From contig JAHIWG010000121.1 in assembly GCA_018816345.1 (NCBI GenBank), positions 1 through 44,260 on the forward strand: DNA of 44,260 nucleotides, given 5' to 3'. The translations under genes and the position numbers were made by a program. Below are positions 1 through 44,260 of the stretch, piece by piece. Position 1 is the stretch's first letter. Each line of letters starts with the position of its first letter. The notes below the pieces were generated by a model. It did not search any database. It was given only the letters and a program-made list of their open reading frames with translations, and was not told the origin of the DNA. Source of the DNA: Spirochaetota bacterium. Its GTDB lineage: Bacteria; Spirochaetota; Spirochaetia; Treponematales; UBA12059.

Positions 1-63
1 CTCGGCGCGGCCGCCGCGCTCCTGTACTCCCTCACGGGCGTGGGCGCGAGCTTCTACGGTTAA
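1..63 (+). CDS. C-terminal end of a hydrophobic protein (partial)
   Basis: The first 63 bases read in frame 1 as twenty codons ending in TAA. The peptide is rich in Ala, Leu and Gly (begins LGAAAALLYS, ends GASFYG), like the last membrane helix of an integral membrane protein. Nothing more can be said about its identity because the rest lies outside the window. It converges on the binding-protein gene at 154-1980. Confidence 0.45.
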   Translation, partial: LGAAAALLYSLTGVGASFYG

Positions 64-81
64 GCGGGCGACCAGGCGTCG

Positions 82-115
82 AAAAAAGGCGGATCCCGGC
101 ATTCCGGAATCCGCC
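82..115 (-). terminator. Intrinsic terminator of the peptide-binding protein gene
   Basis: A 12-bp stem with one mismatch (arms 88-99 and 104-115, loop CATT) is followed on the minus strand by a run of six T (A-run at 82-87 on the plus strand). It lies 39 bases past the stop of the minus-strand gene. There is no T-run on the plus-strand side, so it should serve the minus strand mainly. Confidence 0.8.
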
Positions 116-153
116 TCGCAGTTACGTCCGCGCGCCCTAGGGCGCCCGCGGTC

Positions 154-1980
154 CTAGTACTTGGCCTTCTTCAGGGCCGCCTCGCGCGCCTTGTTCCAGG
201 CGCTTTCCAGCTTGGCGTATTCCTCTGTCGATAGCGACTTGTCCATGACTATCTGACCCTTGAACTTAAGGTTCGATAGGCCGAACGGCGCGTAGGGGAA
301 GGTGAACGGCTCGAGCTTTGACGCCTCGAAGCCGCCGCCTCCGCAGACGAACGGCATGACGATGCTTTCCCCGATAAGGTAGGCCTCGGCCTTCGCGAAC
401 AGCTCGTAGCGTTTCTTAATGTCGCGCATTTCCGCCATCGCCGCCTCTACGAGCTTGTCATAGCTCGTCTTGCCGTCGGCCTGCTTGTAGGCGGGAGAGT
501 TGTCGAGGAAGACGTAGTTGGCTCCGGAGACGAAGGGGTCGGTGTAGGTCTGGGGGTCGGCGTAGTCGGGGCCCCAGTTCAGCTCCATCATGGCGTAGTT
601 GCCGGCGCGTCGGGTAGCGCTCAGGAAGCCGGTAGCGGGGAACGAGACCGGTATGACGTCGATGAAGTCCTTGCCTAGCAGGGTCTCGAGCTGCTGCTCG
701 ACGACCTGGACGCGGTTAACCCACTCGAAAACATTGTCCGCGCGGTACGGCATCATGATCTTGACCGGGAAGGTGGCCTTGCCGGCCAGTTCCTTCATCG
801 CGGCGGCCTTGAACTCGAGGGCCTTGGCCTTGTCGAAGGTGGCTCCGGCCGAGATCGCGGCGAGGTCTCCGGTCGTTACGAAATCCTTGCCCGCGGCGTT
901 GGTGAAGAAGGGCGGGGTTACGGTCTTGATGAGGCGGCGCTCGGGGGAGAACGGCTCCCAGGTAAGCATCGCGGCCTTGCGGTCGAAGGCGTGGAATATG
1001 GCCTTGCGGAAATTCTTGCTGTTCACGGCCACGGCCCAGTTCTCCGGCTCGTACTCGGCCGCGAAGGTCGGCTTGAAGTTGAAGCCGTAGAAGTAGGAGT
1101 AGGCGCTTATCTTGGTCGGGTGTATCTGGGCCTTCTTGGCGGGATCCTTCATCCAGGTATCCAGGATGCTCGAGGGGATGGTCGCGAAGGAGCTCTGCCC
1201 GCGGAGGAAAAGCTCGGGCGCGAGGGTCCGCGCTTCCTTATTATAACGGTATATCAGCCTCGGGATATGAACGTTCTTCTGGTCCCAGTACCTCTTATTC
1301 TTGGCGAGGACCCTCGAGACCTGGGGCTCGAACTCGGTCATGATGTAGGCGCCGTTCGACAGGACTGCCTTGTTATCCCGCCCGAAGGTTGCGCCCATCG
1401 AATCGAGGAACTTGCCGTTTGCCGGCAGGTAGGTCACGTAGCTGAGCATCGACAGGAAATAGGGCACGGGGGCCTTTAGGGTATATTGCAGGGTGTACTT
1501 GTCGAGGGCCTTGACGCCTACCTGGGAGAAATCGGATATCTTGCCCTCGTAGTACTCGTCGGCGCCCTTGATGACGGTCGACAGAGGGTCGACGATGGTC
1601 GAGGCGTTGGCCTTGGTCAGGATGTACTTGGCGGCGTCTACCCAGTCCTGGGCCGTGGTCTCGGCGTAGGGCTTGGCCTTCCAGTCGTACCACTGCACGC
1701 CCCTGCGGAGCTTGAAGGTCCAGACGAGGCCGTCGGGGGACGAGGTCCACGATTCGGCGAGGGAGGGCTTTAGGACGCCGTACTGGTCGTACTCTACGAG
1801 GTTGTCGACCATGTTGGCGAACATGAAATGCTCGTTCTCCGAGCCGGAGATGAGGTAGTTGAGCGTGGTCACCTCGCCCGAGTACATCTCGTAGTAGTCC
1901 CCGGACTTGCGCTGGGACCACGCCTGGCCGACCGCGAGTACGGCGAGGGCGGCTAGCGCGATAAGCTGCTTCTTCTTCAT
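154..1980 (-). CDS. Peptide ABC transporter substrate-binding protein (OppA/DppA family, SBP_bac_5)
   Basis: 608-residue extracytoplasmic solute-binding protein that would deliver peptides to the permease encoded divergently at 2233-6230. Start chosen at the ATG ending at base 1980: it follows AAGGAA at good spacing and begins a clear Sec signal (MKKKQLIALAALAVLAVGQAWS); there is no lipobox Cys. An upstream in-frame ATG at 2046 would only add a charged non-signal tail. Family features include the early ...WTFKLRRGVQWYDW block (SBP_bac_5 'FxLRxGVxW') and the late GPDYADPQTYTDPF block (typical 'W..DY.DP..f'). Slightly longer than E. coli OppA. Divergent from its permease genes, which gives a transporter locus with two transcription units. 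The ligand is unknown; the neighbouring D-peptide hydrolases suggest muropeptides or D-amino-acid peptides (inference). Confidence 0.92.
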   Translation of the reverse strand: MKKKQLIALAALAVLAVGQAWSQRKSGDYYEMYSGEVTTLNYLISGSENEHFMFANMVDNLVEYDQYGVLKPSLAESWTSSPDGLVWTFKLRRGVQWYDWKAKPYAETTAQDWVDAAKYILTKANASTIVDPLSTVIKGADEYYEGKISDFSQVGVKALDKYTLQYTLKAPVPYFLSMLSYVTYLPANGKFLDSMGATFGRDNKAVLSNGAYIMTEFEPQVSRVLAKNKRYWDQKNVHIPRLIYRYNKEARTLAPELFLRGQSSFATIPSSILDTWMKDPAKKAQIHPTKISAYSYFYGFNFKPTFAAEYEPENWAVAVNSKNFRKAIFHAFDRKAAMLTWEPFSPERRLIKTVTPPFFTNAAGKDFVTTGDLAAISAGATFDKAKALEFKAAAMKELAGKATFPVKIMMPYRADNVFEWVNRVQVVEQQLETLLGKDFIDVIPVSFPATGFLSATRRAGNYAMMELNWGPDYADPQTYTDPFVSGANYVFLDNSPAYKQADGKTSYDKLVEAAMAEMRDIKKRYELFAKAEAYLIGESIVMPFVCGGGGFEASKLEPFTFPYAPFGLSNLKFKGQIVMDKSLSTEEYAKLESAWNKAREAALKKAKY

Positions 1981-2036
1981 TAGTCGTTTCCTTGATAGAG
2001 AGGAATCGAAGGGGCGGTAACACCGTCGTAATAGGC

Positions 2037-2065
2037 AGTATTTCACCCTTTGAATGCTAAGTCAA
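2037..2065 (-). promoter_or_regulatory. Sigma70-type promoter of the binding-protein gene
   Basis: On the minus strand TTGACT (2065-2060), a 17-bp spacer and AATACT (2042-2037). Transcription would begin near 2030 and give a leader of about 50 bases ending in AAGGAA before the ATG at 1980. Confidence 0.6.
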
Positions 2066-2097
2066 ATTATTCGTGAAATATTGTGTTGCGAAAAAGT

Positions 2098-2120
2098 AAA
2101 AGCACAGTTGCTTTTTTTTT
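2098..2120 (+). terminator. Small hairpin followed by nine T in the divergent intergenic region
   Basis: AAAAGCA (2098-2104), loop CAGT, TGCTTTT (2109-2115), with T continuing to 2120. On the plus strand this has the shape of a weak intrinsic terminator or attenuator upstream of oppB. The gap 1981-2232 otherwise holds the minus-strand promoter; I found no convincing plus-strand promoter. Confidence 0.35.
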
Positions 2121-2232
2121 ATGGCGCGCTTGGGGGTAACCGTGCTACGATCGTACGACGTTCAATCCCGCGAGGAGGAGCGCCGCGACGACGCTCCGGG
2201 GGGTCCCGGTAGTCTCTCGCGGCCACGGTTCG

Positions 2233-3177
2233 ATGCTCAAATACACGATCAAGCGGCTCGGCCAGTCGCTCATTACCCTGTTCATCGTCGTATCGGCGGT
2301 ATTCCTCCTGATGAGGCTCCTGCCCGTCGAAGGCTATTTCGGCGACGGGTACGATAAGCTGTCCGAGAGCCAGCGCGAGGCGGTCCTGCAGAAGATGGGC
2401 CTCCTCGATCCGTGGTACGTCCAGATGGGCGCGTTCTATAAAGGCCTCCTGCGGGGCGACCTCGGCGTATCGACCATCTACCGCAAGGACGTACCCGTCC
2501 TGGAGGTAATCGGCCCGAGGGTGCCGTACTCGATGAAGTTCGGCATCGTCGCCACCTGCCTGGCCTTGATCGCCGGCCTCGGGATGGGCGTCTCGATGGC
2601 CAAGAACAAGGGCAAGGGCCTGGATAAGCTATGGACGGGCTACGTCGTGTTCGTGAACGCGGTGCCGCTGGCCGTCTACCTCCTGTTCATCCAGCTCTAC
2701 GGCACGAGCCTCCTCGACCTGCCGCTCCTGTTCGATAAGTACATGCCCTCGAGCTGGATACTCCCCGCGGTCTCCATGTCCCTGGGGGGCATCGCCGGCT
2801 ACGCGATGTGGATGCGCCGCTACATGGTGGACGAGCTAAATAAGGATTATATAAAGCTTGCCAAGGCCAAGGGCCTGTCGCAGTCGACCATTATGGTCAG
2901 GCACGTGATGCGGAACGCCTACGTGCCCATGGCCCAGTACCTGCCGGCCTCGATACTGATGACGATATCAGGTTCCATCTATATAGAGTCCCTGTATTCG
3001 ATACCGGGCATGGGAGGGCTGCTCGTGGACGTAATCCAACGCCAGGACAACACGATGGTCCAGGCGCTCGTGCTCATATTCTCCTCGGTAGGCATAATCG
3101 GGTTGTTCCTCGGGGACCTCCTCATGGCCCTGTTCGACCCCCGGATCAAGCTCTCCAAGAGCGGAGCCTCGCGATGA
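2233..3177 (+). CDS. Peptide ABC transporter permease (OppB/DppB family)
   Basis: 314-residue inner-membrane permease, one half of the peptide translocation channel. It begins with the typical N-terminal helix of the family (MLKYTIKRLGQSLITLFIVV) and contains the cytoplasmic EAA loop at about residues 199-228 (DELNKDYIKLAKAKGLS...), the contact site for the ATPases. About six membrane segments. No good Shine-Dalgarno lies before the ATG (an AGGAGG is about 55 bases upstream, too far), but the family N-terminus makes this start likely. Its stop overlaps the start of the next gene by 4 bases, so it is the first gene of a four-gene permease/ATPase operon. Confidence 0.93.
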   Translation: MLKYTIKRLGQSLITLFIVVSAVFLLMRLLPVEGYFGDGYDKLSESQREAVLQKMGLLDPWYVQMGAFYKGLLRGDLGVSTIYRKDVPVLEVIGPRVPYSMKFGIVATCLALIAGLGMGVSMAKNKGKGLDKLWTGYVVFVNAVPLAVYLLFIQLYGTSLLDLPLLFDKYMPSSWILPAVSMSLGGIAGYAMWMRRYMVDELNKDYIKLAKAKGLSQSTIMVRHVMRNAYVPMAQYLPASILMTISGSIYIESLYSIPGMGGLLVDVIQRQDNTMVQALVLIFSSVGIIGLFLGDLLMALFDPRIKLSKSGASR

Positions 3178-4178
3178 TCCGCGGCGCGATGATGAGGGAG
3201 CCCCTGGCGGCGGGCTCGGAGAGCGCCGAGGCGATCGCGGCCAAGGTCGACGCCTCGCTCTTCGTGCCGGCCGACTTCGACGCGAACGCGGCCGAGCGCG
3301 GAGGCTATTCCGACTACTCGTACTGGCGCTCGACCATGCGCGGCTTCCTCAAGAACCGCGTGGCCCTCGGGTTCCTGCTCCTCCTGGGCGCGCTCCTCCT
3401 GTTCACCTTCGTCCAGCCGCTCCTGCCCGGCCAGAAGAGCCCGACGCATATACACATCGACCCGGCGACGGGCATGCAGTACCGCAACGTGGCCCCGGGG
3501 GCGGAATTCTGGTTCGGCACCAATACGATAGGCCAGGACCTGTGGGCGAGGATCTGGGGCGGGACGCGCACGTCGCTGATGCTTGGCCTGCTCGTCGGCG
3601 TGGCGGAGATGCTCATAGGCATCACCTTCGGGGCTATATGGGGCTACGTGCGCAGGCTCGACGGCGTGATCACCGAGATATACAACGTCATCAACAATAT
3701 ACCTACGACCATAGTCCTCATGCTGCTGGCCTACATCCTGCGCCCAAGCTTCAAGACCATGGTGATAGCGATGTGCGCCACCGGATGGCTGGGCCTGGCC
3801 CGCTTCGTCCGCAACCAGATAGTCATTATCAGGGACCGGGAGTACAACCTGGCGTCGCGCTGCCTAGGTACGCCCAGCAGGCGCATAATCGTCAAGAACC
3901 TCCTGCCGTACCTCGTGTCGGTGATAATGCTGCAGACGGCGCTCTCGATCCCGGGCACGATAGGCTGGGAGGTGTTCCTTACCTACATCGGGCTCGGGCT
4001 CCCGGTGAGCATCCCGTCCCTCGGCAACCTGGTCAACGAGGGCCGTCAGATCATGATGTCGCCGGAGCTGCGCTACCAGCTCCTGTTCCCGACGATCATC
4101 CTGTCGCTCATAACGATATCGTTCTACGTGCTCGGCAACGCGTTCTCGGACGCTTCCGACCCGCGCAACCACGTGTAA
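3174..4178 (+). CDS. Peptide ABC transporter permease (OppC/DppC family)
   Basis: 334-residue partner permease. A hydrophilic N-terminus of about 50 residues is followed by a family OppC_N-like segment (YWRSTMRGFLKNRVALGFLL), a periplasmic loop with the FGTNTIGQDLWAR signature typical of DppC/OppC, and an EAA loop near residues 221-248 (DREYNLASRCLGTPSRRII). ATGA overlap with oppB. Three in-frame Met codons lie within the first seven positions (3174, 3189, 3192); the first is kept because it gives the overlap typical of translational coupling. Confidence 0.93.
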   Translation: MIRGAMMREPLAAGSESAEAIAAKVDASLFVPADFDANAAERGGYSDYSYWRSTMRGFLKNRVALGFLLLLGALLLFTFVQPLLPGQKSPTHIHIDPATGMQYRNVAPGAEFWFGTNTIGQDLWARIWGGTRTSLMLGLLVGVAEMLIGITFGAIWGYVRRLDGVITEIYNVINNIPTTIVLMLLAYILRPSFKTMVIAMCATGWLGLARFVRNQIVIIRDREYNLASRCLGTPSRRIIVKNLLPYLVSVIMLQTALSIPGTIGWEVFLTYIGLGLPVSIPSLGNLVNEGRQIMMSPELRYQLLFPTIILSLITISFYVLGNAFSDASDPRNHV

Positions 4179-4188
4179 GGAAGAGGCC

Positions 4189-5280
4189 ATGGCAAAAGGC
4201 GACGCGATACTCGAGGCCAAGGACATCGTCATCAAGTTCAACCTGCGCGGGAGGACGCTGACGGCGATACGCGGGGCCGGCCTGCGGCTGAACGAGGGCG
4301 AGACCCTCGCCATAGTCGGCGAGTCGGGCTCCGGCAAGTCCGTGCTGACGAAGTCGTTCATAGGCATGCTCGACCAGAACGGCTGGGTCGACTCGGGCGA
4401 GGCCGTGTTCGAGGGCAGGAACCTCGCCGCTATCAAGGACGAGAAGGACTGGCTCGCGATACGCGGCAAGAAGATTTCGATGGTATTCCAGGATCCCATG
4501 ACGGCCCTCAATCCCCTGCTGACCGTAGGCGCGCAGATCAAGGAAGTCTTCGAGCTCCACCACGGGCTCTCGGGCAAGCAAGCGGATCACGCCGTCGTCG
4601 AGATGCTGGAGCGCGTGGGCATCGACAACCCGTCCGAGCGGCGCAAGCAGTATCCCCATGAATTCTCGGGCGGCATGAGGCAGCGCGTCGTCATTGCCAT
4701 CGCGGTGGCGTGCAAGCCGCGCATCCTCATATGCGACGAGCCTACGACGGCCCTGGACGTGACGATCCAGGCCCAGATACTCGACCTCATCAAGGCGCTC
4801 CAGCGCGACCTGGCCTTCACGACCGTCTATATCACCCACGACCTCGGCGTCGTCGCCAACGTCGCCGACAAGGTCGCCGTGATGTACGCCGGGCAGATCG
4901 TGGAGACCGGTAGCGCCGAGGAGGTGTTCTACGATTCCAGGCATCCGTATACCTGGGCGCTCCTGTCGTCGCTGCCCCAGCTTGGCGTGAAGGGACAGCC
5001 CTTGTACTCCATCTCCGGCACGCCGCCCAACCTGTTCAATACCGTCGTCGGGGACGCCTTCGCGCCCCGTAATCCCAAGGCTCTCAAGGTGGACTTCGCC
5101 GCCCAGCCGCCGATGTTCCAGGTAAGCCCGACGCATAGCGCCGCCACCTGGCTATTAGACCCGCGCGCGCCGGCCATGGAGCCGCCGCCGGCGATACTCG
5201 CGATGCGCGCCAAGCTCGGCGGCGCCAAGCTCGGCGGCGCCAAGCTCGGCGACGCGGCGAAGAACGGAGGGGCCCTATGA
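4189..5280 (+). CDS. Peptide ABC transporter ATP-binding protein (OppD/DppD family)
   Basis: 363-residue ATPase. Walker A GESGSGKS at about 44-51, Q-loop in [10 protein letters not shown], signature FSGGMRQRV at about 159-167, Walker [13 protein letters not shown] at about 180-191, then the H-loop in YITHDLGV. The C-terminal oligopeptide-transporter extension ([13 protein letters not shown]...) is present. The extreme C-terminus carries a short low-complexity repeat, AKLGG three times, encoded by a 15-bp tandem repeat. Good ribosome site (AGGAAGAGG). Overlaps oppF by ATGA. Powers peptide import together with OppF. Confidence 0.95.
5209..5253 (+). repeat. Three tandem copies of a 15-bp unit inside oppD
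   Basis: Units 5209-5223, 5224-5238 and 5239-5253 (GCCAAGCTCGGCGGC, last copy with one change). In frame, so the unit encodes AKLGG. The repeat is after the conserved domains and can vary in number without breaking the ATPase. Confidence 0.85.
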
Positions 5281-6230
5281 GCGGCGAATCGCGGGAGGTC
5301 GTACTCGAGCTTCGGGACCTTGAGGTAGCCTTCAAGGTCAAGGGCGGCGGTACCTTCAAGGCCGTCAAGGGCGTCAACTTCTGCATCTACAAGGGCGAGA
5401 CCTTCGGCCTCGTCGGCGAGTCCGGCTCCGGCAAGACGAGCATAGGGCGGGCCATCGTCAGGATCAACGACGCGAGCTCCGGCTCAATCCTCTACAAGGG
5501 CCGCCGGATCGACGGCCGGATTCCCAAGGAGCTGGACCTCGAGGTCGTCCGCAAGATACAGATGATATTCCAGGATCCCATGGCGTCCCTGAACGAGAGG
5601 GCCAAGGTCGATTACATAGTCTCCGAGGGGCTGTATAACATAGGCGTCAAGCGATCGGAGGAGGAGCGCAGGGAGCTCGTGGCCAAGGCCCTGCTCGAGG
5701 TGGGGCTCCTGCCGGAGTTCGCCTCGCGCTTCCCGCACGAGTTCTCCGGCGGCCAGCGGCAGCGCATCGGCATCGCGAGGGCGCTGATCATGGAGCCCGA
5801 GCTGATCGTCGCCGACGAGCCCATCTCCGCCCTGGACGTGTCTATACGGGCCCAGGTGCTCAACCTGCTATCGTCGATACAGAAGGCCAAGGGCCTCACG
5901 TACCTCTTCATAGCTCACGACCTCTCGGTCGTGCGGTTCATAACCGACCGCATCGCCGTCATCAGCAAGGGTAGGATAGTCGAGCTGGCGGAGACCGAGG
6001 AGCTGTTCCGGCACCCCCTGCATCCGTACACGAGGGCCCTCATCTCGGCCATACCCCAGCCCGACCCGCTCGCGGAGAGGCGGAAGGTCGTCAAGGTCTA
6101 CGACCCGGCGTGCCACGACTACTCGGTCGAGGGGCCCGCCTGGTCCGACGTCGGAGGGGGGCATTTCGTGCTGGCCAACTCCAAGGAACTGGAGGCGTAC
6201 CGGGAAGGCCTGGCCGCGGGCAGGCTCTGA
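5277..6230 (+). CDS. Peptide ABC transporter ATP-binding protein (OppF/DppF family)
   Basis: 317-residue second ATPase. Walker [10 protein letters not shown] at about 48-56, [11 protein letters not shown]-loop, signature FSGGQRQRI at about 156-164, Walker [13 protein letters not shown] at about 176-187, H-loop FIAHDLSVV, and the C-terminal [16 protein letters not shown] region followed by a Cys ([12 protein letters not shown]) as in DppF/OppF. Last gene of the oppBCDF-like operon. Ile codons here are ATA 11, ATC 13, ATT 1 by hand count, an unusual pattern for GC-rich DNA. Confidence 0.95.
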
Positions 6231-6241
6231 GCGGGAGGCCT

Positions 6242-6263
6242 CCGCCCGGAACGGCGCGGGCGG
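6242..6263. terminator. Hairpin between convergent genes
   Basis: CCGCCCG (6242-6248) pairs with CGGGCGG (6257-6263) in the 47-base gap between oppF and the minus-strand C26 gene. No T-run, so its role as a terminator is uncertain. Confidence 0.3.
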
Positions 6264-6277
6264 CTCCGGGATGTGCG

Positions 6278-7039
6278 CTACGCCAGGCCGGAGGCCGCCC
6301 TGAACGATGCGGCGGCCTGCGAGAGCGCGGCGAACGGCGCGAGGAACTCGGGGTAGCGCCGGCTCATCCCTTCCGGATGGAACTGCACGGCGACGAGGAA
6401 GGGCTCGCGGTCGACGGCCTCGACGGCCTCCACGACGCCGTCGGGAGCGCGGGCGGAGACGACGAGCCCGGGAGCCAGGTCCTTGACCGCCTGGTGGTGG
6501 AAGCTGTTGGCCAGGACGCGGCCCTCTCCGAACATGGCGGCGAGCCTCGTATCGGGGACGATATCGACGTAGTGGGCCGGCTCGTCCATGGGCATGTCGA
6601 AGGAGTGCCCTCCCGCCAGGGGCAGCTGCCCCTTGATGTCCTGGTACAGCGTGCCTCCGAGCGCCGCGTTGACGAGCTGGCAGCCTCGGCACACGCCTAG
6701 TATCGGGAGCCCGCGCGCCCGGGCGGCGGAGAATAGCGCTAGCTCCCAGCGGTCGCGGGCGGAGTCCATGCGCGCGACGCCCGCGGACGGGCTCTCGCCG
6801 TAGAGATAGGGCGCGATGTCCCCGCCGCCTGACAGGACGAGGCCGTCCAGCCGCCGGACGTAGTCCCGCGCGAAGGCTTCCGTCTCCTCGTCGCCCGACG
6901 GGAGCCCGCTTGGCCCCGGCAGTACGAAGGGGAGGCCGCCCGAGGCGGCGACGGAGTAGGCGTAGTTGATGTTGATGGATACGTAGACCGACCTGTTCTT
7001 ATGCTCGTCGAACGAGGTTACTCCGATGACGGGTACCAC
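6278..7039 (-). CDS. Gamma-glutamyl hydrolase, peptidase C26 / PuuD-like class I glutamine amidotransferase fold
   Basis: 253-residue cytoplasmic hydrolase. Members cleave gamma-glutamyl bonds, as E. coli PuuD does with gamma-glutamyl-GABA. Nucleophile Cys117 lies in the elbow GVCRGCQLVN; His221 and Glu223 in QFHPEG complete the triad; LSGGGDIAPYLY at 69-80 is the family glycine-rich block. Start is GTG ending at 7039, six bases after AGGAG; this gives the usual family length. The same frame stays open far upstream (to 7768), but that part runs antisense to the racemase gene and through a tandem repeat, so it is not coding. It sits between the peptide transporter and D-amino-acid genes, so gamma-D-glutamyl peptides are a plausible substrate (inference). 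Confidence 0.88.
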   Translation of the reverse strand: MVPVIGVTSFDEHKNRSVYVSININYAYSVAASGGLPFVLPGPSGLPSGDEETEAFARDYVRRLDGLVLSGGGDIAPYLYGESPSAGVARMDSARDRWELALFSAARARGLPILGVCRGCQLVNAALGGTLYQDIKGQLPLAGGHSFDMPMDEPAHYVDIVPDTRLAAMFGEGRVLANSFHHQAVKDLAPGLVVSARAPDGVVEAVEAVDREPFLVAVQFHPEGMSRRYPEFLAPFAALSQAAASFRAASGLA

Positions 7040-7078
7040 TGCTGGCTCCTCGCGGCCCGAAGACCGGCCGCGACCGGC

Positions 7079-7107
7079 ATTGTATACGTCCCGCCGCGTT
7101 TGGTGAA
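7079..7107 (-). promoter_or_regulatory. Promoter of the C26 hydrolase gene
   Basis: Minus strand TTCACC (7107-7102), 17-bp spacer, TACAAT (7084-7079). Places the start of transcription about 30 bases before the GTG codon. Confidence 0.45.
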
Positions 7108-7127
7108 GCGAGGGCGTAGCCATAGAC

Positions 7128-7199
7128 GAGGCGGCGGGCGAGGCGACGGATGAGGCGACGGGCGAGGCGACGGGCGAGGCGACGGGCGAGTCGCCGAGC
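7128..7199 (+). repeat. Six imperfect tandem copies of a 12-bp unit in a promoter gap
   Basis: Units begin at 7128, 7140, 7152, 7164, 7176 and 7188; consensus GAGGCGACGGGC. Units 3 to 5 are identical and the outer ones differ by one to three bases. The array sits between the divergent promoters of the C26 gene and the racemase operon. Confidence 0.85.
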
Positions 7200-7212
7200 G
7201 AGTCGGCCCCGC

Positions 7213-7239
7213 TTGAGGCGGCCGGGCCGCCGTGATAAT
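7213..7239 (+). promoter_or_regulatory. Possible promoter of the racemase operon
   Basis: TTGAGG (7213-7218), 15-bp spacer, GATAAT (7234-7239). The spacer is short, but this is the best -10 match in the gap and gives a leader of about 30 bases. Confidence 0.35.
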
Positions 7240-7276
7240 CTCGAGTATTCCCGCGCTTGATGGAGGGCGCGTCCCG

Positions 7277-8410
7277 ATGGTCGATAGGCAAGCATGGGCG
7301 GAGGTTGATCTCTCCGCTATAAGGAAGAACGCGCGGGCGCTGGCGGCGCTCGCCGGGGACGACGCCGGGCTGTGCGCCGTCGTCAAGGCCGACGGCTACG
7401 GCCACGGCGCGGCGCCGGTCGCGCGCGCCTGCATCGAGGCCGGCGCGACGTCGCTGGCGGTAGCCTTCGTCGAGGAGGGCGTCGAGCTCAGGCGCGCCGG
7501 TATCGTCGAGCCCGTACTGGTGCTCGGCTACACGGGCGAGGAAGGCGCGAGGCGGGCCTCCGGCTGGGGCCTGTCGACCATGGCGGTGTCGGTGGAGAAC
7601 GCACGCGTCCTCGCCGCCGAGGCCGAGCGCCAAGGCAAGGTCGCCCGCGTCCACCTGAAGGTAGACACGGGCATGGCCAGGCTCGGCGTGTCCCCCGACG
7701 AGGCGGGAGCGGCCGCGGCCGCTATAGCGTCGATGCCGGGAGCCGTCCTCGAGGGCGTCTGCTCCCACTTCGCGGCCGCCGACGCCGCCGACGGGGAATT
7801 CGCGGCCCTGCAGCTATCGCGCTTCACGGCCGCCGTCGACGAAGTACGCAAGGCGGGCGTCAGGGGCTTCGTCCGCCATATCGCCAATAGCGCGGCCCTG
7901 ATCCACGTCCCGGCGGCCCGCCTCGACATGGTCAGGCCCGGCATCGCGCTCTACGGCCTGCGCGCGTCCACGGAGCTGGAGCCCCCGTATCGGCCGTCCC
8001 CGGCCATGTCGCTGCGCGCCCGCGTCGTGCAGGTCAGGCTCGTGCCGGCGGGAGAGTCCGTAGGCTACGGCCGGAGCTTCCGAGCGGGCCGCGACGCGCG
8101 CATAGGCACCCTGCCTCTCGGCTACGCCGACGGCGTATCCCGGGGCCTCTCCAACCGCGGCTCGGTGGGCTTCCCTTCCGGGCGCGCGCCGATAGTCGGC
8201 CGGGTGTGCATGGATCAGATGATGGTGGACCTGACCGACCTGCCTAAGGTGGGCCAGGGAGACGTAGCCACGGTGTTCGGCCCCGGCGGCCCTTCGGTCT
8301 CCGAGGTCGCCGACCTCCTGGGCACGATAGACTACGAGGTGGTCTGCGCCGTCTCCAAGAGGGTCCCGAGGATCTACTCGGATTCGCGCATGGAGGAAGA
8401 CCTGGCATGA
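7277..8410 (+). CDS. alr: Alanine racemase
   Basis: 377-residue PLP fold-type III racemase interconverting L- and D-alanine. Lys37 in AVVKADGYGHG is the PLP lysine; Tyr264 in VGYGRSF matches the catalytic Tyr265 of the Geobacillus enzyme; GYADG and CMDQMMVD are the other family blocks; Tyr353 in TIDYEVVC matches the active-site-gate Tyr354. ATG at 7277 (after GGAGG) is preferred to a GTG at 7232 that adds 15 atypical residues. It heads an operon with a second, divergent racemase and an M20 hydrolase, joined by 4-base overlaps. In this setting it would turn D-Ala released from peptides into L-Ala, though it may also supply D-Ala for cell-wall synthesis. Confidence 0.93.
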   Translation: MVDRQAWAEVDLSAIRKNARALAALAGDDAGLCAVVKADGYGHGAAPVARACIEAGATSLAVAFVEEGVELRRAGIVEPVLVLGYTGEEGARRASGWGLSTMAVSVENARVLAAEAERQGKVARVHLKVDTGMARLGVSPDEAGAAAAAIASMPGAVLEGVCSHFAAADAADGEFAALQLSRFTAAVDEVRKAGVRGFVRHIANSAALIHVPAARLDMVRPGIALYGLRASTELEPPYRPSPAMSLRARVVQVRLVPAGESVGYGRSFRAGRDARIGTLPLGYADGVSRGLSNRGSVGFPSGRAPIVGRVCMDQMMVDLTDLPKVGQGDVATVFGPGGPSVSEVADLLGTIDYEVVCAVSKRVPRIYSDSRMEEDLA

Positions 8411-9630
8411 TGAGGCATACCCGTTACGACGTCGACCTCGACGCGGTCGTTCATAACTTCAGGCGAGTAAAAGAGATGCTATCGGACGGACCGCCCGCCG
8501 CGGACGGCCGGGCGCCTAGGGCCGCCGTCGTCCTCAAGGCGGACGCTTACGGGCTAGGCGCCGTGCCGGTCGCGCGCGCCCTCCTCCGCGAGGGGGCCGA
8601 CATGCTCGCGGTGGCGTGCATGCCCGAGGCCGTTCAGCTGAGGCTCGCCTTCCCCGACGCGCCCGTCCTCGTGATGGGGCATACGCCGAGCGAGTACTTC
8701 CCCGAGGCCGTCAGCCGGGGCATCGCCTGCACGATATTCGACTACGAGCAGGCCGAGGCTCTCTCCGCCGCGGCGCGCCTGGCGGGCGCGAAGGCGGTAG
8801 CCCACGTCAAGGTCGATACCGGCATGAACAGGCTCGGGCTCAAGCCCGGGCTCTTCGAGCCGGGCTCGTCCGAGGGCTCCGCCGCCGGGCTCCTGGCGAG
8901 GATGGCCGACCTCCCGTCCCTCCGGCTCGAAGGCATCTTCACTCACCTGGCGCTCAACGACGAGGCCTCCGACGAGGCCCAGTTCTCCATGTTCTGCAGG
9001 CTCCTATCGGATGCGTCTTCGCTCGGCGTCCGCTTCCCCCTGCGGCACGTCTGCGACTCCATCGGCCTCATGCGCTATCCGGGGTACCGCCTGGATATGG
9101 TAAGGGCCGGCGCCGTGATGTACGGCGTGACTCCCCTCGGCACCCCCCTGACCGAGGGCGCGGGCATGCGCACGCCCTTCCGCCTCTCTACCCGCATATC
9201 GAGGATACGGCCGCTCGCCGAGGGCGAGGGCGTCGGCTACGACTATACCTTTACGGCGCCGCCAGGCGGCGCGCTGATCGCGACGCTGCCCGTAGGCTAC
9301 GCTGACGGCTACAAGCGCTCCCTGTCCAACGTGGCCAGCGTCGTAGTGCGGGGCGTCAGGGCGCCGGTCGTCGGCCTCGTATGCATGGACCAGTGCACCG
9401 TCGACGTGAGCGCGGTGCCCGGCGTCAGCGAGGGCGACGAGGCCGTCCTCCTGGGCGGAGACCGGGCCGACCGGCCGGGCGAGGGCATCCCGGTCCTCGA
9501 GATGGCCGAATGGGCCAAGACCAACCGCAACGACGTCATCTGCTCCATAGGCAGGCGAGTGCCCCGCGTATACCGCGAGGGCGGCCGCGTCGTCGCCGAG
9601 TCAGACTACGTGCTTGGAGGCACACCGTGA
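8407..9630 (+). CDS. Alanine-racemase-family amino acid racemase with altered substrate gate
   Basis: 407-residue paralogue of the preceding racemase. PLP Lys44 (VVLKADAYGLG) and catalytic Tyr278 (VGYDYTF) are kept, as are GYADG and CMDQCTVD. At the gate the upstream paralogue reads TIDYEVVC but this one reads TNRNDVIC, so the Tyr is replaced by Asn375 in an ungapped alignment anchored by the shared RRVPR/KRVPR motif. In VanT serine racemases the same Tyr is Asn, and the Tyr-to-Asn change in an alanine racemase raises serine racemisation. A substrate other than alanine is therefore likely (inference), for example serine or another side chain released from D-peptides. ATGA overlap upstream, GTGA overlap downstream. 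Confidence 0.88.
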   Translation: MMRHTRYDVDLDAVVHNFRRVKEMLSDGPPAADGRAPRAAVVLKADAYGLGAVPVARALLREGADMLAVACMPEAVQLRLAFPDAPVLVMGHTPSEYFPEAVSRGIACTIFDYEQAEALSAAARLAGAKAVAHVKVDTGMNRLGLKPGLFEPGSSEGSAAGLLARMADLPSLRLEGIFTHLALNDEASDEAQFSMFCRLLSDASSLGVRFPLRHVCDSIGLMRYPGYRLDMVRAGAVMYGVTPLGTPLTEGAGMRTPFRLSTRISRIRPLAEGEGVGYDYTFTAPPGGALIATLPVGYADGYKRSLSNVASVVVRGVRAPVVGLVCMDQCTVDVSAVPGVSEGDEAVLLGGDRADRPGEGIPVLEMAEWAKTNRNDVICSIGRRVPRVYREGGRVVAESDYVLGGTP

Positions 9631-10811
9631 TAGAGCCTAAGAAGCTTCGCATCGACGCGTGGGACATCCGTCCCTGGCTCGTCGAGATCCGCAGGACCCT
9701 GCATCGCCATCCGGAGCTCGGGCGCGCCGAGACGCGCACGGCGGATTTCATCGAGTCGAAGCTCGACGAGATGGGCGTGGAGCGCGTCCGTACCGGCACA
9801 GCCATCGTCGGCCTCGTCCGGGGCGCCAAGCCGGGCAGGACCGTGGCCCTGAGGGCCGACATGGACGCCCTGCCCATCAAGGAAGAGACGGGCGCGGAGT
9901 ACGCCTCGGAGAACGACGGCGTCATGCACGCCTGCGGCCACGACGCCCATACGGCTATACTATTAGGCGCGGCCCGATGGTTCGCCGAGCGCCGCGCCTC
10001 CCTGGCCGGCAACGTGAAGCTCCTGTTCCAGCCGGCCGAGGAGACCGACGGCGGCGCGGAGATTATGATCAGGGACGGCTGCATGGAGAATCCCCGGGTG
10101 GACTACGCGCTCGGCCTCCACGTGATGCCGTACCTGCCGGTCGGGCGCATCGAGACTAAGAAGGGCGCCCTCAACGGCTCGTCCACCGAGCTCGATTTCA
10201 CTATCCGCGGGACGAGCTGCCACGCGGCCTACCCGGAGCGGGGCGTCGACGCCGTCATGATAGCGGCCCACGTCGTCACGGCCCTCCACTCGCTCGTATC
10301 GCGCTACGTGTCGCCCCTGGAGTCCGCGGTGCTGACGATTGGCACTATTAACGGCGGAACCGTGTCGAACGTCGTGGCGGGCGAGGTCAAGATGAGGTCT
10401 ACCCTGCGCACGACGAGCGACGAGACCCGGGACATGCTGGTGGACAGGGCCAGGGCCGTCGTGGAGGGCGTCTCCGCCTCGTTCGGGGGGTCGGGCTCCG
10501 TCGACGTGAGCTACGGCTACACCGCGCTCGTCAACGATCCGGCCGTCGTGGACGTGATAGCCGCGGCCGCCGACGATATCCTGTGCCCCGGCTCGGTCGA
10601 CTGGAAGGAGAAGCCTAGCATGGGAGTCGAGGACTTCTCGTTCTTCTGCAAGGCGCGGCCCGGGGCCTTCTACCACCTCGGCTGCGGCAACGCCGAGAAA
10701 GGCATAACCTCGCCTATCCATTCGTCGACGTTCGACATAGACGAGGATTGCCTGCCGCTGGGCGTCGCGATGCAGGTCGCCGCCGCCCTCCGCCTCCTCG
10801 AGCAGCCCTGA
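9627..10811 (+). CDS. M20D family metallo-amidohydrolase (N-acyl-amino acid / hippurate hydrolase type)
   Basis: 394-residue zinc/manganese hydrolase of the AmhX/HipO/DapL-like M20D group, cleaving N-acyl or peptide-like amide bonds of amino acids. Seen: RADMDALP at 77-84, HACGHDAHT at 101-109 with metal ligands Cys103 and His105, PAEE ending at Glu139, LHV with His165, and a C-terminal His in SPIHSSTFD. A central dimerisation domain (from about residue 185) splits the catalytic domain as expected. Start is GTG at 9627, six bases after GGAGG and overlapping the stop of the racemase. N-acetyl-diaminopimelate deacetylases belong to this group, so a role on acylated amino acids from cell-wall peptides is possible but not shown. 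Confidence 0.88.
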   Translation: MIEPKKLRIDAWDIRPWLVEIRRTLHRHPELGRAETRTADFIESKLDEMGVERVRTGTAIVGLVRGAKPGRTVALRADMDALPIKEETGAEYASENDGVMHACGHDAHTAILLGAARWFAERRASLAGNVKLLFQPAEETDGGAEIMIRDGCMENPRVDYALGLHVMPYLPVGRIETKKGALNGSSTELDFTIRGTSCHAAYPERGVDAVMIAAHVVTALHSLVSRYVSPLESAVLTIGTINGGTVSNVVAGEVKMRSTLRTTSDETRDMLVDRARAVVEGVSASFGGSGSVDVSYGYTALVNDPAVVDVIAAAADDILCPGSVDWKEKPSMGVEDFSFFCKARPGAFYHLGCGNAEKGITSPIHSSTFDIDEDCLPLGVAMQVAAALRLLEQP

Positions 10812-10850
10812 ACGAGCCTGTAATCCTGAAGGGAACGAAGAGCAAAGGGG

Positions 10851-10902
10851 GACAAGAAGGAGAGGAGAGAGGAACAATTATAAGGTAACTCTCTTTCTTG
10901 TC
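10851..10902 (+). repeat. Inverted repeat with purine-rich then pyrimidine-rich arms
   Basis: GACAAGAAGGAGAG (10851-10864) pairs with CTCTCTTTCTTGTC (10889-10902), 13 of 14 matches, loop of 24 bases containing TATAAG. It lies in the 164-base gap 10812-10975 between the M20 gene and dppA. The plus strand is almost all purine from about 10837 to 10876 and almost all pyrimidine from about 10888 to 10948, which is unlike the rest of the window. No clear promoter was found. Confidence 0.75.
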
Positions 10903-10975
10903 TCTTCTACTCTTATTCTCTCTGTTGATCTTTCCCTTTTTTCTTTGGTCGAATTCTGAAACGAATGGAGGATAC

Positions 10976-11776
10976 ATGGAAAAGCTTTACGTCAGCGCCG
11001 ATATCGAGGGCGTGTGCGGCATAGCCGACTGGAAGGAGACGGAGATAGGCGAGGCCCAGGGCGCCTATTTCAGGACCGAGATGACCCGCGAGGTCGCCGT
11101 CGCCTGCGAGGCGGCCGTCGGGCGCGGCGTGACCGATATCCTGGTCAAGGACGCCCACGGCTCGGGCCGCTCCATAGACCCGTCGGCCCTTCCCAGGCAG
11201 GCTCGCATACTACGCTCGTGGACCCGCGACCCCTTCGTGATGATGGCCGGGCTCGACCGGAGCTTCGGCGGCGTGTTCTTCGTCGGGTACCACTCGGCCG
11301 CCGGCACCGACGGCAACCCGCTGGCGCATACGATGAACGGCAATAACGTCGCGGTCAGGATAAACGGGGAGCTCGCCTCCGAGTTCCTCATCAACTCGTA
11401 CATCGCCGGCCACGTCGGCGTGCCCGTGCTGATGCTGGCGGGCGACGCGGCCCTCTGCGCCACGGCCGCCTCCGTGAACCCGAACATCCGCACGGTCGCG
11501 GTCTCCGAGGGCAACGGCAACGCCTCGGTATCCATCCATCCCGCCCTCGCGCAGGAGCGGATCGCGGCGGCCGCCTCGGAGGCGCTGTCGGCCGACCCTA
11601 AGGACATGATGGTCAGGATGCCGCCTTCGTTCAAGGTGTCCATATACTTCAAGCAGCATTGGCTAGCCAACCGCGGCTCGTACTATCCGGGCGCCTCGAG
11701 GCCGAGCGCCCACGAGGTCGCCTTCGAGTCCAAGGATTGGGCGGCGGTATTGGCGTTCCTGTTCTTCGTGCTATGA
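10976..11776 (+). CDS. dppA: D-aminopeptidase, DppA family (peptidase M55)
   Basis: 266-residue zinc aminopeptidase removing N-terminal D-residues, e.g. from D-Ala-D-Ala and D-Ala-Gly-Gly in B. subtilis. Ligand pattern matches that enzyme: Asp9 and Glu11 (SADIEG), His61 (DAHG), His106 (GYHS), Glu136, and the catalytic His118 (HTMNG). ATG at 10976 follows GGAGG at 5 bases. A TTG at 10898 in frame would add a hydrophobic stretch, but this is just the pyrimidine-rich repeat being read as Ser/Leu/Phe, so I reject it. First of four tightly packed genes (dppA, LD-carboxypeptidase, PLP decarboxylase, M19 dipeptidase). Overlaps the next gene by ATGA. Confidence 0.93.
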   Translation: MEKLYVSADIEGVCGIADWKETEIGEAQGAYFRTEMTREVAVACEAAVGRGVTDILVKDAHGSGRSIDPSALPRQARILRSWTRDPFVMMAGLDRSFGGVFFVGYHSAAGTDGNPLAHTMNGNNVAVRINGELASEFLINSYIAGHVGVPVLMLAGDAALCATAASVNPNIRTVAVSEGNGNASVSIHPALAQERIAAAASEALSADPKDMMVRMPPSFKVSIYFKQHWLANRGSYYPGASRPSAHEVAFESKDWAAVLAFLFFVL

Positions 11777-12720
11777 GCCGGACGCTCCCCAAGGCCCTCG
11801 GGAGGGGCGACGTCATAGGCATGATAGGCCCGTCGGGCTCGAGCAAGGACCCCGGGATGGCCGACAAGGGCGCCGCCGCGCTCGAGGCGCTGGGCTTCGA
11901 GGTCGTGGTGGGCGATAGCTGCAGACGCAAGCACGGCTACCTCGCGTCCCCCGACGAGCTCCGCGCCTCCGACCTGAACGCGTTCTTCTCGGATCCCCGT
12001 ATAGACGGCATCGTCTGCATGAAGGGAGGGTACGGGACGCCGCGCATCCTCGACATGATAGACTACGCCGCGGTAGCCGCCCATCCCAAGGTCTTCGCCG
12101 GCTATAGCGACATCACCGGCCTCCACCTGGCGTTCCGCCGCTACGCGGGGTTCCCGACCTTCCACGCGCCGATGGCGGCGAGCATGGTCGGGGGCTTCGA
12201 CGATTTCTCGGCCGCCTCGTGGACGGCGGCCCTGACGACGCCCGGCCCCCTCGGGCTCCTGTCCCCGCCCCCGGGCGTCGGCGGGCCCGTCGCGCCGACG
12301 ACGCTCGTGGGGGGCGCGGCCCGCGGCCCCCTGGTCGGCGGCAACCTGTCGCTCGTCGCGGCCCTGACCGGCACGCCCTACGCCCTGGAGCCGGACGGGG
12401 CCATCCTCTTCCTGGAGGACGTCGACGAGGAGCCGTACCGCGTAGACCGCATGCTTACCCAGCTCAGGCTGGCCGGCGTCTTCGAGCGATGCGCCGGCGT
12501 CGTGCTCGGCCATTGGACCCGCTGCGAGGCCAAGGACCCGGAACGCTCGCTGACCCTCGAGAGGGTCTTCGCCGACGTCGTGGCGAGCGCCGGAAAGCCG
12601 ACGATCGCCGGCTTCTCGGCCGGGCACTCGACGCCGACGCTCAGTTTCCCCCTGGGGGTCGAGGCCGTCCTCGACGCGGATTCCGGGACGCTGGAACTGA
12701 CGGAGGCGGCCCTGCGCTAG
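11773..12720 (+). CDS. ldcA: LD-carboxypeptidase (peptidase S66, LdcA family)
   Basis: 315-residue serine peptidase that cuts the bond between an L-centre and a C-terminal D-residue, classically meso-DAP-D-Ala of the murein tetrapeptide, in the cytoplasm. Catalytic set Ser112 (GYSDITG), Glu215 (LFLEDVDEEPYR) and His285 (SAGHSTPTLSFPLG) falls almost exactly where Pseudomonas LdcA has Ser115, Glu217 and His285; GGYG at 85-88 is also a family block. Start at the ATG overlapping the dppA stop. Homologue of B. subtilis ykfA, which is also next to dppA-E. Some S66 members are microcin-C self-immunity proteins (MccF), but the context favours murein peptides. Confidence 0.92.
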   Translation: MSRTLPKALGRGDVIGMIGPSGSSKDPGMADKGAAALEALGFEVVVGDSCRRKHGYLASPDELRASDLNAFFSDPRIDGIVCMKGGYGTPRILDMIDYAAVAAHPKVFAGYSDITGLHLAFRRYAGFPTFHAPMAASMVGGFDDFSAASWTAALTTPGPLGLLSPPPGVGGPVAPTTLVGGAARGPLVGGNLSLVAALTGTPYALEPDGAILFLEDVDEEPYRVDRMLTQLRLAGVFERCAGVVLGHWTRCEAKDPERSLTLERVFADVVASAGKPTIAGFSAGHSTPTLSFPLGVEAVLDADSGTLELTEAALR

Positions 12721-12784
12721 CCTAGCCCCGCCCGGTATGCTAATCTCCCGGGAGGCAATATTACACGGGAAGGTGGGATACCCC

Positions 12785-14047
12785 ATGGCACATCTACAGT
12801 TCGACGGCTGCGACGCGGTCACGCTCGCCAAGGAATACGGGACGCCGCTCTACGTCGTATCGGAGCGCATGATACGCGAGCGCCTCCGCGAGGTCCGCAA
12901 GGACTTCCTCGAGCGCTATCCCGATACCGAGGCCCTGTACGCCAGCAAGGCCCTGCAGACCCTGGACATATGCCGCATAGTCGCGTCGGAGGGGATAGGC
13001 CTGGACGTCGTGTCGGGCGGCGAGCTGTTCGCGGCGGCCAAGGCCGGCTTCCCCATGGACAGGATCTATTTCCACGGCAACTCCAAGACCGAGGCCGAGA
13101 TCCGTATGGCGGTGGAGTACGGCGTCGGCAGGATAGTCGTCGACAACCTGCACGAGCTGGCCACGCTGGACGAGGCCGCCCGCGCCCTCGGCCGGCGCGC
13201 CAAGATTCTCTTCAGGATCACCCCCGGCGTCGACAGCCACACCCACGACTTCATATCCACGGGCAAGCTCGATTCCAAGTTCGGCATTCCCCTCGACCCC
13301 CGCGTGCGCGACGAGTACGTCGGCGCGGCCCTGCGCATGGAGGGCGTGGAGCTCCTGGGCTTCCATTTCCACGTAGGCTCCCAGCTCCTGTCCAACGAGT
13401 CGCACCTCAAGGCCGTTAGCATAGTCTGCAGGCTCATGGCCGAGGTGCGGGACCGGTACGGCTTCGAGACCCGCGAGCTCAACCTCGGCGGGGGCTACGG
13501 CGTCCATTACAGCGGCGACGAGCGCGCCAGGCCCCTGTCGTACTTCGTCGACGCGATGATGGCGGACGTCCGAACCGCCTGCGCCGGGGCCCGCCTGCCC
13601 GTGCCCCGCGTGGTCATAGAGCCGGGCCGCTGGATAGTCGGCGAGGCCGGCATGACCCTGTACACCGTCGGCTCCAGGAAGGCCATACCCGACGTCAGGA
13701 CCTACGTAGGCGTCGACGGCGGCCTTCCCGATAACCCGAGGCCCGCGCTCTACGGCGCGATCTACGAGGCTACCGTCGCGGACCGCGACGACGCCGCCAG
13801 GAGCGAGGTCGTCACCGTGGCGGGGAAGTGCTGCGAGACCGGCGACATCCTGATCCGGGACGTGGCCCTGCAGTCGCCCATGCCCGGGGACACGCTGGCG
13901 GTCTTCACGACCGGCGCGTACAACCACTCCATGGCCAGCAACTACAACCGCCTCCCGCGCCCGGCGATGGTGCTTACGAACGCCGGCGAGCACCGCCTCT
14001 CCGTCAGGCGCGAGACCTTCGAGGACCTCGTCTCGAGGGAAGCCTAG
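12785..14047 (+). CDS. Diaminopimelate-decarboxylase-family PLP enzyme (fold type III)
   Basis: 420-residue decarboxylase. Lys55 in YASKALQ is the PLP lysine; HFHVGSQ at 194-200, GGGYG at 235-239, EPGR at 279-282, CCETGD at 349-354 and GAYN at 377-380 are LysA-family blocks, and DNPRPALYG matches the substrate region. LysA turns meso-DAP into L-lysine by acting on the D-centre. Inside this operon it would convert DAP released from muropeptides; a decarboxylase for another D-centred diamino acid is an alternative. Start at 12785 after AAGGTGG is preferred; an ATG at 12737 lacks a ribosome site and reads rare codons (TTA, ATA) through AT-rich leader. 64 bases separate it from ldcA; the M19 gene follows after 1 base. 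Confidence 0.87.
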   Translation: MAHLQFDGCDAVTLAKEYGTPLYVVSERMIRERLREVRKDFLERYPDTEALYASKALQTLDICRIVASEGIGLDVVSGGELFAAAKAGFPMDRIYFHGNSKTEAEIRMAVEYGVGRIVVDNLHELATLDEAARALGRRAKILFRITPGVDSHTHDFISTGKLDSKFGIPLDPRVRDEYVGAALRMEGVELLGFHFHVGSQLLSNESHLKAVSIVCRLMAEVRDRYGFETRELNLGGGYGVHYSGDERARPLSYFVDAMMADVRTACAGARLPVPRVVIEPGRWIVGEAGMTLYTVGSRKAIPDVRTYVGVDGGLPDNPRPALYGAIYEATVADRDDAARSEVVTVAGKCCETGDILIRDVALQSPMPGDTLAVFTTGAYNHSMASNYNRLPRPAMVLTNAGEHRLSVRRETFEDLVSREA

Positions 14048-14048
14048 C

Positions 14049-15044
14049 ATGGGCGCGAGGGAACTGCACGAGAGCCTCGTAGTCATAGACGGCCACTGCG
14101 ATACGGCCATCCCCGCCGCCGGCTTCGACTTCAAGAGCGAACCCGTCGCGCCGCTGGACCTGTGCGTCCGCAACGAGACGGGCCACGTCGACTTCCCGCG
14201 CCTGCGCGAGGGCGGCGTGACGGCGCAGTTCTTCGCGCTGTTCACCGATACCGCCTTCCTGCCCGAGGCGCGCGAGCATACGCTCAGGCTCCTGGCCGCG
14301 ATGGAATCGGCGATAGACCGCTCCGGCGGCCGCGCGCGCCTCGCGACCAAGGCCGCCGACGTCGTAGCCGCCAAGCGCGACGGGACGCTGGCCGCCTTCC
14401 TGGCCATAGAGGGGGGGGAGGCCATAGGCGAGAGCCTGGACGACCTGCGCTCCTTCTACGACCGCGGCGTGCGGCTCATGACGCTGACCTGGAACAGGGT
14501 CAACGCCATCGGCCGCGGCGCCGAGCATCCCGGGCCGGACGGGCTCACGCGCTTCGGCCTCGAGGTGGTCTCCGAGATGGAGCGGCTCGGCATGATAGTC
14601 GACGCGTCGCACCTGAGCGACCGCGCCCTCGACGACCTGCTGGCCGTGGCGAGCCGCCCGGTCGTCGCTTCCCATTCCAACTCGAGGGCCGTCTGCGATC
14701 ACCGCCGTAACCTGACCGACGCCCAGGCCGAGCGAATAGCCGCGACCGGCGGGCTCGTGGGCGTGACCTTCGCGGGCGTCTTCGTGGACTCCGAGCCCGC
14801 GAGGGTGAGCGTCTCCCGCGTCCTCGACCACGTAGACCGGCTCGTCGCGGCCGTCGGTCCCGGCCACGTAGGCCTGGGAACCGATTTCGACGGCTTCTCC
14901 GCGCCCTACGGCCTCGTGATGCCTGACTGCTCCCGGCTCGCCGATATCACGGCCGGGCTCCTGGGGCGCGGCTACTCCGACGAGGACGCCGCCAGGATAA
15001 TGGGCGGGAACTGGCTACGCGTGATCGAGGCCGTGGCGGGATAG
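14049..15044 (+). CDS. Membrane dipeptidase family protein (peptidase M19, renal dipeptidase type)
   Basis: 331-residue binuclear zinc dipeptidase. Ligands: His16 and Asp18 (DGHCDT), bridging Glu121 (AIEGGE), His188 (DASHLS), His209 (ASHSNSR), and Asp279 (GTDFDGF). HRRNLTD at 218-224 is the family substrate-carboxylate region. No signal peptide, so it acts in the cytoplasm. Bacterial M19 enzymes hydrolyse dipeptides with a C-terminal D-residue, which would suit L-Ala-D-Glu from murein. Last gene of the operon; a GAGGGA ribosome site lies inside the previous gene's end. No T-rich terminator was seen in the 60-base gap to the convergent SDR gene. Confidence 0.92.
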   Translation: MGARELHESLVVIDGHCDTAIPAAGFDFKSEPVAPLDLCVRNETGHVDFPRLREGGVTAQFFALFTDTAFLPEAREHTLRLLAAMESAIDRSGGRARLATKAADVVAAKRDGTLAAFLAIEGGEAIGESLDDLRSFYDRGVRLMTLTWNRVNAIGRGAEHPGPDGLTRFGLEVVSEMERLGMIVDASHLSDRALDDLLAVASRPVVASHSNSRAVCDHRRNLTDAQAERIAATGGLVGVTFAGVFVDSEPARVSVSRVLDHVDRLVAAVGPGHVGLGTDFDGFSAPYGLVMPDCSRLADITAGLLGRGYSDEDAARIMGGNWLRVIEAVAG

Positions 15045-15104
15045 CGCTTATCGATGGCGGTCGAGGTGCTACCCGCGGGGCCGTCCGCGCGCGCCGGCGG
15101 GCCG

Positions 15105-15896
15105 CTACTTGGCTATGAGGCCGGAGATCATGCCTCCCGTCACCTCGATGCAGGTGGCGTTGACGGCGTCGTTCTTGGCGACCCATACCATGGAGTCTGC
15201 TATCTCCTCGGGCTCGATGAGCCTGCCCAGGTGCACGCCGGCTACGATCTTGGCCAGCGCGCCCTGGTCCATGCCCTTGACCATCGGGGTCCCGACGTAG
15301 CCGGGGGCGATGGACACGACGCGGATGCCCGTTATGCCCTTCATCTGGAATTCCCCGACGAGGATCTTGGGCCAGAGCGCCATCGCGGCCTTGGTCGACG
15401 AGTAGTTGAGCTGGCCGACGCCGCCTTCCTTCTGTATCGACGAGATGGTGAAGAGGACGCCCTTCCAGCCGTTATCCACCATGCGGATAGACGCCTCCCG
15501 CAGCGTTATGAACGGGCCGACGAGGTTGACGTCCATGACGGCCCGGAAGTCGGCGGTGCTCATGGCGCGCTTGACCTTGCCGGTCTCCTTGTCGGTGGAG
15601 ACGAACATCGCGTCGCGGATGATGCCGGCGCACGGGGCGACGATGTTGATGGCGCCGAACTCGGCTACCGCGAAGTCCATGAACGCCGCGGTGGAGGCGT
15701 CGTCGGTGACGTTGAGGGTCTTGCCCGCGGCCTTGCCGCCGGCCTTCCTGATGTCCGCGACGACCCTGTCCAGGCCCTCCTGGTTCATGTCGCCGAGCAC
15801 GACCGACGCGCCCTCCGCCGCCAGCGCGCGCGCGACCGTCTCCCCGATGCCGCTCGCCCCGCCCGTGATAACCGCTACCGATCCCTTTATCTCCAT
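15105..15896 (-). CDS. Short-chain dehydrogenase/reductase, probable 3-hydroxybutyrate (3-hydroxyacyl) dehydrogenase
   Basis: 263-residue NAD(P)-dependent SDR. TGGASGIG at 11-18 is the cofactor loop, Ser152/Ser153 with Tyr165 and Lys169 (YSSTK) the catalytic set; the usual NNAG motif reads APCAG. Asp36 after the second strand favours NAD(H). Start at the ATG ending at 15896, six bases after AGGAGA; a Met five codons upstream overlaps the ribosome site. Context (CoA-transferase, thiolase, GntP permease, TetR) points to oxidation of 3-hydroxybutyrate or a similar acid to the 3-keto acid, as proposed for B. subtilis yxjF. Its promoter carries the shared TetR-type element. Confidence 0.85.
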   Translation of the reverse strand: MEIKGSVAVITGGASGIGETVARALAAEGASVVLGDMNQEGLDRVVADIRKAGGKAAGKTLNVTDDASTAAFMDFAVAEFGAINIVAPCAGIIRDAMFVSTDKETGKVKRAMSTADFRAVMDVNLVGPFITLREASIRMVDNGWKGVLFTISSIQKEGGVGQLNYSSTKAAMALWPKILVGEFQMKGITGIRVVSIAPGYVGTPMVKGMDQGALAKIVAGVHLGRLIEPEEIADSMVWVAKNDAVNATCIEVTGGMISGLIAK

Positions 15897-15915
15897 TGCT
15901 GTCTCCTTCAAATAG

Positions 15916-15934
15916 ATGACTACGGTCAGTGACC
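15916..15934 (-). promoter_or_regulatory. TetR-type operator upstream of the SDR gene
   Basis: ATGACTACGGTCAGTGACC. The core ATGACTACGGTCA differs from the thiolase site at one position. Contains TGAC-4-GTCA and the overlapping palindrome GGTCA-G-TGACC. Lies between the likely transcription start (about 15947) and the ribosome site, where binding would block transcription. Confidence 0.7.
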
Positions 15935-15953
15935 GAGTATGTTGAACGAGGGC

Positions 15954-15982
15954 ATTCTATACCTATTAGAGTATTGTGTCAA
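15954..15982 (-). promoter_or_regulatory. Strong sigma70-type promoter of the SDR gene
   Basis: Minus strand TTGACA (15982-15977), 17-bp spacer, TAGAAT (15959-15954): six of six and five of six consensus matches. The -35 begins right after the T-run of the tetR terminator. Confidence 0.75.
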
Positions 15983-16045
15983 AAAAAATAAAAGCCCGCG
16001 GGGGCCCGTCCGGGGCGGACCCCCGACGATCGCCCCCCGCGGGCT
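15983..16045 (-). terminator. Intrinsic terminator of the tetR gene
   Basis: Perfect 12-bp GC-rich arms (15993-16004 and 16034-16045, AGCCCGCGGGGG type) with an internal GC-rich loop, followed on the minus strand by TTTATTTTTTTT. Begins seven bases past the tetR stop. Confidence 0.85.
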
Positions 16046-16051
16046 ATCGCC

Positions 16052-16657
16052 TTAGCGGCCCGCGCCGACGAGGGCTGGGATCAGCATGAGCTCGCAGTAG
16101 CGAACGCCGGCGGCTACCAGGTCCCAGTCGTCGTCCGAGATGGCCCAGTCCAGGAACACGGATCGCATGGAGCGGTTGAAGAGCAGGGTAAGCTCGTCGG
16201 CGTCTATATCGTCCCTGAATTCGCCGCTTTCCTGGCCGAAGACGATTATCTCCTTGACCAGGGAGTGGAGGTAGCGCTGGGGATTGATGAGGAATTTCTC
16301 GGCGAGGGGGTCGCTGATGTTCGTGGCGTAGAGTATCTTGAGTATCGCCACCCCGACGTTATCGCGGACGTGCCTGGTCTGCGCGCGCACGAAGGCGCTG
16401 ATCCTCGCGCGCGCGGATCCGTAGCGCTTCAGGTTGTGTTGGTACTTCAGGTAGAAATCGTCTATCGCCTTGAACTCCTCGATGATGATATCGCTCTTGG
16501 TCCGGAAGTAGGTGTAGAAGCTACCCTTCGCCGTGCCGGCCCGCGTGGTGATCTCCTCCACGGTGACCGAGTCGAATCCTTTTTCGCGGAACAGAGCGAC
16601 AGCGTTCTCGAACAGGGTCCGGCGCGTCTGCTGAGCCTGTTTCTGTCTTTTGGTCAT
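16052..16657 (-). CDS. TetR/AcrR family repressor of the ketone-acid regulon
   Basis: 201-residue regulator. Residues about 8-55 form the TetR DNA-binding domain (RRTLFENAVALFREKGFDSV, then TVEEITTRAGTAKGSFYTYF, the recognition helix region). The C-terminal part has no recognised motif and should bind an effector. Start at the ATG ending at 16657 after AAGGG; the 16 codons upstream do not look like coding. It is flanked by the genes it probably controls, and three copies of ATGACYRNGGTCA lie in their promoters. A fatty-acid or acyl-CoA type effector would fit (inference). Confidence 0.88.
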   Translation of the reverse strand: MTKRQKQAQQTRRTLFENAVALFREKGFDSVTVEEITTRAGTAKGSFYTYFRTKSDIIIEEFKAIDDFYLKYQHNLKRYGSARARISAFVRAQTRHVRDNVGVAILKILYATNISDPLAEKFLINPQRYLHSLVKEIIVFGQESGEFRDDIDADELTLLFNRSMRSVFLDWAISDDDWDLVAAGVRYCELMLIPALVGAGR

Positions 16658-16697
16658 GTTAGCTACCCTTGAGGCCAAAGCTTTTACGAGCGCATAA

Positions 16698-16725
16698 ATT
16701 ATCATGGACCTAGCCTTATGGACAA
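16698..16725 (-). promoter_or_regulatory. Promoter of the tetR gene
   Basis: Minus strand TTGTCC (16725-16720), 16-bp spacer, GATAAT (16703-16698). Leader of about 34 bases. No copy of the shared operator is seen here, so autoregulation is not evident. Confidence 0.5.
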
Positions 16726-16737
16726 TGGTCGGGATCC

Positions 16738-16791
16738 CGAGCGCCGGGAGCCCCCGGGGGTGGGCGGCTCCCGAGGAAGGCCCGGCGCTCG
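16738..16791 (-). terminator. Large stem-loop after the CoA-transferase gene
   Basis: Perfect 11-bp arms CGAGCGCCGGG (16738-16748) and CCCGGCGCTCG (16781-16791). An alternative inner stem GGGAGCC/GGCTCCC (16746-16752 and 16766-16772) shares three bases with the outer arm. It lies 11 bases past the CoA-transferase stop and before the tetR promoter. No T-run. Confidence 0.55.
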
Positions 16792-16801
16792 GACGAGGCG
16801 G

Positions 16802-18373
16802 CTACCGGCCCGTCGCGGGCGGCGCCCCGAGTCCCATCGGCCCTTCGGCGAATATCCTCGGATCCATGAGCCTGAGCGGCGGCTTGACGATAGGGGCGAA
16901 ATCCATCATATCGAGCACGTCCTTCTTCAGGTCCACTCCCGGGGCTATCTCGACGAGCTCCAGTCCTTCCGCCGAGAGCGAGAAGACCGCCCTCTCGGTA
17001 ATATAGAGCACGGGCTGGCTGACCCGGGCCGCGTACTCGCCGCTGAAAGTCTTGTGCTCGACGGCTTTCACGAACTTCCTGACGTCGCCTTCCCGCTTGA
17101 TGACGAGCCTAGAGCCCTCGATCAGCAGGTCGAGGCCGCCGGCGGTGAAGGTTCCCAGGAAGAAGACCCGCTTGGCGTTCTGGGTAATGTTGATGAAGCC
17201 GCCGGCTCCCGCGAATTTCGGCCCGAATTTGCTCACGTTCAGGTTGCCCTTCTCGTCTACCTGCGCCAGGCCGAGGAACGCTAGGTCAAGGCCCCCGCCG
17301 TCGTAGAAGTCGAATTGGGCAGGCTGGTCGACTACGCACTCGGCGTTCGTGGCCGCGCCGAAGTCCATGCCGCCCGCGGGTATGCCGCCTATAGGGCCCG
17401 GCTCGACCGTTAGGATCATCGATTCGAGGATGCCCTCCTCGGCGGCTACCTTGGCAACTCCCTCGGGCATGCCGATGCCGAGGTTGACGACCGCGTCCTC
17501 CCGGAGTTCCATCGCCGCCCTCCTGCAGATTATCTTCCGTTCCGACATGCCCATGGCGCTGAGCGCCGCGACAGGGACGCGGGTCTCCCCGGAATAGGCC
17601 GGGTTGTACTGGGTAGCGAAGGTCTGCCAATGGGCTTCCGGGGGGGCCTGCACGACGAAGTCGACGAGCATCCTCGGTATCCTCACCTGGTCAGACCGGA
17701 GCGAGCCGGCCTCCACGATGCGCTCTACCTGGACTATCACTATCCCGCCCGAATTCCTCGCGGCCTGCGCGATGGCCAGGTTCTCGAGGAGAAGCGCTTC
17801 CTTCTCCATGCTGATGTTGCCGTGGACGTCGGCGGAGGTCCCTCTCAGTATGGCCGCGTCGATCGGCAGGGACTTGTACCAGAGGTATTCCTCGCCGCCG
17901 AGCGTGACAAGCTCGACGATGTCCTGGGTCGTCCTGGCGTTCATCTTGCCCCCGCCGTTCCGCGGGTCGACGAAGGTCTGGAGGCCGACGCGGGTTACGT
18001 GGCCCGGGCGGCCCCCGGCGATATCCCTGAACAGGTGGGAGATGCAGCCCTGGGGCAGGTTATACGCCTCTATCCTGTTCTCCATCGCCATCCTGCCGAG
18101 GGCGGGCGCGAGCCCCCAGTGACCGCCTATGACTCTGCTGACGAGCCCGTCCTTGGCGAAATGGTTCAGGCCCTTGCTCTTCCCGTCGCCCTGGCCGGCC
18201 GCGTAGATGAGCGTCAGGCCCTTGGGTTCTCCCGTCAGGTCGAAACGCTCCTCGAGGGCCACGGCTAGGTGCTCCGGGAAGCCGTTGCCTACGAAGCCCT
18301 CGGTCGCGACGACGGATCCGGAGCGTATGCGGGACACGGCCTCTCGCGCCGTGGTGACTTTGTTCTTTGGCAT
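16802..18373 (-). CDS. Acyl-CoA:acetate / 3-keto-acid CoA-transferase (single-chain, propionate CoA-transferase type)
   Basis: 523-residue fusion of the alpha and beta domains of family I CoA-transferases (like E. coli YdiF and clostridial Pct). N-terminal domain about 1-270 with [10 protein letters not shown]-terminal domain about 280-510 with GIGMPEG and the catalytic Glu324 in [13 protein letters not shown], which forms the glutamyl-CoA thioester. Start at the ATG ending at 18373, six bases after AGGAG; a 40-residue N-terminal extension in frame has no family similarity. It would activate acetoacetate or a related acid using acetyl- or acyl-CoA, feeding the thiolase encoded divergently. 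Subunits are separate genes (scoA, scoB) in B. subtilis. Confidence 0.9.
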
Positions 18374-18464
18374 AGCCTCTCCTATGAGTCGTGTGTCGTG
18401 GCGCGGCCCGCGCGGGGCCGCGCCGTAGGTTCGGCGTTGCAGTCTTCGTTGCCGGTCCGGTTTA

Positions 18465-18493
18465 CTTATAAACCATATCCGTCGATCAAGCAA
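18465..18493 (-). promoter_or_regulatory. Possible promoter of the CoA-transferase gene
   Basis: Minus strand TTGCTT (18493-18488), 17-bp spacer, TATAAG (18470-18465). A second -10-like TATAAT on the minus strand (18520-18515) overlaps the operator and may be the regulated start instead. This is part of the 304-base divergent gap 18374-18677. Confidence 0.45.
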
Positions 18494-18501
18494 ATGATTT
18501 C

Positions 18502-18517
18502 AATGACCGTGGTCATT
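18502..18517. promoter_or_regulatory. TetR-type operator between CoA-transferase and thiolase genes
   Basis: AATGACCGTGGTCATT, a perfect 7-bp inverted repeat around GT. Core ATGACCGTGGTCA matches the other two sites at 10 of 13 positions. It overlaps -10-like sequences on both strands. Confidence 0.75.
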
Positions 18518-18601
18518 ATAAGGCAGGATGGTCATAGTCGTCTGGAGAATGGCCGTGATGACGCGATGGGTTGCGGAGGCCATGGCGACGAAATATTCTT
18601 C

Positions 18602-18629
18602 TTGACAATATTAATAAACGCGCACTAAT
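18602..18629 (+). promoter_or_regulatory. Promoter of the thiolase gene
   Basis: TTGACA (18602-18607), 16-bp spacer, ACTAAT (18624-18629). The local DNA is AT-rich. The operator at 18634-18652 covers the expected transcription start. Confidence 0.6.
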
Positions 18630-18633
18630 GTCG

Positions 18634-18652
18634 ATGACTAAGGTCAGTGACT
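18634..18652 (+). promoter_or_regulatory. TetR-type operator at the thiolase transcription start
   Basis: ATGACTAAGGTCAGTGACT, 17 of 19 matches to the SDR-promoter copy on the other side of tetR, both read on the plus strand. Position just after the -10 box fits simple repression. Confidence 0.72.
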
Positions 18653-18677
18653 AGAACTATTCAATAGGAGGCTCGGA

Positions 18678-19937
18678 ATGGCTGGGGCTAGTATCGTCGG
18701 CGCGTACAACACGCAATTCGGCTCGTTCGTCCAGAAGAACAGGGAGACGGGCGAGATACGTGATACGAGGACCATATATCAGCTGATGGACGAGGCCATA
18801 CGCGGCGCCGTCGAGGACTCGGGGTTCGCGCCCGAGGAGATAGACGCCGTCTGGGTAGGCGCGTTCGCCCCGGGGCTCTTCACCGGCCAGGATCACCTGG
18901 GCCCGTACGCGCTCGAGGCGTTCCCCGAGGCTTTCAGGTTCAAGCCGGCCCAGCGCGTGGAGGGGGCGTGCGCCAGCTCGTCCATGGCCGTACTGAACGC
19001 GATATACGGGATCGAGAGCGGCAGGTACAGGACCGCGCTCGTCGTCGGCGTCGAGAAGATGAACCTGCTCAAGTCCACCGGCGTCACGCACGCCCTGGCC
19101 GGGGCCTCGTTCTGGCCGTCGGAAGGCGGGACGGGAATGACCTTCCCTGGACTGTTCGCCGAGTACGCCAAGGGCTACCGGTCCCGCTACGGCCTCGGGG
19201 ACGAGGAGTTCCGGCGCATGCTCGCCTCCGCCGGCGCCCTCATGTACCGCAACGGCGTCCTCAACCCCCTGGCCCATTTCGGGAAAGGCGGTCCCAGCGA
19301 CCGGTCGCAGCTGTTCACGGCGGACGCGATCATGGAACTGCCGGAGGAGAAGAACCCGATGGTGGCCGATCCCCTGAGGCTGCACGATTGCTCCCTGGTA
19401 AGCGACGGCGCGGCGGCGCTGGTGATCGCGAGGACCGATATCGCGAGGGCCAGGAAGGAAGCGGTCGTTGAGTTCGCGGGCATCGGCCATACGACCGAGC
19501 GACTGGCAATTGCCGACAGGGAGAATATGCACGAGCTCATCGCGGCCAAGCTCGCCGTCGCTCAGGCCTTCGGCGAGGCCGGCGTCGCGGCCAAGGACCT
19601 GAAGGCCGTCGAGGTGCACGATTGCTTCACTGTTAACCAGCTGCTCTGCACCGAGGCGCTCGGCCTGTCCAAGGACGGCGAGGCGGGCCGGGATTACGTC
19701 GCCGGCCGCTTCTCGCCCGGGGACGCCTGCCCCGTGAACCTGTCCGGCGGGTTGAAGGCCAAGGGGCATCCGGTCGGGGCGACCGGAGCCTCCATGCATG
19801 TGCTCCTCTACAAGCAGATGCTCGGAAAGCCCATAGGCGCGGCGCGGGCGGCTGGCGTGCCGGAGGTCACCGCGACGCTCAACGTGGGCGGTTCCGCGGT
19901 GACGAACTCCGTGACGGTGCTGAGGCGTTCGAGATAG
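18678..19937 (+). CDS. Thiolase, SCP2/SCP-x type (probable acetyl-CoA acetyltransferase)
   Basis: 419-residue thiolase-fold enzyme. Cys98 in VEGACASSSMA is the acyl-accepting Cys; His314 in HDCFT and His364 in KAKGHPVGATG are the catalytic histidines. The HDCFT block and the absence of the classical C-terminal CxG (here NVGGSAVTN) place it in the SCP2-thiolase group rather than the AtoB/FadA group. AGGAGG ribosome site. In this locus it would cleave acetoacetyl-CoA (or another 3-ketoacyl-CoA) to acetyl-CoA; reaction in the synthetic direction cannot be excluded. Confidence 0.88.
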   Translation: MAGASIVGAYNTQFGSFVQKNRETGEIRDTRTIYQLMDEAIRGAVEDSGFAPEEIDAVWVGAFAPGLFTGQDHLGPYALEAFPEAFRFKPAQRVEGACASSSMAVLNAIYGIESGRYRTALVVGVEKMNLLKSTGVTHALAGASFWPSEGGTGMTFPGLFAEYAKGYRSRYGLGDEEFRRMLASAGALMYRNGVLNPLAHFGKGGPSDRSQLFTADAIMELPEEKNPMVADPLRLHDCSLVSDGAAALVIARTDIARARKEAVVEFAGIGHTTERLAIADRENMHELIAAKLAVAQAFGEAGVAAKDLKAVEVHDCFTVNQLLCTEALGLSKDGEAGRDYVAGRFSPGDACPVNLSGGLKAKGHPVGATGASMHVLLYKQMLGKPIGAARAAGVPEVTATLNVGGSAVTNSVTVLRRSR

Positions 19938-20014
19938 CTGCGTCTTCTCGCATTACGAGCGCGTAGCGACGCGCCCGATCCCGGAGCAGGTTAGGAGGAA
20001 CAGCTACCGATCGA

Positions 20015-20028
20015 CGGCCTTCGGGCCG
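20015..20028 (+). other. UUCG-tetraloop hairpin between thiolase and permease genes
   Basis: CGGCC-TTCG-GGCCG. In the 182-base gap 19938-20119. An AGGAGG at about 19994 has no start codon after it. I saw no clear promoter; the hairpin may protect or separate the two parts of one mRNA. Confidence 0.45.
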
Positions 20029-20119
20029 AAACCGCGACGCTGCAGCAGGTCGGTCCAACGAATCCATTGCGCCTCGCGAGGGTTCTGACCCTAATCATCG
20101 TAGATCTTGGAGGAAAAAC

Positions 20120-21499
20120 ATGGTCGGAGTAATCGGAATCATTCTATCGCTCGGATTGCTGATGTACCTCGCGTACCGCGGCATCTCGGTCCTCATCCTA
20201 GCGCCCGTCCTGGCGCTCGTGGCCGCGGCGTTCTCCGGTATGCCGCTCATCGCCACGTACACGCAGGTGTTCATGCCTAACCTGGCGAACTACCTCAAGC
20301 TGTACTTCCCGGTTTTCATGCTCGGCGCCATATTCGGCAAGGTAATGGAGGATTCCGGTAGCGCCAAGGCCATCGCGCACGCCATCGCCACTAAGATAGG
20401 CAAGGACAAGGCCATCCTGGCAGTCGTCCTGACGTGCGGCGTCCTGACCTACGGCGGAGTATCGCTGTTCGTCGTGGTATTCGCGGTCTACCCGATAGCG
20501 GCGCATCTCTTCCGGGAGGCGGGAACGCCTAAGCGGCTCATACCCGGCGCCATAGCCCTCGGCTCCTTCACCTTCACGATGACCGCGTTCCCCGGCAGCC
20601 CGCAGATACAGAACGCCATTCCCATGACCTTCTTCAAGACGACCGTCTACGCGGCCCCGATCCTCGGCACCGTCTGCGGCCTCATCATGTTCGCGGCCGG
20701 GACGGCCTGGCTCATGGGCCGCGCGAGGAAGCTGAACGCGAAGGGCGAATTCTACGGCGACCACGGGAACGAGAACCTCAAGGAGCTGGATAGCGCGAAT
20801 CTGCCGAAGGTCCTCGTGGCCCTCGTCCCTATATTCATCGTGCTCGTCCTGAATTATCTTCTAATCACCTTCGTCTACTCGGCCAATAACCCGGCGTTCG
20901 GCTACCTCGCGGCCAAGCCTTTCGAGACCTCCATAAACTCGGTGCGAGGGAACTGGGGCCTCATCATAGCCCTAATCGTTGGCATCGCGGCCGCCATAGC
21001 CGTCAATTTCAAGCGCTTCAAGGTGAAGGAGACGGTCAACGCCGGCGTCTTCGGGTCCATGCTCCCGATCCTCAATACCGCGAGCGAAGTGGGCTATGGC
21101 AACGTGGTCAAGACCCTGGCGGCTTTCGCCGTTGTCCAGGCCGCGCTCCTCGGCATCTCTGATAATCCGCTCATCACTTCCGCGATCGCGACCAACGTGC
21201 TCGCGGCAATCACCGGCTCTGCCTCCGGGGGCATGAGCATAGCCCTCGGCGCCATGGGCGAGACGTTCTACAAGCAGGCCCTGGCGCTCGGGATCGATCC
21301 CGAGGTACTGCACCGCGTGGTGGCGATCGCCTGCGGCGGGCTCGACAGCCTGCCCCACAACGGCGCGGTCGTGACCCTGCTCGGGATCACCGGCATCACG
21401 CATAAGCAGGGCTACGCCGATATCGGCATGGTCTCGGTGGTCATCCCAGTAGCGACCGGCGTGATCGCCATCGTCCTCGGCAGCCTGGGCGTCGTGTAA
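20120..21499 (+). CDS. GntP-family permease, probable 3-hydroxybutyrate / short-chain carboxylate importer
   Basis: 459-residue polytopic membrane protein, about 12 to 14 hydrophobic segments starting at the N-terminus (VGVIGIILSLGLLMYLAYRG). GntP family features: the YGGVSLFVVVFAVYPIA block near residue 112, the long cytoplasmic loop near 200-230, and the C-terminal CGGLDSLPHNGAVVTLL block. Excellent ribosome site (GGAGG, 6 bases). The family carries gluconate, but many members carry 3-hydroxybutyrate; the dehydrogenase, CoA-transferase and thiolase nearby favour the latter, as with B. subtilis yxjC. Confidence 0.88.
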   Translation: MVGVIGIILSLGLLMYLAYRGISVLILAPVLALVAAAFSGMPLIATYTQVFMPNLANYLKLYFPVFMLGAIFGKVMEDSGSAKAIAHAIATKIGKDKAILAVVLTCGVLTYGGVSLFVVVFAVYPIAAHLFREAGTPKRLIPGAIALGSFTFTMTAFPGSPQIQNAIPMTFFKTTVYAAPILGTVCGLIMFAAGTAWLMGRARKLNAKGEFYGDHGNENLKELDSANLPKVLVALVPIFIVLVLNYLLITFVYSANNPAFGYLAAKPFETSINSVRGNWGLIIALIVGIAAAIAVNFKRFKVKETVNAGVFGSMLPILNTASEVGYGNVVKTLAAFAVVQAALLGISDNPLITSAIATNVLAAITGSASGGMSIALGAMGETFYKQALALGIDPEVLHRVVAIACGGLDSLPHNGAVVTLLGITGITHKQGYADIGMVSVVIPVATGVIAIVLGSLGVV

Positions 21500-21522
21500 G
21501 CCTGGGCGCTTGGCCCTATCGG

Positions 21523-21550
21523 GGGAGAGGCGCGCGCTTGCGCTTCTCCC
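21523..21550. terminator. Hairpin between convergent permease and rlmJ genes
   Basis: GGGAGAGGCGC (21523-21533) pairs with GCGCTTCTCCC (21540-21550), 10 of 11 matches. No T-run. Located between two convergent genes, so it could end transcripts from either side. Confidence 0.45.
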
Positions 21551-21585
21551 TCTCCGCGCGGGCTCGATAACCGAGAGCGGGCTCC

Positions 21586-22443
21586 TCACGTCTCGATACA
21601 GGGCGCCGCCTTCACGGTCCAGCCGGCCCGCCCGTCCTCGCCGAGCGCTCGCGCGAGCCAGGGGAGGACCTCGTCCATGGTTTCCCGGAGCATCCAGGGC
21701 GGGTTCAGGACGACCATCCCTGAGCCCGACATGCCTCGCTCGCCGGGGCGGCTTGAGCGGATTCGCAGACTGACGTCCAGCGACTTGGCGGCCAGCCGGG
21801 CTAGCCGGCCGGGTAGGCTCCGGGCCTCGTCGCGCTCCAGGAGCGGGTACCAGATCGCGTAGACCCCGGTCGCGAAGCGTCGCACGGCCGTCGAGACCGC
21901 CTCGACGACGCGGTCGTAGTCGGCGGCCAGCTCGTACGAGGGGTCTATAAGGACGAGGCCCCGGCGCGAGGGGGGCGGGAGCAGCCCGCGTAGCCCCGAG
22001 AAACCGTCGGCGTTCACGACCCTGACGCGCCCGTCCCCGGCGAACAACGCCGAGAGCGGGCCTGAATCGCTCGGATGCAGCTCGAACAGCGCCAGGCGGT
22101 CCTGCGGGCGCAGCATGCCGGCGGCTATCGCCGGAGAACCGGGATAGGAGGAGCCGTAGCCTCGAACGAGCGAAAGGTACCTCCCCACGGCCGGGGGCGG
22201 AGCCTCCGGGCTCGGTTCTTCCGAGGCCGCGGCGGCGGAAAGCCTTTCGATACCACCTGCCCATTCCTCGTTCATCGCCGCGTAGCCCTCGCGTAGCCTA
22301 TACGAGCCGGCGCCGGCGTGCGTGTCCACGTACAGGAGCGGCGATTCCTTCAGGACGAGCCGCTGGAGGCAGTCGACGAGCACGATATGCTTCAGCACGT
22401 CAGCGTGGTTGCCGGCGTGGAAGCCGTGCCTGTAGCTCAACAT
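21586..22443 (-). CDS. rlmJ: 23S rRNA (adenine(2030)-N6)-methyltransferase RlmJ
   Basis: 285-residue SAM-dependent enzyme that methylates A2030 of 23S rRNA. The N-terminus MLSYRHGFHAGNHADVLKH is the near-invariant RlmJ start. DTHAGAGSY near 40-48 is the SAM region, ELHPSD follows, and motif IV reads IDPSYE instead of the usual DPPYE. Start at the ATG ending at 22443; two codons upstream a GTG is possible. Single-gene unit. Confidence 0.93.
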   Translation of the reverse strand: MLSYRHGFHAGNHADVLKHIVLVDCLQRLVLKESPLLYVDTHAGAGSYRLREGYAAMNEEWAGGIERLSAAAASEEPSPEAPPPAVGRYLSLVRGYGSSYPGSPAIAAGMLRPQDRLALFELHPSDSGPLSALFAGDGRVRVVNADGFSGLRGLLPPPSRRGLVLIDPSYELAADYDRVVEAVSTAVRRFATGVYAIWYPLLERDEARSLPGRLARLAAKSLDVSLRIRSSRPGERGMSGSGMVVLNPPWMLRETMDEVLPWLARALGEDGRAGWTVKAAPCIET

Positions 22444-22516
22444 GATCACTCTCCCGGCTAATTTAGCGACTAGGGCTCGAATATAGACTAAAGCTATGCT
22501 ACCTTTCCAGCCACGC

Positions 22517-22532
22517 GCCGGCTAAAGCCGGC
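22517..22532 (+). other. Perfect hairpin just upstream of a ribosome site
   Basis: GCCGGC-TAAA-GCCGGC, ending two bases before the GAGGAG ribosome site of the outer-membrane protein gene. Could stabilise the mRNA 5' end or affect translation. Confidence 0.5.
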
Positions 22533-22546
22533 ATGAGGAGCTACCA

Positions 22547-23086
22547 ATGAAACGTATCGCGATCAGTATCCTGGCGATCATAACGGCCGCCTTCGTCGCC
22601 TCGCCGGCCGCCGCGGCCGATCCCGACGCCGCCGGCAAGGGAAAGTCGACGCCGTCCGTGGCTATCCGGCTGTCCGGCAAGCCCGCGGACGGCCCCATGG
22701 GCATAGGCGTCTTCCTCGGCCAGCCCAGCGGCATCACCTTCGAGATGGACCTCTCGCCCGCGACATGGGTCGATATCAAGGCCGCGTGGGACTTCTCCGA
22801 GGGTAAGGGCGGCTATTCCCTCCTGTTGCAGGGAAATTTCGAGTACGCCTTCCCCGGCACGCTCGTCGTGGAGACGGAATCGTTTACGCCCTTCGTCGGG
22901 GCGGGCGCCATCGTCAACGTCTACGACGGCGGGGCGAGTTTCGGCGCGAGGGTGCCCGCCGGCGTCTCGTATAGGTTCAGGAACGTACCCTTCGAGTTGT
23001 TCATCGAGGCGGGCCTCGATATCTACCTGCTTCCCGGCTTCGGCATCGGCGGCTCGGGAGGCCTCGGCGGCCGGTATAGGTTCTAG
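22547..23086 (+). CDS. Small outer-membrane beta-barrel protein, unknown function
   Basis: 179 residues. Sec signal MKRIAISILAIITAAFVASPAAA with cleavage likely near residue 23 (AAA|DPD). The rest alternates polar and hydrophobic residues with many Gly and aromatic residues, and it ends in GGLGGRYRF, a terminal Phe as in BamA-recognised barrels. Eight or so short strands would fit. GAGGAG ribosome site. Monocistronic, convergent with the kinase gene. No function recognised. Confidence 0.75.
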   Translation: MKRIAISILAIITAAFVASPAAAADPDAAGKGKSTPSVAIRLSGKPADGPMGIGVFLGQPSGITFEMDLSPATWVDIKAAWDFSEGKGGYSLLLQGNFEYAFPGTLVVETESFTPFVGAGAIVNVYDGGASFGARVPAGVSYRFRNVPFELFIEAGLDIYLLPGFGIGGSGGLGGRYRF

Positions 23087-23105
23087 CCCGGAGGGGAGCG
23101 CGGCG

Positions 23106-24563
23106 CTAGTCGTCGAACTCTATGACGAACGTCGCGCCCTCTCCGCGCTCTATGCGGACGGAGCCGTGTATCTGCTCGGCTAGTATACCGATGAGCTGCA
23201 TCCCGAAGCCGGTGGAATTCTCCAGGGTAACCGAGTCGGGAAGGCCTATCCCGTTGTCCTTGTATTCCAGGGTGACGGCGCGGCCTTCCTTGGCGCTGAC
23301 TATAGATATCCACGCGTCGTGCGCGCCGTCGAAGGCGTACTTCATCGAGTTGGTGATGAGCTCGTTGACGAGGATGCCCAGGGAGGATAGCCGCTTCTCG
23401 CTTACCACGAAGTCCCCCGCGCTGACCGTCGCCCGTACCGGGCGCTGGCACGGGAACACCTTGACGATGGCGGCCACGAGGGGCGTCAGGAATTCCCTCA
23501 TGCCCAGGGCGCGGTAGTTCTCCGTCCGGTATAGCCTGTCGTAGAGCACCATCATGCTCTGGGCCCGGCCGGCCGCGTCGTTGAGTATGGCCCTCGCGGC
23601 GGGATCGCGCTGCGCCTCGGCCTGCATGAAGAGGAGTCCCTGGATAATGCTCATATTGTTCTTGACGCGGTGATGGGTCTCCTTGAGCAGTATCTCCTTC
23701 TGGCCCAGCAAGTCGGCGACGCTCTCCTCCGCGGCCTTCCTCTCCGTTTCGTCGATGTGCGTGCCGACCGTGAGGCGCCCGGGCTTGCCGCTCGCGTCGC
23801 GGAGGGTCTGCGCCCTCGCCCAGATCCAGACCCATCGCCCGTCCTTGTGCCTCAGCCTGGAGTGGTTCTCGTACATCCCGGGCGAGCCGGCGGCTATGTA
23901 ATCGGCGAACAGGCGCGTCGAGCGGTCCTTATCGTCCGGATGGAGCAGGTCTATCCACGCGTTATCCAGGTAATTGCCGTCCGGGGAGTCGAATTCGGCC
24001 GGGTCGTAGCCCAGCATCGTGAAATACTCGGGGCTGCACCATAGCTGTCCGGTCTCGTGGTGGTATTCCCACGCCCCCGTGTTCGAGACCGTAATTATTG
24101 ACCGGTACCGGTCCTCGTCCAGGCGTAGCCGCTCCAGGGCGTGCCTGGTCTCGCTGATGTCCCGTATCGACGCGACGGCCCCTCGCGGGGCGCCTTCGCC
24201 GTCGCTTAACGGGGCGATCGTAGCCTGCACGTAGGCGCCCTTGCCCTCGTAGAGAGCCGCGCAGTACGTCTCGGCGCGAACCGAGGCGCCGTTCCTGATG
24301 ACGTTCGAGTATCGATCCGCCGGTATCTCGGCCCCGGAGAGCACGAAGTCGACTAGCGTCGGCCTGCGCTCGCCGCAGAACGGTACCGAATACGCGTATT
24401 CGCCCTTGCCGAGCATGTCGCTCGCGGGGACGCCGGTCATCGCCTCCATCGCCTTGTTCCAGACGACGACCAGGCCGTCGGCATCTATGGCCATGGTCGC
24501 GTCCGGCAGGAAGTCGACGAGATCGTCCATGCGACGCGCCGAGTCCCGTGCGTCGAGGTCCAT
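23106..24563 (-). CDS. PAS-PAS sensor histidine kinase (HisKA_2 type)
   Basis: 485-residue soluble kinase. PAS 1 at about 12-135, PAS 2 with PAC at about 150-275 (GAWEYHHETGQLWCSPEYF...WIDLLHPDD is typical PAS_3), then HisKA_2 with phospho-acceptor His298 in ETHHRVKNNMS, and HATPase_c with N-box NELITNSMKYAF, G1 DNGIGLP and G2 GFGMQLI. No membrane segment, so it senses a cytoplasmic signal. No response regulator is adjacent. Start at the ATG ending at 24563, 2 bases after the stop of the GIDE-domain gene, which implies one transcript; the in-frame extension inside that gene is rejected. Confidence 0.92.
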   Translation of the reverse strand: MDLDARDSARRMDDLVDFLPDATMAIDADGLVVVWNKAMEAMTGVPASDMLGKGEYAYSVPFCGERRPTLVDFVLSGAEIPADRYSNVIRNGASVRAETYCAALYEGKGAYVQATIAPLSDGEGAPRGAVASIRDISETRHALERLRLDEDRYRSIITVSNTGAWEYHHETGQLWCSPEYFTMLGYDPAEFDSPDGNYLDNAWIDLLHPDDKDRSTRLFADYIAAGSPGMYENHSRLRHKDGRWVWIWARAQTLRDASGKPGRLTVGTHIDETERKAAEESVADLLGQKEILLKETHHRVKNNMSIIQGLLFMQAEAQRDPAARAILNDAAGRAQSMMVLYDRLYRTENYRALGMREFLTPLVAAIVKVFPCQRPVRATVSAGDFVVSEKRLSSLGILVNELITNSMKYAFDGAHDAWISIVSAKEGRAVTLEYKDNGIGLPDSVTLENSTGFGMQLIGILAEQIHGSVRIERGEGATFVIEFDD

Positions 24564-24565
24564 GC

Positions 24566-25360
24566 TTATAGTATTCCGGCGAGCATGAGCGCCAGGACGG
24601 CGAGCGCCGCTGCTCCGAGCGCGGCGGCCGCGACGCGGAGCGCGGCCGAGCCCGACTTGGCCGCCTGGAGTACCTGCTCCTCGCTCTTGACCGTGATTAT
24701 GAATCGGCCGCCCTTGGCCGACGGCTTGGCGACCCGGAGGGACCCGCCCTCGTCCTTGGCTTCCCCGAGCACGTAGACGCGCGCGCCTACGGGCAGGGCC
24801 CATTCCTCGAGCTTGTACCCTATGGTGCGCCGCCCTCCGCCTACGGCCCCGAGCGCGAGCCTGAAGCCCCCGATGGAGAGGGCCGGACCCCTATCGCCCT
24901 GCTCGAACCTCGAGAGCACGCGTTCGCCGTCCATGGGAGCGCCCTCGGGATCGACCTCGACGGCGCCGGTAGCGTCGCGGACCATGAAACGCTCGCGGCG
25001 CTCGTTCGCGGAGACGGTCTCGGATCCTCGCCTGGTGCCGGAGCGGGTGTTCCCGTTGGAGTCGCGCTCCGTATAGCTTTCCTCGTATTCCCGGACGACG
25101 GTGGAGCGGTACCATACGCAGGGGATCCCCGACATCTCGGCCTCGAGGGGCGAGTCGCATTCGACCTCGCCCTTGATCTCGGCCGCCTTGGCGAAGGAGC
25201 CGGCGCCTATCTCCGCGGCGACGTCCGAGGCCTCGGTAGCGAGGCTCGCGGCCGTAGACGTCTCGGTAGAGGCTATGTCGAGGGCTTTCTTGCCTTGGCT
25301 CCGGCCGATGAAGAAAAGGATAGCCGCGACGGCGGCTAGGCCGATAGGAAGGAAAATCAT
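24566..25360 (-). CDS. Membrane protein with GIDE (BAM) domain, MULAN/MAPL-like without RING
   Basis: 264 residues. Membrane helix at about 2-19 and another at about 240-262. Between them, residues about 60-235 match the GIDE/BAM domain known from mitochondrial MULAN/MAPL: GEVECDSPLEAEMSGIPC then VWYRSTVVREYEE, followed by a DATGAVEVDPEGA strand pair and YKLEEWALPVGARVYVLGEA. The topology (TM-BAM-TM) is as in the eukaryotic protein, but there is no RING finger. Start at the ATG ending at 25360 after GGAGG. Two bases upstream of a histidine kinase in the same unit. Function in bacteria is unknown. Confidence 0.8.
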   Translation of the reverse strand: MIFLPIGLAAVAAILFFIGRSQGKKALDIASTETSTAASLATEASDVAAEIGAGSFAKAAEIKGEVECDSPLEAEMSGIPCVWYRSTVVREYEESYTERDSNGNTRSGTRRGSETVSANERRERFMVRDATGAVEVDPEGAPMDGERVLSRFEQGDRGPALSIGGFRLALGAVGGGRRTIGYKLEEWALPVGARVYVLGEAKDEGGSLRVAKPSAKGGRFIITVKSEEQVLQAAKSGSAALRVAAAALGAAALAVLALMLAGIL

Positions 25361-25476
25361 AAGATTCCTCCATTAATAGCGATTCTCGGATCGTCCGACC
25401 TCGTCGGCGTCGCGTTAAGGCTAATGCAACGGCGCGCGCTCGCGCAAGCCCGGGGCTCGTCGGATCGTCCAGTAGG

Positions 25477-25517
25477 CCCGGCGCGCCTTGACAGGGGCGC
25501 CGGGGGCGGCCGATACT
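25477..25517 (+). promoter_or_regulatory. recO promoter nested in an inverted repeat
   Basis: TTGACA (25488-25493), 18-bp spacer, GATACT (25512-25517). The -35 box lies in the loop between CCCGGCGC (25477-25484) and GCGCCGGG (25497-25504), a perfect 8-bp inverted repeat. Transcription would begin about 25524, 4 bases before the recO ATG. Confidence 0.5.
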
Positions 25518-25527
25518 CGCCTTCCTT

Positions 25528-26292
25528 ATGGCGACGCGCTCGGCTTCCTTCGAAGCGGTACTACTACGCTCAAAAGAGGTGCCTTCCGGCGCCCGGGTCG
25601 CTACTCTCCTATCGGCCGAGGAGGGCCTCGTCGAGGCGTTCGTGTTCGGCGGGGGCAAGAGCAAGCTCCGCTCGCTCGCGTCCCCCTGGCATTACGGCCG
25701 GGCCTGGATATACAGGGACGCGGCCAAGGGCCTCGTCAAGCTGACCGACTTCGACCCGCTGCGCGAGTTCCCCGACATCAGGGGCGACCTCGGCGCGATC
25801 GCCGCCGCGTCGTTCGCCAGCGAGTTCCTGCTCGCGACCTGCGCGCTCGGGGGCGACTGGGCCGACGCGCTGGACCTGGCCCTGGGCGCGCTCTCCGCCA
25901 TAGACGAGGCCGCCCGCGGGCGGGATCGCTGCGCCGTCGATAGGGCCGTCTCGCTCTTCGCCCTGCGCGCCCTCGACGCCATGGGCTTGATGCCCGATCC
26001 CGGGGAATGCGCCGCCTGCGCTGGCGCAATACGCCGCGATGCATTACACTCCTATTCCCGCGGTTCCGGGGGGTTCGCCTGCGCGCGTTGCGCCGAGGCT
26101 GATCACGACGCCGTTCCCGTGCCCCAGGGCGCCATCGCCTGGCTAGAGGCGGCGGGCCGCAGGCCGTTCATCGAGGCCGTCAGGGTAGGCCTCGCGGACG
26201 AGGCACGCCACGCGCTCAAGGCCATGGCGCTCGACCTGGCGGCCAAGGCGGCGAATTCGCCGCTCAAGACCCTGAATTCCGGCTTATTGTAA
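25528..26292 (+). CDS. recO: DNA repair protein RecO
   Basis: 254 residues. N-terminal OB-fold domain (about 1-80) that binds ssDNA/SSB, then a helical domain with the zinc-finger Cys pairs CAAC and CARC (about 160-184), followed by the C-terminal helices. Works with RecR/RecF to load RecA at gaps. There is no Shine-Dalgarno, and the promoter lies so close that the mRNA may be leaderless. The next gene follows after 10 bases, giving a recO-pdp-recJ operon. Confidence 0.88.
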   Translation: MATRSASFEAVLLRSKEVPSGARVATLLSAEEGLVEAFVFGGGKSKLRSLASPWHYGRAWIYRDAAKGLVKLTDFDPLREFPDIRGDLGAIAAASFASEFLLATCALGGDWADALDLALGALSAIDEAARGRDRCAVDRAVSLFALRALDAMGLMPDPGECAACAGAIRRDALHSYSRGSGGFACARCAEADHDAVPVPQGAIAWLEAAGRRPFIEAVRVGLADEARHALKAMALDLAAKAANSPLKTLNSGLL

Positions 26293-26302
26293 GGAGGCCT
26301 CG

Positions 26303-27613
26303 ATGAGGGCCGTGGACATCATAATGAAGAAGCGCGACGGCGGCGAGCTTTCGCGCGAGGAGATCGCGGCTATCGTGAACGGCTACGTCTCGGGCGAGGT
26401 GCCCGAGTACCAGGTCAGCGCCTGGCTGATGGCCGTGTTCTTCCGGGGCATGAGCTTCCGCGAGACGGCCGACCTGACCGACCTGATGCTGCGCTCCGGC
26501 TCGACGATGGACCTCTCCGGCATCGCCGGCCCCTTCGTCGATAAGCACTCCACGGGCGGCGTCGGCGACAAGGTCTCGCTGATCCTCGCGCCCATAGTCG
26601 CCGCCTGCGGCGTCAGGGTGCCCATGATGTCCGGCCGGGCCCTCGGCCATACCGGCGGGACCCTGGACAAGCTGGAGAGCATCCCGGGCTACACGACCCG
26701 CCTCGACGAGAAGCGCTTCCGCGAGTACATCGAGCGCGACGGCTTCGCGATGACCGGCCAGACGGACGCCATCGTGCCGGCCGATAAGCGGCTGTACTCC
26801 CTCCGCGACGTCACCGCCACCGTCGAGTCCGTGCCGCTCATCACCGCGAGCATCCTGTCCAAGAAGGTAGCCGAGGGCGCGGAGGCCCTCGTCTTCGACG
26901 TGAAGAGCGGCCCCGGCGCCTTCATGAAGACCGTCGAGGACGCCGAGCGCCTCGCCTCCAGCCTCGTCAGGACCGGGCAGGCGATGGGCAAGCGCATAGT
27001 CGGCGTCATCACCGACATGACCGAGCCGCTCGGAGACAAGGTCGGCAATTTCCTCGAGGTGGAGGAGTCCATCGACTGCCTGCGAGGCGAGGGGCCCGCC
27101 GACCTCATGGAGGTGACCTACCGCCTGTCCGCCTGGATGCTGGTGGCCGGCGGCGTCGCCGGGGACGTGGGGAGCGCGACCGCGATGTGCGAGGAGGCCG
27201 TGGCCTCCGGCAGGGCGTACCGGCTCTTCGAGCGCAACGTCAGGACCCAGGGCGGCGACGTAGAGAAGATGCTCTCGCTCTACAGTAACTACCGCTCCGG
27301 GCACTCGCGGGAGCTTCGCGCCCCGGAGGCCGGGTTCATCCGCTCTATCGACGCGTTCAAGATCGGCCTCGCGGGCGTCTACCTGGGAGTCGGGAGGAAT
27401 AAGACGAGCGATCCGGTAGCGCCGGACGTCGGCTTCGTCTTCGAGCGGAAAAAAGGCGCCCGCGTCGCCGCCGGGGACCTCGTAGCCACGGTGTACGGCA
27501 AGGACGCGGCGTCCCTCGACGCGGCCTGGGACCTGGTGTCCGGGGCCCTATCCGTAGGCCCGGCCCCCGAGGCCGCCACTTCCCTCATCGTCAAGGAAAT
27601 AACCGCGCTATGA
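26303..27613 (+). CDS. Pyrimidine-nucleoside / thymidine phosphorylase
   Basis: 436-residue homodimeric enzyme that splits thymidine/uridine with phosphate to the base and (deoxy)ribose 1-phosphate. KHSTGGVGDK at 81-90 binds phosphate; SGRALGHTGGTLDKLES at about 113-129 is the family signature. Full length with the C-terminal PYNP_C domain (about 345-415). Strong AAGGAGG site. Lies between recO and recJ, with which it overlaps by ATGA, so nucleoside salvage is co-transcribed with repair. Pdp and DeoA cannot be told apart here. Confidence 0.93.
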   Translation: MRAVDIIMKKRDGGELSREEIAAIVNGYVSGEVPEYQVSAWLMAVFFRGMSFRETADLTDLMLRSGSTMDLSGIAGPFVDKHSTGGVGDKVSLILAPIVAACGVRVPMMSGRALGHTGGTLDKLESIPGYTTRLDEKRFREYIERDGFAMTGQTDAIVPADKRLYSLRDVTATVESVPLITASILSKKVAEGAEALVFDVKSGPGAFMKTVEDAERLASSLVRTGQAMGKRIVGVITDMTEPLGDKVGNFLEVEESIDCLRGEGPADLMEVTYRLSAWMLVAGGVAGDVGSATAMCEEAVASGRAYRLFERNVRTQGGDVEKMLSLYSNYRSGHSRELRAPEAGFIRSIDAFKIGLAGVYLGVGRNKTSDPVAPDVGFVFERKKGARVAAGDLVATVYGKDAASLDAAWDLVSGALSVGPAPEAATSLIVKEITAL

Positions 27614-29730
27614 GGTGGAAGAAGCGCGACGCCGCGCCGTCGATCGTCCGGGAGCTGGCGGAGCGCTTCGGCCTGGACCTCCTCACCGCGGCCGTGCTCG
27701 CGAGGCGCGGCGTCCAGACGCCCGAGGACGCGCTGTTCTTCCTCGAGGACGACGCGCGGTTCCTGCGCAACCCCTTCCTGTTCTCCTCCATGGAGGACGC
27801 CGTGGACCGCATACTGCTCGCGGCCGACGAGGAGGAGAAAGTCCTCGTCTTCGGCGACCGGGACGCCGACGGAGTATCGGCGACGACGCTGATGGTCGAG
27901 GCGCTCGCCGCGCTCGGGATAGCGGCCCGCTATAGGCTACCGACGGACGACGAGAAGTACGGCCTGTCCCGCGCCGCCATAGACGAATTCGCCGCCGACT
28001 ACGGCAGCCTCATAATCACCGTCGACTGCGGCATCTCCAACCACGCGGAGATAGCCTACGCCAGGGAGAAGGGCGTGGACGTCATCGTCGTCGACCACCA
28101 CGTGCTCCAGGGGGACGTCCCTCCTCCGGCGCTCGCCGTCGTCAATCCCAAGCTCGCGGATTCCGGCTACCCGTTCCGGGACCTCTCCGGCTGCGGCGTC
28201 GCCTACAAGCTGGCGTGGGCCCTGCGCTTCGCGAAGGGCGGCCTGTATAAGCAGCAGATAGCCCTCCTCAACGTCAGGCCCGTCAAGGACGCCTACGTCA
28301 TCGAGGCCCTGCGGCTTTCAAACCTCGTCGAGACGGCGCGCATAGCCGAGACTATAGTGCCGGGCATGGTCGAGCTGGAGCGCACGAGGCTCGTGCCCTT
28401 CCTCAAGGACCGGCAGATATTCGTCTGGGACGGCGAGATCCAGAAGAGGCTCCTGGCCAAGGCCCTCGGCAAGGCAGCCGAGGTCAATTTCTACGACGTG
28501 CGGCCCGACGTCGGGCGCGTCATCCCGCAGGCCGCCGGGGCCAGCCTCGTCCGGCTCGCGGAGATGTCTAAGATAGGCAAGTATTCCGACAAGGCCTCGG
28601 GCGAGCTCGACGCCTTCGCGAGCCTCTTCACGTCGTTCGCGCTCAGGAAGGCGGGATGCAACGGCGAGGCCGAGGGCGACGCCCTCCAGCTCGTCGCCCT
28701 GTCCACCGTAGCGGACCTGATGCCGCTCCGCGACGAGAACCGCGTGCTCGTGCGGCAGGGCCTGGCCGCGCTCAACCGCAAGCCCCGCAAGGGCCTCGCG
28801 GAGCTCGTCGCCAGGCAGAACCTCGTAGGCAAGCGTATAAGCTCCACGGACGCGGCCTGGCAGCTGACTCCCGTCATCAACGCTGCCGGCCGCATGGGCA
28901 AGCCCGACGTCGCCGTGAAGATGCTGCTGGCCGACGATCCGGCGGAGCGCGCCGCCCAGGCCGACGCCCTCCTCGAGCTTAACGTGGAGCGCCGCCGCAT
29001 GGGCGCCGAGTGCTGGGACGCCGTCTACCCGGCCGCCCGCGAGTCCGCGGAGGCCTCCGGCGGCAAGTTCGTGATCGTCGGCAGGCCCGATATATTCCGC
29101 GGCATCACCGGCATCGTCGCCAGCCGCCTCGCGGACACCTTCAAGGCTCCCGCCGTCGCGGCTACCTTCATGGCCGACGGCAGCGCCGTGGCGTCGGTAC
29201 GGAGCGCCCGGGGCTTCAACGTCAAGGGGCTCCTCGAGTACTGCCAGGCGCTGTTCTACGACTACGGCGGGCACGACGCGGCCGCGGGCTTCTCCATGAG
29301 CGCCGACAAGTGGCCCGAGTTCGAGCGCCTCGCCTCCGAGTACCTCTCGGCGGTGGACCTGGAGGTCGTAGAGGAGACCGTCGACATCGACGCCGAGCTC
29401 CCTCACGAATACCTGGCCCCGAGCCTCGCCGACCTGGTCGATCGCCTGGAGCCCTACGGCGAGGGCAACGCGCCGCTCGTCTTCAGCTCGCGCTCGGTTA
29501 CCGTCCTGCAGGCCGATATCGTGGGCAAGCAGGAGAAGAGCCACTTGAAGCTGCTCCTGGACTTCGGCGCCCACCGCTGGCCGGCCCTCTGGTGGAACTC
29601 GGCCGATCGCTACGGCAAGGATTTCCGCGAGGGCGACCGCCTCGACGTGGCCTTCAAGCTGACGAAGAACTACTGGAACGGCCAAGAGTCGCCGCAGCTC
29701 GTAATCATCGACGCCAGGAAAGCGGAATAA
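27610..29730 (+). CDS. recJ: Single-stranded-DNA-specific exonuclease RecJ
   Basis: 706-residue 5'-3' ssDNA exonuclease. DHH domain: motif I GDRDADG (82-88, Asp83/Asp85/Asp87), VDCGIS (138-142), DHH at 162-164; DHHA1 domain with GGHDAAAGFS near residue 556; a C-terminal OB-like domain (LEPYGEGNAPLVFSS...). Longer than E. coli RecJ (577 aa), mainly between the DHH motifs and DHHA1 (about residues 210-360). Coupled to the phosphorylase by ATGA overlap. Confidence 0.93.
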   Translation: MRWKKRDAAPSIVRELAERFGLDLLTAAVLARRGVQTPEDALFFLEDDARFLRNPFLFSSMEDAVDRILLAADEEEKVLVFGDRDADGVSATTLMVEALAALGIAARYRLPTDDEKYGLSRAAIDEFAADYGSLIITVDCGISNHAEIAYAREKGVDVIVVDHHVLQGDVPPPALAVVNPKLADSGYPFRDLSGCGVAYKLAWALRFAKGGLYKQQIALLNVRPVKDAYVIEALRLSNLVETARIAETIVPGMVELERTRLVPFLKDRQIFVWDGEIQKRLLAKALGKAAEVNFYDVRPDVGRVIPQAAGASLVRLAEMSKIGKYSDKASGELDAFASLFTSFALRKAGCNGEAEGDALQLVALSTVADLMPLRDENRVLVRQGLAALNRKPRKGLAELVARQNLVGKRISSTDAAWQLTPVINAAGRMGKPDVAVKMLLADDPAERAAQADALLELNVERRRMGAECWDAVYPAARESAEASGGKFVIVGRPDIFRGITGIVASRLADTFKAPAVAATFMADGSAVASVRSARGFNVKGLLEYCQALFYDYGGHDAAAGFSMSADKWPEFERLASEYLSAVDLEVVEETVDIDAELPHEYLAPSLADLVDRLEPYGEGNAPLVFSSRSVTVLQADIVGKQEKSHLKLLLDFGAHRWPALWWNSADRYGKDFREGDRLDVAFKLTKNYWNGQESPQLVIIDARKAE

Positions 29731-29780
29731 GGCGCCGGGGCTCGCTTAAGCCCGCGGCGTCGGGATCGCGTTGGCCGCTC

Positions 29781-30461
29781 TCATATCGCGGAGCGAACGC
29801 CTCCTTTCCCGGAAGGTCGTTTTACGCCGAAAGCCAAAAGCCAGACGATCGTCGCGACCTCGGCGATGACCGACAGCAAGACGAATTGCTCAGTGGCTCT
29901 AGGCGCTATGACGCTGACGATCGAATGGATCACGTACCCCGAGCCTCCGATCGTCACGAGTATTCCCAATAGTCTCGGCATGAATCCTGACTTGAGGAAG
30001 AGGTACCCGAGGGGCATCATCCAGAGCCCGAAGAAGACCGAGACGGGGAGGGCAGACGCTTGATAGGCGGCGATCATGAGGATGCCATGGACCTGGTCAT
30101 CGGCCTCGAAAAGGCCTATCGCGGCGATCTCGTTACCCGTATTGAATACCGTCATGGTTACGGCGATCACGACCAGCGAGAGCATCGCCCGAGCGGCTCC
30201 ACGACTGACTTCCCTGAGCAGGCCGTATAAAGATAGCGCTAAGAAAAGGAAGAAAACCTCGGTCACTATATCCCCGAGTATGCTTAGCCTGAAAAGCGCG
30301 GCGTTGGCCAAGATGTTCCCGCCGGTGGCGACGGCGTCGCCTGCTATGAAGAGAGACTTGCGAAGCATATCTGGCAACGCAGCCAAGGCGAGAATCAGGT
30401 AGCATACACCAGCCAGCCTGGCTTTTTTCCTGCGATTCCTATAAAGTTCCTGTTCATCCAT
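29781..30461 (-). CDS. DUF4386 family membrane protein
   Basis: 226-residue protein with six to seven membrane helices; ARLAGVCYLILALAALPDML at the N-terminus and the GNILANAALFRLSILGD block are typical of DUF4386. Function unknown. Start at the ATG ending at 30461 after AAGGAG; a Met seven codons upstream lies before that site. Divergent from a TetR gene with which it shares two operators. Both genes are visibly less GC-rich than their surroundings, suggesting joint acquisition. Confidence 0.85.
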   Translation of the reverse strand: MDEQELYRNRRKKARLAGVCYLILALAALPDMLRKSLFIAGDAVATGGNILANAALFRLSILGDIVTEVFFLFLALSLYGLLREVSRGAARAMLSLVVIAVTMTVFNTGNEIAAIGLFEADDQVHGILMIAAYQASALPVSVFFGLWMMPLGYLFLKSGFMPRLLGILVTIGGSGYVIHSIVSVIAPRATEQFVLLSVIAEVATIVWLLAFGVKRPSGKGGVRSAI

Positions 30462-30512
30462 GGGTAGTCTCCTTGTTTTCAATGGCGATCTAATATAAGA
30501 CGCATTATAAAA

Positions 30513-30528
30513 TACACTGTACGGTGTA
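30513..30528. promoter_or_regulatory. TetR-type operator 1
   Basis: TACACTGTACGGTGTA, near-palindrome with one mismatch, overlapping the -10 box of the DUF4386 promoter. A second reading, ATACACT (30512-30518) with AGTGTAT (30528-30534), is also palindromic. Confidence 0.7.
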
Positions 30529-30544
30529 GTGTATATTAAGTCAA
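30516..30544 (-). promoter_or_regulatory. Promoter of the DUF4386 gene
   Basis: Minus strand TTGACT (30544-30539), 17-bp spacer, TACAGT (30521-30516). Operator 1 overlaps its -10 and spacer. Confidence 0.5.
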
Positions 30545-30551
30545 GATAAAG

Positions 30552-30567
30552 TACACTGATAAGTGTA
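30552..30567. promoter_or_regulatory. TetR-type operator 2
   Basis: TACACTGATAAGTGTA, a perfect 6-bp inverted repeat around GATA. Same pattern as operator 1 (TACACT-4-RGTGTA), 39 bases apart centre to centre, and 26 bases before the tetR start. Confidence 0.75.
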
Positions 30568-30592
30568 TGTATTCATCGGAAGAGGCGGGATA

Positions 30593-31222
30593 ATGGAGGA
30601 CCGAGACACGGACAGACGTAAAAGAGATACGAGCGCAAAACGAAAATCCATCTTGAACGCGGCGGTGAAAGTATTCTTGAGCGAGGGTTTCGAGAACGCC
30701 AGCATGGACCGGATCTCCGAGGCCGCGGCCGCGTCTAAGCGAACAGTCTATAACCATTTTCCTCGTAAAGAAGACCTCTTGCGTTCCGTGATAGAACTCT
30801 TTGAAGAGGAGATGCGGCAATTAAAGGACATTCCATACGACAATAGCCGGACTATAGACGAGCAGCTAGGCGAGTTTATCGACGTTGAGGTTTCCGTAGC
30901 CCAAAATCCGACATGGATGGGGTTGATCAGGCTGTTGCTCTCGGTTTTCACGACGTATCCCGATTTAGCCAAGGAAGCGATGGCTAGGCATGCGAGGTCC
31001 GAGAACGGCTTGATATCTTGGATGCGCGCCGCGTTCCTCGATGGCAAGCTCGCTACCGATGATTATATCCTTGCGTCGAGGGTCTTTTCGGCGATGTTGG
31101 GTGGAGCCTTCACTTGGCCGGCGGTATACCAAGGAGGAATCCTCGATCAGATGACCCCGGATTTTAAGCAAGAGATCATAAGGACCTTTCTTTCACGATA
31201 CGGCACAGCCGGTAACGCGTGA
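30593..31222 (+). CDS. TetR/AcrR family regulator
   Basis: 209 residues. TetR DNA-binding domain at about 17-65 (RKSILNAAVKVFLSEGFENA, then ISEAAAASKRTVYNHFPRKE); the C-terminal half resembles the AefR-like group. Start at ATG 30593 after GAGG; the upstream in-frame ATG at 30563 lies within operator 2. Probably represses itself and the divergent DUF4386 gene. Lower GC than neighbours. Confidence 0.88.
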   Translation: MEDRDTDRRKRDTSAKRKSILNAAVKVFLSEGFENASMDRISEAAAASKRTVYNHFPRKEDLLRSVIELFEEEMRQLKDIPYDNSRTIDEQLGEFIDVEVSVAQNPTWMGLIRLLLSVFTTYPDLAKEAMARHARSENGLISWMRAAFLDGKLATDDYILASRVFSAMLGGAFTWPAVYQGGILDQMTPDFKQEIIRTFLSRYGTAGNA

Positions 31223-31253
31223 CAGCAGCCTCAACCGTATAGTCCCTCCGTGC

Positions 31254-31301
31254 TGGCAGGCGCCGCCGCTACGCTCCTGACGGCGCTACTGCGCCAGGCC
31301 A
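31254..31301. other. Long interrupted hairpin in an intergenic region
   Basis: TGGC (31254-31257)/GCCA (31298-31301), GGCGC (31259-31263)/GCGCC (31291-31295) and CGCCG (31264-31268)/CGGCG (31281-31285) stack into one stem. In the gene-free stretch 31223-31519, downstream of tetR. No T-run. May be a repeat element or a terminator. Confidence 0.45.
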
Positions 31302-31351
31302 TGCGGGCGCGGAAAAACATAGGCTCCGTTTCCTCGCCTCTATACACTTCG

Positions 31352-31375
31352 CCGTGTCTCCGTGCCTCCGTGTCT
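31352..31375. repeat. Three tandem copies of CCGTGYCT
   Basis: Units 31352-31359, 31360-31367 and 31368-31375. The same gene-free stretch 31223-31519 also has a long hairpin and, at its right end, the promoter and leader of the PduL gene; I see no gene in it. Confidence 0.6.
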
Positions 31376-31414
31376 CGATAGGTTTCATGACGGCCTACCT
31401 GCTCGACTTGATCA

Positions 31415-31443
31415 GTGACAGCCTGAGGGATCTTTGCTATACT
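31415..31443 (+). promoter_or_regulatory. Promoter of the PduL-type gene
   Basis: GTGACA (31415-31420), 17-bp spacer, TATACT (31438-31443), five of six matches in both boxes. Gives a leader of about 70 bases. Confidence 0.6.
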
Positions 31444-31489
31444 CCGATGACGCTGATTCACCTGAAAAAGCGTCCCGCCATAGCAAACG

Positions 31490-31504
31490 GCCGCCCAGGG
31501 CGGC
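31490..31504 (+). other. Leader hairpin before the PduL ribosome site
   Basis: GCCGCCC-A-GGGCGGC, a perfect inverted repeat with a real loop of at least three bases, six bases before AGGAG. Confidence 0.5.
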
Positions 31505-31519
31505 GATCAAGGAGATACC

Positions 31520-32104
31520 ATGCCCGAGACCCAGGTCCTCATCAACCTTTCCAACCACCATATCCACCTCTGCTCCGCGGACGTGGAAGCCCTTTTCGGC
31601 GCGGGCCACAAGCTAACGAAGACCAAGGACCTGATGCAGCCAGGCCAGTTCGCCTGCGACGAGGTCGTCACGATCAAGGGACCCAAGGGCTCCATCGCCA
31701 AGGTCCGCGTCCTCGGGCCGGAGCGGAAGGAGACCCAGTGCGAGATACTGGCCAGCGAGATGTTCAAGCTCGGGGTCCCGGGCTGCCCTACCCGCGAGTC
31801 GGGTAAGCTCGACGGCTCCAGCCCCTTCGAGATCGAGGGGCCGGCCGGCGCGGTCAAGAAGTCCCAGGGCCTCATCGTCGCCAAGCGCCATATCCACTTC
31901 GACCCCAAGAGCGCCGAGGCGTTCGGCGTCAAGGACACCGAGATCGTGGACCTCGAGGTCCCGGGAGAGCGCGGCGCCGTCTTCCGCGACGTCGTCTGCC
32001 GCGTCAACGCGGCCTACGCCCTCGAGTGCCACCTCGATTTCGACGAGGGCAACGCCGTCGGTATCGGCAACGGCGCCATGGGCACGGTGATACGCCGAGC
32101 CTGA
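31520..32104 (+). CDS. PduL-type phosphate acyltransferase
   Basis: 194-residue protein of the phosphotransacylase family PF06130, converting acyl-CoA and phosphate to acyl phosphate (acetyl or propionyl). Two zinc-binding histidine clusters, NHHIHL near residue 12 and KRHIHF near 121, mark the two repeated domains. No N-terminal encapsulation peptide and no microcompartment shell gene nearby, so it is likely a soluble enzyme used as the general Pta. AGGAG ribosome site; own promoter. Confidence 0.9.
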   Translation: MPETQVLINLSNHHIHLCSADVEALFGAGHKLTKTKDLMQPGQFACDEVVTIKGPKGSIAKVRVLGPERKETQCEILASEMFKLGVPGCPTRESGKLDGSSPFEIEGPAGAVKKSQGLIVAKRHIHFDPKSAEAFGVKDTEIVDLEVPGERGAVFRDVVCRVNAAYALECHLDFDEGNAVGIGNGAMGTVIRRA

Positions 32105-32178
32105 CGGATCCCAGGACCTAGTCGCGGGGCCGTCGCGGCGGCCGCCGCATCGATTGCCGCGACGCGAGCGGCGCGCCC

Positions 32179-32195
32179 GCCCCCGCGACGGGGGC
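32179..32195 (+). other. Hairpin directly before the UPRT ribosome site
   Basis: GCCCCCG-CGA-CGGGGGC, perfect 7-bp stem, two bases before GGAGG in the 104-base gap after the PduL gene. Could act in mRNA stability, attenuation or translation. Confidence 0.5.
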
Positions 32196-32208
32196 CCGGA
32201 GGAACGCG

Positions 32209-33273
32209 ATGAACAAGGTAGTGCTCAAGGCCCAGGACCTGGACGGGTATCTGAACGACGCCGACAGGTCGACGATAGACAAGATGGACGGGCTGTACCG
32301 CAAGGCGATGCTGTCCTTCAGCATCCTGTCAGCCGCCCGCGGAGAGCCGGAGCGCAAGAAAGAGGAAGCGAACCTCATCTCCCTCTATAACGAGATGGGC
32401 GGCCTGATGCAGGAGATATGCAAGGCCGAGCCGCGGATCCAGGTCTATTCCTTCGAGACGGCCCCGGAGCATCACGGGGAGGCCTCCAGGCTCATAGCCA
32501 AGCTCCGCGACATCAATACGCAGCACCAGGAATTCACCTACTATACGCAACGGGCCTACGAGCTCCTCTTCGGGCTGGCCTTCGGAGGGGCCAAGAGCGA
32601 GAACAAGAACTACCTGATACCGCGCACCCCGGTGACCGTGCCGGTGCAGAACTTCGCGGTGCATAAGATCCCCAATATAGACGACCGCATCGAGAACTCG
32701 GTGATGTGCGTCATGCTCCGGGGCGCCCTCCTGCCTTCCATGATACTGTCCAAGGAGATACAGGAGTTCTCGTCCAAGGGCTACGTCACTCCGTTCGCGC
32801 TGTTCAAGATAAAGCGGGACGACTCCAAGAACGAGTCCACCATGGAGTACGTCCTGGACCTCGACCGATCCTATTTCCGGCCCGAGGAGCTCGACGGAAA
32901 GGACCTCATATTCGCCGACCCCATGAACGCTACCGGAGGCAGCCTGGTCACCGTCGTCAAGTACATACTCGACCTCGGAGTCAAGCCGCGCTCGGTCAAG
33001 TTCCTGACCATCATCTCCGCCCTGAAGGGCGCGCTCCGCGCCGTCCGCGCGGTGGAGAACATGACCGTGTACACGCTCTGGATGGATCCCGCGCTCAACG
33101 AGCTGGCGTACATCATGCCCGGCCTCGGCGACGCCGGAGACAGGATCAACGGCAAGGACATGGACGATACGCCGCGCGACATGATACAGCTGATCGCCGA
33201 CTACGGATCGACCATCTCCAGTCTCTACCGGGCGCAGATCCGCACGATAGAGGAGACGGTGCTCAGGCGATGA
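32209..33273 (+). CDS. Uracil phosphoribosyltransferase with long N-terminal extension
   Basis: 354 residues against about 208 for classical Upp. The C-terminal ~210 residues carry the UPRT fold: [16 protein letters not shown], the PRPP loop [11 protein letters not shown] at about 232-242, and the uracil-binding end [14 protein letters not shown]. It converts uracil and PRPP to UMP, complementing the pyrimidine phosphorylase at 26303. The first ~140 residues are helical and unrecognised (includes [20 protein letters not shown]). The stop overlaps a TPR lipoprotein gene by ATGA. Confidence 0.87.
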
Positions 33274-34262
33274 CCGTCCTCCGGGCTTCCGGCGGGGCCT
33301 CGGCCCGCTACCGTCGCCTCGCCGCCTGCCTCGCCGCGGCCCTCTCGCTCTCGGCCGGCGCCTGCGCCTCGCAGCAGGCTATGCGCCAGGCCGTAGGCTG
33401 GACCGAGCTGGGCAACGCGTGGGCCGAGCTCGGCCGATGGGACAAGGCCGGCGACGCCTGGTCGAGGGCTATGGCCCTCGATCCCGGCCAGGGCGTCGCG
33501 GGCTACAACCTGTCCAGGGCCCTCGCCGAGGCCGGCAAGTACGACGAGTCGATAGCCAAGAGCGACGAGTATCTCGAGACCGATCCCGACAACGCGGCCG
33601 TGCTCTCGGTCAAGGCCTACGCCCTCCACATGTCGGAGCGCGACGACGAGGCCCTGGCGGTCTACGAGCGGGTAGTCGCCCTAAACGGGAGCGACGTCGC
33701 GAGCGTCTACAACCTGGCGGTGCTCCTGGAGGCGGCGGGAAGGGGAGGCGAGGCGCTGGAGCGCTACGAGGCCGTGCTCGCCCTCAAGCCCGAGGATCCT
33801 AACGCCGCCTTCCGTAAGGGCCTCATTCTCGCGTCCGAGGGCGACGCGGAGGCCGCGATCCCGCTCTTGGAGCGTTTCGTCGCGGCCAATCCAGACGCGG
33901 CCCCGGCCGCGCGGGCGCTCGCCCTGGCTCAGGAACGCGCCGGGCTCTACGCCAAGGCGATGGAGACCTACGCCTCCCTGGTCGGCAAGGACGAGGCCGA
34001 TTCCCAGTCCTGGTTCGCCCTCGCCCGGCTCAGGCTTACGGTGGCCGAGGACGGTCCGGGAGGCCTCGAGGCGCTGAAGTCGGCGTTGCTCAACGGGTTC
34101 GCGGACGGGGAGCTCGCGGCCGGCCTCTTAGACGCCCCCGGGCTCGTCTCTCCGGGGGCCGTCCGAGCCGCGCTCGAGGAGGCCGGCATACTAGCCGAGA
34201 AAGCCCCTCCCGCGACGAGCGATCAGCCGACGGGGGACGCCCCGCCGACGCCGACTCCGTAG
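33270..34262 (+). CDS. Tetratricopeptide-repeat lipoprotein
   Basis: 330 residues. N-terminal signal with a lipobox-like SAGAC and Cys at residue 34, relaxed as is usual in spirochaetes. Seven or so TPR-like units follow from about residue 47 ([20 protein letters not shown], then [20 protein letters not shown] and so on), then a Pro/Thr-rich tail. Expected to be a periplasm-facing scaffold. Start at the ATG overlapping the UPRT stop; the longer in-frame ORF is antisense-style noise within UPRT. The 91 bases after the stop hold no clear terminator. Confidence 0.8.
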
Positions 34263-34353
34263 CCCCTAGGCCCGGGAAGGGCAGTTCGCGAGAGGCGTAC
34301 CGCCGTCCGGGGGCATAGCCCGCCGACGCTACGGCCGGGGGCCGGCGGCGGCG

Positions 34354-37300
34354 TCAGTCCTGCCCGCCTAGCTCCAGGATCAGCTCTACCTCGCCGCGCG
34401 ACAGCTTGACGGCGCGCGCTATCTCCTCGACCTTCCAGCCCTGGTGGGCGAGCTTGCGCACGGTCTCCTGCACGGAGATGGGGGGCGCTCCCTTGTCCTT
34501 GCGGCCGGAGCTAGGCTCGTCCTTCAGTATGTCGTTCAGGAGCTTCAGGTGGTCCTGGGTCTTCTTATTGAGCTCGTCGAATCGCGTCTCGGCCCTGGCC
34601 AGCCAGTCGCGCGCCTTCTGCAGCTCCGTTACCCGTTTCTCGGCGTCGACGAGGACGCCGTCCACCTCGTCCAGCCTGACGACGGCGGCGTCCAGCTTGG
34701 GCTTCCACGACATGACCTCGTCCATGGAGCGCTTGAGGTCTATGACGCGGTCAGGTATCTCCCGCACCTCGGCGTCGATGGCGCGGACGTTCCGTTCCAG
34801 CTCCCCTATGGCCTGGAAGCTCTTGTCCACGGCGTCCGCCGTGGAGTCGAGGATGTTAGACTTCTTCTCTATGCGGTCGTATTTCTCGGCGGCCTCGTCC
34901 GAGATGTCGGAGAGCCTCCTGACCTCGGCCTGGATCTGGGTCAGCTGGTCGTTGTTGGCCGTGACCGCGGCCAGCTTCTGGTCCACGGCCTGCGATAGCG
35001 ATAGGAGGCGCTTGAAGTCTTCCTCCATGGCGTCCAGGCGGCGCTTCTCCGCGAGGAACTTGGCTATCTTCTGCCCCAGCTCGTCCTCGAGCCGCTTGAC
35101 CCGGCCGTACTGAGTCTCGAGCTCGGCCATCTCCGCGCGCCTCGACTCGACCCTGGAAAGGTCCGCCTTCATAGATTCCATGGCCTCGGAAAGGGACGAG
35201 CGCAGCTCGTCGGTGCGCTCGAACAGCTTGGTACTGGCCTGGAAGGCCTTGACCTCCTTGTCCATCTCGGCGAAGGCCCGCTGCCTGGCCTTCTTCTCCT
35301 CGTCGAGAGAGCCGGTCATCTGTGACTTCGCCGCCTCGAACCCGTCCTTGAGGGAGCGAGCCTCGCGCTTGTAGTCCTCTATCGCGGCGTCCATAGCGGC
35401 CGCGGACTCGCGCGCCTTTCGGGCGGCGTCCTGGGATAGGCCGTCGTAGGAGCGGTTGAAGTCGTCGAGGGCCTGGGCCGTCTTCTGGGCTAGCTCCTGG
35501 CGGAATCTGCCGACGTCGTCGGAAAGCGCCCGCACGTCCCTCGCCAGCGAGTCCCGCTCGAGCTTGGCGGCCTCGATGACCTTGCGCCGTTCCTTCTCCC
35601 AGCTCTCCGAGATGGAAGCGACGTCGGTCTTGAACGATTCGGCCAGCGCCGCGACGGACGCTACGCGATCGGACTCGGCGGCCGTCATGGCCTCGGTGAA
35701 GCGGGCCTTCCATTCGCCGGAATCCGCGATGATGGCGGCCCTGGCTTCCTCGAAACGCCGCTTGGCGGCCTCGGCCGCCTCGACGAGGGCCTTCGCGTCG
35801 GCGTCGGCCTGCCTCTCCGCGCCGCGGACCCGTTCGCCCGCCGCGTGCTTCCAGCGCTCCAGCTCCGCGTTCATATAGGCGTCCGCGGCGGCGCGGGCGT
35901 CGTCGAGGTCGGCCTTGACCGCCGCCTTGAGCGTCGCGAGCGCGTCGTCGGCCTCGCCGACCCGCTCGCTGATGGCCGAGCGGTGCGCGTCCACCTGCGA
36001 CGCCAGCTTCTCGAGCTGGTCCTGGACCCGCGCCTGCGTCTCGGCCAGCTTGGCGCGCGCCTCTTCCGACCAGGCCTTGTCGGTCTCGGCCCGGGCCGCG
36101 TCGGCCTCGCGTATCGTCGACGCGAGGCGGTCGTCCATCTCCGCCCGCCAGACGGCGAAGCGCTCGTTGGCGTCCTCGCTCCTGACGCGCAGGTCGGTGA
36201 AGAACTCGTCCTCGAAGATCTTGAGCTTCTCGGAGACGTCCGCGTAGGCCTTGGACTTGAGGGCGCTCAGGTCGCTGTCGAGGTCCTTCACCGCGGACTT
36301 CACGCGGGCCGACTCGCCGCGGAATTCTTCCTCGAACGCGGCCTGCCTCGACGCGAGATCCTTGCCGAACAGCGCGAAATCCTCCTCGACGCGGCGTTCC
36401 ACGCCGGCCATCGAATCGCGGAGGGCCGCCTCCATGCGGTCGGCGTCGAGGCGGACGCCCTCGAGCCTCGATAGGCCCGACTCGACGACATCGCGGAGCT
36501 CGGTAGCGCGCGCCTCGAACCCGGCGAGCACCCGTTTCTCCAGGTCCGCGCCGCGGTCGGTGAATTTGGAGCTGAGCGCGGCGACGGCGTCGTCGGCCTT
36601 CCTCTCGGCCGCCGATAGCGACGAGTTCATGGCCGCGATGCGAGACGCCTGCTCGGAGGCGGTCTCGTCTATCCTGGAGCGGAACGCCGCGAGCGTCTCG
36701 GCCAGCTCCGCCGCCGCGGCCTCGGCCTCGCCCTTCGTCTCGACGAGGCCTTCCTTGATAGCGGACCTGATGGCCGCCTGCTTGGCGGCACTATCTTCCT
36801 GGTACGCCTTGAGCTGTTCCTTGACCTTGAGCTGGAGGGCCTGCGCGGTCTCGTGGGCCTTGGCCTCGATGCGGGCGTAACGCTCCTCGTACAGCGACTC
36901 CGCCTTGGCTACCTTGGCTTCCGCCTCGTCTATGCGCTCCGACGAGCGATCGGCCGCGTCCTGGGCCTCGGCCTTGAGCTCGGCGAGGACGGCGTCGGCG
37001 TCCTTGCGCCACTCGGCCTTGAACGACTTGAGCATGCCCTGGGTCTCGGCGATCTTCTCCTTGGCCTGGTCGCGCAGCGCGTTGAAGCGATCCTCTATCG
37101 CTTCCCCGAGCTTCGCCCCGCGCGCTTCTATCTGCCCCTGCAGCTTCTGGAAGCTCGAGTCCTCGAGCCGCTCGCCTTCCTCGCGGGCGCGTTTGAACGC
37201 GTCGGCCAATTGCGCCTCTATGGCCCTGAAGCGCTCCTCGGCGGCCCTCACCGCCTCGGCGTTGGTCTCGGCTACCGCGTCGGTCCCTTCCCGGGCGCGC

Positions 37301-37872
37301 TCGCGGAGGGCCTCGACCTGGGCCTGCGCGTCGTCGAGCGCCGACCGGATCTCGTCGGAGAAGACGGAGCGAAGGTCGTCCATCATGTCCTTCGAGTCGG
37401 AGGCTATGCCCTCTCGGATGCCTGGCACTGAAGCCTTGAGCCGCTCGATCTCGTCCTTGCTAGCCTTGAGCGTCCTCGCGACGCCGTCGACGAAGGCGCT
37501 CTCGTCGTGTATGGCGGCGAGGTTCTCGTCGACGCGGGCGCTCATGTCGCGGAGCTCGGCGAGCGCCTTGTCGTACTCGGCGATGCGCGCCGCCATGCCG
37601 CCTATCTGCTCGGCCCTGGCGTTAAGAGCGTCCTCGGCGACCTGCACCCGGCGCAGGACTTCCTTGGCGGCCTTCTGGTGAACCTCTAGCTCGATGGCGT
37701 ACGACTTGAGGTCCTCCGATCCCTTATCGGCGAAGGCGGCCATTTCCTCTCGCAGCTTGTCGGCGTAGCGCTTGACCTTCTCGAGCGATCTGTTATCGCG
37801 GTCGAGCAGCCGGTACGCGAGCAGTAGTATCAAGGTAATGCCTATGGCCACGAGGTTGCCAAGGTCGAACAT
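34354..37872 (-). CDS. SpiroCoCo-type membrane-anchored coiled-coil protein
   Basis: 1,172 residues. A membrane helix at about 4-22 (LGNLVAIGITLILLLAYRLL) is followed by about 1,070 residues of nearly continuous heptad-rich coiled coil (Ala, Glu, Lys, Arg, Asp, Ser). After a short SSGRKDKG linker the last ~40 residues form a compact helix-turn-helix-like unit (VRKLAHQGWKVEEIARAVKL). This layout is that of SpiroCoCo proteins, seen in spirochaetes, which supports the taxonomic call. Start at the ATG ending at 37872 after GGGAGA. A structural or cytoskeletal envelope role is likely but unproven. The Ala/Glu/Asp-rich codon use creates long spurious ORFs on the opposite strand. Confidence 0.88.
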   Translation of the reverse strand: MFDLGNLVAIGITLILLLAYRLLDRDNRSLEKVKRYADKLREEMAAFADKGSEDLKSYAIELEVHQKAAKEVLRRVQVAEDALNARAEQIGGMAARIAEYDKALAELRDMSARVDENLAAIHDESAFVDGVARTLKASKDEIERLKASVPGIREGIASDSKDMMDDLRSVFSDEIRSALDDAQAQVEALRERAREGTDAVAETNAEAVRAAEERFRAIEAQLADAFKRAREEGERLEDSSFQKLQGQIEARGAKLGEAIEDRFNALRDQAKEKIAETQGMLKSFKAEWRKDADAVLAELKAEAQDAADRSSERIDEAEAKVAKAESLYEERYARIEAKAHETAQALQLKVKEQLKAYQEDSAAKQAAIRSAIKEGLVETKGEAEAAAAELAETLAAFRSRIDETASEQASRIAAMNSSLSAAERKADDAVAALSSKFTDRGADLEKRVLAGFEARATELRDVVESGLSRLEGVRLDADRMEAALRDSMAGVERRVEEDFALFGKDLASRQAAFEEEFRGESARVKSAVKDLDSDLSALKSKAYADVSEKLKIFEDEFFTDLRVRSEDANERFAVWRAEMDDRLASTIREADAARAETDKAWSEEARAKLAETQARVQDQLEKLASQVDAHRSAISERVGEADDALATLKAAVKADLDDARAAADAYMNAELERWKHAAGERVRGAERQADADAKALVEAAEAAKRRFEEARAAIIADSGEWKARFTEAMTAAESDRVASVAALAESFKTDVASISESWEKERRKVIEAAKLERDSLARDVRALSDDVGRFRQELAQKTAQALDDFNRSYDGLSQDAARKARESAAAMDAAIEDYKREARSLKDGFEAAKSQMTGSLDEEKKARQRAFAEMDKEVKAFQASTKLFERTDELRSSLSEAMESMKADLSRVESRRAEMAELETQYGRVKRLEDELGQKIAKFLAEKRRLDAMEEDFKRLLSLSQAVDQKLAAVTANNDQLTQIQAEVRRLSDISDEAAEKYDRIEKKSNILDSTADAVDKSFQAIGELERNVRAIDAEVREIPDRVIDLKRSMDEVMSWKPKLDAAVVRLDEVDGVLVDAEKRVTELQKARDWLARAETRFDELNKKTQDHLKLLNDILKDEPSSGRKDKGAPPISVQETVRKLAHQGWKVEEIARAVKLSRGEVELILELGGQD

Positions 37873-37938
37873 GTTTTTTTCTCCCAATGTCGATTCCGCC
37901 AGAGCGGTACGGCGGCCGGGCCCGGCCCGATCCGGATC

Positions 37939-37944
37939 AGTATA
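37939..37944 (-). promoter_or_regulatory. -10 box of the coiled-coil protein gene
   Basis: TATACT on the minus strand, with only a poor -35 (TTTATT at 17 bp). In the 204-base divergent gap 37873-38076. Confidence 0.35.
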
Positions 37945-37993
37945 TAGCACAATGGGGGATTAATAAAGAATCGAGCGTGCGCAGACACGGGTG

Positions 37994-38022
37994 TCGTCAT
38001 ACGACGCGCGGCATGTTATACT
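37994..38022 (+). promoter_or_regulatory. Promoter of the lipoprotein gene
   Basis: TCGTCA (37994-37999), 17-bp spacer, TATACT (38017-38022). Expected start near 38029, just before the palindrome. Confidence 0.5.
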
Positions 38023-38033
38023 ACAATCGTACT

Positions 38034-38051
38034 AACGAACGAGCGTTCGTT
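38034..38051. promoter_or_regulatory. Perfect 18-bp palindromic operator, TetR-like
   Basis: AACGAACG-AG-CGTTCGTT, perfect 8-bp half-sites around a 2-bp centre. It begins about 5 bases after the predicted transcription start of the lipoprotein gene. The shape is typical of TetR-family operators, but it matches neither of the operator types next to the two tetR genes in this window. Confidence 0.75.
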
Positions 38052-38076
38052 CTAAATATCGATTCGGAGGTTTTCA

Positions 38077-38949
38077 ATGGCTAAGCGCTTAGTCCTCGCC
38101 CTCGCAGCCATCGCGCTGCTCTCCTTTTCCTCCTGCCAGCTCATTGATTCGCTGTTCTACAACGCCGATCAGGTGAGCGCCACGGAACTGGAACCGTTCT
38201 CGGGAACGCCCGCCTCGAGCCAGGCGGAGGCCAAGACGGCCGTCATAGCCGGGCTGGAATCCGGCGCCGTGCCCGTCGCGGAGTTCTCCGTTTCCGGGCC
38301 GTCCGGAGACGTCATCGCCAGGGCCTTCCCCCGGCTCCTGCCCGCCTATTCCGAGCCGGCTCCCGCCGCCGCCTCGAGGGCGCTCCCTACTACCGGCCTT
38401 ACCGTTAACTCGGACGGCAGCATGGACTATTCCTGGACCGGTTCCGGCTATGCGCTCTCCAGCAACCCCGCCGTCAGCCTGAGCGGGTCGATGGGCTACT
38501 CGATGTCGGCCAACGCGGTGGCGAGCACGGCCGAGAACATCCTCGCGGCGGCGATGGACGTCTCCGTCAGCCTGAACGCCGACCTGCAGGCCACTGTCGG
38601 GGCCTACTCTCCCGCCGGGCTCAAGGGCGCCGTCATGAACCTCAAGGCCAAGGGCGACTCGACCCTCACAGGCTCGCTATCGGCGGGCTACAGGGCCAAG
38701 GGCTACGCGGCCGTCTCCATGAACGCGGGCTTCTCGCTCGACGAGACCGCTAGCCACAAGGGCGGCAAGTACGTCGTCAGCCTGAAGTTCGCCGAGAGCT
38801 ACGACGCCACGCTATCCCTGGCCGACGTCGCCGGCTCGGCCGCTGGCGAGGTCACGGTTAACGTGCTCGTCAAGGTCTACGACGCGTCGAACAGGAAGCT
38901 GGGCGAGTACACGTTCACGGCCGCGGATTTCGCCGCCGCGGCGTTCTAG
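38077..38949 (+). CDS. Lipoprotein of unknown function
   Basis: 290 residues. Signal peptide MAKRLVLALAAIALLSFSSC with lipidation at Cys20. The mature part is Ala/Ser/Gly-rich with alternating patterns (SLSGSMGYSMSANAV, SLSAGYRAKGYAAVSMNAGF) that look like extended beta structure; no domain recognised. Strong GGAGG site. The palindrome in its leader implies tight repression. Monocistronic; convergent with proC. Confidence 0.75.
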   Translation: MAKRLVLALAAIALLSFSSCQLIDSLFYNADQVSATELEPFSGTPASSQAEAKTAVIAGLESGAVPVAEFSVSGPSGDVIARAFPRLLPAYSEPAPAAASRALPTTGLTVNSDGSMDYSWTGSGYALSSNPAVSLSGSMGYSMSANAVASTAENILAAAMDVSVSLNADLQATVGAYSPAGLKGAVMNLKAKGDSTLTGSLSAGYRAKGYAAVSMNAGFSLDETASHKGGKYVVSLKFAESYDATLSLADVAGSAAGEVTVNVLVKVYDASNRKLGEYTFTAADFAAAAF

Positions 38950-38960
38950 GCCGGGCTCCT

Positions 38961-38975
38961 GGCTGGGCTCCAGCC
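38961..38975. terminator. Hairpin between the lipoprotein gene and proC
   Basis: GGCTGG-GCT-CCAGCC, a perfect 6-bp stem 11 bases after the lipoprotein stop, in the 36-base gap before the convergent proC. No T-run. Confidence 0.4.
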
Positions 38976-38985
38976 GGGCCGGCCG

Positions 38986-39786
38986 CTAGCCGTTCAGCTC
39001 CCGCGAGCGGCGGGCGGCCGCGTCCACGGCGTCCATGACTATGGCGCGGAAGGCCTTGCGCTCGAGGCTGTGGATGCCGGCCATGGTCGTGCCCGCCGGC
39101 GAGGCGACGATGTCCTTGAGCTCGCCGGGGTGCTTGGCGGACTCGAGTATTATCTTCGCCGCGCCCATCACCGTCTGGGCCGCGAACTCGTAGGCCTGGG
39201 TGCGATCCATGCCGTTGAGCACCGCGCCGTCAGCCATGGACTCGATGAACAGGAACGCGAAGGCGGGGCCCGAGCCCGAGAGCGCAGTGACCGTATCGAA
39301 GAGCCTCTCCTCGACGAGCCTCGCGCGGCCCACGGTCGAGAACAGCGTAAGGAGGGACTCGACGTCGTCGGGCCTTACGGCGGGATCGGGGCAGATCGCC
39401 GTCATGCCGTGCCCTACCGAGAGCGGCAGGTTAGGCATGATCCTGACTATGGCCGGGGGCGCGGCGAAATGGGCCTTGATCGAGTCAATTGTGACGCCCG
39501 CGGCCATCGAGACGACCAGCGCGTCTTCCTTGACGTGCAGGCACGCCTCCGATAGCACCTTAGCGACGGCGTGGGGCTTCACGGCTATGAATAGCCAATC
39601 CGACCGCTCCGCCAGCTCCCGTATGCTAGGCGCGACCCGCACCGGATACCTGGACGCGAGCGCCTCGGAGCGGGACGCGGTCCGGTTCCAGACCCACAGC
39701 TCGTCGCCGGAGAGCGCGGGGCCGAGCGCCCCGAGCATGATGTCGACAATCTTGCCCGCGCCTATGAATCCTATCGTCCTACCCAT
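38986..39786 (-). CDS. proC: Pyrroline-5-carboxylate reductase
   Basis: 266-residue NAD(P)H-dependent enzyme for the last step of proline synthesis. Rossmann start GFIGAGKI (5-12) where the family usually has GxGNMG/A; FIAVKPHAV near 68; PNLPLSVGHGMTAI near 118; the C-terminal signature ALSGSGPAFAFLFIESMADG near 168-187. Family length. Three bases after the stop of the MFS-HEAT gene, so probably one transcript. Confidence 0.92.
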   Translation of the reverse strand: MGRTIGFIGAGKIVDIMLGALGPALSGDELWVWNRTASRSEALASRYPVRVAPSIRELAERSDWLFIAVKPHAVAKVLSEACLHVKEDALVVSMAAGVTIDSIKAHFAAPPAIVRIMPNLPLSVGHGMTAICPDPAVRPDDVESLLTLFSTVGRARLVEERLFDTVTALSGSGPAFAFLFIESMADGAVLNGMDRTQAYEFAAQTVMGAAKIILESAKHPGELKDIVASPAGTTMAGIHSLERKAFRAIVMDAVDAAARRSRELNG

Positions 39787-39789
39787 GTT

Positions 39790-42033
39790 CTAGCGTCCTT
39801 TCGGTAACGATCGCCCAGTAATTGCCGACTCGGCCGCGCAGGCCGCCAAGAAGAACCTGAAGCCGCCGTGCGCGGCTAGGTCGTCGTCGAGGGCCGCCTC
39901 GGCGAGCACCGTCGCCACGCCGACGTCCAGGAAGCCCGCGTCGTCCAGGACCCGTGCGACGGCCGTGCCGTGGGACCCGTCGGCGACGAAGGCCGCGAGC
40001 GCGGCCTTGAACTCGGCCGTCCCGGAGAATCCGCTCGGGGGGAGCGCGTCTTCCAGCGTGTCTAGCAGGCCCGCCACCGCTTCCCTCGGGTCGAGGGCGT
40101 ACGCGGAATACGAGAGGTAGAAGCCCCGGAGGCCGCCGAGGATGCCGGCGAGGGCGAGGACTATCTCGTCGAAGGCGTACGAAGGCGGATCCTTGCGCTT
40201 GAGCACCGCGACGAGGGTGGGCACGGAGCTGGCCTTGCCGAATTGCTCTATCGCCGAGGCGGCGCTGATCATGAGCCTAGGGTTGCCCGTCCCCTCGACC
40301 AGCGCCTCGATGGCCGGTAGGCTCGCCTCGTCCCTCATGGCCGCGAGCGCCGTCACCGCGGCCCCGCGGAGCATATAGTCCTCCGCGCCCAGCGCCGCCC
40401 TCAGGGCCGGAAGGCTCTCGGCCCTGCCGCGCTTGCCTAGGATGCGGGCGGCGATGTACGCGGTGGTATAGGTGTTCTTCTCTATCTCGAGCTCGATGGC
40501 CTTGAGCGCCTTGGCCGAGAGCCGCTCCAGGTTCTCCAGCGCGAGCAGGGCCTCCACCCTGACGTCGAACCTCGGGCTAGACAGGTAGGGCAGGAGCTCC
40601 CGCTCCGCTACCGCCGCCCCGTAGCCGCCTAGCTCGCGGATGATGCGTATCTCGTCCGCCGGCGAGCCGCTCTTCTCCAGGAGCTCAAGGAGCCCTATGG
40701 CCTTGAGGTCGCGCATCGAGAAGAGCACCCCGAGCGATTCCCTGACCGAGGCCGAGCCCGGAGCGCTCAGCTTCAGCGCCCACGCCGCCGATAGGGCCGT
40801 CACCGCGAAGGCCGCCGCGTAGAGGTAGCGATAGCTCGTCGCGACGCTAATCCCGACGGCCGACAAGGCGTCGAGGAAAACGCCTCCGGCGGCCGATCCC
40901 AGAGCCCCGCCGAATCCGTAGACGACGTAGTAGACGACGGCGAGGTCCACCATGTGCTCCGGCCTGACTATGGAGAAGAAGTACGTCTGGCCGGCGTTCT
41001 CCTCGCCCGAGATGCCCAGGCCGACTATGAAGTTGAGGAGGCACAGGAAGGCGACGGTGCCGGCCGCGGTCCCGAAGGCGGGGCTCGCGGCGGCCGGTAT
41101 CATCGCCAGCGCGGCCACGGCCGTGAACACCACGTATAGCGGCTTGGCCCCGAGCCGGTCCATCAGCTTCCTCGACAGGTAGCCCACGGCGACGCTCCCT
41201 AGGTTGAAGGCCACGTAGTAGGCCATGACGAGGCCCGGGCTCTGGCCGTACAGCACGCGCGAGTGGGTCACTATGAAGGTGCGCGCCATGCCGGCGGAGA
41301 ACGAGAGCGGCGCGAAGACCCATACGAAGCGCCTGAGCCGCGGGTCCGCCCAGGCTTCCTTCACTGTCGCGGAGAACGAGGAGCCTTGCGGCGGCCTATA
41401 GGCCTCGGGCTCGGGCAGGCCGAGCAGTATCGACGACGCCGCGGAGCCGGCCAGCACGCCGGCGCCTATGAGGGCGCCGTAGAGCGCGTCCCCGGACCAG
41501 GCGCCCAGCACCAGCATGGTCGCGACGCTCGTCGCGATAGCCGATAGGCTGTTGGCGATCTGGACGTTCGACAGGAAGGCCCCCCTGTCGCGCTCGCTCG
41601 CCATCATGCCCAGCACGGGGTTGTTCCCTATGAGGCCTATTCCCCTGAAGATATTGAAGAGGAGGCTTCCGCCGAGGAGGAGGACGAGGCCCCAGGAGGG
41701 CGCTCCCGCGCGGGCCAGGAGGGGCGCGGCTATGACGGGAGCCATGCCCCAGTAGCGGAACATCCACGACCAGCCGAATACCTTGATGATAGGCCTGCCC
41801 CGGATGGCCCGCCTTCCTAGGGGCATGAAGAAGTACGTGATGAAATTAAGCGAGCCGAGGATGCCGATGTAGGTGCCCGTCGCGCCCATCTCGAGGGCGA
41901 ACAGGGTCGGTATATTGCCCGACAGGAGCATGAACGATAGCGAATTGAGCACGTTGAACGCCAGGAAGCGGGATCTATAGCGCTCTATCCTGCTCTTGGG
42001 CCTGCGTAACGATGCCGCGCGGGGCTTAGTCAT
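39790..42033 (-). CDS. MFS transporter fused to a C-terminal HEAT-repeat domain
   Basis: 747 residues. About 1-430 form a 12-helix major facilitator domain (SLSFMLLSGNIPTLFALEMG at the start; helix 4-5 loop NNPVLGMMASERDRGAF). Residues about 450-740 are helical repeats of HEAT/PBS type: IIRELGGYGAAVAERELLPY, then DVRVEALLALENLE, ARILGKRGRAESLPALRAAL, AAVTALAAMRDEASLPAIEA, ASAIEQFGKASSVPTLVAVL. Such fusions are uncommon. Substrate unknown. No ribosome site; a TATAAT sits 6 bases before the ATG, so the mRNA is probably leaderless. Downstream proC is in the same unit. Confidence 0.85.
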   Translation of the reverse strand: MTKPRAASLRRPKSRIERYRSRFLAFNVLNSLSFMLLSGNIPTLFALEMGATGTYIGILGSLNFITYFFMPLGRRAIRGRPIIKVFGWSWMFRYWGMAPVIAAPLLARAGAPSWGLVLLLGGSLLFNIFRGIGLIGNNPVLGMMASERDRGAFLSNVQIANSLSAIATSVATMLVLGAWSGDALYGALIGAGVLAGSAASSILLGLPEPEAYRPPQGSSFSATVKEAWADPRLRRFVWVFAPLSFSAGMARTFIVTHSRVLYGQSPGLVMAYYVAFNLGSVAVGYLSRKLMDRLGAKPLYVVFTAVAALAMIPAAASPAFGTAAGTVAFLCLLNFIVGLGISGEENAGQTYFFSIVRPEHMVDLAVVYYVVYGFGGALGSAAGGVFLDALSAVGISVATSYRYLYAAAFAVTALSAAWALKLSAPGSASVRESLGVLFSMRDLKAIGLLELLEKSGSPADEIRIIRELGGYGAAVAERELLPYLSSPRFDVRVEALLALENLERLSAKALKAIELEIEKNTYTTAYIAARILGKRGRAESLPALRAALGAEDYMLRGAAVTALAAMRDEASLPAIEALVEGTGNPRLMISAASAIEQFGKASSVPTLVAVLKRKDPPSYAFDEIVLALAGILGGLRGFYLSYSAYALDPREAVAGLLDTLEDALPPSGFSGTAEFKAALAAFVADGSHGTAVARVLDDAGFLDVGVATVLAEAALDDDLAAHGGFRFFLAACAAESAITGRSLPKGR

Positions 42034-42039
42034 GGCTCG

Positions 42040-42045
42040 ATTATA
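42040..42045 (-). promoter_or_regulatory. -10 box of a probable leaderless transcript (MFS-HEAT)
   Basis: Perfect TATAAT on the minus strand, six bases before the ATG ending at 42033; a start 7 bases downstream is the A of the ATG. The -35 (TAGCCG at 17 bp) is weak. Confidence 0.5.
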
Positions 42046-42088
42046 GCCGCGCGAGCGCTTCTCGGCTATCGGCGCCCCGGTACTGTCG

Positions 42089-43450
42089 TTAGCTCCTCGC
42101 GGCGCCCGGGCCCGGAGCGGCGATCGCCTTGCGCTTCCAGCGCCCTCCGAGGTAGTACCAGGTGGAGAAGGTCGCCCCCATCAGCCATCCCGCCGGGACG
42201 CTCCACCAGATTCCGTCCGAGCCGAGCCCGAGCGGCCCCGAGAAGAGGATGGCGCAGGGGATGCGTACCACCCAGAGCGCCAGTATCGTATTGATCATGG
42301 GGATGAAGGCGTCGCCCGCGCCGCGCATGACGCCGTTGTTAATGAACATCGTCGAGAAGAGGAGGTAGGTCGCGCCGACTATCGCGAGGTACCTGGCGCC
42401 TATCGCCATCACCTCGGCGTCGCGCGTGAACAATCCCATGAGCTGCTCCCCGAAGAACACGACGACGGCGCCTACGGCCAGCGATATGGCGCCGCCTACT
42501 ACGATCGCCGATAGGTGGCCGCGCTTGACCCGCTCGGTCTTGCCGGCGCCCATATTCTGCCCCGTGAAGGTGGAGACCGCCTGGCTCAGGTTCATTGCCG
42601 GCATCGACGCGAAGCTGTCGAGCCTGGACGCCGCGGAGAACGCCGCTATCGTGGCGGTGCCGTGGCCGTTGACGATACGGGACAGCGCCATCATGCCTAG
42701 CGACACCATCGTCTGCTGTACGCCGGTAGGCAGCCCTATCCGGAGGCTGTGCTTGAAGATGTCCTTGTCGAAGCGCAGCGCCTTCGGCTCCAGGCGGACG
42801 AGCCTGTTCTTCTTGTCGACGTAGGCTAGCCCCCCCGCGAACGAGGCGCCCTGCGAGATGACGGTGGCCCACGCGACCCCGGAGACTCCCCAGCCGAAAG
42901 CGACGACGAATAGGAGGTCGAGCGCCACGTTGAGCAGGCTCGCGGCCATTAGGAGGTACAGCGGCGTCTTGGAGTCGCCGAGGCCGCGTAGCACGGCCGA
43001 TATCCCGTTATAGCCGAACATCGCCAGGAGCCCGGAGAAGATGATGCGCAGGTAGGCCGAGGCCTCGGGGAAAACGTCCGCCGGGACCTTGAGCAGGGTG
43101 AGGATCGCGTCGGTGGATAGGACCCCGATGATCGACATGGCGAGCCCCGACCAGAAGAGCGTGATGTAGCCGGTGTCGACGGACGCGCGGACCTTCTCCT
43201 CGTCCTTGGCCCCGAAGTACTGGGCGACGAGCACCATCGTGCCCATCGTTAGTCCCATGACCAGCGATATCATCAGGAATATGATGGGGAAGGCCGTCCC
43301 GACGGCGGCGAGCGCGGTCGTGCCGACGAAGTTGCCGACGACGACGCTGTCCACCAGGTTATAGAACTGCTGGAAGACGTTGCCTATGAGCATGGGGAGG
43401 GCGAAGAATATGATGGTGCGGGTCTCGCCGCCTTGGGTCAAGTCTTTCAT
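42089..43450 (-). CDS. MATE family multidrug/Na+-type exporter
   Basis: 453 residues with 12 membrane helices in two MatE domains (about 13-175 and 235-400). The N-terminus LTQGGETRTIIFFALPMLIG and the PMLIGNVFQQFYNLVDSVVVG helix 1 block are typical of the NorM/DinF-like VmrA group. Exports cationic compounds using an ion gradient. Start at the ATG ending at 43450, five bases after GGAG, with its own promoter. Ends 55 bases before the MFS start, so likely transcribed separately. Confidence 0.92.
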   Translation of the reverse strand: MKDLTQGGETRTIIFFALPMLIGNVFQQFYNLVDSVVVGNFVGTTALAAVGTAFPIIFLMISLVMGLTMGTMVLVAQYFGAKDEEKVRASVDTGYITLFWSGLAMSIIGVLSTDAILTLLKVPADVFPEASAYLRIIFSGLLAMFGYNGISAVLRGLGDSKTPLYLLMAASLLNVALDLLFVVAFGWGVSGVAWATVISQGASFAGGLAYVDKKNRLVRLEPKALRFDKDIFKHSLRIGLPTGVQQTMVSLGMMALSRIVNGHGTATIAAFSAASRLDSFASMPAMNLSQAVSTFTGQNMGAGKTERVKRGHLSAIVVGGAISLAVGAVVVFFGEQLMGLFTRDAEVMAIGARYLAIVGATYLLFSTMFINNGVMRGAGDAFIPMINTILALWVVRIPCAILFSGPLGLGSDGIWWSVPAGWLMGATFSTWYYLGGRWKRKAIAAPGPGAARS

Positions 43451-43484
43451 GTCGCTCCGAAGGTAGGGCCCGAGGATTAGCTAA

Positions 43485-43512
43485 AGTATATGAATAACCG
43501 AGTCGTTGTCTA
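43485..43512 (-). promoter_or_regulatory. Promoter of the MATE gene
   Basis: Minus strand TAGACA (43512-43507), 16-bp spacer, TATACT (43490-43485), five of six matches in each box. Confidence 0.55.
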
Positions 43513-43582
43513 CGTTCCAGGCTGGCGGCCGGAGGCTGACCGGTACTTGAAGCGCCGGTCCGCGTCGAGCTACTGTGTCCGG

Positions 43583-44260
43583 ATGAACCTGCCCTTCCTG
43601 AAGCTTCGCGTCGCCGATTGCCCCTGGATCGTATTCGATCGCTCCTCGGAGGCGCCCGGCGACGAGCTGCCGTGGGGTCCTATAGCCGTCGATATCTGCA
43701 GCCGGTCTCGGGGAGCCTCGGCCGTAGGCGTCATCGTGCTGGGCAGGAGGGACGGGCGCCCCGAGGCGCGTACCTGGGACTCGGCCGGCGAGCCCCGCGA
43801 CCCGCCGCCCGCCGCGCTGCTCTGCGCGTCGAGGCTGCTGTTCGACGCCGGGAGGGCGGGCCCCGATTCCGTCTCCCTCCGCATTCCCTCCGGTGAGGCC
43901 GAGGTCATGGTCATCGATTCCAGGATACTTGGGCTGTCGGTCGGGTTTCCGTCGCGCGAGGACGGCTCCTCGCTCGGCGAGGCCGCCGGCGCCCTTGGGC
44001 GCGGGTTCTCGGCGCCGGCCGGGCTCTGCGTCGCCATGCCCGTCCGCCTGGGCGCGGAGACGCTGGAGGTCGTGCTGTTCGATAGCCCGCCGGCCAGGAA
44101 ATCGGTTCGCCGTACCGCCTCGCGCGTCGACGCGCTCGCCGTGTCGCGGCAGGAGCTGCGCGTCCGCCGCGGAACCCGGGACCCTCTCGTAGCCGCCGCG
44201 GCCGCCTTGGCCGCCGCGGTAGAGGCCGATTACGCCGATAGGGAGGCCTCGGTCATCGTC
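43583..44260 (+). CDS. Diaminopimelate-epimerase-like protein lacking catalytic cysteines (partial, runs off the window)
   Basis: Open for 226 codons to the window end. The start MNLPFLKLRVADCPWIVFD aligns by eye with the DapF N-terminus (FxKMxGxGNDFVxxD type); VDICSRSRGASAVGVIVLG with the 'CDRxxGIGADGxxxL' block; WDSAGEPRDPPPAALLCASR with the NxDGSEAxMCGNGxRC block; VRRGTRDPLVAAAAALAAAV with the ERGxGETxACGTGACAA block. Both catalytic Cys positions and the CGNG/CGTG motifs are replaced, so it is probably not an active epimerase. The frame also has an ATG at 43490, but this would start inside the MATE promoter. Similarity was judged by eye, not by a search. Confidence 0.6.
   Translation, partial: MNLPFLKLRVADCPWIVFDRSSEAPGDELPWGPIAVDICSRSRGASAVGVIVLGRRDGRPEARTWDSAGEPRDPPPAALLCASRLLFDAGRAGPDSVSLRIPSGEAEVMVIDSRILGLSVGFPSREDGSSLGEAAGALGRGFSAPAGLCVAMPVRLGAETLEVVLFDSPPARKSVRRTASRVDALAVSRQELRVRRGTRDPLVAAAAALAAAVEADYADREASVIV

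Follow-up and report, generated by a model that had tools for sequence, protein, structure and literature searches.

The 44,260-nucleotide window spans the whole of contig C109, one of the 175 contigs that make up a 3.8 Mb genome, and ends in the start of a gene whose product is shown by sequence comparison to be a homolog of diaminopimelate epimerase (DapF) that has lost both catalytic cysteines together with most of the substrate-binding residues. We regard the protein as a pseudo-epimerase, whose likeliest job, put forward tentatively and with a little less than even confidence, would be a non-catalytic one in stem-peptide synthesis, docking on MurE in a lineage with a probably ornithine-containing cell wall. 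A full-length DapF-type protein would long ago have lost the two-thiol racemization chemistry and would nevertheless have been retained by selection in spirochaetes.

Only the start of the gene lies in the window. Its first 226 codons (43583-44260, forward strand), called on the open frame, the orthologs, and the profile match to DapF, form the intact frame that had been read from the sequence alone, open up to the contig end, and about 45 C-terminal residues fall past that end. In the orthologs, the aligned C-terminus is DapF-like (VxAxxxYxxxGEF). Conservation among the orthologs begins at the methionine at 43583, which argues that this start is right; the in-frame upstream stretch to an earlier ATG at 43490 (43490-43582, forward strand) is unconserved in orthologs and probably not part of the protein. 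The motifs named in the sequence-only reading proved to be exact to the letter. PPAALLC (residues 75-81, 43805-43825, forward strand) aligns with CGNGxRC of DapF, with proline at the equivalent of Cys73 and only the second, non-catalytic cysteine retained, and VAAAAALAA (residues 203-211, 44189-44215, forward strand) aligns with ACGTGACAA. For a three-residue gap in the latter block, two placements are possible (before RG or at CGT), by which the equivalent of the catalytic Cys217 becomes either alanine or a deletion, and the cysteine is lost either way. In the GND and GADG blocks, which had been described as degraded, KLRVADCPWIVFD (43601-43639, forward strand) faces KMxGxGNDFxxxD with the GND asparagine lost, and GASAVG (43712-43729, forward strand) faces GIGADG.

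Searched singly against Pfam and NCBIfam, the window protein failed to hit a DapF model. A thioesterase match was sub-threshold (E 0.16-0.2) and was judged to be due to chance. Of 58 related genomes, 25 yielded an ortholog (26 of the 59 searched when its own genome is included). A profile built from an alignment (A1) of 18 family members matched 16 solved sequences over their full length, all of which are DapF or O-ureidoserine racemase; the top match was the O-ureidoserine racemase 7vdy (E 8.7e-21), 9mro was matched at E 1.7e-18, and the DapFs in the PDB were matched at full length with E values from 1.7e-18 to 4.2e-9. When members were scanned singly, PF01678, the model against which a search had been proposed, left the window protein unmatched but was matched by 9 of the 18, and TIGR00652 was matched by 14 of the 18 (best 6.1e-18), with no family match above the TIGR00652 cut-off in 18 related genomes. 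HHalign of the core family versus local DapFs gave 99.7% (E 7e-27). Taken together, the full-length profile matches, the hits of single members, and the HHalign result lend good support to the descent of the family from DapF that the sequence-only reading had proposed, and the whole-length alignment agrees with the DapF-like order and spacing of motifs noted there. An AlphaFold2 model built with only two sequences reached a pLDDT of 37, and the DapF fold is predicted for the family solely on the strength of the profile matches.

The active site was compared by aligning 24 core members with 13 further Cys-less proteins and 18 local DapFs, with residue numbers (C73, C217, N11, etc.) that we take to follow the H. 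influenzae enzyme. C73 is kept in a single core member (1/24, a locally shifted row) versus 10 of the 18 local DapFs, whose remaining eight members carry serine, and C217 is kept in none of the 24 versus 10 of the 18. Save for the one shifted row, the catalytic cysteine positions of the Cys-less proteins are empty or occupied by other residues. Pocket residues present in all 18 DapFs are mostly gone from the 24 core members, where N11 is kept in four, N64 in two, N75 in none, N190 in one, E208 in none, and R209 in nine; N157 is likewise found in 0/24. This pocket loss is more extensive in the core than in the other Cys-less members. In three genomes of the genus g9, the Cys-less protein has a cysteine two residues off both catalytic positions.

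The family is under purifying selection. NG86 dN/dS values for six pairs of relatives were 0.153, 0.178, 0.162, 0.178, 0.069, and 0.080, and those of the window protein versus two congeners were 0.219 and 0.345, where dS is high and the values are less reliable. A chance resemblance or a decaying gene, which the failure of the window protein alone to match DapF models might suggest, is extremely improbable, being ruled out by the full-length profile E value of 8.7e-21, dN/dS far under 1, and orthologs in 25/58 relatives. The earlier judgment that the gene is not a decayed one is thus upheld by open frames and dN/dS of 0.07-0.34, and the proposed pseudoenzyme character is supported by the profile homology, by the family-wide loss of both catalytic cysteines under such selection, and by a true dapF at another place in the genome.

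Loss of the cysteines does not, however, prove the loss of all catalysis, because PhzF, which has a DapF-like fold, catalyzes an isomerization without the two cysteines. The main rival to a non-catalytic partner is a Cys-free enzyme of new specificity, that is, an isomerase, epimerase, or lyase that would act on a stem-peptide intermediate or an amino acid, with other residues of this cleft serving as acid and base. Such an enzyme, which we consider somewhat unlikely, would suit the aspartate found at the N75 position in many outgroup members (DALLCAAR), the invariant or near-invariant polar residues K7, R84, D88, D112, R189, and D200, the precedent of the Cys-free PhzF in the fold family, and the location of relatives in mur clusters, as befits a pathway enzyme. 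In the window's genus, however, the N75-position aspartate is replaced by alanine, valine, or serine, some of the invariant residues are shared with DapF and look structural, and the pocket positions differ among members.

Cys-less relatives were found in the families f1, f2, and f4 in a first search of 59 genomes, and a wider search, which took in 393 genomes from the phylum, added the families f3 and f5 within the order and f8, f15, f20, and f21 within the class. A new result is that the family spans several families of one spirochaete class; those out-of-class matches that were inspected (L103, L107, and L108, among the higher-scoring ones) are ordinary Cys/Cys DapFs. A maximum-likelihood tree was calculated from 63 rows, comprising 40 Cys-less proteins and 23 DapFs (Cys/Cys, Ser/Ser, and CarB-fused). 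A branch of length 0.91 with 100/100 support divides the 40 Cys-less rows from the 23 DapFs, and three of the 63 rows lie on long branches. In this unrooted tree, the Cys-less proteins are shown to be deeply split from all DapFs compared; we read them as one old family, and they may form a single clade.

The link to cell wall synthesis rests on the gene order around relatives in sister families. Nine loci of the sister families f3 and f5 were examined (L112, L114, L115, L117, L118, L119, L154, L155, and L105), and in every one the Cys-less gene is closely preceded by murE on the same strand. A ddl gene separates the two in seven of these (L112, L114, L115, L118, L119, L154, and L155), and L117 and L105 have murE immediately next to the Cys-less gene. 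In L112, L118, and L119, the order murE, ddl, and Cys-less gene continues immediately with murD. The genes of L118 are tightly packed (murE 3433-5058, ddl 5055-6173, the Cys-less gene 6192-7082, and murD 7075-8466). This murE-linked order in two sister families is a new observation.

In the window's own family, the Cys-less gene lies outside the mur cluster, with RNase HII, GNAT, GH3, and TrxB as common neighbors, which counts against the wall role. A divergent RNase HII gene (rnhB) is found in 10 of 17 loci of f1, f2, and f4, while TrxB, a GH3 enzyme, and a GNAT protein are nearby and convergent in many loci; the GH3 neighbor, frequent in f1 and f4, is nearest to beta-N-acetylhexosaminidase, below the cut-off, and is a point in favor of the wall role. 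In L039 (8393-9989) and L043 (1717-3271), the 5' ends of rnhB and the divergent Cys-less gene overlap according to the ORF calls. Since the strands of these neighbors differ (divergent or convergent), they do not form an operon with the Cys-less gene. The other families of the class have unrelated neighbor genes, for example a CvpA-like protein, holB, a histidine kinase, an NtrC-type regulator, and a helicase in one f20 genome. It is unlikely, even more so than a Cys-free enzyme, that within this genus the protein has moved from wall synthesis to an unrelated binding or structural role, in which case the mur link of the relatives would be an older or separate state. The divergent rnhB in 10 of the 17 loci, overlapping in some, and the greater pocket loss in the core group than in other Cys-less members would fit such a departure, but the neighbors in f1, f2, and f4 have no pathway in common and differ in strand. 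RNase HII was set aside as the main functional clue because no pathway connects it with the Cys-less protein, and it is kept only within this alternative.

With regard to the cell wall itself, the sequence-only reading had raised the matter of a true dapF elsewhere in the genome, and one is present (L002) with CGNGARC and ACGTGS. As the genome has this gene, a dapB-like gene, and lysA (diaminopimelate decarboxylase, 12788-14041, forward strand, in the window; TIGR01048, E 7.5e-135, over the cut-off), DAP is made there, presumably for lysine. The genome also carries murE and ddl followed by an ornithine--oxo-acid transaminase (ornithine aminotransferase, over the cut-off). In all 10 MurEs compared, the organism's own included, EDPR aligns where mDAP-adding MurE has DNPR, a motif whose role in the latter enzymes has been described (PMC3829189). 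L-ornithine occurs in the walls of Borrelia (PMC8092773). The wall of the window's own lineage probably carries ornithine, with which EDPR fits without proving it, as the arginine of DNPR is retained and the specificity of MurE can be loose, as in S. aureus. Of the suggestion that the wall of this lineage may not need DAP, the part on the wall gains indirect support from the EDPR MurE and the ornithine aminotransferase after murE-ddl, but DAP is still made.

DapF works as a dimer, and the Cys-less protein might be a regulatory subunit that forms heterodimers with true DapF, both of which are carried by the window's genome. This is very unlikely. The Cys-less gene is unlinked to dapF in its own genome, and DapF (PF01678, or TIGR00652 over the cut-off) was not detected in eight genomes that have the Cys-less gene and are at least 93% complete (G009, G011, G014, G015, G016, G018, G019, and G020). 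An obligate DapF subunit is improbable where the gene occurs with DapF undetected, and this reading was rejected. In G015, G020, and G022 (all of genus g9) and in G025, in which true DapF was likewise not found with PF01678 and TIGR00652, lysA is present, as is a dapB-like gene in G015, G020, and G025; DAP dehydrogenase was not found in G015 and G025, the two genomes searched for it.

The loss of the chemistry and of most of the pocket despite conserved fold positions, together with the siting of relatives in two families beside murE and ddl, leads us to favor the non-catalytic partner in stem-peptide synthesis. MurE is the first candidate for its binding partner because a protein-fragment assay reportedly detected an interaction between DapF and MurE of M. 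tuberculosis (PMC3605390). The pseudo-epimerase may dock on MurE, and perhaps on Ddl or MurD, and could in this position steady or tune the addition of the third residue or else sense the diamino acid; the wall of the window organism would carry ornithine. In the window's own genus, whose copy of the gene is found away from the mur cluster, a wall role is predicted. A wider and more speculative version, which we hold with low confidence, is that the class-wide pseudo-epimerase goes back to a switch of the spirochaete wall from meso-DAP to ornithine, by which a wall DapF left without substrate would have been retained next to murE and ddl, where it would serve MurE as a docking or allosteric partner, whereas the DapFs of the lysine pathway kept their chemistry.

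The family resembles DapF (PF01678, TIGR00652) in its whole-length two-domain alignment, in the order and spacing of motifs, in structural glycine, lysine, and aspartate positions, and in the C-terminal block. It differs in the missing catalytic cysteine pair and most substrate-binding residues, in that no member was seen over the TIGR00652 cut-off, and in forming a separate deep branch. As a DapF enzyme, the family falls short on cysteines, binding residues, and cut-offs, its descent from DapF notwithstanding. O-ureidoserine racemase (7vdy) and the histidine racemases HisR and CntK are DapF-fold proteins with a changed substrate, but HisR retains the catalytic pair C67/C209 (PMC11602996) that the Cys-less family is missing. 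PhzF has a DapF-like fold without the two catalytic cysteines; the Cys-less family is closer to DapF, and only one of 18 members gave a match, a weak one (E 0.053), to PF02567 (PhzF). A published description of the Cys-less family was not found in the literature searched, and one may still exist. If the proposed role is true, a cofactor-independent racemase would here have given rise to a lineage of pseudoenzymes that is widely conserved in one bacterial class and tied to wall synthesis through the gene order of relatives, and the family would offer a way into the assembly and control of the unusual stem peptide of spirochaetes. An annotation of such Cys-less genes as diaminopimelate epimerase would be wrong.

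Two further types of altered DapF were observed. The order contains another group of DapFs (L056-L065; for example, L059 in the congener G002 and L063 in G012) in which serine stands in place of both catalytic cysteines (KSGNGLRIF ... ERGAGYTLASGSSSCA) with all other active-site residues retained; the eight of them included in the tree make up a single clade with 100/100 support, and several members lie within a few kb of lysA on the same contig. In f3 and f5 genomes, DapF is found at the C-terminus of CarB, the large chain of carbamoyl-phosphate synthase (L157, 5626-9582, reverse strand; L051-L055; and L078), in open frames of about 1320-1450 amino acids. In those CarB-DapF proteins that were read, the N-terminal catalytic cysteine is glycine or alanine (GGN/AGN) and ACGTG is retained. 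In the window, the divergent neighbor of the Cys-less gene encodes a MATE family efflux transporter (42089-43450, reverse strand; TIGR00797, E 1.3e-88), and a 747-amino acid protein at 39790-42033 (reverse strand) joins a major facilitator transporter to HEAT repeats.
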